64,000 nt of DNA from Mesoterricola silvestris. GTDB lineage: Bacteria; Acidobacteriota; Holophagae; Holophagales; Holophagaceae. Positions 1 through 64,000 of the stretch are shown here, piece by piece. Under the pieces are notes generated by a model. The model had not been told where the DNA came from and did not search any database. It saw nothing but the letters and a program-made list of their open reading frames with translations. The position numbers and the translations under genes are program-made. Position 1 is the stretch's first letter; the number at the start of each line of letters is the position of its first letter. The stretch lies in the NCBI RefSeq assembly GCF_030295405.1, contig NZ_AP027080.1, positions 744,001-808,000 of the forward strand, written 5' to 3'.

Positions 1-1039
1 TTTCGATCCGGGCAATGCCGGGTTTCAATAGCATTCGGATGGCTTCACACAGGGCGCTGCAGCCCAGCAGCGAGGGGCCGCCCATTTCCAGCCGCCGACC
101 GTCCTCAACCAAAAGGTCTCGGTCTTCCCCGATGTCGATGGAATCGAAAGACCTGACCGCCTTGGCGAGCCAAGTTCCACATGGTGCCAGCCTGGCCCGC
201 AATGCAGGGTGGGTCCAGAGAAAGCCCTGTCCCTGGGGCCCCAGCAGCCCCTTCTGACCCCCCGAGGCAAAGGCGCTCACGCCCTTCAAGTCAAGCACTG
301 AGGTGCCGGCTGCCTGGATACCGTCTACGATCAGGTGGACCCCCCTCGCCTCGCATGCCAGCCCAAGTGTTTGAAGGTCCAGCTTGAGGCCGTCCTGAAA
401 ACGAACCCAGGAGAGGGCTAACATGCGGGTCTTCGGCCCGATGGCCTGGATGATCCTGGCCTCGTAGGGTCCGGAGTCGGTATCTGGTGGCGTGGAACCT
501 AATGCCAGGCTGCCCGCTTTGTGGCCCGGCCAAAGGGGCAGGATCCTGCGGACCACTCCCCGGGATGCCAAGGAATTCCAGGGCAGGTGGTTGCTGGGAA
601 ATTCACCCTGAGGCAGGAGGATTTCATCACCAGGCTGCCAGGGAAACCCCCAGGCCACGCACTGCAGGGCGGCAGAGGTGCACGGCGCAATGCTGATATC
701 GGCAACATTGGCTCCCGACAGTTCCGCACAGGCCCCGCGCAAACGGGCCTGCACTCCGAGAAAGTCCTCTTCCCAGCGCATCTGCCAAGGACGCTGTTCC
801 TTAATGGTGAATCTCTCAATTTCCCGTGCCGAAGCCAAGGGCATGGGACCTCCCGAACAGTGGGCAAGCCAAAGTTCGTCCTCAAAGACGAACTGGGATC
901 GCTCAAGAGGCGGTTCGTCCACCAAGCACAGACTGGGAATCCGGGGTTGGGATTCGAGGGGATACCACAAGGTCAACTCCGATTTTGGTTTTAGTTTCCA
1001 AATGTAAATAGGAAGGCTAAACGACAACTGCCTTGTCAT
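1..1039 (-). CDS. Class V aminotransferase (cysteine desulfurase/epimerase-like), 3' end off the window
   Basis: The minus strand is open from an ATG at 1039 to the left edge, giving about 346 residues with the C-terminus missing. It reads as a PLP-dependent fold-type I enzyme of the class V group (cysteine desulfurase, selenocysteine lyase and isopenicillin-N-epimerase relatives). Visible marks are HLIVDGIQAAG, with the Asp that pairs with the PLP ring nitrogen, followed by ASGGQKGLLGPQGQGFLW, whose Lys should form the Schiff base. Upstream are a substrate-side loop (CSGGPMP) and PGDEILLPQGEFPSN. The true substrate cannot be told. The N-terminal stretch before CSGGPMP, about 65 residues, is unusual for a desulfurase. 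No partner gene is visible on this side. Confidence 0.75.
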   Translation of the reverse strand, partial: MTRQLSFSLPIYIWKLKPKSELTLWYPLESQPRIPSLCLVDEPPLERSQFVFEDELWLAHCSGGPMPLASAREIERFTIKEQRPWQMRWEEDFLGVQARLRGACAELSGANVADISIAPCTSAALQCVAWGFPWQPGDEILLPQGEFPSNHLPWNSLASRGVVRRILPLWPGHKAGSLALGSTPPDTDSGPYEARIIQAIGPKTRMLALSWVRFQDGLKLDLQTLGLACEARGVHLIVDGIQAAGTSVLDLKGVSAFASGGQKGLLGPQGQGFLWTHPALRARLAPCGTWLAKAVRSFDSIDIGEDRDLLVEDGRRLEMGGPSLLGCSALCEAIRMLLKPGIARIE

Positions 1040-1922
1040 GATCGCGGTCTGGGGAAGGTTCCTTCGAAGATTCAGTCGAGCGATTGCGCGGCGGTTGAAC
1101 GCCTGCCCATTTCCTTTCCGCTGCGCCATGGTTTGGGGGGTACGGGATGGGCGACTCGCAAAATTGGCCCCCCCACAGGAAACATCGACGGACCGATTCA
1201 ATTCGACGCCGTCATGGTCCCCGCCATCGGCCAGAAGCCATTATCCTGCTCCAACTGGCCGGCAAGCCCTCCCGCTCCTGGACCTGCACGCCCGCAAAGT
1301 CGGCTGCAACATTGCTGAACGGTTCGGCGGGGCGATGGCAAACGAACCGTCCCTGCAGGCTCTGGCCAAGCCAGGCAATTACCTCAACCGGGGGCGCACG
1401 GCGGAGGACCTGGCGAAAACGGTCATCCTGACGGTGCTGCAGACGGCCCCGCGAGGGCCTTTTACGCTTCAAGAGTTGATACTTGGGGGTCCGCCGAAAC
1501 CGAACACCATTCACGGAATTTGTCGAGACAGCCACAGGGGAGATCCTGCTGTTCACCTTTTCGGGGCTGATGTGAACCGTGCTTGAAATGGCACTTGAAA
1601 TGCGGTTGGGATGCCAAACGTGTTAATGCCGAACGTCCAAGCAGCCATCTGAAGTATGAGGCCGATGCCGTATCCTCTGCCCGCGAGGTCAGTCACAACC
1701 AGCACACGGAACGTGTGACTCATTAGAAGGATGATGGGATCAGGCAAGAGGACAGCAACAGTCGCGATCCTCGAAATTTCCAAGGTTGTGTGCCGGGAGA
1801 GGCAATCGCATTTGGCAAATCGGGTAGGCAACACGGTGGTCCTGACGGTGCTGCAGACCGCCATCTGAGGCGCGTCCGAGAGGGGCGGGAACCGCCGCAA
1901 TGGCCGGTTCCCGCCGCCCCGC
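1040..1922. other. Gene-poor, apparently decayed stretch
   Basis: No convincing intact gene is seen here. All open frames are short, overlap one another and lack good ribosome sites. The sequence is less GC-biased than its surroundings and contains a short near-repeat: the words around 1424-1450 and 1833-1859 share TCCTGACGGTGCTGCAGAC. A possible acetyltransferase fragment lies inside (1553-1900, minus). This is probably decayed coding DNA left by past rearrangement. Confidence 0.4.
1553..1900 (-). pseudogene. Possible GNAT acetyltransferase remnant
   Basis: A 115-codon minus-strand frame contains RVLVVTDLAGRGYGIGLIL, which resembles the acetyl-CoA-binding R/Q-x-x-G-x-G/A motif of GNAT N-acetyltransferases, preceded by a short beta-like segment (ATVAVLLPDP). 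The first 40 residues look random and there is no clear ribosome site. The length is below the usual 140-170 residues. It may be a broken gene or a chance match. Confidence 0.3.
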
Positions 1923-3020
1923 TCAGCGGTAGCGGGAGATCCAGTGCGCGTAGGGCGGCGGCAGGGTGCGGGCCGCGGCGTCCTCGAAGCCCAGTTCCCG
2001 CGCGGCGTGGAAGGGCCAGTGGGGGTCGTCCAGGAAGGTCCTGCCGAGGGTGTATAGGTCCAGTCGCCCTTCCCGCAGGAGGGCGTCGGCCTCCCGGGGA
2101 TCGTGGCTCAGGTTCCAGCTGGTCCCCACGGGCAGGCCCGTGGCCTCGCGCATGCGGCCCGTGACGGGCAGCAGCATGCCGGGGCCCCAGGGGATCTGCG
2201 CCTCGGGCGTGTTGAAGCCCATGGACACGTCCACGAAATCCAGGCCGGCCTCCTTCATGCGGTTGAGGAGGTCCGCGGATTCCCGGAACAGGGCCTCGTC
2301 GTCGCCGTGGAATTCCACCACGCCGAGGCGGACGTTGAGCACCCGGTCCTCGGGCCACACCTCGCGCACGGCCCGGAAGGTCTCGATGAGGAAGCGCGCG
2401 CGGTTTTCGGCGCTGCCCCCGTAGGCGTCGGTGCGATGGTTGGCCAGGGGCGAGAAGAATTCCTGGGCCAGGTAGCCGTGGGCCATGTGCAGCTGGAGCC
2501 ACTGGAAGCCCAGGTCCCGGGCCCGGCGCGCCGCCGCCACCGTATCGGCCTGGATCCGGCCGATCTCATCGAGGGTAAGGGCCCGCGGCACCCGGGACAG
2601 GGCCTTGCCGAAGGCCAGGGGCGAGGGGGCCAGGGTCTCCCAGGCGCGGGGCTGGCCCAGGGGGATGTGGTCGTCCCCCTCCCAGGGGCGGTTGGCGGAG
2701 GCCTTGCGCCCCGCGTGGCCGATCTGGATGCCGGGCACGGCGCCGGCGGCCCGGATGCCCTCCACGATGGGCGCCAGGGCCGAGGCCTGGGCGTCGTTCC
2801 ACAGGCCCAGGTCCGCCCAGGTGATGCGCCCCTCGGGCGAGACCGCCGTGGCCTCCACGACGACGAGGCCGGCCCCGCCCCGGGCCAAGGAGGCGTAGTG
2901 GACGCGGTGCCATTCCGTGGCCCGGCCCTCCTCGGCCATGTACTGGCACATGGGCGGCACCGCGATGCGGTTGCGCAGGGTGACGCCCTTCAGGGCGTAG
3001 GGATCGAACAGTCCGGCCAT
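1923..3020 (-). CDS. Old Yellow Enzyme family NADH:flavin oxidoreductase (YqjM/XenA type)
   Basis: The 365-residue product is an FMN-dependent ene-reductase that reduces activated C=C bonds with NAD(P)H, in the cytoplasm. The start MAGLFDPYALKG is chosen because GAGGAGG lies just upstream; the frame extends 18 codons further without support. Class III features are visible: PPMCQY near residue 25, with the redox-tuning Cys of YqjM; QIGHAGRKA with the substrate-binding His; GYLAQEFFSPLANHRTDAYG; and the phosphate-binding YTLGRTFLDDPHW at the C-terminus. It is divergent from a MarR regulator that probably controls it. This pairing is common for ene-reductases that respond to electrophiles or quinones. 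Confidence 0.93.
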   Translation of the reverse strand: MAGLFDPYALKGVTLRNRIAVPPMCQYMAEEGRATEWHRVHYASLARGGAGLVVVEATAVSPEGRITWADLGLWNDAQASALAPIVEGIRAAGAVPGIQIGHAGRKASANRPWEGDDHIPLGQPRAWETLAPSPLAFGKALSRVPRALTLDEIGRIQADTVAAARRARDLGFQWLQLHMAHGYLAQEFFSPLANHRTDAYGGSAENRARFLIETFRAVREVWPEDRVLNVRLGVVEFHGDDEALFRESADLLNRMKEAGLDFVDVSMGFNTPEAQIPWGPGMLLPVTGRMREATGLPVGTSWNLSHDPREADALLREGRLDLYTLGRTFLDDPHWPFHAARELGFEDAAARTLPPPYAHWISRYR

Positions 3021-3066
3021 GGGAACCTCCTCGAGGACGGAATCCAAATTAATTGCATACGCGGGT

Positions 3067-3083
3067 AATTTCAATAAGAAATT
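3067..3083. promoter_or_regulatory. Candidate MarR operator palindrome
   Basis: AATTTC-aataa-GAAATT is a perfect 6-bp inverted repeat with a 5-bp spacer. It lies in the AT-rich gap between the divergent ene-reductase (start 3020) and MarR (start 3141) genes. MarR dimers bind palindromes of about this size, so this is a reasonable operator for both promoters. The assignment is inference. Confidence 0.4.
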
Positions 3084-3140
3084 TTAAGCGACTGCAAATT
3101 TTGTCTTGTGCCATCATCATCCGCAGGCTCCGGAGGCGCG

Positions 3141-3605
3141 ATGGCCCCACAATCCCCCGCAGGTTCGGCCCAGGCCCGGAACTGGGGGAGCCTGTCCCTG
3201 CTCCACGAACGTGTCCAGGCCCACCTGGAGCGGGTCCTGGGCGAGGGCTTCGACCTGTCGGCCCGGGAGTACGCCCTCCTGGAGGTGCTCAGCCGCCAGC
3301 ACGAGGGGCCGGGGGGCCACCTCCAGATGAAGCAGGTGGCCGATTCGGTCCTCCTGAGCCAGAGCGCCACGACGCGCCTGGTGACCCGGCTGGAGGAGCG
3401 GGGCCTGATGGCGCGGTTCTTCTGCCCCACGGACCGCCGGGGCATCTACACCCAGGTCACCCCCGCGGGCTTCGCCGTCCTGGAGAAGGCGCGGCCGGCC
3501 CACGACCGGGCCCTGGAGGAAGCCCTTTCGGCGGCCCGCCGGGAGCCCGCCTTCCAACCCCTGGTCGCCGCCCTCGATGCCTTCTGGAAGGCCCCCGGGG
3601 CCTGA
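3141..3605 (+). CDS. MarR family transcriptional regulator
   Basis: The 154-residue protein has a winged-helix core. The recognition region is MKQVADSVLLSQSATTRLVTRLEERGLM, followed by the wing with the D-R-R-G signature (PTDRRGIYTQVTPAGFAVLE). The start at 3141 follows CCGGAGGCGCG; an ATG 33 bases upstream has no ribosome site. It is transcribed away from the ene-reductase gene across a 120-bp gap and is likely its ligand-responsive repressor. The single Cys (RFFCPTDRR) just before the wing could act as an oxidation sensor, which is inference. Confidence 0.92.
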   Translation: MAPQSPAGSAQARNWGSLSLLHERVQAHLERVLGEGFDLSAREYALLEVLSRQHEGPGGHLQMKQVADSVLLSQSATTRLVTRLEERGLMARFFCPTDRRGIYTQVTPAGFAVLEKARPAHDRALEEALSAARREPAFQPLVAALDAFWKAPGA

Positions 3606-3859
3606 GGGGTCCCCGGCCCGCGGGGCTCCGGCGCGGTGCGGGGCACCCGCCTGACGAACCCCCTCGCCCAGGGCGGCTCCCCCCTGGGCGCGGGGGCCGA
3701 CCAGGAGTGGGTTTCCGGCAGGCCGCTGCCCTCCGGCTTTCCGGGAAATAGGCTGGAAGGCCGTCGTTCCGGACCGCGCCGGGGGAACCTAGCCGCCATA
3801 AAAACCATTCATTAACCACGGACCCCATGCCGGGGTCTTGAGTTCATCTAGGACGTTCC

Positions 3860-5821
3860 ATGCACCTTACGCGCCCTGCGGCCGTCGCTCTGCTTCTCTG
3901 TCTGAATCTGGTCCCGGCCGGCGCCGAAACCACGTACGGCCTTCCCGCGGGCGTGAAACCCGGCGACGTGGGTCCCATGGGGCCGGGGAAGACGGGCATG
4001 AGGCTGGTGGGGGGCCACCTGGTGGGGCCCAAGGCCCGCTTGGAGGGGGCGGACCTCCGGGGGGCGGATTTCTCCGGGTGCGATCTCACGGGGGCGCGCC
4101 TGGACGGGGCGGACTGCACGGGGGCCAGCTTTCGCGGAGCGATCCTCACGGGGGCCTCGTTGAAGGGGACCCGCATGTTCATGGCGGACTGCTACCTGGC
4201 CCAGGACCTGTTCCTGGACGAGGCGGAGGTGCACCCCTTCTTCGAGCCCGCGAACGGGGACGAGGACCTGGGATCCCTGCGTTTCTATCTGACCAGCGAT
4301 AACGAGCAGGACAAGGGGGAGCCGCGCTTCCCCGTGGCTTCGCCCTTCGGCGGGATATTCTGGCTGGAAGGAACCCAGGGCCTCCTGCGGCACCTTTCGC
4401 CCACGGGACCCAAGTACGCGTTGCACACCAGGGGAGGGAACACGGTCCTGCAGGCCATTGCGGGGGATTCGGCAGGCCGGCTGTGGGTGTTCGGGGACCA
4501 GAATTTCGGCTGGCTCCCCTTCAGCGACTTCGGCCCCAGGCCACCGAAGGACGGGGGCCGGCACCACCGGCTTCCCACGGAATCGGGGCTCGCGGCCTTC
4601 GCCGTGTCGAGCGGCACCCGGGGCGACGTCCTGGTCTCCCATCCCGGCTTCCTGCGGCATTACAAGTTCAACGAGGCCGAAATGCTGTTGGATACCATCT
4701 CCAAGGTGGGCGTTGGGACCGAAACCACCGTGGGCGTCCCCAACCGGGACGGCACCCGCGTCTTCATCGTGGGTCCAGAGAGCCCGGTAATCGTGGGCCG
4801 GAACACAGGGGGCGCGGGTGGCGTCACGGTGGCGGTGCCCAAGGGATGCCGGATCAACCGAATGGCCCGCGGTGCGGGAAGCCGGCTGTGGTTCACCCAG
4901 GCGGGCAAGCATGAGGGGGTTGGGTGGTACGACGAGGCCACACGGGCGTTCGTCTTCCACGAGCTCGCCCCGCTTCCGGGCGGTGGGGCCCGCACGCCCT
5001 GGGCCCTCGCCCCGGACGGCCAGGGCAACATGTGGTTCACGCAGCAGGGCACGTCCAGCCTCGGCCGGGTGACGCCCGCGGGGGTGATCACCGAATACCC
5101 GCTGCCCATCGGTTTCCGGGCCCAGGATATCGTGCCCGGCCCGAACGGGCGGATGCTCTTCACCGTGGAGGGGGAGCCCCTCATCGGCTCCGTGCTCACG
5201 GTGCCGCCGGCCCCGGCTTCTCCCCCGGTCCCGGCGAAGGCTTCGGTCGCGGTCCCGGTGGAGACCAAGGCCTCCGCCGGCTGGACGATCCCGAATTACG
5301 CGCCCCGGCCGGAGCGGCGCAAGCCCCTCACGGACGGGGAACGCCGTGAACTGCACATCAGGCGGCTCCTGGCGGCGGAATCCAGGTTCGAGGCCCAGGA
5401 GGAGCCCCAGGCCACCCCGGTGGAGGAGGTGAAAACCCCGGCGGCGGTTCCCGCCTCCCTGGCTGGACCCCAGGAGAGGCTCGCGTCCCTGGACGTCAAC
5501 CTGTCCCCCGGGGCCATCCGGAGCATCCTGGCCAAGCATGGCTTCGGTCGGCGGCCCGACAAGAGCCAGTTCGCGCCCGGGTTCAGCACCCCCGAAGGGC
5601 TCGCCGCCCTCATCGCCGAGGGCATGGAGAACGCGGGCGCCATCGCCCGGGTGCGCATCACGGACGCCGAGGGCCACTTCCTGACCTTCTGCACCCACCC
5701 CCATGTGGGCACCCGCGACGGGGCCGAGGGCCCCACCGGCCGCTTCGTGGTGCGCACCGTCCGGCACTTCAACGGGGAATCCTACGAGCACGACGTGATC
5801 GGGGCCTATCCCACGCGCTAG
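3860..5821 (+). CDS. Secreted pentapeptide-repeat / Vgb-like propeller protein with EndoU-like C-terminus
   Basis: 653 residues. A signal peptide (residues 1-22, ending AGAE) is followed by pentapeptide repeats at about 55-105 (LEGADLRGADFSGCDLTGA and on). A propeller-like region at about 150-450 has strands of the virginiamycin-B-lyase kind (APDGQGNMWFTQQG, SLGRVTPAGVITEYPLP). A Pro/Ala linker comes next, then a distinct domain at about 541-653. That last domain has KHGFGRRPDKSQFAPGFST, an alpha segment (PEGLAALIAEGMENAG) and an ending HDVIGAYP. This resembles bacterial EndoU RNase domains, which have a His-G start, a K-S-x-F turn and a terminal A-Y-P strand. The EndoU link is inference. No immunity-like gene follows directly; the next gene is 500 bp away and convergent. 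Confidence 0.7.
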   Translation: MHLTRPAAVALLLCLNLVPAGAETTYGLPAGVKPGDVGPMGPGKTGMRLVGGHLVGPKARLEGADLRGADFSGCDLTGARLDGADCTGASFRGAILTGASLKGTRMFMADCYLAQDLFLDEAEVHPFFEPANGDEDLGSLRFYLTSDNEQDKGEPRFPVASPFGGIFWLEGTQGLLRHLSPTGPKYALHTRGGNTVLQAIAGDSAGRLWVFGDQNFGWLPFSDFGPRPPKDGGRHHRLPTESGLAAFAVSSGTRGDVLVSHPGFLRHYKFNEAEMLLDTISKVGVGTETTVGVPNRDGTRVFIVGPESPVIVGRNTGGAGGVTVAVPKGCRINRMARGAGSRLWFTQAGKHEGVGWYDEATRAFVFHELAPLPGGGARTPWALAPDGQGNMWFTQQGTSSLGRVTPAGVITEYPLPIGFRAQDIVPGPNGRMLFTVEGEPLIGSVLTVPPAPASPPVPAKASVAVPVETKASAGWTIPNYAPRPERRKPLTDGERRELHIRRLLAAESRFEAQEEPQATPVEEVKTPAAVPASLAGPQERLASLDVNLSPGAIRSILAKHGFGRRPDKSQFAPGFSTPEGLAALIAEGMENAGAIARVRITDAEGHFLTFCTHPHVGTRDGAEGPTGRFVVRTVRHFNGESYEHDVIGAYPTR

Positions 5822-5859
5822 CTGCGTAATCGCACGTGTCCCGGACGTTCGCCCCGGTT

Positions 5860-5888
5860 CGTTGCTGCGGGCCAAGCCCGCAGCAACG
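5860..5888. repeat. Perfect 13-bp hairpin, loop CAA
   Basis: CGTTGCTGCGGGC (5860-5872) pairs exactly with 5876-5888 across the loop CAA. It starts 39 bases after the stop of the pentapeptide/propeller gene. No T-run follows, so it is more like a palindromic intergenic repeat than a simple intrinsic terminator. Confidence 0.7.
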
Positions 5889-6246
5889 GAAGGCTCTCAG
5901 CCCATGGTTGGGCCCGTGTTTCACTCATTGGCCCCGACCCACCTCAGGGCCTCTCTTCGCGTGCTGCGAGGAGGGCATCGGACCGCGCCAACGCTAATTT
6001 GGGAAATCGACCTCGTCTCGAACCGGGCCTTCAGCAGGTCCGGGTTCGAGCTGACTTCAAAAGACTGTGGGCGCTGCACACCATTCAGCGTCGGCGCCCA
6101 CCGGCACCGGGAGGGCCATCGCGAAGCAACCCCCCAAACCCATGGGAGCCGCTTTCCTCGCCTGGGCCTTCCAGGAGAGCCATTCCCTTCCGCTCAACGA
6201 AGTGAGTTGGGCGTAGCACAGCCCCAACGTCTCTTCCGCACCCCCC

Positions 6247-6275
6247 CGTCATCGCCGGCTTGGCCGGCGATGACG
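6247..6275. repeat. Perfect 13-bp hairpin, loop TTG
   Basis: CGTCATCGCCGGC (6247-6259) pairs exactly with 6263-6275 across the loop TTG. It lies in the 3' flank of the minus-strand lipoprotein gene. The size and 3-nt loop match the hairpin at 5860, but the stem sequence is different. Confidence 0.65.
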
Positions 6276-6339
6276 AAACAGGGCGAACGTCCGGGACTCG
6301 CACGATTACCTAGCCAGGCTCCTAGCCGCTGCGGTTCCC

Positions 6340-7002
6340 CTATTTCAGGGTGAGGGTTCCGACCTTCACGACGGCCTGGATCGGGATGTCCTTGGTGACC
6401 TCACTGGGCACGGCGCCGGCCTTGGTGACGGTCAGGGTCACGGCGCCGGGAAGGGCGTCCTTGGCCAGGACCAGGGCCACCTGGAGCACGGGCGAGGACT
6501 TGCAGTCCATGGCTTCGTTCATGACGCCGGAACCGAGGGGCTGGGGCGCGTACTGCGCGGGCGGAATCTCGTAGCGCTGGCATTTCTGCCAGAGCCCCAC
6601 GGACAGCGTGTCGTTCTTCGTGCCGGCGGCGCTGGCCACGCAGGGCACGGCGTGGGAGGCCTCGTCGAGGTCGTGGAGGATGCCCTTGTCGGCCATGAAC
6701 CCCAGGGATACCCCCTTGGAATCCTGGAACCGGGAAAAGGCCACCTTGCCCGTATCGGCCTTGAGGTTGAAACCGACGCCCCGGAAGAGGAAGCCGGAGG
6801 GCCCCACCAGGTCCAGGACCAGGCGGGTGGGGGTGGACACGGGGTCCTTCACCAGGGCCCATTCGCCGGCCGCCGGCGTGGGGTCGGTGTAGGCGAGGGC
6901 GGTGGCGGTCACCGGCGCCGCCGGGGCGGAGCTGGTGGAACCCCCGCATGCGGAGATGAGGAGGCAGGCCGGGACGGCGAGGAGCATGTGCATGGGTTTC
7001 AT
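6340..7002 (-). CDS. Hypothetical lipoprotein
   Basis: About 220 residues. The N-terminus is a lipoprotein signal (MHMLLAVPACLLISACGG) with the lipobox ISAC. The mature protein opens with a Ser/Ala/Pro/Thr linker and ends in beta-rich sequence (LTVTKAGAVPSEVTKDIPIQ). The family is not recognised. The ATG at 7002 is preferred because AGGTGA lies just upstream; an in-frame GTG at 7011 directly abuts the stop of the protease gene. That tight coupling suggests co-transcription and a related role at the outer membrane or in protease handling. Confidence 0.75.
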   Translation of the reverse strand: MKPMHMLLAVPACLLISACGGSTSSAPAAPVTATALAYTDPTPAAGEWALVKDPVSTPTRLVLDLVGPSGFLFRGVGFNLKADTGKVAFSRFQDSKGVSLGFMADKGILHDLDEASHAVPCVASAAGTKNDTLSVGLWQKCQRYEIPPAQYAPQPLGSGVMNEAMDCKSSPVLQVALVLAKDALPGAVTLTVTKAGAVPSEVTKDIPIQAVVKVGTLTLK

Positions 7003-7011
7003 CGCATTCAC

Positions 7012-9471
7012 CTAGTGGGCAAAGACGGAGTTGAAGCCGAGCCTGGCGAGACTGATATCGTTATCGTCCGTCATGCTGTTGTTGGAGATGTCGAGCAGGG
7101 GCACCAGCGACGATGGGAAGTACTGTTGGCTCCGGCCCCAGCTGATGGCATAGGCGGCCAGGTCGAGGGCGTCGAATTCCGTATCCGTGTCGGTGTCCAT
7201 GTTGCAGGCATAGGCCAGGGTGGCGGCGTAGCGGCTGGGATCCTGGTTGCTGGAGACCTTGAGGGTCCACAGGTAGTGGTTGATGTAGGGGGCCTTGAAG
7301 GCCTTTCCCCCCACGATCGCCCCGCCCTGCTCCGCGATGGCTTTGCTGTAGCCGCCCAGGCTCCAGGTGTAGTCCGTGTTGGTGGCATGGGTGATGGTGG
7401 GGGCCGGGAGGGTCTGGGGGACCCCCGGGACGGGGATGACGATGAGCCGGTTCAGGTCCGAGTTCCAGTTGTAGCCCCCGCTGGTTTCATCGACGACACC
7501 CTCCACCTGCCTGCCCAGCATCACCCGGACCGGTTCGACGCCGCTGGCGGGCGCGCCGACGTTCACCGCCGCGAAGGCGTTCTTTACGGCCGCCAATTCG
7601 TTCGATCCCGCGCCGTATAGCTCGGTGGCCGTTTCCTCCATGAGGGTCCGGAATCCGGCGTAGTCCGTGGCGGGGTCCGCCAGGCGGGTGGTGAGGGTCC
7701 GGTACCAGATTCGGGAAGCGGTGTCGTTCCCCAGCCCCGTCATGCCTCCGGGGAGGCAGGGGGAGTAGGAGACGGCCGTCGGCTGGCTCGAGGCGCCCTG
7801 GGCGAGGAAGTAGAAGGCGCGGTTGCCCGGGCCCATGGTGAAGTGCACGTCGTCCAGGCCGATGCCGTCGAACCAACTGTCGTGGCTGTACCCGTCCTGG
7901 CTGGGCTTGTACATGGACCGGATGGCCTGGTGGCTGGTGGTGAGCTGTTTTCCGATCGTCCACACCCCGTCCTCGGTGGGGGCGTTGGGGGCGGTGTCGG
8001 GAATGACGCTGCCCGTGCCGCCGTTGGGGCCCCAACTGTAGAAGCGCGTCATGGCCGAAAAGATGTCCGCCGTGGCCTCGTTCAGGCCGCCGGACTCGCC
8101 GACGTTGTCCAGGCCGCCCGAGCCGGCCACCACCCCGTGGGACATCTCGTGGGCGGTGATGTCCATGGACGTGAAGGGGCCGTAGCCCTGGCGCAGGTCG
8201 CCGTCGCCGAAGTACATGGACTGGTTGTAGGGCACGAAGTAGGCGTTGAGCATGGGGGTCATGGTCTGGTAGAACCCCTCGTTCACGTGGACGAAGACGG
8301 CGGGCGGGGTCCCCTGGTCGTCCATGCCGTTGCGCCCGAAGACGCTCCTGAAGAAGTCCCAGGTCTTGAGCACCCCATGGGTGGCGTCCACCGCAACCGT
8401 CTGCCCATTGACCGCGAGGTTCGCGGTGGCGATGGTCACGGACTGATCCCCGGCCGGGAAGCCTGCGAAGGGTTTGCCGTCCCCCCATTCGGTCCCCGAG
8501 ACCAGGTAGGGGATCTCGCCGCCGGGAATGCTTGTGGAGAAGTAGTTGTCGACCCAGTACGTGGCGATTCCGGGCACGTTCATCCAGTCATAGACGGACC
8601 AGATGGGATTGATCGCGGTGGTGCGGGTCGTGTCCCGGAGGGTGTTGTAGGTGCCGCTGGGGGGCATCAGATCGGGGCCCCAGGTGGAATCCCAGGCGTT
8701 CACCCACACGAAGGGATTCGTATTGAGGCTAACGGTGCCGTTGTACTCCGAGTTGCCTGTGGCGGGTGCATCGTAGATCCTGCCGTCCCACTTCTTGAGC
8801 AATTCGCCCGTGGTGGCGTCCACAATCATCTCCGTGACGCCCCGCTCGCCCATGCGGCCCTGCAGGACCGTGGCATGGTAGGCCCACACGTAGGGCTGGG
8901 ACCTCCGTGGGGTGGCCACGCTGTAGGCCTCGTCCAGGGCCAGTTCGCCCTTGGCGTTGCGCTTGATCTTGAGGCCGTCCTGGAGAGCCGTGGGGAATAC
9001 GATCCTCTCCAGGTTGACCTGCGGGGAGGTCTTCTCCTCCTGGAGGCCCAGGCGCTTCAGGCAGCGGGCCCGGACCGCATCCGCCGCCAGGAGATCCGCC
9101 GGCTGGAGGTCGATGCCCGGGAAGACCTTGGCCTGGACCTTCTCGAAGCCCCCATCGGAGGTCATGTGGCCGATGAGGCGGCTTCCCCAGACCCGCGTGC
9201 CCCGGTAGCCCTGGGCGAAGCGGACGTGGGTCTTGCCGTAGGGGTCGGTGTTGCGCCCCACCTCCTGGATCTGATCGGAACCCGACAGGCCGTAGGTGGC
9301 CTTCAGGGCCTCCACGTGGGAGGCGATCGCCGCGGCCCGGACCCCTTCCTTCCCCTGGACGTCGGCGAGGGCTTCCCTCGCCAGGGGCGGGAGTCCCTGG
9401 CTGGCCCCCAGGACGCTCCCGGCGAGCGCCAGCGCCAGCCATGAAAGGCTGTGAAGCTGCAGATGTCTCAT
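7012..9471 (-). CDS. M4 (thermolysin-family) metalloprotease with dockerin-like C-terminal repeats
   Basis: 819 residues. A signal peptide (about residues 1-22) is followed by an FTP/propeptide region and then the thermolysin catalytic domain. The zinc motif HEMSH has its first His at residue 441. The third ligand is the Glu of GGLNEATADIF about 20 residues later. The C-terminal 65 residues hold two calcium-loop-like segments (NMDTDTDTEFDALDL and ISNNSMTDDNDISLARLG) like the paired F-hand repeats of dockerins. The start at 9471 follows GAGGGGGGAAC; an upstream frame of 16 codons is unsupported. It is an exported peptidase, probably processed by cleavage of the propeptide. The two-component genes just upstream on the same strand may regulate it. 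Confidence 0.9.
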   Translation of the reverse strand: MRHLQLHSLSWLALALAGSVLGASQGLPPLAREALADVQGKEGVRAAAIASHVEALKATYGLSGSDQIQEVGRNTDPYGKTHVRFAQGYRGTRVWGSRLIGHMTSDGGFEKVQAKVFPGIDLQPADLLAADAVRARCLKRLGLQEEKTSPQVNLERIVFPTALQDGLKIKRNAKGELALDEAYSVATPRRSQPYVWAYHATVLQGRMGERGVTEMIVDATTGELLKKWDGRIYDAPATGNSEYNGTVSLNTNPFVWVNAWDSTWGPDLMPPSGTYNTLRDTTRTTAINPIWSVYDWMNVPGIATYWVDNYFSTSIPGGEIPYLVSGTEWGDGKPFAGFPAGDQSVTIATANLAVNGQTVAVDATHGVLKTWDFFRSVFGRNGMDDQGTPPAVFVHVNEGFYQTMTPMLNAYFVPYNQSMYFGDGDLRQGYGPFTSMDITAHEMSHGVVAGSGGLDNVGESGGLNEATADIFSAMTRFYSWGPNGGTGSVIPDTAPNAPTEDGVWTIGKQLTTSHQAIRSMYKPSQDGYSHDSWFDGIGLDDVHFTMGPGNRAFYFLAQGASSQPTAVSYSPCLPGGMTGLGNDTASRIWYRTLTTRLADPATDYAGFRTLMEETATELYGAGSNELAAVKNAFAAVNVGAPASGVEPVRVMLGRQVEGVVDETSGGYNWNSDLNRLIVIPVPGVPQTLPAPTITHATNTDYTWSLGGYSKAIAEQGGAIVGGKAFKAPYINHYLWTLKVSSNQDPSRYAATLAYACNMDTDTDTEFDALDLAAYAISWGRSQQYFPSSLVPLLDISNNSMTDDNDISLARLGFNSVFAH

Positions 9472-9582
9472 GTTCCCCCCTCTGGGTGGCCCGGTTTGGA
9501 TGATGGCCCTTTGGTCCACTCTAGGGGGTGCGGCTGTTGCGTACGGACAAGTGATGTTTCATTGTGTTGCACGACCCGGGGC

Positions 9583-11145
9583 CTAGGCCCGGAGCTCCAG
9601 GGTTCCGGCGAGACCGACGCCGGGCTCGCTCTGGAAGGCCAGGCCCCAGCCTTCCTTTTCCGCGATCTGGATGGCCAGGCTCAGGCCGAGGCCCATCCCC
9701 TCCGCGTCGTAGCCTTCCGCCCCCGGTTTGCGGAACCGGAGGAAGGGAAGGCCCAGCTGCTGAAGCTGATGTGGTTCCAGACCCGGGCCCGCGTCCGCGA
9801 CGGTCACCAGGAAGCGCCGCCCCTTTCCCTGGGCCGAGAACCGGATGGGGCCCTCGCCGTGGAGGAGGGCGTTCTCCAGGAGGGTCTGCAGCACCTGCAT
9901 CAGGGAGACCCGGTTGGCCAGGCCCTCCCAGCCCTCCAGGCGCGCCTCGAAGGGGCGGTCCGCCTCGGCGCAGAGCGCGCGGAACTCCTGCGCGAGCTCC
10001 TCCAGCCAGGCCGAGGTCACGGGTTCGGCGGGGGCGTTCGGGACCGCCGGATCCAGGGCCCGAAGGCCGTTCTGGATCATGAGGGCCAGTTGGTCCACCT
10101 GCTCTCCGATGCGGATGAAGAGGACGTCGGCCTGCTCCTTCTCCATGCGGCCGTGACGGCTGGCGTCGCACCAGGCCTTGATGATCGCCAGCGGCGTCTT
10201 GAGGCTGTGGGTCAGGGAGGCGAGGCGGTCCTTCACCAGCGCGGCTTGCCGGGCGGCGTTCCGGCGGATGCCCAGGACATAGAGCGAAAGGCCCCCGAGC
10301 AGGAGGAGGGGCCCCAGGACCAGGAGCACCTGCCGGAGGACGAAGGCCCGCATGGCCCGCCGGAGCGGGCCCGTGGGCACGGTGGTCCACAACCAGCCCG
10401 GGGTCTGGTTCCGGTTCCAGTAGCCGATGGTCCAGACCCGGCCCTTGAGCCGGCCTTCGGGGATCTGGTAGGCCGTTTCCGGGTAGGTCTGGGGCGCGCG
10501 GCCCGCCCTGGGTTCCGGCTCCAGGTGGTGCAGGCACTGCTTGAGGTCGGGATCGGGGCCGAGGACCTGGGCCAGCTCCGCCTCGAGGGCCGGGCTGCCG
10601 GGATCCAGGCGCTTGAGGACGATCCAGTTCTCCGTGCGGACCGCCACGCGCAGGCACCAGCCGAAGTCCGGGTCCTGGCCTTCCTCGGGACAGAGGAAAT
10701 CGGAACGGCGCCGGATCAGGCTCGCGGCGAAGGTGCGGTAGAAGGCGAGCCTGGGCGCGTCGGGGCGCCTGACCAGGCGCCGTCCCTCCCGGACCCAGAC
10801 ATCGAGGCTTCCACGGGCCACCAGGGCTTCCAGGGTCGGCTCCCCGTCGAGGTAGGCGCCCACCGGGGCCTCGGTCCCGGTGGAGAAGGGGGGGACGGGG
10901 CCGCAGGAATACCACCTCGCATCGAAATTCTCGCTGAAGCGGTCCTTGACGGGCAGGAACAACTGTTCCCGGGCCGCCACCAGCGTGCGCCGGACCCACT
11001 GCTGGAGGCCCCAGGCGAAGAACAGGGCGAGGGCGAGGAGGAGGGCCGAGGTCGCCGCCCGGGCGGCCAGGATCTGGTGCCGGGCGAGCCAGGGCGGAAC
11101 CCGGCGCTGGCGGGGGCGGGCTTTCAGGACCGTCCGGGTGGCCAT
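9583..11145 (-). CDS. Sensor histidine kinase
   Basis: 520 residues: an N-terminal membrane helix (about 28-48), a periplasmic sensing region of roughly 200 residues, a second helix (LLVLGPLLLLGGLSLYVLG), then a dimerisation/phosphoacceptor segment with HSLKTPLA (His about 313). The ATPase domain shows LLENALLHG (N box), VADAGPGLE (G1) and GMGLGLSLA (G2). The ATG is 3 bases after the response-regulator stop, so the two are one transcriptional unit. It probably autophosphorylates and passes phosphate to that regulator. The signal is unknown. Its sensing region looks unlike PAS or CHASE and is not recognised. Confidence 0.92.
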   Translation of the reverse strand: MATRTVLKARPRQRRVPPWLARHQILAARAATSALLLALALFFAWGLQQWVRRTLVAAREQLFLPVKDRFSENFDARWYSCGPVPPFSTGTEAPVGAYLDGEPTLEALVARGSLDVWVREGRRLVRRPDAPRLAFYRTFAASLIRRRSDFLCPEEGQDPDFGWCLRVAVRTENWIVLKRLDPGSPALEAELAQVLGPDPDLKQCLHHLEPEPRAGRAPQTYPETAYQIPEGRLKGRVWTIGYWNRNQTPGWLWTTVPTGPLRRAMRAFVLRQVLLVLGPLLLLGGLSLYVLGIRRNAARQAALVKDRLASLTHSLKTPLAIIKAWCDASRHGRMEKEQADVLFIRIGEQVDQLALMIQNGLRALDPAVPNAPAEPVTSAWLEELAQEFRALCAEADRPFEARLEGWEGLANRVSLMQVLQTLLENALLHGEGPIRFSAQGKGRRFLVTVADAGPGLEPHQLQQLGLPFLRFRKPGAEGYDAEGMGLGLSLAIQIAEKEGWGLAFQSEPGVGLAGTLELRA

Positions 11146-11148
11146 GGT

Positions 11149-11838
11149 TCAGAGGGGCGTGACGGGCAGGGCCCAGCGGTACCCGGCCGAGGCGATGGAG
11201 CGGATGTAGCCGGTCGCTTCCGTATCCCCGATCTTCTTTCGCAGCCGCGCCATGTGGACGTCCACGGCCCGCAGGGAGGGGCGGGAGTCCGGCGGCCACA
11301 CGTGGCGGAGCATCTCGCTCCGGTCCAGGGTCGTTCCCGGGTGGGCCAGCAGCAGTTCCAGGAGCAGGAACTGCTTGGCGGTGAGGTCCAGGGGCTGGCC
11401 GTCCAGAAGGACCTTCATGGAGGCGGACTCCAGGCGGAAGGGGCCGGAAACCAGGACCGGCTGGCCGGTGGCCGGACGCGTGCGCCGGAGGATGGCCTTG
11501 ATCCGCTCCAGGAGTTCCAGCATGGAAAAGGGCTTCACCAGGTAGTCGTCGGCCCCGAGCTTGAGGCCGCGGATCCGGTCGCCCTCCTCGCCCCGCGCCG
11601 TGAGCATCAGGACGCCCACCGTGCTGCCCTGCTTGCGGAGGCGGGCCACCACCTGGTAGCCGTCCAGGACGGGCAGCATCAGGTCCAGCACCACCAGATC
11701 GACGGGTTCCCGTCCAAGGCATTCCAGGGCCTTCTCCCCGTCTCCGGCGGTGAGCACCTGGAAGCCCTCGAAGGTCAGGACCGACCGGAGGGTTTCGGAA
11801 AGTTCGCGCTGGTCCTCGACGACTAGGATTCTCTGCAT
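11149..11838 (-). CDS. OmpR-family response regulator
   Basis: 229 residues: a receiver domain with the acidic pair E8-D9, phosphoacceptor Asp in VVLDLMLP (residue 52), T in MLTARG and K in DDYLVKPFS, then a winged-helix DNA-binding domain (about 135-225) with the usual LTAKQFLLLELLL and VDVHMARLRKKIGD motifs. It is the first gene of a leftward unit with the sensor kinase, followed by the M4 protease and lipoprotein. The targets are inferred to be those secreted products. Confidence 0.95.
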   Translation of the reverse strand: MQRILVVEDQRELSETLRSVLTFEGFQVLTAGDGEKALECLGREPVDLVVLDLMLPVLDGYQVVARLRKQGSTVGVLMLTARGEEGDRIRGLKLGADDYLVKPFSMLELLERIKAILRRTRPATGQPVLVSGPFRLESASMKVLLDGQPLDLTAKQFLLLELLLAHPGTTLDRSEMLRHVWPPDSRPSLRAVDVHMARLRKKIGDTEATGYIRSIASAGYRWALPVTPL

Positions 11839-11978
11839 GGGATGCTGCCGGCTGGTTCGGGTTCACGGGGAGGGTTGAATCCACCATACCCCAGGGAAGG
11901 AAGGGGCCTCCACCCCAATCGGCGGGGGCCGGCCCCCGGGGGTTGGCAGCGGCCCCTGCCGGTGGATAGCCTGACCTC

Positions 11979-12872
11979 ATGCGTCCATTCCTGTTCTTCC
12001 TCGGTTTCACGATCACCTTGTCCGCGCAATCCATCGCCTTCACGTTCGACGATGGCCCGAAGATGGGCCAGACCGTGCTCCTGGACGCGGCCGGGAAGAA
12101 CGCGGCCATCCTCGGGGCCCTGCGGGAGGCCCGCGTCGCGTCCTGCCTCTTCGTGGCGGGCCCCTGCCTGGAGACGCCCCAGGGCGTGGCGCTGGTGAAG
12201 GAATGGGGAAACGCGGGGCACGGGGTCGCCAACCACGGCGCCGCCCACGGGAACCTGAACGGGCCCCATTCGACCCTGGCCTGGTTCGAAGCCGACTTCC
12301 TGAAGCAGGATGCGCGGATCCGGACCCTGCCCGGGTACGTGCGCTGGTACCGCTTTCCCTACCTCAAGGAGGGCGACACCCGGGAAAAGCGGGATGGGGT
12401 CCGCGCCTTCCTCAAGGCCCAGGGCTGCCGGAACGGCCACGTCACCATCGACACCAGCGACTGGTTCTACGACCAGCGCCTCCAGCAGGCCCTGGCCAGG
12501 AACCCGAAGCTGGAGCTTGGGCCCTGGCGGAAGGCCTACCTCGACCACCTCCGGAACCGGGCCCAGTACTACGACCGGCTGGCCCAGGCCGCCGTCGGAA
12601 GGTCCATTCCCCACGTCATGCTGCTCCACCACAACCTGACCAGCGCCCTCTTCCTGGCCGACGCCATCCGGATGTTCCGGGAAATGGGCTGGAAGGTCAT
12701 CGCTCCAGCCGAGGCGTACGCCGACGAGGTGTACCGGATGGAACCCGATGTGCTGCCGGCGGGGGAGAGCCTGGTGTGGTCCCTGGCCAAGGCGAAGGGC
12801 CTGCAGGGCCTTCGTTTCCCGGGCGAGGACGCCCAGTACGAGGCACCGCTCCTGGACGCCCTGGGCCTCTGA
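11979..12872 (+). CDS. Polysaccharide deacetylase (NodB-fold) family protein
   Basis: 297 residues with a short N-terminal signal-like segment (LFFLGFTITLSAQS). NodB motifs are present: TFDDGP (Asp pair, metal and catalytic base), ANHGAAHGN (metal His residues), and RFPYLKEGD. It should remove N- or O-acetyl groups from a glycan in the periplasm or outside. The segment after residue 110 is rich in basic and aromatic residues and longer than in peptidoglycan deacetylases, so the substrate is unknown. It stands alone and converges on the HEAT-repeat gene with only a repeat element between. Confidence 0.88.
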   Translation: MRPFLFFLGFTITLSAQSIAFTFDDGPKMGQTVLLDAAGKNAAILGALREARVASCLFVAGPCLETPQGVALVKEWGNAGHGVANHGAAHGNLNGPHSTLAWFEADFLKQDARIRTLPGYVRWYRFPYLKEGDTREKRDGVRAFLKAQGCRNGHVTIDTSDWFYDQRLQQALARNPKLELGPWRKAYLDHLRNRAQYYDRLAQAAVGRSIPHVMLLHHNLTSALFLADAIRMFREMGWKVIAPAEAYADEVYRMEPDVLPAGESLVWSLAKAKGLQGLRFPGEDAQYEAPLLDALGL

Positions 12873-12940
12873 TATCTCTTTCTTTATCCCCAGCATCCCC
12901 GTCCATCCCCGGCTGGAAAAGGGCCGGAGTGGGTCGGCGC
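12873..12940. repeat. Pyrimidine-rich intergenic repeat, family B copy 1
   Basis: The whole gap between two convergent stops is occupied by TCTTTCTTTATCCCC, CCATCCCCGGCTG and then GGGCCGGAGTGGGTCGGCGC. The same order of words recurs at 59569-59632, with an inverted partial copy at 59691-59713. It has no coding capacity. Confidence 0.65.
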
Positions 12941-15439
12941 TTAGCGGATGAGGTGCTGCCTCAGGACGGCCTTCACCTCGTCGGTGGGTTCGTTCTCCAT
13001 GGCCAGGGCCATGGCTTCCCGGGCCTCCTGCGTGTTCATCGCGGCCAGGGCCTTGGCGGCGGCGATGCGGATGCCCACGGGTTCCCGGCCCTTGAAGAGC
13101 CCCTTCTTCTGGAAGAGCTCCTGCAGCGGCTTCACGGAATCGTTGCCCGGGATGCGGCCCAGGGTCTCCACGGCCCGCAGGCGCAGGCGCTGGGCGTCGT
13201 CGCCGGCGGCCTTGTCGGGGGTGAGCATGCGCAGGATCGCGGGGAGGGCGGCGGGCTCGCCCAGGTCCCCCAGGAGGTTGAGGGTCTCCAGCTGCGCGGC
13301 CTGGTCGCCGTCGGCGAGGGTCTCGGCCAGGGCCATGGCGGCGGCGGGCTTCCCGGCCAGGGCGGCCACGGCGGTGACGGCGGTGCGGCGCACGCGCATG
13401 TCCTGGTGGCTGATGGCCAGGAGCATGTCGGGCAGGACGCCCTTGTCGCCGGCCTGGGCCAGGAGCATGAGGGCGGTGTCCACCATGTGGGGGTGGGAGG
13501 AGGCCAGCTGCTCCTGGAGCACGGGCACGGCGCGCTTGCCGATGGCCCGGAGGGCTTCGGCCAGGTGGGTGCGGTGGCTGGGGTCCTCCTCGATCTCCAG
13601 GCTCGCGGCGAGGTGGGCCGCCGCCGGGGTGCCGATGAGGGCGAGGATGGCGTGCACCTGGGGGATGGGGAGCCCCGCGCCCTTCTGGAAGAGCAGGGGC
13701 ACCAGGAGGGCGATGTTGGCCGAGGAGCCCAGGCGCGCCAGGAGGTCGCGCAGGAGCTGGGGCTTCCAGGCCGCGGCGCCCACGCTGGGGTAGGCCAGGT
13801 CGCCCAGGTTGCGCATCTCGTTGTGCAGGGCCGTGAAGTTCCCGGCGGGGATCCACCGGTTGAGGATGGCCTCCACGGTCTGGGCGCACCACTGGGCCAC
13901 CAGCTGGTCGTTTTCCGCCGACAGCCGGTAGCGCGCGGCGGCCAGCATGCGGTTCTCCAGATCCATGGGCAGCCCGGTCTCCGGGAGGCCATCGGCCAGG
14001 TTGGCCAGGATCTCGGTGCCGTGGCGGCGCACGGACTCCTGGGGGCTGCTGAACTCCTCCTCCAGCTGGGCCAGCATGGAGCGGATATCGTCCACGCGCT
14101 TGCCGCGGATGAGCTGGCGCCCCAGGGTCATGACCAGGTGGGGGTCCAGCTTGTGGATGGCGTGGCGCTCCAGGCTCATGTGGAGCTTGGTGTCGGTGCC
14201 CTGGCATTCCCACTGGATGGCTTCCTTGAAGTCCTCCACCTCCTGCATGCCCCACCCCTCGAACTGGAGGCGGCCCCGGATGGCGTCCAGGGAGAGCTCC
14301 CGGTCGGGCACGCACTGCATGAGGGCCACGGTGAGCAGGGCCAGGTCGAACATGGAGGGGCGGTGGGAGACGTGGGTGTGCGCCACCGCCTGGGCCAGGA
14401 GCTCGGGGGCCAGGAAGTCCAGGGCGCGGCGCAGGGCGTGCTCCCCGGCGGGGAACCCGGGCACCCCCAGGAGGATGTTCCCCTGGTCCGCGGCCTCGAA
14501 TTCGGAAAAGGCCTTGCGCAGGGCGTCCCGCACCGTGCCGGGGTCCATGGCCTCCAGCATGAGCCGCGCGCCGGCCCCCGCCATGCAGGCGTAGCCGGGG
14601 ATGGAGAAGCCGAAGCGCTTGAGGGAGTCCCGGTGGTCCACGCCCCAGGGGGACCGGGGCCCGGCCTTGTCCACGGAGGTGGTGGAGGCCAGGGCGGTGC
14701 GGAAGAGGTCCGAAAGCTCGTCCCGCAGGGCCGCGGGGGAGGGGGGGAGGGGGGCCGCGGGCTCGTCGGGGAGCTCCACGATCTCCTCCAGTTCCCGGGG
14801 CACCTGGACCCGGGCCAGTTCCTCCGGGGTCAGGGGGGCGGGTTCGGGGAAGGCCTCGGGGACCGTGGCCGGCACGGCGCCGGGGCTGGCCGAGACCCAG
14901 GGGATGGGGTCGAAGGTGTCGGGGATGGCCTTGGGGACGCTGCGTTCGGGGGCGGCGAACATCCGCTCCCAGTCCAGTTCCACGTCGGAATCCCGCAGGG
15001 GCGTGGCGACGCGGGGGGCCGTGAGCTCCTCCCGGGGCAGCACCCGCAGGAGGCCGTCGTCGGGCAGGAGCGTGGCGGCCCCGCCCATCTCCGCCACGCG
15101 CTGGGGGCGCATCTGGAGGATGAAGAGCAGCGTCCGGATCTCCTCGGGATCCAGGCCCGGCTCCAGCTCCACCCCTCCGATTTCGCGGGCGTCCATCTCC
15201 CGGGCCAGGGCCATGGCCGCGTTGGGCGCCCCGGTGACGGGCTCGCCCTGGCAGGAGAACCCCACGCCGCTGGTCTCCAGCCGGATGGTTCCGAACTCCG
15301 CCAGGAGCGCGGGCAGGTAGTCCTCCAGGTCCGCCTGGCTCTTCATGGCCAGGGGGTGGTCCGGGGCGTGGTGGAGCTGCGCGCGGAGAGCCTGGTGAAG
15401 AAGCTCGATGAGACGGGTGAGGGACTTTGGAGCGGGCAT
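12941..15439 (-). CDS. Large HEAT-repeat protein
   Basis: 832 residues, no signal peptide. The first 130 residues form a separate N-terminal region (MPAPKSLTRLIELLHQAL and on). An acidic/proline linker follows at about 130-260. The C-terminal half is alpha-solenoid, with repeated units such as LLALIGTPAAAHLAASLE-like and AVETLGRIPGNDSVKPLQ-like pairs typical of HEAT/PBS-lyase repeats. The start follows GGGGAGGCC. It is probably a cytoplasmic scaffold. Proteins of this build occur in delta-proteobacteria and acidobacteria without assigned function. The neighbouring cluster gene (KS) lies 88 bp downstream on the same strand, but a functional link is not shown. Confidence 0.85.
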   Translation of the reverse strand: MPAPKSLTRLIELLHQALRAQLHHAPDHPLAMKSQADLEDYLPALLAEFGTIRLETSGVGFSCQGEPVTGAPNAAMALAREMDAREIGGVELEPGLDPEEIRTLLFILQMRPQRVAEMGGAATLLPDDGLLRVLPREELTAPRVATPLRDSDVELDWERMFAAPERSVPKAIPDTFDPIPWVSASPGAVPATVPEAFPEPAPLTPEELARVQVPRELEEIVELPDEPAAPLPPSPAALRDELSDLFRTALASTTSVDKAGPRSPWGVDHRDSLKRFGFSIPGYACMAGAGARLMLEAMDPGTVRDALRKAFSEFEAADQGNILLGVPGFPAGEHALRRALDFLAPELLAQAVAHTHVSHRPSMFDLALLTVALMQCVPDRELSLDAIRGRLQFEGWGMQEVEDFKEAIQWECQGTDTKLHMSLERHAIHKLDPHLVMTLGRQLIRGKRVDDIRSMLAQLEEEFSSPQESVRRHGTEILANLADGLPETGLPMDLENRMLAAARYRLSAENDQLVAQWCAQTVEAILNRWIPAGNFTALHNEMRNLGDLAYPSVGAAAWKPQLLRDLLARLGSSANIALLVPLLFQKGAGLPIPQVHAILALIGTPAAAHLAASLEIEEDPSHRTHLAEALRAIGKRAVPVLQEQLASSHPHMVDTALMLLAQAGDKGVLPDMLLAISHQDMRVRRTAVTAVAALAGKPAAAMALAETLADGDQAAQLETLNLLGDLGEPAALPAILRMLTPDKAAGDDAQRLRLRAVETLGRIPGNDSVKPLQELFQKKGLFKGREPVGIRIAAAKALAAMNTQEAREAMALAMENEPTDEVKAVLRQHLIR

Positions 15440-15527
15440 GGCCTCCCCATGGACTAGTGATCCCCAAAGGTGGGTAGTGAAATATTAATGTACTTTCCCC
15501 GGGAGCGGGGTTTTGTGATGCCGGAGG

Positions 15528-16757
15528 CTAGGGTTCGCAGCGGATCAGAAGGGACGTATTGATCCCCCCGAAGGCGAAATTGTTGTTCATGAAGAGGGGC
15601 CCCCGGGGGGCGCGGCCCCCGCCCTGGATGTAGTCCAGGGGCCCGCAGCGCGGGTCCACCTCCTCCAGGTTGAGGGTGGGCGCCACCCGGCCCGAGCGGG
15701 TCATGTGGATGCCCAGCCAGGTCTCGATGGCCCCGCAGGCGCCCAGGGTGTGCCCCAGGTAGCTCTTGAAGGAGGTGATGGGCACCGCGCGGCGGAACGT
15801 CTCCCAGGTGGCCTGGCTTTCGGCGATGTCGCCGTGCTCGGTGGCGGTGCCGTGGGCGTTCACCCAGTCCACCGCGTCCGGCGACAGGCCGGCGTCCCCC
15901 AGGGCCGTGGCCATGGTGGCGGCCATGGTGGGCATCTGGGGCTGGGTGATGTGGGCGCCGTCGGAATTGGTGCCGAAGCCCAGGATCTCGGCGTGGATGC
16001 GGGCGCCCCGGGCCAGGGCGCGCTCCCGTTCCTCCAGCACGAGGGTGCAGGCGCCTTCGCCCAGCACCAGGCCGTCCCGGTTCCGGTCGAAGGGCCGCGG
16101 CGTCAGGTGGGGTTCCCCGTTGCGCAGGCTCGTGGCGAACAGCGTGTCGAACACCGCCGCGCTGCAGAAGGTGAGCTCGTCGGAGCCCCCCGCGACCATG
16201 GCGTCCTGCATGCCGTACTTGATGGATTCGTACGCGTAGCCCAGCCCCTGGCTGCCCGAGGTGCAGGCGCTGCTGGTGGGGATGACCCGGCCCGTGAGGC
16301 CGAAGAAGAGCCCGATGTTCACGGCGGCCGTGTGGCTCATGAACTGGATGTAGCCCGTGGCGCTGATATTGGCGGAACCTTCGCCCGTGAGGGCCGAGCC
16401 CAGGGAGAGGATGGGGTCGAGGCTGCCCGAGGAGGAGCCGTAGGCCACCCCCATGCGGCCGCTCTGCACGAAGGGGTCCCCCCGGAGGCCCGCGTCCTCC
16501 ATGGCCAGTTCCGAGGCCCTGACCCCCAGCATGGCCACCCGCCCCATGGAGCGGCTGAGCTTGCGGGGATAGTGGGCCGGGGCGGCGAAATCGGGAATGG
16601 GGGCTCCCAGGCGCGTCTGGAGGGAGGGGTAGGCGTCCCAGGCCGGCATGGCGACCACCGCGGAGCGGCCTTCGCGAAGGCGCCCCTCCACCGCGGCCCA
16701 TTCGCTTCCGAGGGCCGTGATTGCTCCCATTCCTGTGATCACCACGCGTCGTTCCAA
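15528..16757 (-). CDS. Beta-ketoacyl-ACP synthase (FabF-type KS) of the aryl polyene cluster
   Basis: 409 residues. The start is TTG at 16757 (MERRVVITGMGAIT), with GGAGGAA six bases upstream; the frame extends upstream only by chance. Catalytic residues are Cys165 (SSACTSGSQG), His in NAHGTATEHGD and His in KSYLGHTLGA, with NNNFAFGGINTS at the C-terminus. It should condense malonyl-ACP with the growing acyl or polyene chain. It is transcribed away from the ACP/KS operon starting at 16866 across a shared 108-bp promoter gap. By cluster analogy it corresponds to one of the two KS proteins (ApeO/ApeR) of E. coli-type aryl polyene systems. Confidence 0.9.
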   Translation of the reverse strand: MERRVVITGMGAITALGSEWAAVEGRLREGRSAVVAMPAWDAYPSLQTRLGAPIPDFAAPAHYPRKLSRSMGRVAMLGVRASELAMEDAGLRGDPFVQSGRMGVAYGSSSGSLDPILSLGSALTGEGSANISATGYIQFMSHTAAVNIGLFFGLTGRVIPTSSACTSGSQGLGYAYESIKYGMQDAMVAGGSDELTFCSAAVFDTLFATSLRNGEPHLTPRPFDRNRDGLVLGEGACTLVLEERERALARGARIHAEILGFGTNSDGAHITQPQMPTMAATMATALGDAGLSPDAVDWVNAHGTATEHGDIAESQATWETFRRAVPITSFKSYLGHTLGACGAIETWLGIHMTRSGRVAPTLNLEEVDPRCGPLDYIQGGGRAPRGPLFMNNNFAFGGINTSLLIRCEP

Positions 16758-16865
16758 GCGCTTCCTCCATGGCCCGGCCAGGTGCCTGGCCATGGCTGTT
16801 CGGGTGTTCGATGATAGCCTGGGATGCTGGACCCGGGGAAATCCCACGACCCATAGGAATGCCGG

Positions 16866-17120
16866 ATGGAAACCAAGGATCGGTTGAAGAAGGTGATGAT
16901 CGAAGAACTGAACCTGGAGGGGATGCGTCCCGAGGACATCCAGGACGACGCCCCCATCTTCCGGGAGGGCCTGGGCCTGGATTCCCTGGACGCCGTGGAG
17001 ATCGTGATGCTCCTCAAGAAGCATTTCGGCATCGAGCTCAAGAGCATGGAGGAGAGCAAGCCGGCCTTCCAGTCCGTGAACGCCCTGGCGGCCTTCATCG
17101 ACGCCCGCCGGAACGCATGA
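16866..17120 (+). CDS. Acyl carrier protein
   Basis: 84 residues, acidic, with the phosphopantetheine attachment Ser in GLGLDSLDAVEIV. First gene of a three-gene plus-strand operon: its TGA overlaps the ATG of the next KS (ATGA). It should carry the growing chain for the condensing enzymes next door. One of four ACPs in the region. Confidence 0.95.
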   Translation: METKDRLKKVMIEELNLEGMRPEDIQDDAPIFREGLGLDSLDAVEIVMLLKKHFGIELKSMEESKPAFQSVNALAAFIDARRNA

Positions 17121-18265
17121 TCCCGGTCACCGGCCTGGGGTGCGTCTGCGGAGCCGGCGGGACCCTGGCCGCGTGCATGGAGGCCCTCTTCGGCGACGGC
17201 CCGGGGCCGGCCCCGGCCACCCGGTTCACCAGCGACCTTCCCGCCGCGTACCCCGTCTTCGAGGTGCCCGGTTTCACCTGCGACCCCCGGTTCCTGCGCA
17301 CCAGCGGCCTGCTGCTCCACGCCACCCGGGAGGCGCTCCGGGACGCGGGGCTGGCGCCGGAGGACCTGCCCCGGGCCCGCACCGGCGTGATCATCGGCAC
17401 CACCGTGGGCTGCGCCCTGAACGACGAGGCCTTCTGCCGGGCCTACCGCGCCGGGGGCCACCCGGGGCTGGAACCCATGGAACGCATCCTGCGCAGCAAC
17501 CCCGCCGAGGCCCTGGCCCGGGAACTGGGCCTGGCCGGCCCCTGCCAGACCGTGGTGAACGCATGCTCCTCGGGCACGGACGCCATCGGCCTGGGGGCCT
17601 CCTGGATCCGGGCGGGGCTCTGCGACATCGTCCTGGCGGGGGGCGCGGACGAACTGAGCCGCATCACCTTCAACGGCTTCGTCTCCCTGAAGATCACCTC
17701 GGAGGAGGCCTGCCGCCCCTTCGATCGGGACCGCCGGGGCCTGAACCTGGGCGAGGGGGCCGCCCTTCTGGTGCTGGAGGCCCCCGGCACCCGCCGCCGG
17801 GCCCGGTCCTTCGTGCTGGGCTACGGTTCCTCCTGCGACGCCTACCACCCCACCGCCCCCAGCCCCGACGGCGCGGGCCTGCGCCGGGCCATCGCCGAGG
17901 CCATGGGAGGCCTCGCCCAGGCGGAGGTGGCCTTCGTGAACGCCCACGGCACGGCCACCCCCGACAACGACCGGGTGGAGGCCCTGGTGCTCCGGGACCT
18001 GCTGCCCGGCGTCCCCTTCCTCTCCACCAAGGGCCGCACCGGCCACACCCTGGGCGCCGCGGGGGCCATCGAGGCGGCCTTCACCGCGGCCTGCCTGGAG
18101 CTGGGCCGGATCCCGCCCAGCGCGGGCTTTTGCACCCCGGACCCCGCCCTGGGCGGGGCCGAGCCCGTGCGGGAAGCCACCGCCTTCCCGGGCGGCGTGG
18201 CGCTCTCCTCCTCCCTGGCCTTCGGCGGGAACAACGCCGTGCTGGCGCTGGGAGGCCCCCGGTGA
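17117..18265 (+). CDS. Beta-ketoacyl-ACP synthase (second KS)
   Basis: 382 residues, starting at the ATG that overlaps the ACP stop. It has Cys150 (NACSSGTDAIG), NAHGTATPDND, STKGRTGHTLGAAGA and SLAFGGNNAV, so the Cys-His-His set is complete. It is shorter at the N-terminus than FabF. Its position between an ACP and a chain-length-factor-like protein suggests a KS/CLF pair that builds the polyene. Its 3' end overlaps the next GTG by four bases. Confidence 0.93.
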   Translation: MIPVTGLGCVCGAGGTLAACMEALFGDGPGPAPATRFTSDLPAAYPVFEVPGFTCDPRFLRTSGLLLHATREALRDAGLAPEDLPRARTGVIIGTTVGCALNDEAFCRAYRAGGHPGLEPMERILRSNPAEALARELGLAGPCQTVVNACSSGTDAIGLGASWIRAGLCDIVLAGGADELSRITFNGFVSLKITSEEACRPFDRDRRGLNLGEGAALLVLEAPGTRRRARSFVLGYGSSCDAYHPTAPSPDGAGLRRAIAEAMGGLAQAEVAFVNAHGTATPDNDRVEALVLRDLLPGVPFLSTKGRTGHTLGAAGAIEAAFTAACLELGRIPPSAGFCTPDPALGGAEPVREATAFPGGVALSSSLAFGGNNAVLALGGPR

Positions 18266-19032
18266 CGGTGCGGGTGCTGGGCATCGGCGCGGTGGGCGGC
18301 TTCGGCTGCGGCGCGGAGAACCTGGGCCTCGCCCCCGGCGAACCCGGGACGCTCACCCTCCCGTGGGGGGAGGGCACCCGCGGGATCCCGGCCTTCCGGG
18401 CCGACACCACCCCCCTGGAGCGCTTCGTGGAGCGCAAGGCCCTGCGCAGGGTGGATCACTTCTCCCGCATGGCCCTGCTGGGCGCCCACCTGGCCCTGGA
18501 GGACGCGGGGCGGACGCCGGAGGGCCTGGCCCTGGTGGTGGCCAGCGGCTTCGGGCCCACCGGCACCACCTTCAGCCTCATCGACTCCATGATGCGGGAC
18601 GGGGACGCCTGCACCTCCCCCATCCACTTCGCGGGTTCGCTGCACAACACCCCCGCGGCCCACATCGGCATCTTCCTGGGGATCACCGGGCCCTGCCTCA
18701 CCCTCAGCCGTTTCGAGGGCCTGGTGCCTTCGGCGCTCACGGCGGCGCGCCTCCTCCTCGCCGAAGGCCGGGCGGAGCGGGTCCTGGTGGGCGTGGTGGA
18801 CGAATTCTCCGAGCTCATGGGCTACCTCTGGGCCCGGGGCGAATCCCGGCCGGTGGCCGGGGAAGGCGCCGCCTTCCTCCTGCTTTCCGCCCGGGAGGAG
18901 GACGGCCCCGGGGCCTGCGCCCTGGAGGAGGCCGAGGCCGCCGCCGGACCCTGGCCCTGGGGCGCCATGCCCGGGGCCCAGGCCTTCGCCATCGCCGCCG
19001 CGGCGGCGCGGATCAGATCATCCCGCCGTTGA
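18262..19032 (+). CDS. Ketosynthase-like chain length factor (no active-site Cys)
   Basis: 256 residues, starting at a GTG inside the previous stop (GTGA). It matches the short N-terminal-half ketosynthase fold of aryl polyene clusters (ApeC-like, Ketoacyl-synt_2 type): DHFSRMALLGAHLALEDAG and GPCLTLSRFEGLVPSAL. Where a KS has the nucleophile (ACSSG) this protein has SRFEG, so it cannot condense alone. It probably dimerises with the preceding KS and sets chain length. The last 20 bases overlap the convergent ketoreductase gene. Confidence 0.82.
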   Translation: MTVRVLGIGAVGGFGCGAENLGLAPGEPGTLTLPWGEGTRGIPAFRADTTPLERFVERKALRRVDHFSRMALLGAHLALEDAGRTPEGLALVVASGFGPTGTTFSLIDSMMRDGDACTSPIHFAGSLHNTPAAHIGIFLGITGPCLTLSRFEGLVPSALTAARLLLAEGRAERVLVGVVDEFSELMGYLWARGESRPVAGEGAAFLLLSAREEDGPGACALEEAEAAAGPWPWGAMPGAQAFAIAAAAARIRSSRR

Positions 19033-19744
19033 CCCCGATGACCTGCCGGGTGATGTAGCCCGCGGAGGGGGAGAAGAGGAACCCCGCCAGGTCCGCCACG
19101 TCCTCGGGCTGGCCCACGCGCTTCATGGGCACCACCGCCAGGGCGTGGCCCAGGTCCACCTCCTCGAGCATCTCGGACGCGATGAGGCCCGGGGCGATGC
19201 AGTTCACCGTGATGGCCCTGCCGGCCAGTTCCACGGCCAGGGCCTTGGCGGCGCCGATGAGGCCGGCCTTGGCGGCGCTGTAGTTCACCTGGCCGCGGTT
19301 CCCGATGACCCCGGACACCGAGGCGATGCACACGATGCGGCCCCCCTTGCGCAGGCGGATCATGGGCATGGTCAGGGGGTGCACCACGTTGAAGAACCCG
19401 TCCAGGCTGGTGCGGAGCACCAGGTCCCAGTCCTCCTCCGACAGGGCGGGGAAGGCGTTGTCCCGGGTGATGCCGGCGTTGCAGACGATGCCGTAGTAGG
19501 GCCCGTGGGCCTCCACCAGGGCCTCCAGGGCGGAGCGGGCCGCCTCCCGGTCCGTGACGTCGAAGACCGTCACGTCGGCGGAACCCCCCGCCCCCAGGAT
19601 CTCCGCGGCCAGGGCCTCGGCCTCGGCGGCGCGGGTGCGGGCGTGGGCGGTGACGTGGAAGCCGTCCCGGGCCAGGCGCAGGGCGATGGCGCGCCCGATG
19701 CGGCCGCTGGCGCCGGTGACGAGGACGCGCTGGGGCTGGGTCAT
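19013..19744 (-). CDS. 3-oxoacyl-ACP reductase (FabG-like, ApeQ-type)
   Basis: 243 residues of the short-chain dehydrogenase family: TGASGRIGRAIAL for NADP(H), NAGITRD, catalytic Ser in ASVSG, YSAAK (Tyr-Lys), and a C-terminal IGVNGGMI typical of FabG. It reduces the beta-keto group after each condensation. It is the last gene of the long leftward operon. Its ATG overlaps the dehydratase stop by four bases. 3' ends of the two opposing operons overlap here. Confidence 0.95.
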   Translation of the reverse strand: MTQPQRVLVTGASGRIGRAIALRLARDGFHVTAHARTRAAEAEALAAEILGAGGSADVTVFDVTDREAARSALEALVEAHGPYYGIVCNAGITRDNAFPALSEEDWDLVLRTSLDGFFNVVHPLTMPMIRLRKGGRIVCIASVSGVIGNRGQVNYSAAKAGLIGAAKALAVELAGRAITVNCIAPGLIASEMLEEVDLGHALAVVPMKRVGQPEDVADLAGFLFSPSAGYITRQVIGVNGGMI

Positions 19745-20163
19745 GGTCGCTCCCCTTCGAAGGTCTTCAGGATGGCCGTGGCGACCTCCTCGCCGTCCAG
19801 CGTGATGCCGCAGGCGAAGGCCGACAGGCCCGAATCGTCCAGGTACTTCAATTCCGCATGGATCCCCAGTTCGCTCCCCGCGGGAAAGGCGGGCAGGGTG
19901 CAGGTGTAGGCCCGGGTTCCCAGCAGGTAGCCCAGGCGGGGCTCCCGGTCCTGGGCCCGCCGGTTCAGGCCGCCGTAGGCCGCGATGGCCTGGGCCATGA
20001 GCTCCAGGCCGAACCAGGCCGGCATGGCGCCCCGGGCGTCGGCGTACCAGGCGCCGGGGTCCACCCGGGCGCGGGCCAGGATCCCGTCCCGCCGGTGGTC
20101 CAGCACGGCGTCCAGGAGGAGCATGGGGGGGCGGTGGACCAGGAGGTCCTCGGCGGGTCGCAT
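19741..20163 (-). CDS. Hotdog 3-hydroxyacyl-ACP dehydratase-like protein (ApeP type)
   Basis: 140 residues. A hotdog-fold protein beginning LVHRPPMLLLDAVLDHRRDG and with the helix segment WFGLELMAQAIAAYGGL, as in ApeP/FabZ-related dehydratases. The catalytic Glu is in the GLELMAQAIA helix. It should dehydrate the 3-hydroxyacyl-ACP to the trans-enoyl, and without an enoyl reductase in the cluster the double bonds are kept. It is coupled to the ketoreductase by overlap. Confidence 0.85.
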   Translation of the reverse strand: MRPAEDLLVHRPPMLLLDAVLDHRRDGILARARVDPGAWYADARGAMPAWFGLELMAQAIAAYGGLNRRAQDREPRLGYLLGTRAYTCTLPAFPAGSELGIHAELKYLDDSGLSAFACGITLDGEEVATAILKTFEGERP

Positions 20164-20165
20164 CG

Positions 20166-20690
20166 TCAGTCGTCCAGGGTGGTGATGGTGGCTTCCAGGT
20201 CCATGGGGGGCACCCGCAGGAGGATGGCGCGGTACGGGGGTTCGGCGCCCTTGCGGTCCAGGGTGAGGAGGGTCCGGCCCTTGCGCAGGAGGGTGCGCAG
20301 GGCACCCTCCTCCCTCAGCTCCATGCCCGGGGCCAGGCCCTTGCGGGCCTCCTCCAGGGGCCAGTCGCTGAGCTGGATGAGGGCGGGCAGGAGGTTGGGG
20401 TCGAAGGCTTCCGGCAGGGGCACCCGCGCGTCCAGGACGGCGGGCCCGTCCTCCACCCGCAGGACGAAGAGGGTCTGGCCCAGGGGGGAGGAGGCCACGA
20501 TGGACAGCCGGCGCCCGTCGTTCTCCACGGTGGTGAGGAGCCGCTCGGGTTGGGCGCCGGGCCTGCGGAACACCACCTCCTGGTTGGCGAAGCAGCGGGG
20601 CCCGGTGGACGCGGGCTGGAGCCTGTAGGGCAGCGAAGGCCTCCAGGCGCAGCCCAGGAGGGCCAGGACGAGGAGCAGGGCCCGCTTCAT
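20166..20690 (-). CDS. DUF3261-type lipoprotein of the aryl polyene cluster
   Basis: 174 residues. Lipoprotein signal MKRALLLVLALLGCAW with a Leu-Leu-Gly-Cys lipobox. The rest is beta-rich, with regular strands (RRLSIVASSPLGQTLFVLRV) and an end LRVPPMDLEATITTLDD. DUF3261 lipoproteins accompany LolA-like and MMPL proteins in aryl polyene loci. It probably helps outer-membrane placement of the lipid product. The start overlaps the exporter stop (ATGA). Confidence 0.8.
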   Translation of the reverse strand: MKRALLLVLALLGCAWRPSLPYRLQPASTGPRCFANQEVVFRRPGAQPERLLTTVENDGRRLSIVASSPLGQTLFVLRVEDGPAVLDARVPLPEAFDPNLLPALIQLSDWPLEEARKGLAPGMELREEGALRTLLRKGRTLLTLDRKGAEPPYRAILLRVPPMDLEATITTLDD

Positions 20691-22951
20691 GCGCGCTCCC
20701 CCAGGGCCAGGAAGGAGGTGAGGGTGGCCACCAGCACCGCCGCCGCCAGGGTGACGCCGAAGGCGCGCAGGCTCGGGGTGTGGCTCAGGGCAAGGAGCCC
20801 GAAGGAGATGAGGGTGCTGGCGCTGGCCAGCATCACCCCCAGCAGGGCCGAGGTGCCCGCGGCGTCCCGCTCGCGCAGGAAGACGGTGTAGTCCACGCCC
20901 AGGCCCAGGCTCAGGATGAGGGCCATGACCGTGAAGAGGGTCACGGGGAAGCCCAGCGCCGCCCCCGCGGCCAGGGCCGCCAGCATGCCCAGGAGGGAGG
21001 GGGCCAGGAGCCGCAGGCTGGTCCGAGGGCCGTACCAGGCCCCCAGCAGCAGGCCCACCAGGGCCACCGCGCCGGCCAGGGCCCAGGTGGCCACCCGGCG
21101 GTAGTGGGCCAGGAGGCGGGAGACGCTGCCGGCCTTGTCCACCAGGGTCACGCCCGGAAGGCCTTCGCAGGCCCGGGCCAGGGCGGGGGCATCGGGGCTG
21201 CCCGTGGGCAGCACCACCGAGGCCGCGCCGCGTTCCGTGGGGCCCAGCCAGAAGGGCCGCAGGGGGATGGAGAAGGAGGTGCCCAGCCAGGCCCCCACCG
21301 TCAGGGGACCCGAGTCCAGGCCCTCCCGGGCCGCGGCCGCGGCTTCGGGGCGGAAGCCCGCGTCCAGCATGCCCTTGGCCAGGGCGGGCAGGGCGGCGCG
21401 GTTCCGGGCCAGGGCGGCCTCCTGGCGGGCCGGGGAAGGCACGAAGGCCGACACCGCCATGAGGCCCGCCACGCCGGGGATGGGCATGCGCGCGCGCAGG
21501 GCCTCCTCCCGGGCCAGCACCTGGCCCTCGTCGGCGCCTTCCACCAGGAAGAAGGCGCCGGCCGTGGAGATCTTCAGCAGCTCCTGGATGCGGGCCTCGT
21601 CGCGGCGCAGGGCCCGTGAGGGCAGGATCAGGCCGCGCACGTCGTCGTCCACCCGGGAGAACGCCAGCGTCCCGCCCAGGAGGGCCAGGGCCGCGGCCAC
21701 GGCCAGGGGGGTGCGGCGGTGGGCGGACCAGCCCTGGATCCGGCCCAGGATCCGGGCCAGGGCGGCCCCCAGGGCGGGACGGGGCGGCAGGGGCGCCCCG
21801 AGCCAATCCGGCAGCACCAGCAGCACCGTGAGGAAGGAGCCCGCCAGGGCCACCATGGAGAACACGGCGATCTGGCGCAGGCCCGGGAAGGGCGCCGCCA
21901 GCAGGGCGCCGTAGCCCAGGAGGCTCGTGACCAGCCCCAGGAGCAGGGCGGGCAGGATGCGCCGCAGGGTGGCCCCGGGGTTCCAGGCGCCGCCGGCGCC
22001 CAGGTGGTGGGCGAAGAGGAGGAAGGCGTAGTCCACCGCCACGCCCATGACGGTGCAGCCCACCACCAGGGTCAGGAGGTGGAGCTTCCCGTAGGCCAGG
22101 AGGCACACCGCCAGGGCCGAGGCGAGGCCCGCGGCCACGCAGGCCAGGCCCAGGAGCAGGTGGCGCAGGGAGCGGAAGGTGAGGGCGAAGAGGCCCAGGA
22201 TCCCCAGGGTGGACAGGAGGCTGATGAGGTTCATCTCCCGCTCCGCGCTCCCGCGGGCGTCGGCGGCGTAGAACAGCACGCCGGTGCGCAGCAGCTGGCG
22301 CCCGGGGCGGGCCATGCGCGCGGCGGCCGCGTCCACGGCCCCGAGGCTCCGGGCCTGCACCACGGGATCGAAGGCCGAGCCCCGCAGGGCGGCGGTGACC
22401 ATCACGTGGAGCCCGTCCCCGGCCTGGACCGCCAGGAGGCCGTCCCTGAGCTCGAGGCCCGTGGACTGGAAGGGCAGGCCCGCCAGGAAGCCCCCGAAGG
22501 CGCCCAGGGGGTCCAGGTGGGGCGGCATGCCGGAAAAGACCGGGGAAAGGAGGCGGGCCTGGATGGCGGGGGCCAGGTCGCCGGGGGGGAGGTCCGGGGC
22601 CGCCAGGCGCTGCCGGTAGGGGGCGTAGAAGCGCACCAGTTCCAGGGGATCGATGGGGGGCAGCTCGCACTGGACGCTTTCGAAGACCTTCGCGGCCTCC
22701 AGGTCCCGGGCCAGGGCCAGGGCCGCGGCCCTGCTGTCGGCGGGATCCGCGCCCCGCACCAGGAGCACGACGCGCTCCTGGGTGGTGCGGGCGAGGGTCT
22801 GGATGGCCCTTTCGGCCACGGGGTTCTTTTCCGTCTCCGGGAGCATGGCCAGGAGGTCGGTCTCCAGGGCCCGGCCCGAGGCCAGGCGCAGCCCCGCGAA
22901 GGCCGCGAAGGCGACGACGAGGACCGTCCAGATCCAGCCCCGGGCGCGCAC
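20687..22951 (-). CDS. MMPL/RND-type exporter (ApeM-like)
   Basis: 754 residues. It has about a dozen membrane helices in two halves, each half preceded by a large periplasmic domain, as in MMPL/HpnN lipid transporters: N-terminal helix IWTVLVVAFAAFAGLRLASG, then the loop ALETDLLAMLPETEKNPVAE. The GLGVDYTVFLRERDA and GVAVDYAFLLFAHHLG segments carry the proton-relay Asp of the central helices. It probably moves the finished polyene lipid out of the inner membrane. GTG start three bases after the LolA-like stop. Confidence 0.9.
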   Translation of the reverse strand: MRARGWIWTVLVVAFAAFAGLRLASGRALETDLLAMLPETEKNPVAERAIQTLARTTQERVVLLVRGADPADSRAAALALARDLEAAKVFESVQCELPPIDPLELVRFYAPYRQRLAAPDLPPGDLAPAIQARLLSPVFSGMPPHLDPLGAFGGFLAGLPFQSTGLELRDGLLAVQAGDGLHVMVTAALRGSAFDPVVQARSLGAVDAAAARMARPGRQLLRTGVLFYAADARGSAEREMNLISLLSTLGILGLFALTFRSLRHLLLGLACVAAGLASALAVCLLAYGKLHLLTLVVGCTVMGVAVDYAFLLFAHHLGAGGAWNPGATLRRILPALLLGLVTSLLGYGALLAAPFPGLRQIAVFSMVALAGSFLTVLLVLPDWLGAPLPPRPALGAALARILGRIQGWSAHRRTPLAVAAALALLGGTLAFSRVDDDVRGLILPSRALRRDEARIQELLKISTAGAFFLVEGADEGQVLAREEALRARMPIPGVAGLMAVSAFVPSPARQEAALARNRAALPALAKGMLDAGFRPEAAAAAREGLDSGPLTVGAWLGTSFSIPLRPFWLGPTERGAASVVLPTGSPDAPALARACEGLPGVTLVDKAGSVSRLLAHYRRVATWALAGAVALVGLLLGAWYGPRTSLRLLAPSLLGMLAALAAGAALGFPVTLFTVMALILSLGLGVDYTVFLRERDAAGTSALLGVMLASASTLISFGLLALSHTPSLRAFGVTLAAAVLVATLTSFLALGERA

Positions 22952-22954
22952 CGG

Positions 22955-23551
22955 CTACTCGAAGGAAAGGAGGCGCCGTTCCTCGGCCGTCAGGGGGGCC
23001 TCGGGGCGGAAGTTGAAAAACGTCAGGTCCATGGTGTCGCCCGAAGGCTCATCCACGTGGATGGTCTCGATGAAGGCGGCGCCGCGGATGCGCACGGCCT
23101 TGATGAAGGCCGCGGTCTGGGGCGCGGGGGTGAGGTGGATGGTCCACGCGCCGTCCCTGCCGGATTCCCCCTTCACGGTGAAGAGCCCGTCCAGGGCGCT
23201 CCAGCGGCCTTCCAGGAGCGACTTCATGATCTCGCCCATGCGGGCCACCATGGGGGTGTCCTTGGTGGTCTGGAGCTTGCGGCGCCCGGCGGCGTCCACC
23301 TCCAGGACGCCCTTGGGTCCGGCGGCCACCGTGAGGGGCAGGGGCTTGGCCATGCGCCACAGGACGCCCAGCTCCCGGGAGACCACGAGGCTGCCCGAGG
23401 ACTTCAGGGGCCGGGAAAGGGCGGCGAGCCTGCGGGTCTGGGTGAAGTCCGCGTGCAGGACGGCGGTGGCCTTCAGGTGGGCGGTGAGCGCCTCGGGCAC
23501 CGCCTGGGCGCAGAGGGCCGGGGCCAGGAGGAACCAGGCCGCGCGCCTCAC
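22955..23551 (-). CDS. LolA-related outer-membrane lipoprotein carrier
   Basis: 198 residues with a signal peptide (AAWFLLAPALCAQA) and a LolA-like beta fold: HADFTQTRRLAALSRPLKSSGSLVVS, GVLWRMAKPLPLTVAAGPKGV. Aryl polyene clusters carry such a protein beside DUF3261 and MMPL genes. It likely shields the hydrophobic product across the periplasm. GTG start at 23551, overlapping the thioesterase stop (GTGA); the open frame continues upstream only as a shadow. Confidence 0.85.
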   Translation of the reverse strand: MRRAAWFLLAPALCAQAVPEALTAHLKATAVLHADFTQTRRLAALSRPLKSSGSLVVSRELGVLWRMAKPLPLTVAAGPKGVLEVDAAGRRKLQTTKDTPMVARMGEIMKSLLEGRWSALDGLFTVKGESGRDGAWTIHLTPAPQTAAFIKAVRIRGAAFIETIHVDEPSGDTMDLTFFNFRPEAPLTAEERRLLSFE

Positions 23552-23967
23552 GACAGGACCCCTTCCAGGGCCTGGGCGAGGACCCGGGGGCACTCGAACA
23601 GGAGTTCGCCGGTGGCGGTGTCCACCGCCAGCTGGATGGTCTCGGCCCGGTGCACCCGTTCGCCGGTGAGGGCGTCGGAGAGCAGGTAGCGGATGCGGAT
23701 CCGCTGCTCGTACTCCAGCAGGCTGCACTGGACGCGAACGCTCTGGCCGTACTTCAGGGGGCGGATGTACTTCAGGTTGCAGGTGACCACGGGCCAGATG
23801 ACGCCCCAATCCTTCATCTGCTGCCAGTCCAGGCCCACCTTTCGCATCATGGCGGTGCGGGCGATCTCCAGGTACTTCACGTAGTGCCCGTGCCAGGTCA
23901 CGCCCATGGCGTCCACGTCGTGGAAGGGCACCTCGAGGACGATCTCGCCGGTGAGGATGGGTTTCAT
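23548..23967 (-). CDS. 4HBT-family acyl thioesterase
   Basis: 139 residues with the YbgC-type hotdog signature HDVDAMGVTWHGHYVKYLE (catalytic Asp and His). Expected to release or trim aryl or polyene acyl groups from CoA or ACP. The start ATG overlaps the ammonia-lyase stop (ATGA). In E. coli-type clusters a thioesterase takes the same position. Confidence 0.9.
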   Translation of the reverse strand: MKPILTGEIVLEVPFHDVDAMGVTWHGHYVKYLEIARTAMMRKVGLDWQQMKDWGVIWPVVTCNLKYIRPLKYGQSVRVQCSLLEYEQRIRIRYLLSDALTGERVHRAETIQLAVDTATGELLFECPRVLAQALEGVLS

Positions 23968-25493
23968 GGGTAGAGGCTCCAGTCGTGGTTCCGGATGGAC
24001 GCCAGGAGGGCGCGCAGGGTGGTGTCCAGGGGGAGGTCCTCCTCCAGGAAGGGCAGCCACCCGAAGGATTCCAGGAAGGCCCGGGCGCCGGGGGCGAGCC
24101 GGCCCGGGGCGGGGTCCCCCTGGCGGTCCCTCAGGCGCAGGCCCTGCACCACGGCCAGGGCCAGGGCCGCGGCCACCTGCTCCGTGAGCTCCAGCACCCG
24201 CAGGCAGTCCCGGGCGGAGATGGTGCCCATGCTCACCTTGTCCTGGTTGTGGCACTCGGTGGACCGGGAGAAGACCGAGGCGGGCAGGGTGAGCTTGAGG
24301 GCCTCGGCGGTCCAGGCGCTGGCGCCGATCTGCACGGCCTTGAGGCCGTGGTTGATGGGGGCCCGGGGGCCCCGGGAGCCGGAGAGGTTCTGGGGGAGGC
24401 CGTTGTTGTAGCGGGCATCCACCAGCAGCGCCAGCTGGCGGTCCATGAGGTCCGCGAGGTTGGCCACGGCGGTCTTGAGGCCGTCCATGGCGAAGGCGAT
24501 GTGCCCGCCGTAGAAATGGCCGCCGTGGAGCAGGAGCCCGTCCACGGGGTCCAGGAGCGGGTTGTCGTTGGCGCTGTTGAGCTCGTTCTCCACGTCCCGG
24601 CGCACCCAGGACAGGGCGTCGCCCAGCACCCCGATGACGTGGGGGGCGCAGCGGATGGAATAGCGGTCCTGGAGGCGCACCGCCAGGTCCTCGGCGGGGC
24701 CGCCCAGGTCCCCGTGGATGCGCGCGGCGGCGGCCCGGGGCCCGGCGTGGGGCTTGAGGGCGAAGAGCCGCGGGTGGAAGTGGTCCCGGTTGCCCCGCAG
24801 GGCCGCCACGGCCAGGGCCGTGAGCCGGCAGCAGAGGCGCTCCAGGTACTCCGCCCGGTGGAAGGCGAGGCAGGCCAGGCCGGTCATGACGGCGGTGCCG
24901 TTCATGATGGCCAGGCCCTCCTTGGGGGCCAGGCGCAGGGGTTCCAGCCCCGCCTCCGCCAGGGCCTCCCGGGCCGGGCGCACCTCCCCGCGGAAGGTGG
25001 CCTCCCGTTCGCCGATGAGGGTGGCGGCCACGTACGAAAGGGGCGTGAGGTCGCCGCTGGCCCCCACGGAGCCTTCGGCGGGGATGCGGGGCAGGACCCG
25101 GCGCGCCACGAGGCCCTCCAGGGCCTCCAGCAGCTCCCACCGCACCCCGGAAAAACCCTGGGCCAGGGAGTTCAGGCGCGCCACCAGCACGGCCAGGGTC
25201 TCGTCCTCGTCGAGGATGCGGCCCAGGCCGCAGCCGTGGTACCGGGTGAGATGGGCGGGCAGTTCGGGCACCAGGTCCGGGGGCACGGCGGTGGTGCAGG
25301 AGTCGCCGTAGCCGGTGGTGACGCCGTAGACCTCGGTGCCGCCCTCCAGGAGCGCGGCCAGGAAATCGGCCCCGGCCTGGATGCGGGCGCGGAAGGCCGG
25401 GTCCCGGTCCAGGGCCAGGGGCCGGGACCCGGTGGCCACCGCCACCACGTCCTCGATGCACAGGGGCCCGCGGCCCACGGTGACGGTACCCAT
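23964..25493 (-). CDS. Aromatic amino acid ammonia-lyase (MIO family, HAL/TAL/PAL)
   Basis: 509 residues. The autocatalytic MIO cofactor triad Ala145-Ser146-Gly147 sits in GSVGASGDLTPLSY. The catalytic loop YGVTTGYGD and the residues NSANDNPL, QDRYSIRCAPH and HNQDKVSMGT are conserved. The selectivity pair is Tyr85-His86 (LTRYHGCG), where histidine lyases and F. johnsoniae tyrosine lyase have Ser-His. In this context it probably makes cinnamate or 4-coumarate from Phe or Tyr as the aryl starter for the AMP ligase, rather than urocanate; that is inference. No other hut gene is nearby. Start ATG directly abuts the stop of the hotdog gene 3' of it. Confidence 0.92.
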   Translation of the reverse strand: MGTVTVGRGPLCIEDVVAVATGSRPLALDRDPAFRARIQAGADFLAALLEGGTEVYGVTTGYGDSCTTAVPPDLVPELPAHLTRYHGCGLGRILDEDETLAVLVARLNSLAQGFSGVRWELLEALEGLVARRVLPRIPAEGSVGASGDLTPLSYVAATLIGEREATFRGEVRPAREALAEAGLEPLRLAPKEGLAIMNGTAVMTGLACLAFHRAEYLERLCCRLTALAVAALRGNRDHFHPRLFALKPHAGPRAAAARIHGDLGGPAEDLAVRLQDRYSIRCAPHVIGVLGDALSWVRRDVENELNSANDNPLLDPVDGLLLHGGHFYGGHIAFAMDGLKTAVANLADLMDRQLALLVDARYNNGLPQNLSGSRGPRAPINHGLKAVQIGASAWTAEALKLTLPASVFSRSTECHNQDKVSMGTISARDCLRVLELTEQVAAALALAVVQGLRLRDRQGDPAPGRLAPGARAFLESFGWLPFLEEDLPLDTTLRALLASIRNHDWSLYP

Positions 25494-25847
25494 CTATGTG
25501 TTTCCTTGGAAGTGGATGATGCCGCAGGCCTTGCGGGTATCGCCGTCCTGGAAGGCGAAGCGGAGGGATTCCCGGGCGGGGTCCAGGGCGAGGGTGAGGG
25601 TGAGGGCCTGGCCGGGGCGGACGATATCCGTGAATTTCAGGTGCTCGAGGCCCCGGAAGGCCCCCAGGGGGCCGAAGGCGGCCTCGGCGAAATGGATGGC
25701 CCAGTCCACCTGCACCACCCCGGGCAGGATGGGGTTGCCGGGGAAGTGCCCCTGGAAGCCCAGGAGCTCCGGGTCCAGCTCCAGGGCGAAGGCGGCGCTT
25801 CCCTCAGGCCCGGCCGGCGCGACCCGGGCGCTCGCGGGGAACCTCAT
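25494..25847 (-). CDS. FabA/FabZ-like 3-hydroxyacyl-ACP dehydratase (ApeI type)
   Basis: 117 residues. The signature FQGHFPGNPILPGVVQVDWA contains the catalytic His of hotdog dehydratases. With the ApeP-like protein this gives two dehydratases, as in E. coli-type aryl polyene clusters where ApeI and ApeP work together. ATG overlaps the ACP stop (ATGA). Confidence 0.9.
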   Translation of the reverse strand: MRFPASARVAPAGPEGSAAFALELDPELLGFQGHFPGNPILPGVVQVDWAIHFAEAAFGPLGAFRGLEHLKFTDIVRPGQALTLTLALDPARESLRFAFQDGDTRKACGIIHFQGNT

Positions 25848-26107
25848 CTGGCCTGCAGCATCTGGTGGACCGCCTCCACCACGTCCGCCACCGTGCGCAC
25901 GTGCTTGAACTCCTCCGCCTTCACCCGCCTTCCGGTGATCTCCTGGAGCTGGATGGCCAGCTCCACCGCGTCGATGCTGTCCAGATCCAGATCCGTGAAG
26001 AGATGGGCCTCCAGGGTGATGCGCTCCGGGGCCAGCTCGAAGGAGTTGGCGAGGATGGTCCTCAGCTGCGCGAGGATCTCGTCCCGGGTGGGGTTGACGG
26101 TGGTCAT
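25844..26107 (-). CDS. Acyl carrier protein
   Basis: 87 residues. DLDLDSIDAVELAIQLQE contains the phosphopantetheine Ser. Start at 26107 chosen by GGGAG upstream; 15 further codons are open but lack support. It probably carries the starter or intermediates. Similar to the ACP at 27486, so the pair may correspond to ApeE/ApeF. Confidence 0.95.
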   Translation of the reverse strand: MTTVNPTRDEILAQLRTILANSFELAPERITLEAHLFTDLDLDSIDAVELAIQLQEITGRRVKAEEFKHVRTVADVVEAVHQMLQAR

Positions 26108-26175
26108 GAGGTGAATCTCCCGTGGGCTTCGGCGTCCGGACCGGACACCCATCTTAAGGCAGGCGTCATCATAAT

Positions 26176-27480
26176 TCAGGCATTACCGGCGGCGGCGAAG
26201 AGGGCCGCCAGATCCCCGGCCCGCAGCTTTCCCCGGGCGTCCCGGGGCAGTTCGGGCAGGAAGCGCCAGCGCCGGGGAAGGGCCGGCCCCTCCAGGGAGG
26301 CCGCGAGGTGCGCGCCCAGGCGCTCCCCCAGCGCGCGGCGCACGGCGGGGTCCTCCAGATCCGCGGGCCCGGCCAGGACGATGGCCGCCCCCAGCATCCG
26401 GCGCCGGCCCTCCAGGAGCACCACCGCCGCGTCCCGCACCAGGGGGTGGGCCTTCAGGGCCGCCTCCACCTGGGGCAGGGAGACCCGCTTCTCCTCGATC
26501 TTCACCACCCGGTCCAGGCGCCCCAGCAGGGCGAAGCGCCCGTCGGCGCCCAGGGCCACGGCGTCCTCCATGCGCAGGCCGGCGGGGCCCACCCGCGGGG
26601 AGCTCAGGAGCAGGGCCCCGTCGGCGGCCGCGGCCAGGGACATGTCCGGGAAGGGGGTCCACCGGGAGGAATCGGCGTCGGGGCCGGGGTTCCGCCAGGC
26701 GATGCCGCCGCTTTCGGTGCTGCCGTACACCTCCACCACCCCGCCGGGGGCCGCGGCCCGCCACGCCAGGGCATCCTCCCGCTCCAGGGCCCCCCCGGAG
26801 GAGAAGACCGCCGGCAGGTCCAGGCCCGCGATGGGCAGGAGCCTGGGGAGCCGGGCGAGGTGGGCGGGGCTGCTCACCAGCACGGGCCGTTCGCCCATGG
26901 CGGCCAGGAACCGCGCGGGGTCCCCGCAGGTCTCCGACAGGAAGATCTGCCCGGTGGCCAGGGGCCAGAACACCCGGAACAGGCATCCGTAGATGTGCAG
27001 GTGGGGCACGGTGGAGGCCACCGGGGCCGGGAGGGGGCCGAAGAGCCCCTCCAGCACCTCCACCTCCCGCACCAGGTCCTGGAAGCGCCGCAGGACACGC
27101 TTGGGGGATCCGGTGCTGCCGGAGGTCCAGAATTCCACGGGCCCGTCCCCCAGGGGGCGGCTGGGCGGCAGGTTGTCCGATGGGTCGGCCAGGTCGGCGT
27201 CCCGGAGGAGGCCGTCGGCCTCCAGGGCCCCCAGGGTGCCGGGCAGCAGATTGGGCGGCAGCACCGGCGCGCACCCGGCCAGCACCAGGCCCAGGAAGCC
27301 CGCCGCGAAGGCGAAGGGGTCCTCGCAGGCCAGGAGCCAGCGCCCCCCCGCCCGGGCCCTCCCGGCGACCGCCGCGGCGCCCCGGGCCAGGTCCCCGAAG
27401 GTGCGGGGACCCTTGCCGGTGAGGGCCACCACCTGGGCCTCCGGCCGGTCCTGGGCGAAGATGCCGTCCAGCCGCGCCAC
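26176..27480 (-). CDS. AMP-dependent acyl/aryl ligase (ApeH-like)
   Basis: 434 residues of the adenylate-forming superfamily: TSGSTGSPKRVLRRF (P-loop), VYGSTESGGIAWR, GRLDRVVKIEEKRVSL hinge and the catalytic Lys in RDARGKLRAGD. It should activate the aryl acid from the ammonia-lyase and load it onto an adjacent ACP. GTG start at 27480, six bases after the ACP stop, with GGAGG nearby. Shorter at the N-terminus than acetyl-CoA synthetases, as is usual for this cluster type. Confidence 0.87.
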   Translation of the reverse strand: MARLDGIFAQDRPEAQVVALTGKGPRTFGDLARGAAAVAGRARAGGRWLLACEDPFAFAAGFLGLVLAGCAPVLPPNLLPGTLGALEADGLLRDADLADPSDNLPPSRPLGDGPVEFWTSGSTGSPKRVLRRFQDLVREVEVLEGLFGPLPAPVASTVPHLHIYGCLFRVFWPLATGQIFLSETCGDPARFLAAMGERPVLVSSPAHLARLPRLLPIAGLDLPAVFSSGGALEREDALAWRAAAPGGVVEVYGSTESGGIAWRNPGPDADSSRWTPFPDMSLAAAADGALLLSSPRVGPAGLRMEDAVALGADGRFALLGRLDRVVKIEEKRVSLPQVEAALKAHPLVRDAAVVLLEGRRRMLGAAIVLAGPADLEDPAVRRALGERLGAHLAASLEGPALPRRWRFLPELPRDARGKLRAGDLAALFAAAGNA

Positions 27481-27485
27481 GGCCC

Positions 27486-27740
27486 TCAGGCCTCCAGCAT
27501 CTTCTGCACGGAGAGCACCACGTCCTCCACGGTGCAGAGCACCCGGAAGTCGTCGGGGGCCAGGCGCCGCCCCGTGAATTCTTGCATGTGTTGGGCCAGT
27601 TCGACTTCGTCGATGCTGTCCAGGCCCAGGTCGGTGAAGAGGTTGGAATCCAGGTGCACGGAGCGCGGATCCAGCTGGAAATTGGTCTTCAGGGCGGCGC
27701 GGACCCACTGGAGAATCTCGTCCTGGGTCTTAGGCGGCAT
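27486..27740 (-). CDS. Acyl carrier protein
   Basis: 84 residues with the attachment Ser in DLGLDSIDEVELAQ. First gene of the sub-operon that includes the AMP ligase; a likely acceptor for the activated aryl starter. The 120-bp gap on its 5' side contains a hairpin and an AT-rich TATACT word that could be a promoter. Confidence 0.95.
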   Translation of the reverse strand: MPPKTQDEILQWVRAALKTNFQLDPRSVHLDSNLFTDLGLDSIDEVELAQHMQEFTGRRLAPDDFRVLCTVEDVVLSVQKMLEA

Positions 27741-27784
27741 CGGGGCTCCGGCGGGGGGTGGGACGGCCCGGGTTCAAGGGGCTG

Positions 27785-27803
27785 CCGTGAGCGGGGCTCA
27801 CGG
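27785..27803. promoter_or_regulatory. Hairpin in the leader of the ACP/ligase sub-operon
   Basis: CCGTGAGC-ggg-GCTCACGG, a perfect 8-bp stem with a 3-base loop. It lies between the acyltransferase stop (27861) and the ACP start (27740) on the minus strand. It could modulate read-through between the two parts of the cluster. No T-run follows. Confidence 0.35.
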
Positions 27804-27860
27804 GCTTTCGGCAGGACCCGGGACATTTGAATATCCAAGTATACATCAGAGGCGGCGGGC

Positions 27861-28835
27861 TCACCCGGGTCCGGTCTTCCCGGCCCACAGATCGAAGAAG
27901 TTGAAGAAGTGGTAGGGGTGGGTCCCCAGGAAGGCCTCCAGGGCCCGGGCGTAGGCCGCGGCGTAGGGGCGGTAGGCCTCCGGGGCGCGCCCCAGGCCCG
28001 CCGGGACGCGGATGACGGAGGCCAGGTGCATTTCGTACCGATCGGGCCCGGCCTTGTAGGGAAAGAGCACCGCCACGGGCGCACCGGTGGCCGAGGCCAG
28101 CTTGTAGGCGGTGAAGGGCAGGGGCACCGGGCCGCCCAGGAAGTCCACCGCGACGGTGCCGCCGCCGGCGCCCCAGGCCCGGTCCCCCATGAGGGCCACC
28201 ACCTCGCCCCGCTGCAGGGCGCCCACCATGTCCGGGACCCCGCCCAGGAACGCCCCGGGGTCGATGACGCGGAAATCCCGGCCCGCGAAGGCCTGGAAGG
28301 GGGAGCTTTCGTCCCCGGCGTCGAAGCGCGCCAGCACGGAGATGGGCCGTTCCAGGCCCCCCAGGCCGGCCATGCCCAGCTGCCAGGCCCCCACGTGGGC
28401 CGTGACGATGACCAGACCCCGGCCCTCGGCGAGGAGGGCGGCCAGATCCGCCCGGCCCTGGAGGTGGGTGATGAACTCGCCGCGCCCCAGGAGCCGCAGG
28501 GCGGCCTGGTCCACCAGGATCCGGGCGAAGGAGCGGGTCAGACGGAAGGTATCCGCCAGGCGCCGGAGGCCCCGGCGCCCGTGGAACCGGTGGTCCAGGT
28601 AGGGCCGGCACCCCTGGCGGACGGAGGGCCGGGTGAGGGTGTAGTGGAGGCTCACCAGGTCCGCGAGGGCATAGGAAAGGGGCCTACCGGCCAGACGGAT
28701 CAGGGCATGGAAGACACCCAGCTGCCACCGGCGGCCGATGCCGCTCACCCGCCATCCGGTCCGGCCAGGGCCCCCGGATCCTCCCGCACCCGGATGCGCC
28801 GGGTGGACTGCGGGCCTCTTCCGGAACTTCAGCAC
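27861..28835 (-). CDS. LpxL/HtrB-like lipid acyltransferase
   Basis: 324 residues. Motifs of the lysophospholipid/lipid A acyltransferase group: VTAHVGAWQLG (HxxxxD/E-like catalytic stretch) and a basic, hydrophobic N-terminal region (GVFHALIRLAGRPLSYALADL). Ends GTHPYHFFNFFDLW. It probably adds an acyl group to the lipid headgroup at the inner membrane. GTG start overlapping the radical-SAM stop by seven bases. Confidence 0.85.
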   Translation of the reverse strand: MLKFRKRPAVHPAHPGAGGSGGPGRTGWRVSGIGRRWQLGVFHALIRLAGRPLSYALADLVSLHYTLTRPSVRQGCRPYLDHRFHGRRGLRRLADTFRLTRSFARILVDQAALRLLGRGEFITHLQGRADLAALLAEGRGLVIVTAHVGAWQLGMAGLGGLERPISVLARFDAGDESSPFQAFAGRDFRVIDPGAFLGGVPDMVGALQRGEVVALMGDRAWGAGGGTVAVDFLGGPVPLPFTAYKLASATGAPVAVLFPYKAGPDRYEMHLASVIRVPAGLGRAPEAYRPYAAAYARALEAFLGTHPYHFFNFFDLWAGKTGPG

Positions 28836-30181
28836 GGCGGCGTCTCCTGCCCGGGATGGCGGATGAGGGAGTCCCAGATCAGCCCCCGGAACCCCATGGC
28901 CCGCAGGGCCGCCATGCGCTCCCGGCCCCGCTCCGGCGGGAAGAACCGGTCCCGGCGGCCCTTGAAGGCCGCCTCGATGCGGGCCTCCATGGCCCCGGGA
29001 TCCAGGCCCGCGGCGTGGTAGTACGCCGGTTCACGCAGCCCGTCGCCGGCGCCCACCCGGCCCTCCTGGAGGGCCAGGCGGTGCAGGGCGGTTCCGGGGA
29101 GGATGCGGATGCCGGAGAAGGCGAAGACCGCCGTGCTGGCCAGGCGGTCCAGGTTCGCGAGCCCCTCGGCGACCGTGGCTTCCGTCTCCCCGGGGCCTCC
29201 GAACATCACGAAGTGGGCGCAGGGGATGCGGCAGGCCGCGAAGAGCCCGTTGGCCTCCACCGCCTCCTGGAACGTGAAGCCCTTGCCCAGGCCCAGCAGG
29301 GTCGCGTCGGTGGTGGCGTCGGTGCCCAGTTCCGCCGCGCGCAGTCCCGCCCGGCCCATGAGGCGCAGATCCGCTTCCCGGATCAGGCTGGGGCGCATGT
29401 AGCAGGACCACCGGATGGGCAGGGCGCGGCGGGCCAGTTCCTCCACCACCTCCATGTGCTGGCCGGCGGCGTCGTTGAACACCGCGTCCGCGATGAAGAA
29501 TTCCCTCTGCCCGAAACGGGCGTGGGCCTCCTGCAGATCGTCCACCACCAGGCGGGGGTCCCGGGCGCGGTGGGTGGCCCCCTCCAGGGCGGGGTAGTTG
29601 CAGTAGACGCAGCGGTGCGAGCAGCCCCGCTTGGTCTGGAGGCTGAGGAGGCCCGAGGCTTCCTGGTAGAAGCGGACGATGGCCCCGTCGAAGCGCGGCG
29701 CCGCCATGGCGGCCGCCGGGCCCGGGGCGCGGCTGATGCGGGGCGCCGCGCGGCCCGCGGCCAGGGCTTCCACCAGGTCGGCCGCGACCCCTTCCCCTTC
29801 CCCCGCGACGCCATAGTCGGCGCCCGTGTAGGCGAGGATCTCCTCCGGCAGGATCGAGAAGGCGGAACCCCCCAGGATGATGGGCGCGGAGGTGCAGGCG
29901 CGGGCCAGTTCCACCAGGCGCCTGGCCACGGCCGGATAGTCCGTGCGCGCCAGGGAATCGCAGCTGTCCAGGTTGCGCAGGGAGATGCCCAGGAAATCGG
30001 GGGCGCAGGCGCGCACCCGGTCCGTGAAGGCCGCCTCCGAGGCGCCTTCGGCCAGGAAATCGAACTGCTCCACCCGGTGGCCCCGGTCGGCCAGGGACCC
30101 CGCCACCACCGCCATGCCCAGCGGGAGCACCGGGTAGGGCTCCAGGGTCAGATTGGCGGAGACAAGGAGGATTCGGCTCAT
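28829..30181 (-). CDS. B12-binding radical-SAM protein
   Basis: 450 residues. An N-terminal cobalamin-binding Rossmann region (about 1-150, LGISLRNLDSCDS, ILGGSAFSILPEE) precedes a radical-SAM barrel with CSHRCVYCNYP (Cx3CxxC). It is the first gene of the long leftward operon. B12/SAM enzymes of this build are found in lipid-biosynthesis loci and often act as methylases or rearrange carbon skeletons. Its role here, possibly modifying the polyene or its lipid anchor, is inference. Confidence 0.88.
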   Translation of the reverse strand: MSRILLVSANLTLEPYPVLPLGMAVVAGSLADRGHRVEQFDFLAEGASEAAFTDRVRACAPDFLGISLRNLDSCDSLARTDYPAVARRLVELARACTSAPIILGGSAFSILPEEILAYTGADYGVAGEGEGVAADLVEALAAGRAAPRISRAPGPAAAMAAPRFDGAIVRFYQEASGLLSLQTKRGCSHRCVYCNYPALEGATHRARDPRLVVDDLQEAHARFGQREFFIADAVFNDAAGQHMEVVEELARRALPIRWSCYMRPSLIREADLRLMGRAGLRAAELGTDATTDATLLGLGKGFTFQEAVEANGLFAACRIPCAHFVMFGGPGETEATVAEGLANLDRLASTAVFAFSGIRILPGTALHRLALQEGRVGAGDGLREPAYYHAAGLDPGAMEARIEAAFKGRRDRFFPPERGRERMAALRAMGFRGLIWDSLIRHPGQETPPC

Positions 30182-30235
30182 GGGGTCCCGGGATCCGTGG
30201 GCATGGCCGCAGGTCCGCGCCTGTTGTTAATTCTG

Positions 30236-30241
30236 TAATAT
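30236..30241 (+). promoter_or_regulatory. Possible -10 element of a leaderless start
   Basis: TAATAT ends only seven bases before the ATG of the deacetylase-methyltransferase gene (30249). No Shine-Dalgarno sequence is seen in AGCACACATG. If used, transcription would begin at or beside the ATG. No clear -35 is visible. Confidence 0.35.
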
Positions 30242-30248
30242 AGCACAC

Positions 30249-31700
30249 ATGCGCTTTCCCCTTTCCGTGGCCCACCTGACGGCCCTCACCGCGTTCCAGC
30301 TGGCCTTCCTGCTGCTCTTCGTGGACCCGCGGCTGGCGGCGGTGCCCCTGGCCCTCTTCGTCCTGCTCTGCGGGGTCGCGCCGTTCATGACCCGGTTCGG
30401 GTTCTTCCTGCCCATCCTCTCCCGGGGCAGCCGCAAGGTGCCCAGGGTGGCCCTGAGCTTCGACGACGGGCCCGACCCCGAGGTCACCCCCGCGGTGCTG
30501 GACCTGCTGGACCGCCACGGCCTGAAGGCCGCGTTCTTCCTGGTGGCCGCCAAGGCCGAGGCGAACCCCGGCCTGGTGCGGGAGATCCTGGCCCGGGGCC
30601 ACGAGATCGGCAGCCACAGCTGGCACCACTTCCCCATGCTCATGCTCCGGAGCCGGCGCGTCCTGCGCGAGGAGGTGGGCCGCGCCCAGGAGATCTTCAA
30701 GGGCTTCGGGATCCTTCCCAGGGCCTTCCGGCCCCCCGTGGGGATCACCAGCTCCCGGCTCTGGCCCGTCCTGCTGGACCACGGCATGTTCTGCGTGAAC
30801 TTCAGCTGCAGGGCCCTGGACCAGGGCAACCGCCGCGTGCCGGGCCTGGCCCGGCGCATCCTGGGCAAGGTCCGGCCAGGGGATCTCATCCTCCTGCACG
30901 ACGTGAGGCCCTCCCGGTCCACCCTGGACCGGCTCCTGGCGGAATTCGAGGAGCTCCTGGGGGGGCTGCGGGAGCGGAACCTGGAGGTGGTGTCCCCCTC
31001 CGCGCTCCTGGGCCGGGCCATCATGGGGCGCCGCCTGGAGGTCCAGGGCGCCGCCGAGAGCTTCTACGACGACCTCGCGGACACCTACGACGAGGAGCAG
31101 TTCGGCACCCCCGTGGCCCTGAGCCGGAACCTGGAGCTGGAGCTCTTCCGCAAGCGCGTCCCCGCCCTCCTCCAGGGCACCGGCACGGTGCTGGAGGTGG
31201 GGGCGGGCACCGGCATCTTCACCCTGGAGCTGGCGCGGCGGTGCGGCGAAGTGCACGCCGTGGACCTCTCCGGGAACATGCTCCGCCACCTGGAGCTCAA
31301 GGCCGGAGCCGCGGGCATCGCCAACATCCGCACCATGGAGGGGGACGCGGAGGCCCTGGACTTCCAGGGCCCCTACGCCGCCGTGTTCTCCTTCCTGGTC
31401 TTCGAGTACTTCCAGGACCTCCCGGGCTTCTTCCGGCGCCTGGCGCCCCACCTGGAACCGGGGGCGCCCGTGTACTTCTTCACCGCCCGCACCTCCTTCC
31501 TGCGGTTCTGGACCCAGCTGGGCAACGCGCTGCGCCAGGGCATCTGGCTCCGGTCCCGCTCCCGCCGGGAGGTGGCCGCGCTCCTGCGGGACGCGGGCAT
31601 CGACCCGGTGCGCATCGAGGGCCACCTGCTCAAGGCCTTCGGCCGGGGGGGAATGATCCTGGAAGTGGAAGGGCGCCGGCGGGGGCCGTCCCGTGGGTGA
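30249..31700 (+). CDS. Polysaccharide deacetylase fused to a SAM methyltransferase
   Basis: 483 residues. Two or three N-terminal membrane helices (about 8-57) precede a NodB domain (SFDDGPDPEVTPAV with Asp72-Asp73; SHSWHH; RPPVGI) that ends near residue 255. A class I methyltransferase follows (LEVGAGTGIFTLELARR, AVDLSGNMLRHLE). The catalytic side of the NodB domain should be at the membrane. The methyltransferase half may be cytoplasmic, which is unusual for a single chain unless both face the cytosol. Divergent from the aryl polyene operon; its 3' end overlaps the GT2 gene. Confidence 0.87.
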   Translation: MRFPLSVAHLTALTAFQLAFLLLFVDPRLAAVPLALFVLLCGVAPFMTRFGFFLPILSRGSRKVPRVALSFDDGPDPEVTPAVLDLLDRHGLKAAFFLVAAKAEANPGLVREILARGHEIGSHSWHHFPMLMLRSRRVLREEVGRAQEIFKGFGILPRAFRPPVGITSSRLWPVLLDHGMFCVNFSCRALDQGNRRVPGLARRILGKVRPGDLILLHDVRPSRSTLDRLLAEFEELLGGLRERNLEVVSPSALLGRAIMGRRLEVQGAAESFYDDLADTYDEEQFGTPVALSRNLELELFRKRVPALLQGTGTVLEVGAGTGIFTLELARRCGEVHAVDLSGNMLRHLELKAGAAGIANIRTMEGDAEALDFQGPYAAVFSFLVFEYFQDLPGFFRRLAPHLEPGAPVYFFTARTSFLRFWTQLGNALRQGIWLRSRSRREVAALLRDAGIDPVRIEGHLLKAFGRGGMILEVEGRRRGPSRG

Positions 31701-32856
31701 GCCGCCCCGCCTCCTGGCGGTGGTGCCCGTCTTCGACCACGCCGCCACCCTGCGGGGGGTCGTGGAGGGGCTCCTGGGCCAGGGATACCCGGTGCTGGTG
31801 GTGGACGACGGAAGCCGGGACGGGGCCCTGGAGCGGGTGGCGGACCTGCCCGTGCGCACCCTGCGCCTGGAGGCCAACCGGGGCAAGGGCGCCGCGCTCC
31901 TGGCCGGGGCCCGGGCCGCCATGGCCGAGGGTTTCGAGGCCATCCTCACCCTCGACGCCGACGGCCAGCACTTCCCCGCGGATGCCCCGGCGCTGGTGGC
32001 CGCCGCCTTCGCGGCCTGGCCCGCCATCGCCGTGGGCGTGCGCGCCATGGACGGCGCCGACGTGCCCCGGTCCAGCCGGTTCGGCCGGGCCTTTTCCAAT
32101 TTCTGGGTGCGCCTGGAATGCGGATGCGACCTGGCCGACACCCAGAGCGGTTTCCGGGTCTATCCCGTCGCCCTCCTCGCGGAAGGCCGGTTCCGGTCCC
32201 GGCGCTACGGCTTCGAAGTGGAGGTGCTGGTGCGGGGCGCCTGGGCGGGCCTGCCCATCGTGGAGGCCCCCGTCCGGGTGCTGTACCTTCCGGGAAGCCA
32301 GCGCATCTCCCATTTCCGGGCCTTCCGGGACAACCTCCGGCTCACGGCCCTCCACACCTTCCTGGTGACCCGCGCCCTCTTCCGGAGCCCCGGGACGCCC
32401 CTGGCCCGGGAGGCCCGCCGGGCCCTGGTGTCCCCATGCGCCTTCCTGCGGGCCCTGGCCCTGGAACACGGCAGCCCCGCGGCCCTGGCCACCGCGGTGG
32501 GGCTGGGGGTCTTCCTGGGCAGCCTGCCCATCATCCCCTTCGGCCTGCTGGTGATCGCCTTCGTCCACCAGCGCCTGCACCTGAACAAGCTGGCCGGCCT
32601 GGGCGCCTCCAACGTGTGCGTGGCCCCCTTCGTGCCCTTCGTGTGCGTGCAGATGGGGCACCTGCTCCTGCACGGCCGCTGGTGGACCACCTGGAACCGC
32701 CAGGGCCTCCTGGCCGAGCTTCCCCAGCGGCTGGGGGAATGGCTGCTGGGGGCCCTGGTGGTGGGCCCCCTGCTGGGGTTCCTGCTGGCCCTGCCGGCCT
32801 ATTTCCTGGTGAAGCGGTTCCGCTCTACCGGGAAAGCAGCTCCACGCACTTGGTGA
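31693..32856 (+). CDS. GT2 glycosyltransferase with C-terminal DUF2062 membrane domain
   Basis: 387 residues. A GT-A domain (LLAVVPVFDHAATL, VVDDGSRDGA, LTLDADGQHF) with the DxD-like metal site is followed by a DUF2062 region of about 120 residues with three hydrophobic segments (VGLGVFLGSLPIIPFGLLVI and on). DUF2062 domains accompany lipid-linked glycosyltransferases. GTG start overlapping the preceding stop by eight bases. It probably adds a sugar to a lipid of this locus. Confidence 0.85.
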   Translation: MGEPPRLLAVVPVFDHAATLRGVVEGLLGQGYPVLVVDDGSRDGALERVADLPVRTLRLEANRGKGAALLAGARAAMAEGFEAILTLDADGQHFPADAPALVAAAFAAWPAIAVGVRAMDGADVPRSSRFGRAFSNFWVRLECGCDLADTQSGFRVYPVALLAEGRFRSRRYGFEVEVLVRGAWAGLPIVEAPVRVLYLPGSQRISHFRAFRDNLRLTALHTFLVTRALFRSPGTPLAREARRALVSPCAFLRALALEHGSPAALATAVGLGVFLGSLPIIPFGLLVIAFVHQRLHLNKLAGLGASNVCVAPFVPFVCVQMGHLLLHGRWWTTWNRQGLLAELPQRLGEWLLGALVVGPLLGFLLALPAYFLVKRFRSTGKAAPRTW

Positions 32857-33271
32857 ACCCGAATTCCTTGGCGTAGTCCACCGGCTTCCTGCCGGACACA
32901 TCCGTGAGGCCGGGGTCGGCCTTGGCCTTGAGGAGGTCGGCCACGATCTCGTCGTGCCCGTAGTAGGCGGCCAGCAGCAGTGGGGAAACGCCCGGTTTGT
33001 ACCGGCCGTACTTGCGAGTGGTGAGGATATTGGGATCCGCCCCCCGTTCCAGGAGCCACTTGGCGATGGCCGGCTGGCCGTAATAGGCCGCCCAGGCCAG
33101 GGGTGTCCAGCCCCACTTGTCGAGCTCGTTCACCTTCTCACCGGCCTCCACCAGGCTTTTGGCCAGGACCAGGTTGCCGTCCGCCACGGCCCGGGAGAGC
33201 TGGGTGCCCGCGTCGAGCGCCGGGGCGCCCAGGAGGACCGCGATGATGGCGAGGGTTGCCATGGGCTTCAT
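32825..33271 (-). CDS. Ankyrin-repeat protein, exported
   Basis: 148 residues. A signal peptide (ATLAIIAVLLGAPALDAG) is followed by three to four ankyrin repeats (WGWTPLAWAAYYGQPAIAKW, PLLLAAYYGHDEIVADLL). Start at 33271 has AAGGAG five bases upstream. It is probably periplasmic and binds another protein. The 3' end overlaps the GT2-DUF2062 gene by about 30 bp. Confidence 0.9.
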   Translation of the reverse strand: MKPMATLAIIAVLLGAPALDAGTQLSRAVADGNLVLAKSLVEAGEKVNELDKWGWTPLAWAAYYGQPAIAKWLLERGADPNILTTRKYGRYKPGVSPLLLAAYYGHDEIVADLLKAKADPGLTDVSGRKPVDYAKEFGFTKCVELLSR

Positions 33272-33455
33272 GGGGACTCCTTGGTGGGTGGGTGACACCA
33301 GTATAGATCGGTGGATGGGTGAGACGTTTAGGGCCTGTTCGGGATCTGTGAGCAGGGATGGCTTGTATCCGATCGGCCCGGAGCATGGGGTTTCCAAGGA
33401 ACGCTCTTTGGCATGGCACGTATGTCGTGCGCCACGAATACCAAGCAGAAAAACC
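33272..33455. other. Non-coding flank of the GxxExxY element
   Basis: No gene is seen. This stretch joins the ankyrin gene's promoter side to the left inverted repeat (33456-33493). No direct target-site duplication is evident when compared with the bases after 34004. Confidence 0.4.
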
Positions 33456-33493
33456 AAACGCTGGGGCGCTGAGGACTCGCTGGGGCGCTGGGG
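33456..33493 (+). repeat. Left arm of 38-bp inverted repeat around GxxExxY gene
   Basis: The arm begins AAACGCTGGGGCGC and ends CTCGCTGGGGCGCTGGGG. It is the reverse complement of 33967-34004 at 36 of 38 positions. It contains the unit CGCTGGGGCGC twice, so the arm is itself partly repetitive. The gene stop codon starts two bases after it. Confidence 0.85.
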
Positions 33494-33494
33494 G

Positions 33495-33914
33495 TCAGGG
33501 TCTGGTGTGAACGACGCGGCGGATTCCGCCATCCTTGAGGGGCCAGGCACGGAAGTTGAGAAGCAGGCCAACCTCGAGACTGGAGAATCGCAGCTGGCTG
33601 TTGATCTGGGCGAAGTGGGCATCCACCAGCTTCTCCACCGTTTTTGCTTCGACCACGACCTTGTCGTCCACCACGAGGTCCATCTTGTAGGCACCATCGA
33701 CGGTCAGGCCCTCCCAGACGATGTCCAGGCAAACCTCCCGCAAGGCTTTGTGGCCACTCCCCCTCAAGGCATGCGCCAAGCAGGCCTTGTAAGCATCCTC
33801 GAGAAGGCCCGGCCCTAGCGCATTCTGAACCCGGATGGCAGCTTCGATTATCGCCTGTGTGATCTCCTGGTGGGGATAATCATCCCCTGAGTGTTCTCCC
33901 CAATAACGTGGCAT
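33495..33914 (-). CDS. GxxExxY protein
   Basis: 139 residues. Contains the family signature GLLEDAY and, downstream, a D...VVVEAK arrangement (MDLVVDDKVVVEAKTVEKL) like a PD-(D/E)xK nuclease core. Start at ATG 33914 with TTGGAGGGG upstream. The family is widespread and of unknown function, with a nuclease-like fold proposed. It lies exactly between the two arms of a 38-bp inverted repeat, suggesting a mobile or repeat-associated cassette; that link is inference. Confidence 0.85.
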   Translation of the reverse strand: MPRYWGEHSGDDYPHQEITQAIIEAAIRVQNALGPGLLEDAYKACLAHALRGSGHKALREVCLDIVWEGLTVDGAYKMDLVVDDKVVVEAKTVEKLVDAHFAQINSQLRFSSLEVGLLLNFRAWPLKDGGIRRVVHTRP

Positions 33915-34195
33915 GGGCCCCTCCAAGAGGACCTGCCCTCACCCCCCCCCAAAGTTCACCTTCTTTCCCCAGCGCCCCAGCGAGCCCTCTGCGCCCCAGC
34001 GTTTATCCTTTTCGATGGTCCTGCCGAATCCCCAAGGCCAGTCCCGTCACCGCTTCAGCCAGACCCCATTTCACGCGATGGCCTCCTGGTCTGCCTAGCT
34101 GCGTGCCTCGTATTCCCGTGCCGAAAATCCCGGTTTACGAGGCATAAGTCATGCGCACAACCTAACTATTCATTCAACCTATTAATTGCCCAACC
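33915..34195. other. Non-coding stretch with the right inverted-repeat arm
   Basis: No convincing gene. It includes the right arm at 33967-34004 and a GC-poorer segment (34140-34195) before the ACP gene. The three overlapping short plus-strand frames here have no ribosome sites. Confidence 0.45.
33967..34004 (-). repeat. Right arm of 38-bp inverted repeat around GxxExxY gene
   Basis: Reverse complement of the left arm with two changes (T to A at arm position 15, A to G at 20). The pair encloses 473 bases with a single gene. Unit length about 549 bp. Confidence 0.85.
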
Positions 34196-34453
34196 CTAAT
34201 TCGTTCCATCCCCAGCCAGCCATCGGGCCAGGGCCCTGACGGTGCCGAGCCGCTCCTGGAACGCGCCGGCCGCTTCCACGGATGCCCCGTAGCGGCGCTT
34301 GAGGGCCATGGCCAGTTCCAGGGCGTCCACCGAATCCAGGCCCAGGCCGCCCCGGAACAGGGGCTGGTCGTCGCCGATGTCTCCGGGCCGGAGGTCCTCC
34401 AGGTCCAGGGTCTCGATGATGAAGGCCTTGAGTTCAAGGGGCGTCGGAGCCAT
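34196..34453 (-). CDS. Acyl carrier protein (fourth in the region)
   Basis: 85 residues, GLGLDSVDALELAMAL with the attachment Ser. It overlaps the PlsC-type gene by 20 bp and is the second gene of that pair. Possibly an outlying part of the aryl polyene or lipid system. Confidence 0.92.
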   Translation of the reverse strand: MAPTPLELKAFIIETLDLEDLRPGDIGDDQPLFRGGLGLDSVDALELAMALKRRYGASVEAAGAFQERLGTVRALARWLAGDGTN

Positions 34454-35225
34454 GGCTCTCCTCGTGGAAACGGCTCTCCAGGAGCCGCGTGAGGGCCCGG
34501 GCCGCCCGGGGGTGCTCCGCGACCGGCGCGGGATCGGCCAGGAGGGGAGCGCCGAATTGGAGCCCGAAGCGGCAGGTGGGCGCCGGAACCATGTACCAGC
34601 GGTCCCCCTTGGCCAGGAGGGGCGGGTCCACGGCGATGCGCACGGGCAGGATCGGGGCCCCGGTCCTCAGGGCCAGGTGGGCCGCCCCCCGCTTGAACCG
34701 GGGGGGCTGCCCGGCGCGGGTCCGTCCGCCCTCCGGGAAGATGACGAGGTTCCGGCCGGCCTCCAGGGCCTGGCCGCAGTGCTCCAGCACCGCCTCGGGC
34801 CCCTGGTTGGAGATGAAGCCCGCGGAGCGCACCAGGGACCCGAAGATGGGGCTGTTCCACACCGCCTCCTTGACCACGCACACCGTGTCCGGCAGGAGGG
34901 CGATGAGGACGACGATATCCAGGTACGAGGGGTGGTTCGCCAGGATGAGCACCCCCTCGGGTCCGGGGGGCCTGCCGTCCACGTCCACCCTGAGGATCCC
35001 GGACACCTCCAGCCCGAACACGAAGCATCGGAAAAAGAGCCGGATGATGCGGGCCGCCCGACGGCGCCTGGCCTCCCTGCCCCCCGGCAGGACCGCCAGG
35101 ACCGGGGGGATGACCAGGGAGCACAGGCAGCCCCCCACCCCCAGGAGGGTGAAGAGGATTCCGCTGGTGAGGACCTTGCCGGCTTGACGGAGGCGCGAGG
35201 GCAGGCGGGAAGGGGTGGCGGCCAT
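34434..35225 (-). CDS. PlsC-type 1-acylglycerol-3-phosphate acyltransferase family protein
   Basis: 263 residues. NHPSYLD (HX4D) and FPEGGRTR motifs of the acyltransferase family, with hydrophobic segments near the N-terminus (GILFTLLGVGGCLCSLVIPPVLAV). It is followed by an ACP gene that overlaps it, implying ACP-bound acyl donors. Two such acyltransferase/ACP combinations occur in aryl polyene loci. Confidence 0.9.
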   Translation of the reverse strand: MAATPSRLPSRLRQAGKVLTSGILFTLLGVGGCLCSLVIPPVLAVLPGGREARRRRAARIIRLFFRCFVFGLEVSGILRVDVDGRPPGPEGVLILANHPSYLDIVVLIALLPDTVCVVKEAVWNSPIFGSLVRSAGFISNQGPEAVLEHCGQALEAGRNLVIFPEGGRTRAGQPPRFKRGAAHLALRTGAPILPVRIAVDPPLLAKGDRWYMVPAPTCRFGLQFGAPLLADPAPVAEHPRAARALTRLLESRFHEESHGSDAP

Positions 35226-35314
35226 GGGTGACCTGTAAGTATGCCATTACGCCCCTTTTTAACAAACGGCCCCCCCCTTGCCCCTTGGGCTAGAATGGGG
35301 GTCCGGAGGCGGCC

Positions 35315-35614
35315 ATGGTGAAACATTTGACCCTGATGGCCTTGGTTCTGGCGGGCGGCGCCGCCCTGGCCCAGGAGGAAAAGCCCGGCGTCGTGGAAGG
35401 GGTGAAGGAGGCCGGCAAGGAGGTGGGCCACGCCGTGAAGAAGGGCGCCAAGGCCGTGGGGAAGGGGGCCAAGACCGCCGGAAAGGCCGTGGGCCATGCC
35501 GCCAAGACCGCCGGCAAAGCCGTGGGCGAAGGGGCGAAGAAGGTGGGCCACGGGGTCAAGGAGGGCGCCAAGGACGTGGGCCACGGCGTGCGGGACGCCG
35601 TGAAGGGCCACTAG
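35315..35614 (+). CDS. Small secreted LEA-like Lys/Gly/Ala repeat protein
   Basis: 99 residues. Signal peptide MVKHLTLMALVLAGGAALAQ, then a run of 11-residue units such as KEAGKEVGHAV, KKGAKAVGKGA, KTAGKAVGHAA, KTAGKAVGEGA and KEGAKDVGHGV. The periodicity and composition resemble group 3 LEA proteins. Likely a disordered or amphipathic helical protein in the periplasm. No family is recognised. Confidence 0.7.
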   Translation: MVKHLTLMALVLAGGAALAQEEKPGVVEGVKEAGKEVGHAVKKGAKAVGKGAKTAGKAVGHAAKTAGKAVGEGAKKVGHGVKEGAKDVGHGVRDAVKGH

Positions 35615-35715
35615 ATCCCCGTCTCACCTTTTACACGCCCGTGGCAGGCCGGACCCCGGCTTTCCCTAGCATGGTGAATCCGGCGGCGCGCCTCCGGACC
35701 CTGTCCGAGGCCCCC

Positions 35716-36282
35716 ATGCCCTCCCTCCTCGGTCACGCCGTCGCCGGCCTGGCCATCACCACAGCCTTCCAGGGGGACAAGCTCCCCCGCCGCACCTGGG
35801 CCCTGGCCGCCCTCTGCGCCATGGCCCCGGACCTGGACTGGTTCGTGAGCCTCCTGGACATGCACCGGGGCCACGTGCTCAACCACCGGGGCGTGGCCCA
35901 CTCCCTCTTCGCGGCCCTGCTCATCGCCGCCACCGTGTTCCTCCTGGCCTACCGCCGGGACCAGCGCCGGGGCTCCGTGTGGCTCTGCCTGACCATCGCC
36001 GCCCTGTCCCACGGCCTCCTGGACGCCCTCACCTCCGGCGGCGTCGGCGTGGCCCTCTTCATGCCCTTCTCCGAAACCCGCTGGGCCTGCGTGTGGCAGC
36101 CCGGCCAGGTGGCCCCCCTGCCCCTGGGCCGCGTCCACACCTGGCGCTTCCTGTACAGCCTCTGGACCGAACTCTTCTGGATCGGCTTCCCCGCCCTGCT
36201 GCTGGCGGCCTGGTCCCGGCTCCTCCGCCGGGCCCGCCTGGCCCCGACCTTGTCGGAGGCGGTGCCGGAGAGCCCCTTCTAG
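35716..36282 (+). CDS. DUF457/YdjM-like membrane protein (putative metal-dependent hydrolase)
   Basis: 188 residues. Begins MPSLLGHAVAGLAI and contains PDLDWF and NHRGVAHSLF, features of the YdjM/LexA-regulated group. Four hydrophobic helices. Start at 35716 preceded by CCGAGG. The His/Asp residues may bind a metal. Confidence 0.85.
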   Translation: MPSLLGHAVAGLAITTAFQGDKLPRRTWALAALCAMAPDLDWFVSLLDMHRGHVLNHRGVAHSLFAALLIAATVFLLAYRRDQRRGSVWLCLTIAALSHGLLDALTSGGVGVALFMPFSETRWACVWQPGQVAPLPLGRVHTWRFLYSLWTELFWIGFPALLLAAWSRLLRRARLAPTLSEAVPESPF

Positions 36283-36315
36283 CCTGGCCGGGACACGTGC
36301 GATGCCCCGGACGGC

Positions 36316-36948
36316 TTAAGGGAGGGCTGAACGGAGCAATTGATCGAGGATCCTCAGCGTGGGTTCCGCCAGCAGGGCGTGGTCGTCGTCCACTTCCACG
36401 AGTACCGACCCCGGGTGCCGGGACGCGAAGGCGCGGCTGGAGTCGAGGGGGACGGCCTCGTCCCGGGTGCCGTGGAGGATGGCCAGGGGCACCTCCAGGG
36501 TCCACCGGTCCTCGTCCGCCCAGGCGGGGAGGTCCGCCAGCAGTGCGGGGCCCAGGCGGGTCCAGGCGTTGCGGGCGTGGTGGAAGATGGGCATGGTGCC
36601 CCGGCGGCGGTAGCCGGCCCAGCGGGGGCCTTCCAGGCGCCGGGCGGCGAAGCCGAAGGCGGGGGCCAGGAGGATGAGGCCGGCCAGGGCGGCGCCCCGC
36701 TGGGCCACGGCGGCGGCCACCAGGCCCCCCAGGCTGCTGCCCACCACCACCGGAGGCTCCGGCAGGGCGCCCAGGAGGGCCTCCACCGCCTCCACCTGGG
36801 CGGTGACGGTGAGGGCCTCGAAGGTGGGCAGGTTCAGGTCCGGGGCGTGGTAGTCCAGGCTCCGCGCCCCGGCCCAGCGCCGGCAGTGCTCGCCCTTGGA
36901 CCCCCCGGGGCCCGAGGCGAAGCCGTGGAGGTAGACCAGGCTAGGCAA
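36316..36948 (-). CDS. YqiA-like esterase (alpha/beta hydrolase)
   Basis: 210 residues: YLHGFASGPGGSKGE, nucleophile Ser in GSSLGGLVAA, Asp in HGTRDEAVP and His in VDDDHALL, so the triad is complete. Begins inside the end of fabD (8-bp overlap), implying translational coupling. Substrate unknown; E. coli YqiA cleaves acyl-CoA and short esters. Confidence 0.88.
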   Translation of the reverse strand: MPSLVYLHGFASGPGGSKGEHCRRWAGARSLDYHAPDLNLPTFEALTVTAQVEAVEALLGALPEPPVVVGSSLGGLVAAAVAQRGAALAGLILLAPAFGFAARRLEGPRWAGYRRRGTMPIFHHARNAWTRLGPALLADLPAWADEDRWTLEVPLAILHGTRDEAVPLDSSRAFASRHPGSVLVEVDDDHALLAEPTLRILDQLLRSALP

Positions 36949-37879
36949 GGGCCTGCAGGTCCTCGGGGCCGCCGATGGCGTAGGCGGCCACCTCGATGCC
37001 GGCCTCCTTGGCCTGGCGCTTCACCAGGCCGCTGAGCACCTTGCCGGGGCCCAGTTCGTAGAAGGCGGTGACGCCCTCCCGGAGCAGGGCGGCGGTGAGG
37101 GCCTCCCAGCGCACGGCGCCGGGGATCTGGCGCACCAGGCCCTCCCGCAGGGCCGCGGGGTCGCTAACCAGGGCGGCGTCCACGTTGTTGGCCAGGGGGC
37201 AGGAGGGCTGGGCGAAGACGGTGGCGGCCAGCAGGGGCTCCATGTGGGTCTTGGCGGGCTCCATGAGGGGGCTGTGGAAGGGCGCGCTCACGGGGAGCTT
37301 GACCATCTTGCGCACGCCCTTGGCCTTGAGGATCTCCATGGCGGCGTCCACCCCCTCCACGTGGCCGGCGATGACGATCTGGCCGGGGCCGTTGAAGTTG
37401 GCGGGGACCGCCACCTTGCCGGTCTGGGCCTGGGCCTCGGCGCAGGCGGCCTCCACGTCGGCCACGGTGGAGCCCAGGATGGCGGCCATGGCGCCCACGC
37501 CCACGGGCACGGCCACCTGCATGGCCCGGCCCCGCTCGCGCACGGTGCGCACGGCGTCGGCGAAGCGGAGGGCGCCGTTGGCCACCAGGGCGCTGTACTC
37601 GCCCAGGCTGTGGCCGGCCACGAAGTCGGGCTTGGGCAGGCGCTCCCCGTAGGCGCGCACCACCATGGTGCTGTGGGTGAGGATGGCGGGCTGGGTGTGC
37701 TCGGTGAGCTTGAGCTGCTCCTCGGGGCCCTGGGCCATGAGGGCGGAGAGCCGGAAGCCCAGGGCCTCGTCGGCCTCCTGGAGAAGGGCCCTGGCGGCGG
37801 GTTCCGCCTCGGCCAGCGCCACGCCCATGCCCACGGCCTGGGAACCCTGGCCCGGGAACAACCACGCGGTCTTGCTCAT
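36941..37879 (-). CDS. fabD: Malonyl-CoA-ACP transacylase
   Basis: 312 residues. GQGSQ near the N-terminus, nucleophile Ser in [11 protein letters not shown], catalytic His in APFHSPLM. Transfers malonate from CoA to ACP for fatty acid synthesis. It could also feed the aryl polyene ACPs, as the cluster has no malonyltransferase of its own. Good ribosome site (CAGGAGG). Confidence 0.97.
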
Positions 37880-37897
37880 GAAACCTCCTGAAATGGA

Positions 37898-37923
37898 AGA
37901 AGGCGGCGCAGGGGCCGCCTTCT
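37898..37923 (-). terminator. Terminator-like hairpin after tsf
   Basis: AGAAGGCGGC pairs with 37914-37923 across GCAGGG. It lies just after the tsf stop on the minus strand and before fabD. It is not followed by a long T-run. Confidence 0.6.
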
Positions 37924-37948
37924 CGATGCTGTGGGTGCGTCGCCCGGC

Positions 37949-38614
37949 CTACTTGTTGGCGGCGGCGGCCTGGGCGGCCACTTCCGCAGCGAAGTCGTCG
38001 TTGCGCTTTTCCAGGCCCTCGCCCATCACGTACTTCGTGAAGCGGCGGATGCTCAGCTTCTCGCCGATCTCGGCGGTCTTGGTGGCCAGGTGCTGGGCGA
38101 CGGTGAGATCGCCGTTCATGATGAACTTCTGCTCCAGGAGGCAGACTTCCTCGTAGATCTTGTTCATCTTGCCTTCGACGATCTTCTCCACGACGGCGGC
38201 GGGCTTGCCGGTGGCCATGGCCTGGGAGGTGGCGATCTCCTTCTCCTTGTCCAGGAAGGACTGGGTCACCTCTTCCTTGGTCACGAACTGGGGCGCGGGG
38301 TCGTGGGCGGCGATGTGCATGGCGATCTCGCGCACGAGCCGGGTGAAGTTCTCGGTGCGGGCCACGAAATCGGTCTCGCAGTTGAGCTCGATGAGCACGC
38401 CCACGCGGCCGCCGGGGTGGATGTAGGACTCCACGATGCCTTCGGCGGCGATGCGGCCGGCCTTGGCGGCGGAGGAGGCCAGGCCCTTCTTGCGGAGGTA
38501 GTCCATGGCCTTGTCCATGTCCCCGCCGTTCTCGTCCAGGGCCTTCTTGCAGTCCATCATGCCCAGGCCGGTCTTGTCCCGGAGGGCCTTCACATCTAGG
38601 GCCGTGTATGCCAT
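37949..38614 (-). CDS. tsf: Elongation factor Ts
   Basis: 221 residues. Begins [23 protein letters not shown] (the EF-Tu-interacting N-terminal UBA region) with the TDFVAR motif near residue 80. Shorter than the E. coli protein (283), as in other compact EF-Ts. It is the nucleotide exchange factor for EF-Tu. Downstream of rpsB on the same strand as usual. Confidence 0.98.
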
Positions 38615-38648
38615 TTGGAAACTCCTGTGGAAAGTCGCGTAAGAACTG

Positions 38649-38688
38649 AGCGGTCAGCCGCCAGGCCCGGGGCCGGCGCCTGACCGCT
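38649..38688 (-). promoter_or_regulatory. Hairpin in rpsB-tsf spacer
   Basis: AGCGGTCAG (38649-38657) pairs with CTGACCGCT (38680-38688), with extra CGCC/GGCG pairing inside. It may attenuate or process transcripts between rpsB and tsf, as reported in other bacteria. Confidence 0.45.
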
Positions 38689-38701
38689 TGAAGCAGGTAG
38701 C

Positions 38702-39460
38702 CTAGGCTTCGCCGCCTTCGTTCATCTTCTCGGCCATCATGGCCTTCATGTTGTCGCTGTCGCCCTTGTCCTGGAAGGACTGGCGGCCTTCGAGGATGGA
38801 GTCGGCCACGCGCTCGGAGAAGAGCAGGATGGAGCGGATCGCGTCGTCGTTGGCGGGGATCACGTAGTTGATCTTGTCGGGATCGCAGTTGGTGTCCACC
38901 AGGCCCACGATCTTCAGGCCCAGCTTGGCGGCCTCGGTGATGGCGATGTCCTCGCGGTGGGGATCGATGACGAAGATGACGTCGGGAACCGCGCGCATGT
39001 CCCGGATGCCGGCGAAGGAGGCTTCGAGCTTCTCCTTGGAGCGGGTCAGGGTGAGGATTTCCTTCTTGGTCAGCTGGGCGGTGCGGGCGGGATCATTGAG
39101 GGTGGCCTCGATGTCCTTGAGCTTGTCCAGGGACTTCTTGATGGTGGCGAAGTTGGTGAGCATGCCGCCCAGCCAGCGGTTGTTCACGTAGAAGGCGCCG
39201 CAGCGCTGGGCCTGCTCGGCGATGAGCTCCTGGGCCTGGGGCTTGGTGGCGACGAAGAGGAAGTTCTTGCCTTCGCTGGCGGCCTTGGTGAGGAAGTTGG
39301 CGGCCGTGTTCCAGAGGCGGAGCGTCTTCTGCAGGTCGATGATGTAGATGCTGTTGCGGGCGCCGAAGATGTACTTCTTCATCTTGGGGTTCCAGCGCTT
39401 GGTCTGGTGGCCGAAGTGCACACCGGCTTCAAGCAGTTCCTTCATTTGGATGGCAGCCAT
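38702..39460 (-). CDS. rpsB: 30S ribosomal protein S2
   Basis: 252 residues: MKELLEAGVHFGHQTKRWNPKM, YIIDLQKTL, NRWLGGMLTNF and DTNCDPDKINYVIPANDD. Good ribosome site (CCGGGAGG). First of the rpsB-tsf pair. Confidence 0.98.
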   Translation of the reverse strand: MAAIQMKELLEAGVHFGHQTKRWNPKMKKYIFGARNSIYIIDLQKTLRLWNTAANFLTKAASEGKNFLFVATKPQAQELIAEQAQRCGAFYVNNRWLGGMLTNFATIKKSLDKLKDIEATLNDPARTAQLTKKEILTLTRSKEKLEASFAGIRDMRAVPDVIFVIDPHREDIAITEAAKLGLKIVGLVDTNCDPDKINYVIPANDDAIRSILLFSERVADSILEGRQSFQDKGDSDNMKAMMAEKMNEGGEA

Positions 39461-39585
39461 GGAAGGCCTCCCGGGGAAAGCGGCGGATGCCGCGGGGGAT
39501 GGAGGGCGAAGGGGAAATCTCCGCCCGAATCGACTCCGGCCAAGTCAAGCGGCAAGCCGCCGTGGGGAGTCCGTCAAACACGCGA

Positions 39586-39608
39586 ACGGGGAGATCGAAT
39601 CTCCCCGT
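39586..39608 (-). terminator. Terminator-like hairpin after rplM-rpsI
   Basis: ACGGGGAGAT pairs perfectly with 39599-39608 across a 3-base loop. It follows the rpsI stop by about 20 bases on the minus strand. T-rich sequence after it is short. Confidence 0.6.
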
Positions 39609-39630
39609 CCTGGATACGCATTGCCAAAGA

Positions 39631-40023
39631 CTAGCGCTTCGAGAACTGGAAGCGGCGACGGGCGCCCATCTGACCGGGCTTCTTGCGTTCCTTCATGCGA
39701 GGATCGCGGGTGAGCAGGCCGGCCTGGCGGAGCATGCTCTTCAGCTGGTCGTTGTAGCCCAGGAGGGCGCGGGAGAGGCCCATGCGGATGGCCGAAGCCT
39801 GGCCGGCGGGGCCGCCGCCGGACACGGACACGACCAGATCGAACTTGCCATCCAGCTCGGCCAGAACGAGGGGCTGGTGCACCACCATGCGCAGCACGGC
39901 GTTGGGGAAGTAGTTCTCCTCGGTGCGGCCGTTCACGGTGACCTTGCCGGTGCCGGGACGCAGGAAGACGCGAGCCGTGCAGGACTTGCGCCGACCGGTT
40001 CCGTAGTTCTGGGAAATCGCCAT
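39631..40023 (-). CDS. rpsI: 30S ribosomal protein S9
   Basis: 130 residues: [20 protein letters not shown] at the N-terminus and the basic end [11 protein letters not shown]. Sits 15 bases after rplM, the standard order. Confidence 0.98.
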
Positions 40024-40038
40024 GTGTGCCTCGGTAGA

Positions 40039-40476
40039 TTAGAGCTTGATAGCCAGGGTTTCAGGCTGCTGCGACTGCTGCTGGTGCTCGGCGCCGTCGT
40101 AGACCTTGAGCTTGCGATACATCGCGCGGCCCAGGGGGCCCTTGGGCAGCATGCCCTTCACGGCGCTCTCGATGATGCGGCCGGGGAAGGTGATCTTCAT
40201 GACGTCCGCCCGCACCTCGACCATGCTGCCGGGCTGGGTGCTGGTGCGGCGGTAGAACTTCTGCGTGCCCTTCTTGCCGGTGAAGACGGCCTTGGCGGCA
40301 TTGATGACCACCACGTGGTCGCCGGTGTCGATGAAGGGGGTCCAGGTCGGCTTGCTCTTGCCGGAGAGGACGTCGGCGACGACGGTGCTCAGACGGCCCA
40401 CGGGCAGTCCGGTGGCGTCCACGACGAACCACTTGCGGTTGATGAGGTCTTGACCCTTGGGGAAATAGGTGCTCAT
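40039..40476 (-). CDS. rplM: 50S ribosomal protein L13
   Basis: 145 residues: MSTYFPKGQDLINRKWFVVD, GDHVVVINAAK, MLPKGPLGRAMYRKLKVY. Start at 40476 chosen from family alignment; 26 upstream codons are spurious. Followed by rpsI. Confidence 0.97.
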   Translation of the reverse strand: MSTYFPKGQDLINRKWFVVDATGLPVGRLSTVVADVLSGKSKPTWTPFIDTGDHVVVINAAKAVFTGKKGTQKFYRRTSTQPGSMVEVRADVMKITFPGRIIESAVKGMLPKGPLGRAMYRKLKVYDGAEHQQQSQQPETLAIKL

Positions 40477-40553
40477 GGCCGAACTCCGAAAACCTACGAA
40501 TTCGATGTGAAATCCATCGTCAAGCTGCCCATCTTGTGATGCGCAGAACACCA

Positions 40554-40582
40554 ACTTTATCGTTGATCCCCTAGGGGGTCAA
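40554..40582 (-). promoter_or_regulatory. Sigma-70 promoter for rplM-rpsI
   Basis: Minus strand TTGACC (40582-40577), a 17-base spacer, TAAAGT (40559-40554). The -35 overlaps the 3' end of the PseG-like gene. The predicted leader to the rplM start is about 70 bases. Confidence 0.75.
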
Positions 40583-41664
40583 GGACTCTTTTGAAGAGTT
40601 GCGAGGCTCCAGAGCTCCTGGGCCACGCGGCTCGCGCCCATGCCGTCCACCAGGGCCATGCCGTCCCGCACCTGCTCCTGGCGGGTCTCCTGGCCCTCGG
40701 GGCCCAGCCACTGCTCCAGGGCGTCCCGGGTGGCCTCGGGGTCGGCGTCGGTGCCCAGGCCCAGGTCCAGGCACCCGCCCACCCGGGCCAGGTCCGAGAG
40801 CATGATCTGCTGCCGGTCGTTCTGGCCCCAGGTGGCGGCGGGGACCCCCATGCAGAGGGCCTCGGCGAGGGTCAGGCCCCCGGCGCACCACAGGGCGTCG
40901 AATTCCTGGAGATGGCGGGTGAGGGCGGGCAGGCTCCGGAGGATGCGGCAGCCCGGGAAGGGCGGGGCCTCCAGGCCCTGGGGGGCCAGGAGGGTGCAGG
41001 CGCCGGTCCAGCGCCCCGAGGCCGCCAGGCTGCGCAGCACCTCCAGGGCGCGGGCGGCGAGGCCCGGGCCGTCGGTGCCGCCGAAGGTCACCAGGAGCTT
41101 GTGCACCGCCAGGGGCTGGAGCGGCTCCCGCCGGGGCCGCACGGCCAGGGCCTGGGGATCCACGACGATGTAGTGGGAGCCCCGGAGGATGCGGCAGGCG
41201 CCGCGGCTCGTCTCCAGGGGCCGCACCTTGCGGCCGTCCACCACCTTCAGGGGGGAGGCCGGCCAGCTCACGCCCTCCAGGTAGGGCTGGAAGAGCAGGT
41301 CCGCCGCCTCGTGGGCGTCCCCCTCGTCCTCCATGAGGGCCACCTTCAGGGGCCGGGCCCCGGCCACGTCCTCCTGGGTGGCGTCCCACAGGTCCACCAG
41401 GGCCACGGCCGCCTCGGCCCGGAGGGCGTCCGGCAGGGGCGCGTGCAGGTCCTCCCCCAGGTCCACGGTGCGGCAGGGCAGGGGCTGGCCGTCGAAGGGG
41501 TGGAGGCCCTGGCCCACCTGGCGGGCCCGGGCGTCGCCGGAGACGGCGATGCAGGCGGTGCCGCCCAGGCCGCGCCAGTGTTCCTGGAGCACCAGGGCCC
41601 GGGCGAGGTGCCCGAAACCAAGGCGGAGATCGGTGTGGACGCGGAGGACGAGGAGGGGGCTCAT
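40579..41664 (-). CDS. PseG-like glycosyltransferase/nucleotide-sugar hydrolase
   Basis: 361 residues. N-terminal LGFGHLARALVLQEHW resembles the G-x-GH-x-x-R start of PseG and MurG-type GT-B proteins; the second half has LVTFGGTDGPGLAARALEVL and WCAGGLTLAEALCMGVPA. PseG removes UDP from a pseudaminic acid precursor, but no pse genes are near. The function may therefore be different. Start at ATG 41664; an in-frame TTG 18 bases upstream is weaker. Confidence 0.7.
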   Translation of the reverse strand: MSPLLVLRVHTDLRLGFGHLARALVLQEHWRGLGGTACIAVSGDARARQVGQGLHPFDGQPLPCRTVDLGEDLHAPLPDALRAEAAVALVDLWDATQEDVAGARPLKVALMEDEGDAHEAADLLFQPYLEGVSWPASPLKVVDGRKVRPLETSRGACRILRGSHYIVVDPQALAVRPRREPLQPLAVHKLLVTFGGTDGPGLAARALEVLRSLAASGRWTGACTLLAPQGLEAPPFPGCRILRSLPALTRHLQEFDALWCAGGLTLAEALCMGVPAATWGQNDRQQIMLSDLARVGGCLDLGLGTDADPEATRDALEQWLGPEGQETRQEQVRDGMALVDGMGASRVAQELWSLATLQKSP

Positions 41665-41718
41665 GGGGCTCTGGGGTTTCAATGGAAGAAAGTCTAGCCG
41701 TAAACGGGCCTTCCCCGC

Positions 41719-42300
41719 CTAGGGGAAAAGATGCCCCTCCCGGAAGCCGGGTTCAGGGAAGGCCGCCGCGGGGGACACGGCCACGGGCCACCCGTCCTTG
41801 AAGTAGGCCTCCTTGTAGTGCACGTACCGCGGCCAGATGCCGGCCACCAGCTCCCGCTGCGCGGGGGAGAGGGGACCCTTCACCGTGGCGGGCCACCCCG
41901 CCACCAGGGTCCCGGGCGGGGCCTTGAAGCCCTCCTTCAGGAGCGATCCTGCCGCCACCAGGCACCCTTCGCCCACGTCCGCGCCGTCCATGATCGTCGA
42001 GCTCATGCCCACCAGGGCCCCGCGGCGCACGGTGCAGCCGTGGAGCATGACGTTGTGGGCGATGCTCACCTCGTCCTCCAGGGTGAGGGACCACCGCTGG
42101 TTGGTGACGTGGAGACAGCAGAAATCCTGGATGTTCACCCGGCGCCCGATGGAGATGGCGTTCACGTCCCCCCGGAGCACGCAGTTGAACCACACCGAGG
42201 TGTCGTCCCCCAGGGCCACGTCCCCCAGTACCGTTGCGTTGGGGGCCACCAGGACGCGTTCGCCGATGCGCGGAGCCATGCCTTGGAATGGAAGAATCAC
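41719..42300 (-). CDS. Gamma carbonic anhydrase family protein
   Basis: 193 residues of left-handed beta-helix repeats with three metal His residues: CCLHVTN, SIAHNVMLHGC. Predicted to bind zinc or iron. GTG start with GAGGTGATCC upstream. Some family members have no carbonic anhydrase activity; the C-terminal YVHYKEAYFKDGW is typical of the YrdA-like group. Confidence 0.88.
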   Translation of the reverse strand: MILPFQGMAPRIGERVLVAPNATVLGDVALGDDTSVWFNCVLRGDVNAISIGRRVNIQDFCCLHVTNQRWSLTLEDEVSIAHNVMLHGCTVRRGALVGMSSTIMDGADVGEGCLVAAGSLLKEGFKAPPGTLVAGWPATVKGPLSPAQRELVAGIWPRYVHYKEAYFKDGWPVAVSPAAAFPEPGFREGHLFP

Positions 42301-42472
42301 GGATCACCTCGGCAACCACGATACACGGAAGGCGCGGAATCCTGGTTCCGGGTGGTGATTCAATTATCAACTCATAGAACCCCGGGCCGGATTCCCACAC
42401 CAAGAAGGGACCCGGCAGCTTCCTTGGATTTGGCCCTATGGCCAAACGCCGGCTTTCCCGTGGGAGGGTGGA

Positions 42473-44305
42473 ATGGCAAGGCCTTGGCTTCTGGGTGGTG
42501 TGATTTACGCGACGTTCATCGGACAGGGCCTCCTGGGAGCGGAGGGCCGCCGCCCCTCCCAGGCGGGTTCCGAGTCCTCCCAGTTCTTCGCCCGGGGTTT
42601 CGAACTGGAATTCGGGAACGATTTCGAGGTGGACCTGGGGGGCCTGCCGCTCAACACCCCCTCCCACGTGCGGGGCCCCGGCTACCTGGACACCGCGCTG
42701 GTGATCCCGGAGGTGGTGGAGGGCTTCCAGTACGCCCGGGGCCTCTACCGTTCCACCCAGACCGCGGTGGCGGGGAAGGCCTCCATGGAACTGGTCGCCG
42801 CCCAGCGGGAGCCCTTCTTCTCGGTCACGTACGGGGGAGCGCGCACGGACCGCTTCGCGCGCTTCCTCTGGACCGAGACGCTGCCTTCGCGGCTCACCTA
42901 CGCCCTGGACATCACCCGCACGGAGCGGCCCTGGGACGACCTCCTGGGCTCGGCGCGCATGAACGCGGCCTTCCGCAAGGACGGCGAGGGGCGCCACGGA
43001 CCCTGGACCTTCACCCTGCTGGGTTCGGACGACAGGACCGACGGCGGCGGCGCCAGCCCCGCGCGCCCCTGGACCGGGGGCGGCGGCCCCGACGACGCCC
43101 GGGTGGGCGACGGCACCTGGAACCGGCGCGTGCTCCTGGGCTGGCGCCTGACCACCCGGAGCGGCCCCGGTTCCTCCGGGCAGGTGCGGGTCTACGCAGG
43201 CGGCCACCATCAGCGCATCTGGAACAACTGGACCTACTTCCTGCGGGACCCCGTGAAGGGGGACCAGCTCGAGCAGGTGGACCGCAGGGCCTTCGCGGGC
43301 CTGGATTCCGAGCGCACCCGGGACCACGGCCCCTGGACCTTCCTGGCGGGCCTCCAGCTGCGCGCGGACCGCGTCACCGCCGAGGTGAACCCCACCCTGG
43401 ACCGCAAACCCGTGGACGCCTCGCCCACGCCCCGCCAGACGGCGACGGGGGGCCTGTACCACGGAACGGCCCACGGCCAGGCCACCTTGAGGATGGGCCA
43501 TGGGTGGGAGTCCTTCCTGGCCCTGCGCCTGGATCTCCAGACGAACCGCATCCGGACCTCCACGGGCCCCTGGACGCCCCAGGACCGCAGCATGGCTCTG
43601 GGCAGCCCCCGGGCCGGAATCTCCTTCTCGCCGTCGGAGGGGACGGTCTTCTCCGCCAGCGCCGGCCGCGGGTTCCGGGTGGGCGACGCCTTCCGGGACA
43701 CCCAGCCCATGGTGCGCACCACCAGCGTCGAGGTGAGCGCCCAGACCCGCCCCCTGCCTCCCTGGGTGGCCAGCCTCACCCTCTGGCGCCTGGACCTGGA
43801 AACCGAGGTCCTCTTCGACCCCGGCCAGAACGCCTTCACCTCCCGGGGCCCCGCCCACCACGAGGGCCTGGAGCTGTACAACGAGGTGAAGCGGGGCCCC
43901 TGGCGCGGGGAGCTGGCGTGGGGCTGGAACCGGGCCGCCTTCAAGGCCCCCGCCCACGGCCTGGACCAGGTGCCCGGCGCCGTCCCCCTGACGGGGTACC
44001 TGGGCCTGGGCTGGAAGGACCGGGGCTTCGCCCTGGAGGCCAAGGTGCGCCGCACCGGGGTGCGCCCCCTCACCCCGGACGGGGCCGCCCGCGCCAGCCG
44101 GCAGGACGCCCTGGAGCTCAGGGCCGAGGTGGCCCTGGACCGGTGGACCTTCGGCGTCGAGGTGATCAACGCCTTCAGCCTCAAGAAATTCAATTACGAG
44201 TACCAGTACGCCTCGCGCTTCCCGGACGGGCCCGTGGTCCAGGACCTGCACCGCAAGGCCGCCGACCCCCAGGCGATCCGGGTGGAAATCCGGCGGCGAT
44301 TCTGA
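42473..44305 (+). CDS. TonB-dependent receptor with short plug
   Basis: 610 residues, signal peptide (about 1-23). The mature protein starts close to FFARGFELEFGNDFEVDLGG and SHVRGPGYLDTALVIPEVVE, which match the latter half of the plug of receptors with the RGFNLDHGTDF pattern. The beta-barrel follows to the terminal RVEIRRRF. The usual N-terminal plug half and TonB box are not visible, which is odd. Substrate unknown. It stands alone. Confidence 0.8.
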   Translation: MARPWLLGGVIYATFIGQGLLGAEGRRPSQAGSESSQFFARGFELEFGNDFEVDLGGLPLNTPSHVRGPGYLDTALVIPEVVEGFQYARGLYRSTQTAVAGKASMELVAAQREPFFSVTYGGARTDRFARFLWTETLPSRLTYALDITRTERPWDDLLGSARMNAAFRKDGEGRHGPWTFTLLGSDDRTDGGGASPARPWTGGGGPDDARVGDGTWNRRVLLGWRLTTRSGPGSSGQVRVYAGGHHQRIWNNWTYFLRDPVKGDQLEQVDRRAFAGLDSERTRDHGPWTFLAGLQLRADRVTAEVNPTLDRKPVDASPTPRQTATGGLYHGTAHGQATLRMGHGWESFLALRLDLQTNRIRTSTGPWTPQDRSMALGSPRAGISFSPSEGTVFSASAGRGFRVGDAFRDTQPMVRTTSVEVSAQTRPLPPWVASLTLWRLDLETEVLFDPGQNAFTSRGPAHHEGLELYNEVKRGPWRGELAWGWNRAAFKAPAHGLDQVPGAVPLTGYLGLGWKDRGFALEAKVRRTGVRPLTPDGAARASRQDALELRAEVALDRWTFGVEVINAFSLKKFNYEYQYASRFPDGPVVQDLHRKAADPQAIRVEIRRRF

Positions 44306-44307
44306 GC

Positions 44308-44335
44308 TGGACAAAACCCAGGACGGTGCTATTCT
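44308..44335 (+). promoter_or_regulatory. Promoter of tRNA-Val
   Basis: TGGACA (44308-44313), a 16-base spacer and TATTCT (44330-44335), ending 10 bases before the tRNA 5' end. Confidence 0.6.
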
Positions 44336-44345
44336 AATGGACCGC

Positions 44346-44420
44346 GGGCGTATAACTCAGCGGTAGAGTGCTACCTTCACACGGTAGAAGTCTCAGGTTC
44401 GAATCCTGATATGCCCACCA
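44346..44420 (+). tRNA. tRNA-Val (anticodon CAC)
   Basis: A cloverleaf can be drawn: acceptor GGGCGTA with TATGCCC (one G-U), D arm, anticodon stem CTACC/GGTAG with loop TTCACAC (anticodon CAC), T arm TCAGG-TTCGAAT-CCTGA, and an encoded CCA end. It is located between the TonB receptor and efp. Confidence 0.95.
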
Positions 44421-44493
44421 CCGACACATGGCCCCTGGGTAACACCGGGGGCCATCTGATTGGAAGTCACAAAAGATTCCACGAGGTGATTCC

Positions 44494-45060
44494 ATGCCCT
44501 TCATCAACGCCGTCCAGCTCCGCGTGGGGATGATCGTCAATTTCGAGAACGAACTGTGCCGGGTGACCGCCGTGGAGCACCAGACCCCCGGCAACCTTCC
44601 CGCCCGCATCGCCACCAAGATGAAGCGCCTCAAGGACGGCCTCAACCGGGAGAACCGCTTCGGTTCCGCCGAGAAGGTGGACAAGGCCAGCCTCGAGCAG
44701 CACATGATGGAATTCCTCTACGAGGACGGCGGCAACATCGTGCTCATGAACGGCGAGACCTACGAGCAGATGGAGATCCCCAAGGAATTCATGGGCGACG
44801 ACGCCGTCTTCCTCCAGCCCAACATGGTGGTGGAAGTCGAATTCTACGAAGAGAAGCCCCTGAGCATCACCCTCCCCCCCAGCGTCGTGCTGGAGATCGT
44901 CGAGACCGAGCCCGTCATGAAGAACGCCAACGCCACGGGTTCCTACAAGCCCGCCAAAATGGAGAACGGCGTGATCGTGAACGTGCCGCCCTACATGGAA
45001 GCCGGCGAAAAGATCCGCGTGAACACCGTGGACCGCTCCTTCATGGAACGCGTCAAGTAG
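44494..45060 (+). CDS. efp: Elongation factor P with Asn at the loop tip
   Basis: 188 residues: KOW-like N-terminal domain, two OB domains, and the C-terminal region ending GEKIRVNTVDRSFMERVK. EF-P rescues ribosomes stalled at polyprolines. The tip of the first loop reads HQTPGNLPARIATKM, so the residue normally modified (Lys or Arg in P-G-K/R-G) is Asn here. Hence a lysylation or rhamnosylation would not apply. Start preceded by GAGGTG. Confidence 0.95.
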   Translation: MPFINAVQLRVGMIVNFENELCRVTAVEHQTPGNLPARIATKMKRLKDGLNRENRFGSAEKVDKASLEQHMMEFLYEDGGNIVLMNGETYEQMEIPKEFMGDDAVFLQPNMVVEVEFYEEKPLSITLPPSVVLEIVETEPVMKNANATGSYKPAKMENGVIVNVPPYMEAGEKIRVNTVDRSFMERVK

Positions 45061-45080
45061 AAGCCGCTCGTCTCCTGGAA

Positions 45081-45105
45081 AGGCCCCGGGGTTCCGGGGC
45101 TTTTT
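45081..45105 (+). terminator. Intrinsic terminator of efp
   Basis: GCCCCGG-ggtt-CCGGGGC followed by TTTTT, about 25 bases after the efp stop. Confidence 0.9.
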
Positions 45106-45230
45106 CGTGCCCGGCGGGTTGGACGTTTCGGGCTGTTCGGGCATTCCCTGCCGGGGGCTGGGGGGCGGGGCGGCGAGGTTCCTGGGGGAGCGGGCGGCCC
45201 ATGGGGTTCCGGTCCGGCGATCCGACACAA

Positions 45231-45268
45231 CGGTAGCGCCAGCAGCAAGCTGCTGCTGGCGCTTGCCG
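45231..45268 (+). repeat. Hairpin repeat family A, copy 1
   Basis: AGCGCCAGCAGCA (45235-45247) pairs with 45251-45263 across a 3-base loop, flanked by CGGT and TGCCG. Identical for 40 bases to the inverse of copy 2. Confidence 0.85.
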
Positions 45269-45456
45269 TCATCCTGTGACGAAGGGTGGGGAAGGATTAG
45301 GGGGCGGCCAGCCGAAGTGGTGGGGAGGGGACCGGATGGGGCGGACGGGGTAACGCTCAGGCATTCGGGGTGGGAATGCATGTCGAAACGTACTTCCTGC
45401 GCTGGATGCCGAAGGCGCGCGCCCCGCCTCTCCTTCCACCTATCGTCATTGGATGA

Positions 45457-45494
45457 CGGCAAGCGCCAGCAGCAGCTTGCTGCTGGCGCTATCG
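45457..45494 (-). repeat. Hairpin repeat family A, copy 2 (inverted)
   Basis: ACGGCA, then AGCGCCAGCAGCA (45462-45474) pairing with 45478-45490, then ATCGGTGGGTCGGCG. Same core as copy 1, opposite orientation. Confidence 0.85.
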
Positions 45495-45677
45495 GTGGGT
45501 CGGCGCAGGGGGGGAGGGACCCCGGTGGGTCGGGCTCTTCCCCTGGAACCAGGCGGAACGAACGGGCAGCCACCGGCAGGGAAGGCGTGGGCGGGCGGGA
45601 AGGTCCAAACGGCCCCGCCCTGGAACCCCCCGCCTTCGACCGGCATCTCATCGGGACGCACTGTCCTGGAGATTCGG

Positions 45678-47885
45678 GTGAGGGAAAATGGCATCTACAT
45701 CCTGTTGATCAGCGTCCATGGGCTGATCCGGGGGGAAGCGCCGGAGCTGGGGCGGGATCCGGATACGGGGGGGCAGGTGCTCTACGTGCTGGAGTTGGCC
45801 AAGGCGCTGGGGAGGCGGCCGGAGGTGGCGCAGGTGGACTTGCTCACCCGGTTAGTGCAGGATCCGGGGCTGCCCGCGGACTACGCCCGGCCGGAGGAGG
45901 CGCTGGGGCCCCATGCGCGGATCATCCGGCTGCCCTTCGGGCCCCGGCGGTACATTCGCAAGGAGCTGATCTGGGACCACCTGGACCAGCTGGTGGACCG
46001 CTTCCTGGTGTACGCCCGGGAGCTGCCGCGGCTGCCGGATCTCCTGCACAGCCACTACGGCGACGCGGGGCTGGTGGCCCAGCGGTTGTCCGCTCTCCTG
46101 GGCATCCCCTTCCTGCACACGGGGCACTCCCTGGGGCGCTGCAAGCGGGACCGGCTCCTGCAGGCCGGCGGGAAGGAGGCGGCCCTGGAGCGCACCTTCC
46201 ACTTCCAGCGGCGCATCCGGGCGGAGGACGAGGTGCTGAGCCACGCGGCGCGGGTGGTGGCCAGCACCCGCCAGGAGGTGTCCGAGCAGTACGGGCTCTA
46301 CGGCCACTTCGATCCGCGCCGGGCGGTGATCATCCCCCCGGGCACGGACCTGGCCCGCTTCACGCCGGCGGTGGGGCGCCGGGCCGACGCCGCCGTGGCG
46401 TCCGTGGTGGACCGCTTCCTGTCCCGGCCCCGCAAGCCCCTGCTCCTGTGCATCGGCCGCCCCGTGCCCTCCAAGAACATCCTGGGCCTGGTGGAGGCCT
46501 TCGGGCTGGACGCGGAACTGCGGGCCAAGGCCAACCTGCTCCTGGTGGCCGGGCACCACGAGGACATCCGCGACATGGACGAGGAGGGGCGGCGAACCTG
46601 GGAGAGCCTGCTGCTGACCCTGGACCGCCACGATCTCTTCGGCTCCGTGGCCTTCCCCCGCACCCACGCGCCGGGGGACATCCCGGGCTTCTACCGCCTG
46701 GCGGCGCAGCGCCGGGGCGTCTACGTGAACCCGTCGGTGCAGGAGAGCTTCGGCCTGACGCTCATCGAGGCCGCGGCCACGGGGCTGCCCGTGGTGACCA
46801 CCGACTCCGGCGGCCCCCGGGACATCGTGGCCAACTGCCGCAACGGCGCGGTGGTGGAATCCCTGGAGCCCGCGGCGCTGTCCGCGGCCATCCGGGAGGC
46901 CCTGGACGACCCGGCCCGGTGGGCGGTGTGGGCCCGCAACGGCCTGCGCCGGGTGCGCGACACCTACAGCTGGGACGCCCACGTGGACAAGTACCTCAAG
47001 GTCCTCCAGCGCGTCCTCAAGCGCGGGCGCAAGCGGATCCGCCGGGAGCGGGCCTCGGTGGATCCGGCCCCGGGCACCTCCCCCTTCCTCCATGCCCGGG
47101 CCGCCCTCATCTGCGACCTGGACGGCACGCTCCTGGGGGACCGGGACGCCCTGGACCAGCTCCTGGCCTGGATCCGCCGCCAGCGGGGGGCCCTGGCCTT
47201 CGGGGTGGCCACGGGGCGCAGGCTGGACAGCGCCCTGTGGGCCCTCCACGCCTGGGGCGTGCCCGAGCCGGACGTGATCATCAGCGGCATCGGCACCGAG
47301 ATCCGCTACGCCTTCAACCGCACCCCGGACCTGGCCTGGGAGAACCACATCCGCCAGGGCTGGCGCCGGGAGGAGCTGGCCGCCCTCCTCAAGGACGTCC
47401 CCGGCCTGCGCCCCCAGAACCGGCGCCGCCAGGGCCCCTACAAGCTCAGCTACACGGTGCGTCCCGGGCGCTTCCCGCCCCTGGAGGAGGTGGCGGCCTC
47501 CGTGAACCAGGCCGGGCTCCGGGCCAACCTGGTGTACTCCGAATCCCGCAACCTGGACGTGCTGCCCCACTGCGCCTCCAAGGGCCACGCGGTGCGCTAC
47601 CTGGCCTTCAAGTGGGGGATCCCCCTGGACCGGTTCCTGGTGGCGGGGGATTCGGGCAACGACCGGGACATGCTCCTGGGGGACAGCCTGGGCATCGTGG
47701 TGGCCAATCACAGCCAGGAGCTGGGCGAGCTGCGGGGCCGGTCCCGGGTGTACTTCGCCAGCCAGGCCTACGCCGCCGGGATCCTGGAGGGGATCCGCCA
47801 CTACAGCCTCCGGCTGCCCCTGCCCCTCACGCCTGATCCTGCCCCGGCGCCTCCATCGTCCGGAGGCTCGGCGTCCCGAGGGTGA
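45678..47885 (+). CDS. Sucrose-phosphate-synthase-like protein with C-terminal phosphatase-like HAD domain
   Basis: 735 residues. GT-B half: HGLIRGEAPELGRDPDTGG near the N-terminus (the fructose-6-phosphate side), GRPVPSKNILGLVEAF, and the E-x7-E signature in QESFGLTLIEAAATGLPVV (UDP-glucose side). After about residue 470 a HAD domain follows with DLDGTLLGDRD and VAGDSGNDRDML. Joins UDP-glucose and Fru-6-P to make sucrose-6-phosphate; the HAD part may remove the phosphate. GTG start at 45678. The last 59 bases overlap the convergent hydrolase gene. Confidence 0.88.
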   Translation: MRENGIYILLISVHGLIRGEAPELGRDPDTGGQVLYVLELAKALGRRPEVAQVDLLTRLVQDPGLPADYARPEEALGPHARIIRLPFGPRRYIRKELIWDHLDQLVDRFLVYARELPRLPDLLHSHYGDAGLVAQRLSALLGIPFLHTGHSLGRCKRDRLLQAGGKEAALERTFHFQRRIRAEDEVLSHAARVVASTRQEVSEQYGLYGHFDPRRAVIIPPGTDLARFTPAVGRRADAAVASVVDRFLSRPRKPLLLCIGRPVPSKNILGLVEAFGLDAELRAKANLLLVAGHHEDIRDMDEEGRRTWESLLLTLDRHDLFGSVAFPRTHAPGDIPGFYRLAAQRRGVYVNPSVQESFGLTLIEAAATGLPVVTTDSGGPRDIVANCRNGAVVESLEPAALSAAIREALDDPARWAVWARNGLRRVRDTYSWDAHVDKYLKVLQRVLKRGRKRIRRERASVDPAPGTSPFLHARAALICDLDGTLLGDRDALDQLLAWIRRQRGALAFGVATGRRLDSALWALHAWGVPEPDVIISGIGTEIRYAFNRTPDLAWENHIRQGWRREELAALLKDVPGLRPQNRRRQGPYKLSYTVRPGRFPPLEEVAASVNQAGLRANLVYSESRNLDVLPHCASKGHAVRYLAFKWGIPLDRFLVAGDSGNDRDMLLGDSLGIVVANHSQELGELRGRSRVYFASQAYAAGILEGIRHYSLRLPLPLTPDPAPAPPSSGGSASRG

Positions 47886-49281
47886 TTTCCGCGCTCTCCA
47901 GGTAGATGCCGAGGCTGCGCCCCGAGAACCGCGTGTCCACCAGGGACAGGCGCACCACGCCGTTCACCGAGAGTTCGATGTAGCCGCCCCAGCGGATGAG
48001 CTTGAGGGAGTACCGCCGGTCGGCGATGGGGGTGAACTCCCCCACCTGGAGGCTTTCGTAGATGTAGTTCTGGAACACCCGCTCCAGGCGGTTGCCCCAG
48101 GCCCGGATCTGGGCCTTGCCTCGCTCCGTGTCCAGGGAGATGAAGTAGCCGTTGAGCAGGTCGTCCAGCCCGAACACCAGGCCGCAGTCCCCCTGGCGCA
48201 GGGTCTGCCACTCCATCTCCCAGATCCAGGAGCCCTCGGCCATGGGCACCGTGAACAGTTCGAACCCGCTGCGGCAGGCGAAGCGGATGCGCTCGCCATC
48301 CTGGTCGCACCCCGCCGTGGGGTTCTCCAGGCAGGGCTTGAAGTTGTCCTTCAGGAAGGGGACCGCGCCCCGGATCTTCTCCGCCCAGCGCTGGTAGCTC
48401 ACCAGTTCCAGCCTCCCGTCGCCGCGCTTGCGCAGTTCCTTGGGCGGCGGCAGGCTCCGGGCCCCGGTCTCCACGTTGAGGCCGTCGATGTAGAAGGTGA
48501 AGATGAGGGTCCGGTCCCCGTCCAGCATGGCCCGGGCCGCGTAGTTGCCCTTGGGGAGCAGGACGTTGTTGTTGAAGGCCTGGTACTCCCCCTGGAAGGT
48601 CTCGCTCCACCAGTAGTGCACCTCCACGTCCTCCCGGATGGACCCGATGAGGTAGTAGGTGCCCTCCAGTTCCACCAGGCAGGGGCATTCGATATCGTCG
48701 TACATGCGGGGGTAGAAGAGGGGCGGCTCGATGACGTAGCCCTCCTCCGCCCGCCGAACCAGCCCCACGCACCCCCGCCGGCTTACCGGACCACCAATCA
48801 CCCGGGCGCACAGCAGGAGCCATTCCTGGCCCCCGCTGCGCCACAGGAAGGGGTCCCGGAAGGACACCCAGCCCCGCTCCGAGTAGCCCGGGCCCTCGTA
48901 GTGGCTGCCCGTGGGCAGGAGGGGGAGGTTCTTCTCGTTCTCCTTGCGCCAGGCCACCAGGTCCCGGGAAACCGCCCGCCCGATGCGCTGGAAATAGCCG
49001 TTCTCCGCCCGGTGCAGCCCCGTGTAGAACATCTCGTAGAGCTTGCGCTGGGGGTTGTGGCTCACGTGCATGGTCCAGAGCATGTCGTCGTCCCAGGTGC
49101 CCGGCTCCCCCGTGAAGATGGCGTTGCGGGTGCGGGTCCAGTTCAGCCCGTCCTGGGACACCGCGTGGGCGATGTAGTCGTGGTTGGGCAGCACCAGGTG
49201 GAAGAGGTGGAAGGTCCTGCCCCGGCGGATGACGTCGATGTCCCCGATCTCCCACTCCCTGAACCCGCGAGATGTGTACAT
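47827..49281 (-). CDS. GH32-like five-bladed propeller glycosidase
   Basis: 484 residues. N-terminal GDIDVIRRGRTFHLFHL, RDP motif in VSFRDPFLW and EC motif in DDIECPCLVE, as in GH32/GH68 beta-fructosidases; a C-terminal beta-sandwich of about 150 residues (LKLIRWGGYIELSVNGVVRL). Likely hydrolyses sucrose or a related fructoside. No signal peptide is seen, so it is probably intracellular. Start at 49281 preferred because AAGGACAGGGG lies upstream. It faces the sucrose-phosphate synthase and is divergent from the Crp-type regulator. Confidence 0.75.
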   Translation of the reverse strand: MYTSRGFREWEIGDIDVIRRGRTFHLFHLVLPNHDYIAHAVSQDGLNWTRTRNAIFTGEPGTWDDDMLWTMHVSHNPQRKLYEMFYTGLHRAENGYFQRIGRAVSRDLVAWRKENEKNLPLLPTGSHYEGPGYSERGWVSFRDPFLWRSGGQEWLLLCARVIGGPVSRRGCVGLVRRAEEGYVIEPPLFYPRMYDDIECPCLVELEGTYYLIGSIREDVEVHYWWSETFQGEYQAFNNNVLLPKGNYAARAMLDGDRTLIFTFYIDGLNVETGARSLPPPKELRKRGDGRLELVSYQRWAEKIRGAVPFLKDNFKPCLENPTAGCDQDGERIRFACRSGFELFTVPMAEGSWIWEMEWQTLRQGDCGLVFGLDDLLNGYFISLDTERGKAQIRAWGNRLERVFQNYIYESLQVGEFTPIADRRYSLKLIRWGGYIELSVNGVVRLSLVDTRFSGRSLGIYLESAEITLGTPSLRTMEAPGQDQA

Positions 49282-49444
49282 CCCCTGTCCTTCGAACGGT
49301 TTGATTGAAGCGTGCATGGGTTTGATTCCCGCCGGCCCCGGCTGTTCCAGGAAAAAAGGGGAAGATTGCCCGCGCGGGAATATCCAATTTATTACCGGGT
49401 GGTCTGCTTTAGATCCGCGCGGGGATTCACGATCGACCTCGTTG

Positions 49445-49460
49445 TGTGATACAAATCACT
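49445..49460. promoter_or_regulatory. CRP/FNR-type operator
   Basis: TGTGA-TACAAA-TCACT matches the CRP consensus TGTGA-N6-TCACA at nine of ten positions. It lies 18 bases before the regulator's ATG and about 165 before the hydrolase start, so it may autorepress the regulator and control the sucrose genes. Confidence 0.7.
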
Positions 49461-49477
49461 GTGCAATTGGGGTGCTC

Positions 49478-50152
49478 ATGGGGCAGGCCATCGTGAATCT
49501 GAGACGCATCGATTACCTGGCGGGGCTGCCGGCGGCGGAGGCCGAGGAGCTGGCCACCGTCAGCGAGCTGCGGAGGTACCCCAACGGAAGCCCCGTCTTC
49601 ACCCAGGGGGAGGCCATGCCCGGGGTGTTCGTGGTGGTGCAGGGCGCCCTCAAGGTGTTCCGCACCGACGGCCGCGGCAAGATCCAGGTCATCGACATCC
49701 TCCAGCCCGGCACCTGCGTGGGCGAGGTGCAGGTGTTCGACGGCGGCGTGGCCGCCAGCGGCGCCGAGGCCCACGGGGACACCGAGTGCTGGCTGGTGCC
49801 CGCCGGCGCCCTGCGCATCATGGCCTCCAAGAACAACGCCGTGGCCATGTGCATGATCCAGCACTTCGCCGGCAAGGTCCGCCACCTCATCTCCCTGGTG
49901 GAGACCCTCAGCCTCCACAGCGTCCCCGAGCGGGTGGGCCAGCTGATCCTGGAGTACCAGGGCCGCAACCCCGGCCGGGCCCTGGTGGAGTTCAAGGAGA
50001 CCCAGGAGGACCTGGCCCAGTGCATCGGAGCCAGCCGCGAGGCCTTCAGCCGCGCGCTGCGGCTCCTGGCGGACCTGGGGCTCATCCAGAGCACCTTCCC
50101 CGTCGTCCGCATCCTGGACATCCAGAAACTCCAGCGGTACGCCCGGGGCTGA
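49478..50152 (+). CDS. Crp/Fnr-family transcriptional regulator
   Basis: 224 residues: a cyclic-nucleotide-binding-like beta-roll (GEAMPGVFVVVQGALKVF, VIDILQPGTCVGEVQVFDGG) and a C-terminal helix-turn-helix (TQEDLAQCIGASREAFSRALRLL). No N-terminal Cys set for an Fe-S cluster, so a small ligand is more likely. It is divergent from the hydrolase and has a CRP-like box upstream, consistent with autoregulation. Confidence 0.92.
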   Translation: MGQAIVNLRRIDYLAGLPAAEAEELATVSELRRYPNGSPVFTQGEAMPGVFVVVQGALKVFRTDGRGKIQVIDILQPGTCVGEVQVFDGGVAASGAEAHGDTECWLVPAGALRIMASKNNAVAMCMIQHFAGKVRHLISLVETLSLHSVPERVGQLILEYQGRNPGRALVEFKETQEDLAQCIGASREAFSRALRLLADLGLIQSTFPVVRILDIQKLQRYARG

Positions 50153-50284
50153 TCGTCTCGAGCGCCGGAGGTTGGGACGTTCGGCACGGTCCGGACCTTC
50201 CCTGCCGGGGGCTGCGGACCGTCGCGCTTTTGTTCCATCCGGGAACCGCGACCCATCGGGGTCCCGGCTCCATGCGCCGACGCA

Positions 50285-50330
50285 TCGGTAGCGCATTCGC
50301 GGCAGCGAGCTGCCGCGAATGCGCTTGCCG
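50285..50330 (+). repeat. Hairpin repeat family A, copy 3
   Basis: AGCGCATTCGCGGCA (50290-50304) pairs with 50311-50325; the inner GC-ga-GC extends the stem. Flanks CGGT/TGCCG match copy 1, but the stem core is different from copies 1 and 2. Confidence 0.85.
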
Positions 50331-50405
50331 TTGTCCAGGGTAGGTGGGGATTCCTGGGGGGTGGGGCCCCCGTGCCGGGGGATCCGGCAACCCGCTGCCT
50401 GGATA

Positions 50406-50450
50406 CGGCAAAGCGCTCGCAGCAGTCATGCTGCGAGCGCTCGCGGTGGG
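50406..50450 (-). repeat. Hairpin repeat family A, copy 4
   Basis: CGGCAAAGCGC leads into the stem AGCGCTCGCAGCA (50412-50424) with 50429-50441, then CGCGGTGGGTCGGCG. Opposite orientation to copy 3, again with a new core. Confidence 0.8.
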
Positions 50451-50559
50451 TCGGCGACTGGGGTCGGGACAGCGGTGGGCCGGGACCGCGGGTGGGGACC
50501 TGGGGCATCCGCCCTGCGGCCACCGGCGGGGAAGCTCTGGACCGGCCGACGGGTTCCGG

Positions 50560-53316
50560 CTAGTGGGCCATCAATTGCTTGTGCATGGCTTCGGCGGCCC
50601 GGCGGCCCTGGCCCATGGCGAGGATGACCGTGGCGCCGCCCGTGATGACGTCGCCGCCGGCGAAGACGCCGGGGACCGTGGTTTCGCCGGTGGTCTCGTC
50701 CACGCGGACCACGCCGCCCTTGAGGGTCTTGAGGCGGTCCTCGGTCTGGGCGATGAGGGGGTTCACGGAGAAGCCCAGGGCCACCACCAGGGTGTCGCAG
50801 GGGAGGGTCACGGTCTCGGCGGTGGCGCGCACCCCGCGGCGGCCGTCGGGGCCGGGCTCGGTGAGCTCCATGACGGCGCACTCGATGTGGGTGATCCAGC
50901 CCTTGTCGTTGCCGATGCAGCGCAGGGGGTTGGTGAGGAAGTGGAAGTGGACGCCCTCCTCCTCCGTGTGCTCCAGCTCCTCCTTGCGGGCCGTGGATTC
51001 CTTGATGGTGCGGCGGTAGACGATGGAGACCGATTCGGGGCCCAGGCGCCTGGCGGCGCGGGAGGCGTCCATGGCGGTGTTGCCGCAGCCCACGATGACC
51101 ACGTGCTTGCCCACCGTCACCGGCGTGCCGGATTCGGGGAAGAGGTCGGCGCGCATGAGGTTGATGCGGGTGAGGAACTCGTTGGCGGTGTAGATGCCCT
51201 TGAAGTCCTCGCCGGGGATCCCCAGCATGCCGGGGAGGCCCGCGCCGGTGCCCATGAACACGGCGTCGTTCTCGGCGCGCAGCTCGGCGAGGGTCATGGA
51301 GCGCCCCACCAGGGTGTTGAGGACGAACTTCACGCCCATGCGGCGCAGGGTGTCCACTTCCTTTTCCACGATGGCGTTGGGCAGGCGGAATTCGGGGATG
51401 CCGTAGAGCAGCACGCCGCCGGGGCGGTGCAGGGCGTCGTAGACGGTCACGTCGTGGCCCTTGCCGGCCAGTTCCCCGGCGACGGTGAGGCCCGCGGGGC
51501 CCGCGCCCACCACGGCCACCTTGCGGCCCGTGGGGGCGGCCATGGGCGGCGTCTCGGGTTCCGCGGCCAGGAGGGCGTCGGCGGCGAAGCGCTCCAGGCG
51601 CCCGATGCTCACGGCGTCGCCCTTGATGCCCACCACGCACTTGGCCTCGCACTGCTTCTCCTGCGGACACACCCGGCCGCACACGGCGGGAAGGCTCGAG
51701 GACTGCTTGAGGATGCGGGCCGCCTCCAGGGGGTTGCCGGCTTCGATCTGCTTGACGAAGGCCGGGATGTTGATGTTGACGGGGCAGCCCTCGATGCACT
51801 TGGGCACCTTGCAGTCCAGGCACCGCGCGGCCTCCAATTGGGCCTGCTCCGCGTTGAGGGCCAGGGTCACTTCCGAGAAGTTGCCGATGCGGATGGCCGG
51901 GTCCTGGCAGGCCGCCACCTGGCGGGGGATCTTCATGCGCTGGGCGGGCTTGAGGGAGGGGAGGTCCAGGTTCTTCCAGTCCAGGTCGGCCACGGGGGCG
52001 ATGAAGGGCATGTCGGCGTCCGTCACCGGGTGGGTGGCCATGCCCAGGTTGCACACGTGGTCCTGGGCCGCGGTCTCGTCCTCCTTGTACCAGTTCTGGC
52101 GCATGCGCAGCATGTTGAAGTCGACCTTGTGCCCGTCGAAGTCGGGGCCGTCGAAGCACGCGAACTTCATCTCGCCGCCCACGGACACGCGGCAGCCGCC
52201 GCACATGCCCGTGCCGTCCACCATCAGGGCGTTGAGGCTCACGAGGGTGAAGATGCCCTTCTCCCGGGTGGATTCGGAAACGGCCTGCATCATGGGCATG
52301 GGGCCCACGGCCACCACCTCGGCCACGGGCTCGCGCTCCAGGATCTCGGCCAGGGGCTGGGTGACGATGCCCTTGCGGCCCAGGGTGCCGTCGTCGGTGG
52401 TGATGATGAGCTCGTCCGACGCCGCCTCCAGCTCCTCGGCCAGGAGCACCCGCTCCCGGGAACGGCCCCCCAGCACCGTGACCACCCGCTGGCCGCGGGC
52501 CTTGAGGGCCTGGGCCGCGGGGAGGATGGCCGCGCTGCCGTAGCCGCCGGCCACCAGCACCACGGTGCCCTCGTCCACCAGTTCCGTGGGCCTGCCCATG
52601 GGACCGGCCACCGCGAAGAGCTTATCGCCCTGGTTGAGCTTGCCCATGGCCTTGGTGGTGGCGCCAACCTCCACCATGACGAAGCGGATCCAGCCCTTGC
52701 GGGCGTCGCCGTCGGCCAGGGTGAGGGGGATGCGTTCGCTCTTTTCGAAGGGGGCCACCATGAGGAACTGGCCCGGCTTGCGGCCCCGGGCCACCATGGG
52801 GGCCTGGACGATGAAGCTCCAGGTCTCGGGGGCCAGGAGGCGCTTTTCCAGGATGAGGTAGCCGTCGGCGTTGACCTCGTCGCCCATGTACAGCGACTTG
52901 CCCTTGAGCAGCGGCAGCATGATGTGCTCTTCGGTGTCGATGTGCTGGCGCACCAGGTCCATGAGCCTGCGGGCCTGCTCCTGGTAGACGCCGGGCTCGG
53001 CCACCGCGCCATTGGAGTTGGCCGCCAGGAGGAGGAGGGTGAGGTCCCACATCTCCCGGTGGTCCCCGATGAGCTGGTCCATGAGGGCCTCGGCGCCCAG
53101 TTCCTCCAGCAGCGGCAGCAGCTCGCGTTCCTCGGCCTCGTTGTGGGGGCGGAGCACTTCGTACACCCACCGGCAGGCCCGGTCCACCTGGGCCCAGTCC
53201 CGGGCCAGGAGGGCGGCGGACAGCTCGGCCATGGTGTTCATGGCCGAAAGGTGGAGCAGATGCCACTCGCCCATGGAGGTTTCGTCGTGGACCAGGGAGG
53301 GGGTGGAAAGGGGCAT
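50560..53316 (-). CDS. Hemerythrin-NfnA-NfnB triple fusion (NADH-dependent ferredoxin:NADP+ oxidoreductase)
   Basis: 918 residues. (1) Residues about 19-138: hemerythrin-like HHE domain with His58, Glu62, His86, His125, Glu129 and His131 in RPHNEAEERELLPLL, DHREM and RQHIDTEEHIMLPLL. (2) About 155-410: FNR-type NfnA with FAD/NAD motifs and a 2Fe-2S set (MCGGCRVSVGGEMKFACFDG). (3) From about 470: NfnB/GltD-like, two 4Fe-4S sets (CLDCKVPKCIEGCP and CGRVCPQEKQCEAKC), FAD (VGAGPAGLTVAGELAGKG) and NADP (VGCGNTAMDASRAARRLG) sites. Nfn couples ferredoxin and NADPH to NADH by electron bifurcation. The start at 53316 has GCCGGAG upstream. The hemerythrin part may bind O2 or iron and sense or protect the enzyme; that is inference. 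Confidence 0.9.
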   Translation of the reverse strand: MPLSTPSLVHDETSMGEWHLLHLSAMNTMAELSAALLARDWAQVDRACRWVYEVLRPHNEAEERELLPLLEELGAEALMDQLIGDHREMWDLTLLLLAANSNGAVAEPGVYQEQARRLMDLVRQHIDTEEHIMLPLLKGKSLYMGDEVNADGYLILEKRLLAPETWSFIVQAPMVARGRKPGQFLMVAPFEKSERIPLTLADGDARKGWIRFVMVEVGATTKAMGKLNQGDKLFAVAGPMGRPTELVDEGTVVLVAGGYGSAAILPAAQALKARGQRVVTVLGGRSRERVLLAEELEAASDELIITTDDGTLGRKGIVTQPLAEILEREPVAEVVAVGPMPMMQAVSESTREKGIFTLVSLNALMVDGTGMCGGCRVSVGGEMKFACFDGPDFDGHKVDFNMLRMRQNWYKEDETAAQDHVCNLGMATHPVTDADMPFIAPVADLDWKNLDLPSLKPAQRMKIPRQVAACQDPAIRIGNFSEVTLALNAEQAQLEAARCLDCKVPKCIEGCPVNINIPAFVKQIEAGNPLEAARILKQSSSLPAVCGRVCPQEKQCEAKCVVGIKGDAVSIGRLERFAADALLAAEPETPPMAAPTGRKVAVVGAGPAGLTVAGELAGKGHDVTVYDALHRPGGVLLYGIPEFRLPNAIVEKEVDTLRRMGVKFVLNTLVGRSMTLAELRAENDAVFMGTGAGLPGMLGIPGEDFKGIYTANEFLTRINLMRADLFPESGTPVTVGKHVVIVGCGNTAMDASRAARRLGPESVSIVYRRTIKESTARKEELEHTEEEGVHFHFLTNPLRCIGNDKGWITHIECAVMELTEPGPDGRRGVRATAETVTLPCDTLVVALGFSVNPLIAQTEDRLKTLKGGVVRVDETTGETTVPGVFAGGDVITGGATVILAMGQGRRAAEAMHKQLMAH

Positions 53317-53444
53317 GGGCGTCTCCGGCATTCGATAAATATGCACCAACGGCAGAGGGGACGGGGCGCCGGGGCCACCCAATGTGCCCCACGTCACTCG
53401 CCGGAGGTTTGATTGATAATTGACCCAGAGGTCGAAAAAAACGA

Positions 53445-53474
53445 TTGAAAAAAATTTATCATAAAAGGTAAAAT
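53445..53474 (+). promoter_or_regulatory. Promoter of carbamate kinase
   Basis: TTGAAA (53445-53450), an 18-base spacer and TAAAAT (53469-53474), in an AT-rich gap 25 bases before the ATG. Confidence 0.65.
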
Positions 53475-53498
53475 TTTTCATCCAATCGGAGGAACGTC

Positions 53499-54443
53499 AT
53501 GACCAGGACCGTAGTCATCGCCATCGGCGGCAATTCCCTCATCGCCGACGACTCCCACCAGTCCGTGGCCGATCAGTACGAGGCCGCCGCCGAGACCTGC
53601 GTCCACATCGCGTCCATGCTCAAGGCGGAGGACCTCCGCCTGGTGGTGACCCACGGCAACGGGCCCCAGGTGGGGTTCATCCTGCGGCGGTCGGAGCTGG
53701 CCGCCCAGGAACTGCACATGGTTCCCCTGGATTCTTGCGTGGCCGACACCCAGGGGGCCCTGGGCTACCACCTGCAGCGGGCCATGCGCAACGAATTCAA
53801 GCGCCGGGGCGTGAACCGCACCCCCGCCACCGTGGTCACCCAGGTGCTGGTGGACCGGGCCGATCCCGCCTTCGCCAAGCCCAACAAGCCCATCGGCTCC
53901 TTCATGAGTGCCGCCCAGGCCGACGAGCACCGGGCCAAGGACGGCTGGGATCTGGTGGAAGACGCCGGCCGGGGCTTCCGCCGGGTGGTGGCCTCCCCCC
54001 GCCCCCAGGCGATCCTGGAACTGGAGGCCATCAAGAGCCTCCTGGACGCCGGTTTCGTGGTGGTGGCCGGGGGTGGCGGGGGCATCCCCGTGGTGGAGGA
54101 CGCCGAGGGCCGCCTCACCGGCGCCGCCGCCGTCATCGACAAGGACCTGGCCTCCAGCCTCATGGCCCGGCAGCTGGGCGCCGAGCTCCTCATCATCTCC
54201 ACCGCCGTGGAGCAGGTGTGCCTGGATTTCGGCAAGCCCACCCAGCGGGCCCTGGCGAAGATGGACCTGGCCGAGGCCCGGCGGTACATCGCCGAGGGCC
54301 ACTTCAAGCCCGGCAGCATGCTGCCCAAGATCGAGGCCGTGGTGGCCTTCCTGGAAGGCGGCGGCCGGGAGGCCCTCATCACCGACCCCGCCCACCTGGC
54401 CCAGGCCCTGCGCGGCGAAACCGGGACGAGGATCGTTCCCTAG
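53499..54443 (+). CDS. arcC: Carbamate kinase
   Basis: 314 residues: IAIGGNSLI near the N-terminus, VTHGNGPQVG, and KDLASSLMARQLGAELL. Transfers phosphate between carbamoyl phosphate and ADP to make ATP. No arginine deiminase or ornithine transcarbamylase gene is near, so the source of carbamoyl phosphate is open. Ribosome site CGGAGGA. Confidence 0.96.
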   Translation: MTRTVVIAIGGNSLIADDSHQSVADQYEAAAETCVHIASMLKAEDLRLVVTHGNGPQVGFILRRSELAAQELHMVPLDSCVADTQGALGYHLQRAMRNEFKRRGVNRTPATVVTQVLVDRADPAFAKPNKPIGSFMSAAQADEHRAKDGWDLVEDAGRGFRRVVASPRPQAILELEAIKSLLDAGFVVVAGGGGGIPVVEDAEGRLTGAAAVIDKDLASSLMARQLGAELLIISTAVEQVCLDFGKPTQRALAKMDLAEARRYIAEGHFKPGSMLPKIEAVVAFLEGGGREALITDPAHLAQALRGETGTRIVP

Positions 54444-54455
54444 CTAGGAGCCGGT

Positions 54456-56045
54456 CTAGACCTTGAAGTGGCGGACCTTTCCCTGCAGGTCCTCCGAGAG
54501 CCGCGTGAGTTCCTGGGCCGTCCGGGCCACTTCCGACGTGGAGGCCGACATCTGGGTCACCGCGGACGCCACCGCGATGGCCTGCTGGGAACTGGCGTCC
54601 ACCTGCATGGCCACCTCGGAGCCGGCGCTGGCCTGCTCCACGGTGGCGGCCGCCACCGTGCGGGTCTGGTCCGCGAAGTCCTTGAGGGTGCTCCGGATGG
54701 CCTCCAGGGTTTCCACGGTGGTCTCCACGGTGGATTCGCCCTTGGCGACGGCCTGACGGGCCGCGTCGATGAGGGCGCTCACTTCCTTGGCCGAGGTGCC
54801 GCTGCGCTCGGCCAGTTTCCGCACCTCCTCGGCCACCACGGAAAAGCCCTTGCCCTGGGCGCCGGCCTTGGCGGCCTCGATGGCGGCGTTCAGGGAAAGC
54901 AGGTTGGTCTGGTTGGCGATCTCCTGGATGACCCCCACGGCCACGGAAATCTGCCCGGCCGTGCCGGCGATTTCCGTCATGGCCGCGTTGGTGGTGGAAC
55001 CGGCGGCCTCGCCCTTGTCCGTGGCCCGCAGGGCCTCGTCCAGGAGCTGGAGGGAGGCCTGGGCCCCGGCGTTCACCGAATCGATGGACCGGGCCAGTTC
55101 GTTCACGGAGGCGGCCATGGATTCGCTGCCCCGGCGCAGGTTTTCCGACACCTGCGCGATGTCCTGGGAGGTGGTGGCCATCTGGTCCGCCGACGCCGAA
55201 AGCTGCACGGCCCCGCTGGCCACCCCCTCCACCCCGCCGCGCACATCCGTGAGCACGGCCTGGAGCCGTTCCACCATCGCGTTCAGCCGCACCCCCATGG
55301 CGCCGAACTCGTCCTTGCGGTCCAGGGCCGCCCGGGCCGTGAGATCGCCCTCGGCCACGGTGCCCAGCAGGTTCCCGAAGGCCACCAGGGGATCGTTCAC
55401 CTGCTTGAGGAGGGCCCAGCCCAGGAAGGCGCCGCCCAGGATGCCGAAGGTGGCGAAACCGATGCCCAGGATCGTGCCCCGGCGGAACTGGACCTGGCCT
55501 TCGGCCAGGGCCTCCTCGGCCCGGCGGGCGTTGTCCTTCACCAGGGCCGCGCCCAGGGGGCCCATCTGCTGGTCCAGGGGATCCATCTTCTCCCGGAGGA
55601 TCCTGCGTCCGGCCTCCACGTCGCCCTTGCGGGAGGCGGGAAGCACGAGATCCCGGCGGACCCGCATCTGCTCCAGGAGGAGGGCGTGGTACTGGGGCCC
55701 CACCTTCATGGCCACCTCCGAGGTGAGGGTTCTCTTGTACCGTTCCCACGCCGCGTCCAGGTTCGCGTCCATCTTGTCCATGTCGGCCTCGATGGCGGCC
55801 TTCTCGGCGGGGCTCGTGGCCCGCAGGTGGTTGTTGATCAGCACCAGGGCCCGCAGGGTGGCGGTGCGCACGACGGTGAGATCGCCCACGGGCAGCAGCT
55901 GGTCGTGGTAGATCTGGTCGCACCGGCCCTGGGCCGCCCACACGTCCTTGATGGCCAGGCCCAGGGTGACCAGGAGCACGAAGGAGAAGGCTCCCACCAC
56001 CACCTGGATCTTTCTTTTCACCGGCAGATTCTTGTAGTCGAACAT
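54456..56045 (-). CDS. Methyl-accepting chemotaxis protein
   Basis: 529 residues. Helix at about 14-34, a four-helix-bundle ligand domain (about 35-195), second helix ([20 protein letters not shown]), HAMP and a signalling domain with the conserved tip [20 protein letters not shown]. It senses an unknown ligand in the periplasm and signals to CheA/CheW, which are not in the window. Confidence 0.95.
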
Positions 56046-56232
56046 CACGTGGCCCTCGGGTCGTACGGGATCCGCCAGGATGGGACGTGGCCGGACCGGG
56101 TGGGAATCCTCCTGGAGGCAGGCTGAGCCACGGTCGGATTCGGGGTGAGCCTCCAGGATTGGGGGCCCCGGGGGCCCCGTCCAATACTTTTTGAGAATGC
56201 CAATGATCGCGTTTGGATATCAATGTACGCGC

Positions 56233-56260
56233 GAAGGCCGGGTCCAGGGACCCGGCCTTC
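56233..56260 (-). terminator. Terminator-like hairpin after typA
   Basis: GAAGGCCGGGTC (56233-56244) pairs with 56249-56260 across CAGG, on the 3' side of typA. No T-run. Confidence 0.65.
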
Positions 56261-56275
56261 GGGGAATGGGGCCGA

Positions 56276-58102
56276 CTAGTTGTTGGACCTGCGGTCGGCC
56301 TTCTTGCGGTCGTTCTCGGACAGGATGCGCTTGCGCATGCGCACGAAGTTGGGGGTGACCTCCACCAGCTCGTCCTGCTCGATGTACTCCAGGGCCTGCT
56401 CCAGGGTGTGCTCCCGGGGCGGGGTGATGCGGGTGGCCTCGTCGGCGCCGGAGGAGCGCATGTTGCTCAGCTTCTTGACCTTGCCGATATTGACCACCAG
56501 GTCGTTCTCGCGGGCGTGCTCGCCGACGATCATGCCCTCGTAGCACTTGAAGCCGGGGTTCACGAACATGACGCCCCGGTCTTCCAGGCTCATGAGCGCG
56601 AAGCCCACGGCCTCGGTCTGGTCCATGGAGATGAGCACGCCGTTCTTGCGCCGGGGCAGGTCGCCCTTGTAGGGGCCGTAGTGGCTGAAGAGGCTGTGGA
56701 GGATGCCTTCGCCGCGGGTGTCGGTCATGAACTCCGAGCGGTAGCCGATGAGGCCGCGGCTGGGGATCTTGAAGTGGAGGCGGATGCGGCCCATCTCGTT
56801 GGCCATGTCCTGCATCTCGGCCTTGCGGGCGCCCAGCTTCTCCATGACCACGCCCATGAACTCCTCGGGCACGTCGATGGTGATGTCCTCGTAGGGCTCC
56901 AGCTTCTCGCCGGTGGCGGGGTCCGTGTGGAGGATCACCTCGGGCCGGCTCACGCACAGCTCGAAGCCCTCGCGGCGCATGGTCTCGATGAGCACGGCCA
57001 GGTGCAGCTCGCCGCGGCCGGAGACCTTGAAACTGTCGGGGCTCTCGGAGTCCTCCACCCGCAGGGCCACGTTGTGCTGCAGCTCCTTGGTGAGGCGCTC
57101 CCGGATGCGCCGGCTCTGGGTGTGCTTGCCGTCCTGGCCCGCGAAGGGGCCGTTGTTGACCACGAACATCATGGAGATGGTGGGCTCGTCGATGTCCACG
57201 TAATCCAGGGCCTGGGGATTGTCCTGGCTGGCGATGGTCTCGCCCACCCGGATGTCGGGGATGCCGGCCAGGGCGATGATCTCGCCCGCGGAGGCCTCCG
57301 TGAGGTTCACCCGGGTCAGCCCCTCGAAGCCGTAGAGCATGGAGACCTTGTGGTTCTGGATGGAACCGTCCCGCTTGATGAGGCTGACCTGCTCGCCCAC
57401 CTTGATGCGCCCGTTGACGATGCGGCCGATGCCGATCTGCCCGACGAAATCGTTGTAGTCCATGAGGGTGACCAGCATCTGCAGGGACGCGTCGGGGTCT
57501 CCCTTGGGGGCGGGGCAGTGCTTGACGATGGCGTCGAAGAGGGGGTCCAGGTTCTCGGCGGGATCGTTGATGTCCATCATCGCGTAGCCCTGCTTGGCGC
57601 TGGCGAAGACGCAGCAGAAGTCCAGCTGCTCCTCGGTGGCGCCCAGCTCGATGAGGAGCTCGAAGACGGCGTCCTGGCTCCACAGGGGGCGCGCCCCGGG
57701 GCGGTCCACCTTGTTGATGACGACGATGGGCCGCAGGCCCAGGGCCAGGGCCTTGCGGGTGACGAACTTGGTCTGGGGCATGGGGCCGTCGAAGGCGTCC
57801 ACCACCAGGAGGACCGAATCCACCATGCTCAGCACGCGCTCCACCTCGCCGCCGAAGTCGGCGTGGCCGGGCGTGTCGACGATGTTGAAGCGGTAGCCGC
57901 CCCAGTGCATGGCCGTGGTCTTGGCGAGGATGGTGATGCCGCGCTCGCGTTCCTGGTCATTGCTGTCCATGGCCCGTTCCTGGACCCTCTGGTTGTCCCG
58001 GAACATGTGGGCGCCCTTGAACATGGCATCCACCAGGGTGGTCTTGCCATGATCGACGTGGGCGATGATGGCGATATTACGGATCTTCTCGATGGCGGTC
58101 AT
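56276..58102 (-). CDS. typA: Ribosome-associated GTPase TypA/BipA
   Basis: 608 residues: P-loop [14 protein letters not shown], switch [25 protein letters not shown], followed by domains II, V and the BipA-specific C-terminal domain. Binds the ribosome under stress and cold. Start at 58102 chosen because AAGGA lies upstream; 26 further codons are spurious. Confidence 0.98.
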
Positions 58103-58259
58103 TCGGGTCCTTGGAAAGATCTGGCAACCGGGTGCGGTCCCGGCAGAACCTTCGATTTTAACAGACAAAAGGCATTTCACCCATCCCGGAATTGCCCGGA
58201 AGGCTTAAGATAGTCCGGAATGAATCCATAGGTATCCGGAAAAAGCAGCGGAGCGGGTC

Positions 58260-59516
58260 ATGCATATCAATGAATTGCTCACCACTATCGTTGATCTGGG
58301 CGGCTCCGACCTGCACCTCAAGGTCGGGAACTACCCGGTCGCCCGGGTGAAGGGCCGCCTCACCCCCCTGACTCAGTTCAAGAAGCTGGTGCAGGAGGAC
58401 ACCATCGCCATGGCCTACTCCATCATGGCCACCGACCGCCAGAAGGCCAAGTTCAAAGAGAACATGGACATCGATCTGGCGTACTCGGTGCCGGCCCTGG
58501 GGCGGTTCCGGTGCAACATCTTCAACCAGCGGGGCACGGTGGGCATGGTCCTGCGCGTCATCCCCCGGCGCATCTTCTCCATCGAGGATCTGATGCTCCC
58601 CCGGGCCCTCAACAAGATCTGCGAGGAGCAGCGCGGGCTGGTGCTGGTCACCGGCACCACCGGTTCGGGCAAGTCCACCACCCTGGCGGCCATGATCGAT
58701 CTCATCAACGCCACGCGAAGTGAGCATATTCTCACCATCGAGGACCCCATCGAGTACCTCCACCGGGACAACCTCTCCATCATCAATCAGCGGGAAGTGG
58801 AGGCCGACTGCAAGAGCTTCGCCACCGCCCTGCGGGCCGCCCTTCGCCAGGACCCCGACGTCATCCTCGTGGGCGAAATGCGCGACTACGAGACCATCGA
58901 GACCGCCATCCACGCCGCCGAGACCGGCCACCTGGTGTTCTCCACCCTCCACACCCTGGACGCCTCCGAGACCATCAACCGGGTCATTTCGGTCTTCCCC
59001 CCCCACCACCAGAAGCAGATCCGCATCCAGCTGAGCCAGGTGCTCAAGGCGGTCATCTCCCAGCGTCTGGTGCCCCGGGCCGACGGCCAGGGCCGGGTGC
59101 CCGCCGTGGAGGTGCTCATCGCCACCGAGACCGTCAAGGCCTGCATCGAGGACAAGGACAAGACCAAGGGCCTCAAGGACGTCATCGCCCAGGGCACCAG
59201 CCAGTACGGCATGCAGACCTTCGACCAGAGCCTCTACTTCCTCCTGCAGGAGGGCCTCATCACCGTCGAGGAGGCCCTGAAGCGGGCCACCAACGTCGGC
59301 GAATTCAAGCTCCGCCTGGAGGGCATCGCCTCCACCAGCGAAATGTCCCGCTCCAACATGGACCGGGGCATGTCCATCAGCACCGGCATGGGCCGGGAGG
59401 CCGGGGGCGTTCCCCTGTCCTCCCCCCAGGCCCCCCGTCCGGAGCCGGGGCGCCCCCAGAACAAGCCCGGCGACCAGGGGCCGGGCGGGGACATCAAGAT
59501 CACGCTGGCACGCTAG
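58260..59516 (+). CDS. pilT: Type IV pilus retraction ATPase
   Basis: 418 residues: MHINELLTTIVDLGGSDLHL at the start, Walker A GTTGSGKSTT, Asp box and Walker B (DPDVILVGEMRD), and His box (HLVFSTLHT). Powers pilus retraction and twitching motility at the inner membrane. The last ~65 residues are a Pro/Gly-rich extension not usual in PilT. No other pil gene is in the window. Confidence 0.93.
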   Translation: MHINELLTTIVDLGGSDLHLKVGNYPVARVKGRLTPLTQFKKLVQEDTIAMAYSIMATDRQKAKFKENMDIDLAYSVPALGRFRCNIFNQRGTVGMVLRVIPRRIFSIEDLMLPRALNKICEEQRGLVLVTGTTGSGKSTTLAAMIDLINATRSEHILTIEDPIEYLHRDNLSIINQREVEADCKSFATALRAALRQDPDVILVGEMRDYETIETAIHAAETGHLVFSTLHTLDASETINRVISVFPPHHQKQIRIQLSQVLKAVISQRLVPRADGQGRVPAVEVLIATETVKACIEDKDKTKGLKDVIAQGTSQYGMQTFDQSLYFLLQEGLITVEEALKRATNVGEFKLRLEGIASTSEMSRSNMDRGMSISTGMGREAGGVPLSSPQAPRPEPGRPQNKPGDQGPGGDIKITLAR

Positions 59517-59568
59517 GCCTTCCGGGGCCCGCCGGAGAGCCAGGATGGGTCGGAGCCAAGCCCAGCCT

Positions 59569-59632
59569 TCTCTTTATCCCCCCCCATCCCCGGCCATCCC
59601 CGGCCCGTCAATGGCCGGGGTGGGTCGGCGCG
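59569..59632. repeat. Family B repeat copy 2
   Basis: TTCTCTTTATCCC, CCATCCCCGGCC and GGCCGGGGTGGGTCGGCGC. Same order as at 12873-12940. Confidence 0.65.
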
Positions 59633-59690
59633 ATCGGGTCCAGCTCCGGCCCCAGGCTGCGGCGGCATGCAGCACCTAGTTCAGCCGGGG

Positions 59691-59713
59691 ATGAACGGGG
59701 ATAAAAAAAGATA
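59691..59713. repeat. Family B partial inverted copy
   Basis: CAGCCGGGGATGAACGGGG with ATAAAAAAAGATA is the reverse complement of the first part of copy 1, with one fewer repeat unit. It faces copy 2 across 58 bases. Confidence 0.6.
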
Positions 59714-60030
59714 TAAAAATGCTTATCACTGCCTTGGGCGGGCGGAAGCAACCTGGGAGGCCCAGTGAGCCGGCTATGTGGTAATCGGTGCCAGCACGGC
59801 CTTGGGCCGGCGGCTTCGATGGCTTCGGGTCCGGGTTGAATGAAAAAAAACCGCGTTTTGTAGGAACAGAATTTAATTAATATCTTCACGGCTTAATTGC
59901 TGCCGTGTCCGATCGGATGCTAGCGGATTCAGCCTTCAGGCCTATAGCTTTTCATCCTACCGCAGGGCGATTCCAGGCTTGGACGCCCGGGTATCCGCAG
60001 GGGTGATTCGCGAATGGGCTGGAGGTCTGT

Positions 60031-62007
60031 GTGTGTAAAAGTGTATTTGATGCCTGCCGTGTTTCCTTGCGCGTCCCTGAACGCCGGCTCCTGGTCGGAT
60101 GGCTCCTCCTGCTTGGGTGTGGGGTCGGAATCGCGCCCTTGGCTGCCCAGGAACCTGGGCTGGCGGGCGTTCTGGAGGTGGACCCCGGATCCGGCGCCGC
60201 GGTGGTCTTCATCCAGCTGGGCAGGGGCCCTGACCCGGCCACCCGTCCCGTTCTGGTCGGGCGCTTCGCGCCCCGCCTCCGACCGGGCGGAAAAGGCCTG
60301 GTTCTTTGCGGGAATCCGGGATTCGAATTGTCCCTGGGCTCCCTGGAAAGGGAACCCGAAGGCTCTGCACCGCCAGGCCCGCGGGGGCAGGGGGCCCAGC
60401 CCAGGCGTTCGGGCGCCTCCATCGCTCCGGCCGCCGGTGGGTGTTTGACCATCACCTGCGGCGCCCCAGCGGCTGATTCCGAAGCCGCTTCGGGCATCAC
60501 CCGGGTCCAGGTGGTCCTGGAGGGAGGGGACGGACCCGGGGACGGCAACGCCCTTCTGGACCCTTCCCTCGCCCCGGTGCCGGCTTGTCCCACCGCGGTT
60601 TTCCGGATCCGCTGCCTAGGGCCCCAGGCCGTTTCAAGCTACACGCTGGCGGCCCTTCCCGGTCCCGGGGGCCTTCAGGTGACCCGGATCCAGGAGGATG
60701 CCTCCGGCGAAGCCCTCGAGTTCACCTACGGCAAGGCTCCGCACGTCAACTTCCCGGGCCCGGAGGGCACCGTGCCCTGTGCGCCGACGGTGCTGACGGG
60801 CATCCGAACCCCGGGCCGGGACCTGCGGCTGGACTGGGAGGACGCGCCCACGGACGAAGGCTGGGCCTATGGGGTCCGGGCGGTGCGGGAGACCGGGGTT
60901 CCGGCCTACAGCCGGGAACCGGCCGGCGGCGGCCCGCAAGCCCGTGGCCTCCCCATGGCGTGGACCCGGCATTTCCGTCATTTCCTCACCGGGGCGGGCC
61001 CGGACGGTTGCCGGACCTATGCCCGGGACCGCTGGCTCCTTTCCTCCGCCGCTCCGGAGGAGCCCGTCCCGACCCTGGCTTGGGACGGAAACGCCCTGGA
61101 CCTCGTGCCGGTCCCAGGCCGGTTGACCCGCTGGGACTCGGCGCGGGCCGGAGACCCCATGCCCGCCCTGCACACCCCCGTCCCCGCGGGATTCCCCTGC
61201 GGAGGCGGCCTCCGGGGCGGCGCCGACCGGGGCCCCTGGCCGGGCCGCATTCGATACAACCCGGTGACCCACGAGGTGGAGATGGAAGCCTTCCAGGGCC
61301 ACCTCTACCCGGTGGGTTCCGCCAGCGGGGCCGTCCCGGCGCCCGGTACCTCCGGATCCGACATCGTGGCCCAGGAGATCGCACGGACGGCCGCACGGAG
61401 CAGGGCCGTGACCGACCAGATCTACGCCGACGCCGAACGCGCGCATCGGCAAGCGGCCATCCTGGGGGCCCAGGCCATGGCCGCCCAGGATGCCGCCCGG
61501 GCGCAGGTCTTCGCCGGCATGGCGGAGCGGGCCCGCCAGCGGGATCAGGCCTTCCAGGCCCAAGCCCACCAGGAGATGGCGGCGGCGGTGCTCCAGGCCC
61601 AGGAGGAGGCGAGGCAGGCGCAAGCCAGGCAGGACCCGACCTATGTGTATTGGCTTTCCCGGGATGTGCAAGCAGAAGGCAAACTGCGTGGGATTCATGT
61701 CTTTCAACATTCACAGTTGGTTTTCACGAACAGTAGAGAAACCTATGTCGTGGAGTCGGGGCCGGATTCAAACGGGATGAATGTCGCTTACCTGAATGAC
61801 AAGAAGGCTGATACGACGGCCTTTGTCGCTCTTGGAATCCTTCCGCCAAATATGGGGAAAGCTGATATATCAGCGCTTGTGAATGCGTGGAACGCCAATG
61901 GTCATAAATATTTCCCTGTCGATGGGAACTGCAATACTTTTTCCGTATACATGTGGGAAAAGATGGGGTTTTCACCTGTCGATCTTGGACTCCTGTATCC
62001 TCATTAG
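60031..62007 (+). CDS. Secreted multi-domain protein with low-GC papain-like C-terminus (toxin-like)
   Basis: 658 residues. A hydrophobic signal segment at about 18-40, a Gly/Pro-rich region, a possible FN3-like domain (LTGIRTPGRDLRLDWED, about 252-290), and an Ala/Gln/Glu-rich coiled coil (about 445-535). The last ~110 residues (from KLRGIHVFQHSQLVF) carry a His and later GNCNTFSVYMWEKMG. This fits a permuted papain-like or NlpC/P60 domain with Cys near the end. By hand count, 61861-61980 is about 45% GC, against well over 70% at 61201. A sharp change inside one gene is typical of polymorphic toxins whose tip is swapped. That is inference. GTG start with CTGGAGG upstream. Confidence 0.6.
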   Translation: MCKSVFDACRVSLRVPERRLLVGWLLLLGCGVGIAPLAAQEPGLAGVLEVDPGSGAAVVFIQLGRGPDPATRPVLVGRFAPRLRPGGKGLVLCGNPGFELSLGSLEREPEGSAPPGPRGQGAQPRRSGASIAPAAGGCLTITCGAPAADSEAASGITRVQVVLEGGDGPGDGNALLDPSLAPVPACPTAVFRIRCLGPQAVSSYTLAALPGPGGLQVTRIQEDASGEALEFTYGKAPHVNFPGPEGTVPCAPTVLTGIRTPGRDLRLDWEDAPTDEGWAYGVRAVRETGVPAYSREPAGGGPQARGLPMAWTRHFRHFLTGAGPDGCRTYARDRWLLSSAAPEEPVPTLAWDGNALDLVPVPGRLTRWDSARAGDPMPALHTPVPAGFPCGGGLRGGADRGPWPGRIRYNPVTHEVEMEAFQGHLYPVGSASGAVPAPGTSGSDIVAQEIARTAARSRAVTDQIYADAERAHRQAAILGAQAMAAQDAARAQVFAGMAERARQRDQAFQAQAHQEMAAAVLQAQEEARQAQARQDPTYVYWLSRDVQAEGKLRGIHVFQHSQLVFTNSRETYVVESGPDSNGMNVAYLNDKKADTTAFVALGILPPNMGKADISALVNAWNANGHKYFPVDGNCNTFSVYMWEKMGFSPVDLGLLYPH

Positions 62008-62073
62008 GCGGCCGCGGCATGAAAACGCTGGCGGGCATCGGGGTGGAATAAATCATTTCTCGTGGGTGGCAAA

Positions 62074-62685
62074 GTGAAACCCCTCAAGGTATTTAGCGGA
62101 TTCTTCCTGTCGGCCGTGGTCATGGCTGGAACGGTCAAGGGGATGCGTCCCCGCCTCTACTTTGGGCATGACCCTCTGGGTGCGGTTCGTATTGTCGAAG
62201 GGAAAATCATTGTCGATGCCAAAGCTGGGAAGGCCTTGGATTCCAGGCTTCAAGGAAACCTGAGATTCAAGGTCGTGGACGGCCCCGCGACAGCCTTCGT
62301 CACCTCCAACGACGAAACCGCAAGCGTGGAATGGATGAGGAAGAACGACCAGAGGAACCGGCTCTCCATCAAAAAAGGTGATTTGTACCTGGATGGGGGT
62401 GCCATTGACCTGGGCGGGGCGGAGGTGACTCAGCTTTTCGAAGCCTTGCCTTGGGATGGAGGCATCCTCTGCATCGGGAGGGTTTATTCCAAGGACGTGA
62501 AGGAGAGGACGCGCACGGCCAGGGACCTGCTCCAGATTTCCCCTGAGGAAATTGAACCCTACTGCGTGATCTGGATCGATCCTGCCACCCACCGAGGAAG
62601 CAACCGCTGGCTGTATGGGAAGGTCAGGAGGCCTTTGCTGGTATTTCCCTTGCCCGGGCGCTCGACCACTCCTCCGGTCCACTGA
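62074..62685 (+). CDS. Exported hypothetical protein, possible immunity partner
   Basis: 203 residues. N-terminal signal (KPLKVFSGFFLSAVVMAG), then a beta-rich body (GDLYLDGGAIDLGGAEVTQL). No family is recognised. It is 66 bp after the toxin-like gene and shares its lower GC, so the two were probably acquired or diversified together. If the upstream C-terminus is a periplasmic toxin, this exported protein is a candidate immunity protein. Start ambiguous between GTG 62062 and 62074; the latter has GGTGG upstream. Confidence 0.5.
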   Translation: MKPLKVFSGFFLSAVVMAGTVKGMRPRLYFGHDPLGAVRIVEGKIIVDAKAGKALDSRLQGNLRFKVVDGPATAFVTSNDETASVEWMRKNDQRNRLSIKKGDLYLDGGAIDLGGAEVTQLFEALPWDGGILCIGRVYSKDVKERTRTARDLLQISPEEIEPYCVIWIDPATHRGSNRWLYGKVRRPLLVFPLPGRSTTPPVH

Positions 62686-62711
62686 TCAGGGGCCTGACCT
62701 CCGCCGAGCCG

Positions 62712-64000
62712 CTATTCCTCCACCGGCATCACCGGCGGCTTCGCTTCCAGGGGGAGGCTGATGCGGAAGCTCGCGCCGCCCTGGGGGCGGTTGCTGGCCT
62801 GGATCTTTCCGCCGTGGGCGTCCATGACGCCCTTGCAGATGGCCAGGCCCAGGCCGGCGCCCAGGCGGGATTCGCCTTGCTGGAAGCGCACGAGCTTTTC
62901 GAAGATCCGCTCCTCCTGGTCCTCCGGGATGCCGGGGCCGTGGTCGGAGACGCAGAGGGTGAGCGCCCGCTCGGTGGCCCAGGCCTTGATCTCGATGGGC
63001 TGGTCGGGGGGGGAGTAGCGGTGGGCGTTTTCCAGGAGGTTGATGAGCACCTGCTCCAGGAGCACGGGGTCGGCCTGGGCCCGGGGAAGGTTGGGGGGGA
63101 GGTCCAGGGTCACGGCGCGGTCGGGCATGAGGGGCTTGAGGCGGGCCAGGGCGCTCTGCACCAGGTCCGGGAGGGCCAGCCATTCCTTCTTGAGCTCCAC
63201 GCCCGATTCCAGGCGGGTGGCGTCCAGGAGGTTGGTCACGAGGCGGCTCAGCTGGTGGCCCTCGTCGTGGATGACGCCGGCGAGCTGGTGCCGGGCCTCG
63301 GGGGTCAGGGTCGCGTCGTTCTCCAGGAGGGCGCGGGCGGCGGAGGTGATGCCGGCCAGGGGCATGCTCAGGTCGTGGGACACGGAGGACAGGAGGGCGC
63401 TGCGCACCTGCTCCCGGTCCATGCGCCGCTGGGTGTCCAGGTTCTTCTCGGAGAGGATGGTGCGCTCCAGGGCCAGGGCGGTGTGGTTGGCGAAGGCCTC
63501 CATGAGGTGGCGCTGGTCGGGCTCCATGCTCTCCAGGCTGGAGGCGTCCAGGGGCTGGATGCCCAGGACGCCGATGAGGCCGTGGGAGCCCTTGAGGGGC
63601 AGGTACAGGGCGTGGGCCCCGGGCAGGGTGTCGGTGCCCAGGCCCGCGGCCTCGTGGTGGTCGTAGACCCACTGGGCCACGCCCAGCTCGTCCTCGCCCA
63701 TGGGCGGGGCCTTGGCGTCCCCGTGGGCCACGAGCCGGCCCCCGGGGCCCGGCAGGGAGATGGAGATGCTGCTCTGGAAGTGGTCGGCGAGGATGCGGAT
63801 GGAGACGTCCATCATGGCCTGGGAGCCGAAGGTGCGCGTCAGTTCGCGGCTCAGGCGGAACAGGGCCCTCAGGCGCTGCTCGCGGGTGCGGGCCAGGCGC
63901 ATCTGGGCCCGGATGCGCTCCGTGAGGTTGCCGATGACGGCCCCCGCCAGGAGCATCACGGCGAAGGTGGCGATGTGCTTGAGGTCGCCCACCACGAAGG
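62712..64000 (-). CDS. kdpD: KdpD-type sensor histidine kinase, N-terminus off the window
   Basis: At least 427 codons, open to the right edge. Visible parts are the last membrane helix (TFAVMLLAGAVIGNLTERI), a GAF domain, the phosphoacceptor helix with SSVSHDLSMPLAG, and the ATPase domain (LINLLENAHRYS, SDHGPGIPED, GAGLGLAICKGVMD). KdpD controls the high-affinity K+ transporter via KdpE. The N-terminal KdpD and USP domains and the kdp genes lie beyond the window. Confidence 0.85.
   Translation of the reverse strand, partial: FVVGDLKHIATFAVMLLAGAVIGNLTERIRAQMRLARTREQRLRALFRLSRELTRTFGSQAMMDVSIRILADHFQSSISISLPGPGGRLVAHGDAKAPPMGEDELGVAQWVYDHHEAAGLGTDTLPGAHALYLPLKGSHGLIGVLGIQPLDASSLESMEPDQRHLMEAFANHTALALERTILSEKNLDTQRRMDREQVRSALLSSVSHDLSMPLAGITSAARALLENDATLTPEARHQLAGVIHDEGHQLSRLVTNLLDATRLESGVELKKEWLALPDLVQSALARLKPLMPDRAVTLDLPPNLPRAQADPVLLEQVLINLLENAHRYSPPDQPIEIKAWATERALTLCVSDHGPGIPEDQEERIFEKLVRFQQGESRLGAGLGLAICKGVMDAHGGKIQASNRPQGGASFRISLPLEAKPPVMPVEE

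Follow-up and report, generated by a model that had tools for sequence, protein, structure and literature searches.

In most cases, a gene of the GxxExxY family stands between two mirror-image arrays of a short repeated word, and each copy has a word of its own; we found this arrangement across at least 15 phyla. Arrays of this kind that hold no gene occur almost only in genomes that carry the gene. This pattern suggests a mobile partnership between a gene and its repeats that has apparently not been described before. In the window, by which we mean the whole 64,000-nucleotide stretch of Mesoterricola silvestris DNA analyzed here, one such gene lies in intergenic DNA between protein genes, outside the 16S and 23S rRNA (Table 1).

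An inverted-repeat search of the window recovered two 38-nt arms that are reverse complements at 36 of 38 positions (95%), with 473 nt between them, as the original prediction had described; the next-best inverted repeats in the 2.6 kb around the locus were ~21 to 22 nt long, at 77 to 86%. This pairing is far beyond chance: the genome has the arm sequence at ~42 sites, and almost all of these form inverted pairs. The ORF between the arms is intact and encodes 143 amino acids from a TTG or 139 from an ATG at 33914, the ATG being the more likely start, and its stop codon is indeed two positions from the left arm. Read from the ORFs alone, an acyl-carrier-protein-like ORF overlaps an acyltransferase-like ORF at 34196 to 35225, near a polysaccharide-deacetylase/methyltransferase-like ORF (30249 to 31700) and a glycosyltransferase-like ORF; these may form a lipid or polyene cluster.

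Table 1. Parts of the GxxExxY cassette and of the insertion sequence relic around it, in window coordinates.
Feature	Position	Strand	Evidence
IS5-family relic carrying the cassette	33329..34198	-	Ends align with both ends of the G001 IS5-family element; other copies have homologous flanks; G004 and G005 lack ~860 bp
Terminal inverted repeat at the left end of the relic, TAGGGCCTGTTCGGGATC	33329..33346		Matches G001 IS end TAGGCTGTGTTCGTAATC and the L-end consensus of 16 own-genome copies
Subterminal IS region, downstream arm to left end	33347..33455		Conserved in 16 own-genome copies
Downstream word-array arm, repeating the upstream arm in inverted orientation	33456..33493	-	Inverted-repeat search; arm comparison
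GxxExxY gene, PD-(D/E)XK nuclease family, intact	33495..33926	-	ORF; TIGR04256; PF13366
Upstream word-array arm, gene strand AAACGCTGGGGCGCAGAGGGCTCGCTGGGGCGCTGGGG	33967..34004	-	Inverted-repeat search; arm comparison
Decayed 3' end of IS5-family transposase gene	34047..34110	-	Aligns with R-ends of L032/L044/L048/L052 (ending in TRFDETARSYSAQVAIAWLVVWLKL and a stop, like the G001 transposase C terminus); window sequence interrupted by in-frame stops
Degenerate terminal inverted repeat at the right end of the relic, inward reading TAGGGTTGGGCAATTAAT	34181..34198		Alignment to the G001 IS left end over ~70 bp

Profile searches assigned the ORF to TIGR04256 (GxxExxY; 113.6 bits against a cut-off of 35) and to PF13366 (PDDEXK_3; 111.3 bits against a cut-off of 22). 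The likeness of its D..EAK core to PD-(D/E)xK nucleases, noted in the original prediction, is borne out by residue conservation, the modeled fold, and structural matches. Among 52 aligned homologues, D79, K91, and Q103 were invariant and E89 was present in at least 90%; the window protein has the D..ExK..Q core intact, with Q103 as in Cas4/RecB-type enzymes. The AlphaFold2 model (pLDDT 91.6) gave its best structural matches to Cas4 SSO0001 (4ic1; Z 9.0), BamHI (7.3), and Hjc (6.9). Judging from the catalytic residues and the modeled fold, the protein belongs to the PD-(D/E)XK nuclease superfamily and is a predicted nuclease. It is under purifying selection, with a dN/dS of ~0.17 between the window gene and the copies in G001 and G004. 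A defense or phage gene was rejected, as there was no match to PADLOC defense models at E ≤ 1 and none to PHROGs.

The window copy sits in a larger vehicle. The original prediction had the gene boxed exactly by the arms, in a 549-bp unit that would be present or absent as one block and that had no transposase. The boxing is real and general, but sequence common to other copies extends beyond the arms, from ~33329 to 34198. Many inward-pointing arm pairs of this genome share two different flanks outside the arms, one opening with TAGGGTCTGTTCGG and the other ending, in the better-kept copies, in a reading frame that closes with TRFDETARSYSAQVAIAWLVVWLKL and a stop. A ~1,475-bp element in a sister genome (G001) shows the same layout: an IS5-family transposase gene comes first, followed by one arm, an intact GxxExxY gene, the second arm, and the IS end. 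Given this order, and given that the ends of the G001 element align with window positions 33329 and 34198, the window feature is an IS5-family relic with a decayed transposase tail, and the alignments indicate that the window copy arrived inside an IS5-family element that later lost most of its transposase. Compared with the G001 element, both relic ends have family-typical terminal inverted repeats; no intact DDE transposase gene was found in the relic, only a decayed 3' end with stops. The 870-bp feature is an IS relic and not an active IS, and the absence of a transposase claimed at the outset does not hold for this copy, which keeps recognizable IS ends and a transposase tail.

The relatives agree with these limits. 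The same intergenic spot measures ~100 bp in G004 and G005 and 962 bp in the window, so that both relatives miss ~860 bp instead of 549 bp. A unit ending at the 38-bp arms was therefore rejected, since homology and the empty site extend to 33329-34198. TA is present at both relic ends, compatible with a short target duplication; the site has diverged, and the duplication is not readable. The idea of a cassette that moves as a block survives in part: arm-gene-arm units come and go elsewhere, but here the block is the relic.

Most copies in the window's genome that keep a gene remnant lie between IS5-type ends. In G001, an IS5-family element with GxxExxY or its deletion remnants (e.g., L064-L073 and L096-L102) makes up most of the ~50 GxxExxY matches. 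G004 carries its own GxxExxY copies inside an IS630-family element with an intact transposase; at L084 (2274-4145), this element holds the transposase, a word-array palindrome, and GxxExxY, and it occurs in several copies, mostly >99% identical. Given its presence inside both IS5-type and IS630-family elements, GxxExxY is a repeated passenger of unrelated IS families. Part of the amplification is IS-driven and not array-driven in G001 and G004, and probably so in G057, where many hairpins lie inside a larger repeat and part of the spread is thus not the hairpin's own doing.

Within the window's genome (G000), most arm pairs point inward and enclose 18 to 470 bp. The full gene is found only in the window pair; five units of ~226 bp (L032, L048, L052, L054, and L059) hold an internally deleted GxxExxY gene. 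Nine further pairs face outward, as ~138-bp palindromes with a conserved 64-bp center (L033, L041, L043, L045, L053, L056, L058, L061, and L063), with neither gene nor IS ends. Arms that belong to one element resemble each other slightly more (0.940) than do arms of different elements (0.917), an excess for which common ancestry or conversion could also account. Conversely, four other full GxxExxY genes of this genome are armless, and three of them (L256, L257, and L258) lie without word arrays between the ends CTAGGGGCTGTCGGCAAACC of another IS5-type element, the one at L257 downstream of an IS5-type transposase. Arms without the gene are widespread, and the armless genes tell in part against the link between the two that the original prediction drew; the gene-less arms do not refute this link, because most of those in the window's genome are deletion derivatives or gene-less hairpins of the arm-gene-arm unit. 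A profile search for the Y1 transposase (PF01797) found none in this genome, so there is none to explain the repeats, and ownership of the repeat by a REP/RAYT system was rejected. No TIGR02436 gene was found in the window's genome. A known RNA family was also rejected, as the palindromes gave only sub-threshold chance matches to microRNAs.

Relatives of the same family and the same phylum had a spanning inverted repeat near the gene at most of their GxxExxY loci. We then sampled more widely by scanning one genome per species; the best-scoring 80 of many loci, chosen by two conserved peptide patterns, came from many phyla (at least 15), archaea included, and 77 were usable. A motif-free test aligned the 220 bp upstream of each gene locally with the reverse complement of the 220 bp downstream. 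A spanning inverted repeat scoring at least 34 was found at 49 of 77 GxxExxY loci, with the other 28 below this threshold, compared with 2 of 1,666 control windows, which were positions, not genes, taken from these loci with identical geometry. Each arm is an array of a 7-bp word, CRCnnAG, usually three of them, spaced every 8 to 9 bp and pointing into the cassette from both sides; the window has the variant CGCTGGG/CGCAGAG. At least two inward-pointing words within 120 bp on both sides were present at 52 of 77 genes but in only 8 of 2,633 control windows.

The words are specific to the copy. Similarity at the variable positions was 0.805 between the two arms of one locus and 0.499 when arms were permuted among loci, and none of 5,000 permutations reached the value of 0.805. 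Word similarity also tracked protein similarity (Mantel r, 0.28, uncorrected for common ancestry; reached by 0 of 5,000 permutations). One genome (G051) has six cassettes with six different words, from which it follows that the word belongs to the cassette and not to the genome. When the two arms were compared word by word, matching positions were no more alike than non-matching ones. The arrays are therefore homogeneous as wholes, which fits word recognition better than upkeep of a particular stem; a stem kept by position-specific pairing was rejected on this ground, and the comparison gives no support to selection on arm pairing itself. In the genomes inspected, the word of a cassette is also common to dispersed gene-less hairpins: G051 has tens of short hairpins with CRCCAAG, the word of one of its own cassettes.

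In intergenic DNA, both entire cassettes and gene-less hairpins are gained or lost as blocks. At a junction that we call fadA-fadB, between genes whose products look like a thiolase and its beta-oxidation partner, G051 has an arm-gene-arm cassette; G046, G008, G052, and G041 have a junction of 40 bp; and G018 and G049 have gene-less hairpins with other words. At a second junction, the cassette is present in three species and absent in four. No IS ends were seen around the cassettes at either junction. Across L112, L114, L284, and L276, the fadA-fadB junction holds a cassette or a gene-less hairpin with a different word, depending on the species, so that this junction either is a hot spot or turns over its words fast. 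One gene-less hairpin of G051 is cleanly absent in G041 and G008, with flanks 88 to 91% identical. The three-word array pattern occurred 606 times in 35 relatives that bear the gene and 10 times in 25 that do not (P, ~1e-6, uncorrected for relatedness), and its reverse was almost absent in those relatives. Where the neighboring genes are co-directional, the GxxExxY gene ran in the same direction at 41 of 47 loci (neighbors being the longest ORFs, so that single cases may be wrong). This bias could come from an insertion preference, RNA-level movement, or the purging of antisense insertions.

We are inclined, if only just, to read these observations as a nuclease gene that travels with its own repeats, like REPIN-RAYT but built on another enzyme, in which the nuclease would recognize and move the arrays. 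The comparisons above establish that gene and arrays are associated and that the units are mobile; the part of the nuclease in this is inferred. The GxxExxY nuclease would recognize arrays of its own word, probably in the hairpin that an inverted pair of arrays can form, either in single-stranded DNA or at the level of a transcript. Cutting at the arrays could then lead to the copying or moving of array-bounded units, much as RAYT transposases are thought to act on REPINs. Insertion sequences serve as additional vehicles, and an IS5-family element brought the window copy to its present place.

The main rival to this reading, which we nonetheless consider unlikely, is an RNA-level life as a selfish element similar to an rRNA intervening sequence (IVS). 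In the transcript, the arrays would form a long stem, and its excision or processing by RNase III or by the GxxExxY protein would keep insertions between the genes of an operon harmless; the protein may help the processing or an RNA-level movement step. Folded as RNA, the two window arms form 37 base pairs around a single internal mismatch (-87 kcal/mol), a stem predicted to be strong enough as an RNase III substrate, and the orientation bias would fit, although it may also reflect purged antisense insertions. The IVS of Coxiella 23S rRNA has tandem heptamers before its S23p gene and is excised by RNase III (PMC4990558). Unrelated genes for the S23p four-helix-bundle protein (TIGR02436) are likewise boxed in the relatives: 13 of 23 loci scored at least 34, compared with a maximum of 33 in 347 control windows. 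At L147, L148, L149, L152, L154, L156, L165-L168, and L174, the TIGR02436 genes have inverted arrays of ~7-bp words, the GxxExxY arrays being of 8 to 9 bp. Against an RNA-level life stand the gene-less hairpins that occur as palindromes with their arms facing the other way, the presence of at least one gene-less hairpin downstream of a stop codon, at a junction unlike an operon interior, and the lack of position-by-position covariation between arms.

A purely IS-borne origin, in which GxxExxY is an ordinary passenger, the arms are terminator or regulatory hairpins internal to the IS, and the multicopy arms are its MITEs, would account for the IS5-type ends around the window copy and most gene remnants of its genome, and for the IS5- and IS630-family elements of G001 and G004. 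We think it quite improbable, given that the same boxing recurs in at least 15 phyla, that cassettes occupy operon junctions without IS ends, that two unrelated IS families carry the box, and that the nine palindromes of the window's genome have no IS ends. With tandem repeats next to a gene for a small nuclease, the cassette recalls type III toxin-antitoxin systems in its layout, and the arrays might by extension be regulatory or antidote RNA for a toxic nuclease in an addiction-like unit. Yet the arrays stand on both sides and are inverted, gene-less arrays are common, and no PADLOC model matched, so that such a unit seems very improbable.

If a nuclease that moves its own arrays is the right reading, a family annotated only as "GxxExxY protein" gains both a role and a substrate, and short word repeats that many genomes hold between their genes gain an owner as a class. 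We found no description of the pairing of gene and array in the open-access literature that we searched; subscription papers may describe the repeats, and papers on the Geobacter group report multicopy intergenic repeats of unknown owner. Because the word differs from copy to copy and is written beside the gene, the putative binding site of each nuclease could be read from its own locus, which offers a testable specificity code. More tentatively, and with less confidence, we suggest that GxxExxY genes and their word arrays may form a mobile-element class of their own over most bacteria and reaching the archaea. In such a class, the inverted arrays would present a 7-bp word specific to the copy, and a PD-(D/E)XK nuclease would read this word and mobilize any unit that the arrays bound; IVS elements with S23p four-helix-bundle genes and 7-bp words would be a parallel class on the same plan. 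A nuclease with its own arrays would also join domesticated mobility of the REPIN-RAYT type and rRNA intervening sequences in a single plan, in which inverted word arrays enclose a gene for a small protein.

Several known systems resemble parts of this arrangement. The GxxExxY protein is like Cas4/RecB-like and other PD-(D/E)XK nucleases (SSO0001, Hjc, and BamHI) in its predicted fold and D..ExK..Q residues but has no sequence match to any solved structure that we could find and, as noted, none to a defense model. The window copy, a relic that has IS ends but no transposase, resembles MITEs and IS elements that carry passenger genes, and sister species have IS copies with GxxExxY, whereas the array-gene-array box also stands at junctions without IS ends and spans many phyla. 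The 23S rRNA IVS with its S23p ORF, called selfish, is also a small ORF inside inverted repeats with tandem heptamers and without a transposase (PMC4990558). The GxxExxY cassette, in contrast, lies between protein-coding genes and not in rRNA, encodes an unrelated fold in place of the S23p four-helix bundle, and has dispersed gene-less copies. In REPIN-RAYT (PMC3116915), too, a nuclease-type gene has short cognate repeats on its flanks. The intergenic DNA of such a genome likewise holds many hairpins in which the repeat forms an inverted pair without a gene, and one genome can have several distinct gene-repeat pairs. The differences are that the enzyme here is a PD-(D/E)XK nuclease and not a Y1 (HUH) transposase linked to the repeats, that the repeat is an array of 7-bp words instead of a single REP palindrome, and that whole GxxExxY cassettes come and go and also ride IS elements. 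By this analogy, the GxxExxY system would work like REPIN-RAYT but is not a member of it, having a different enzyme and, in the window's genome, no Y1 transposase.
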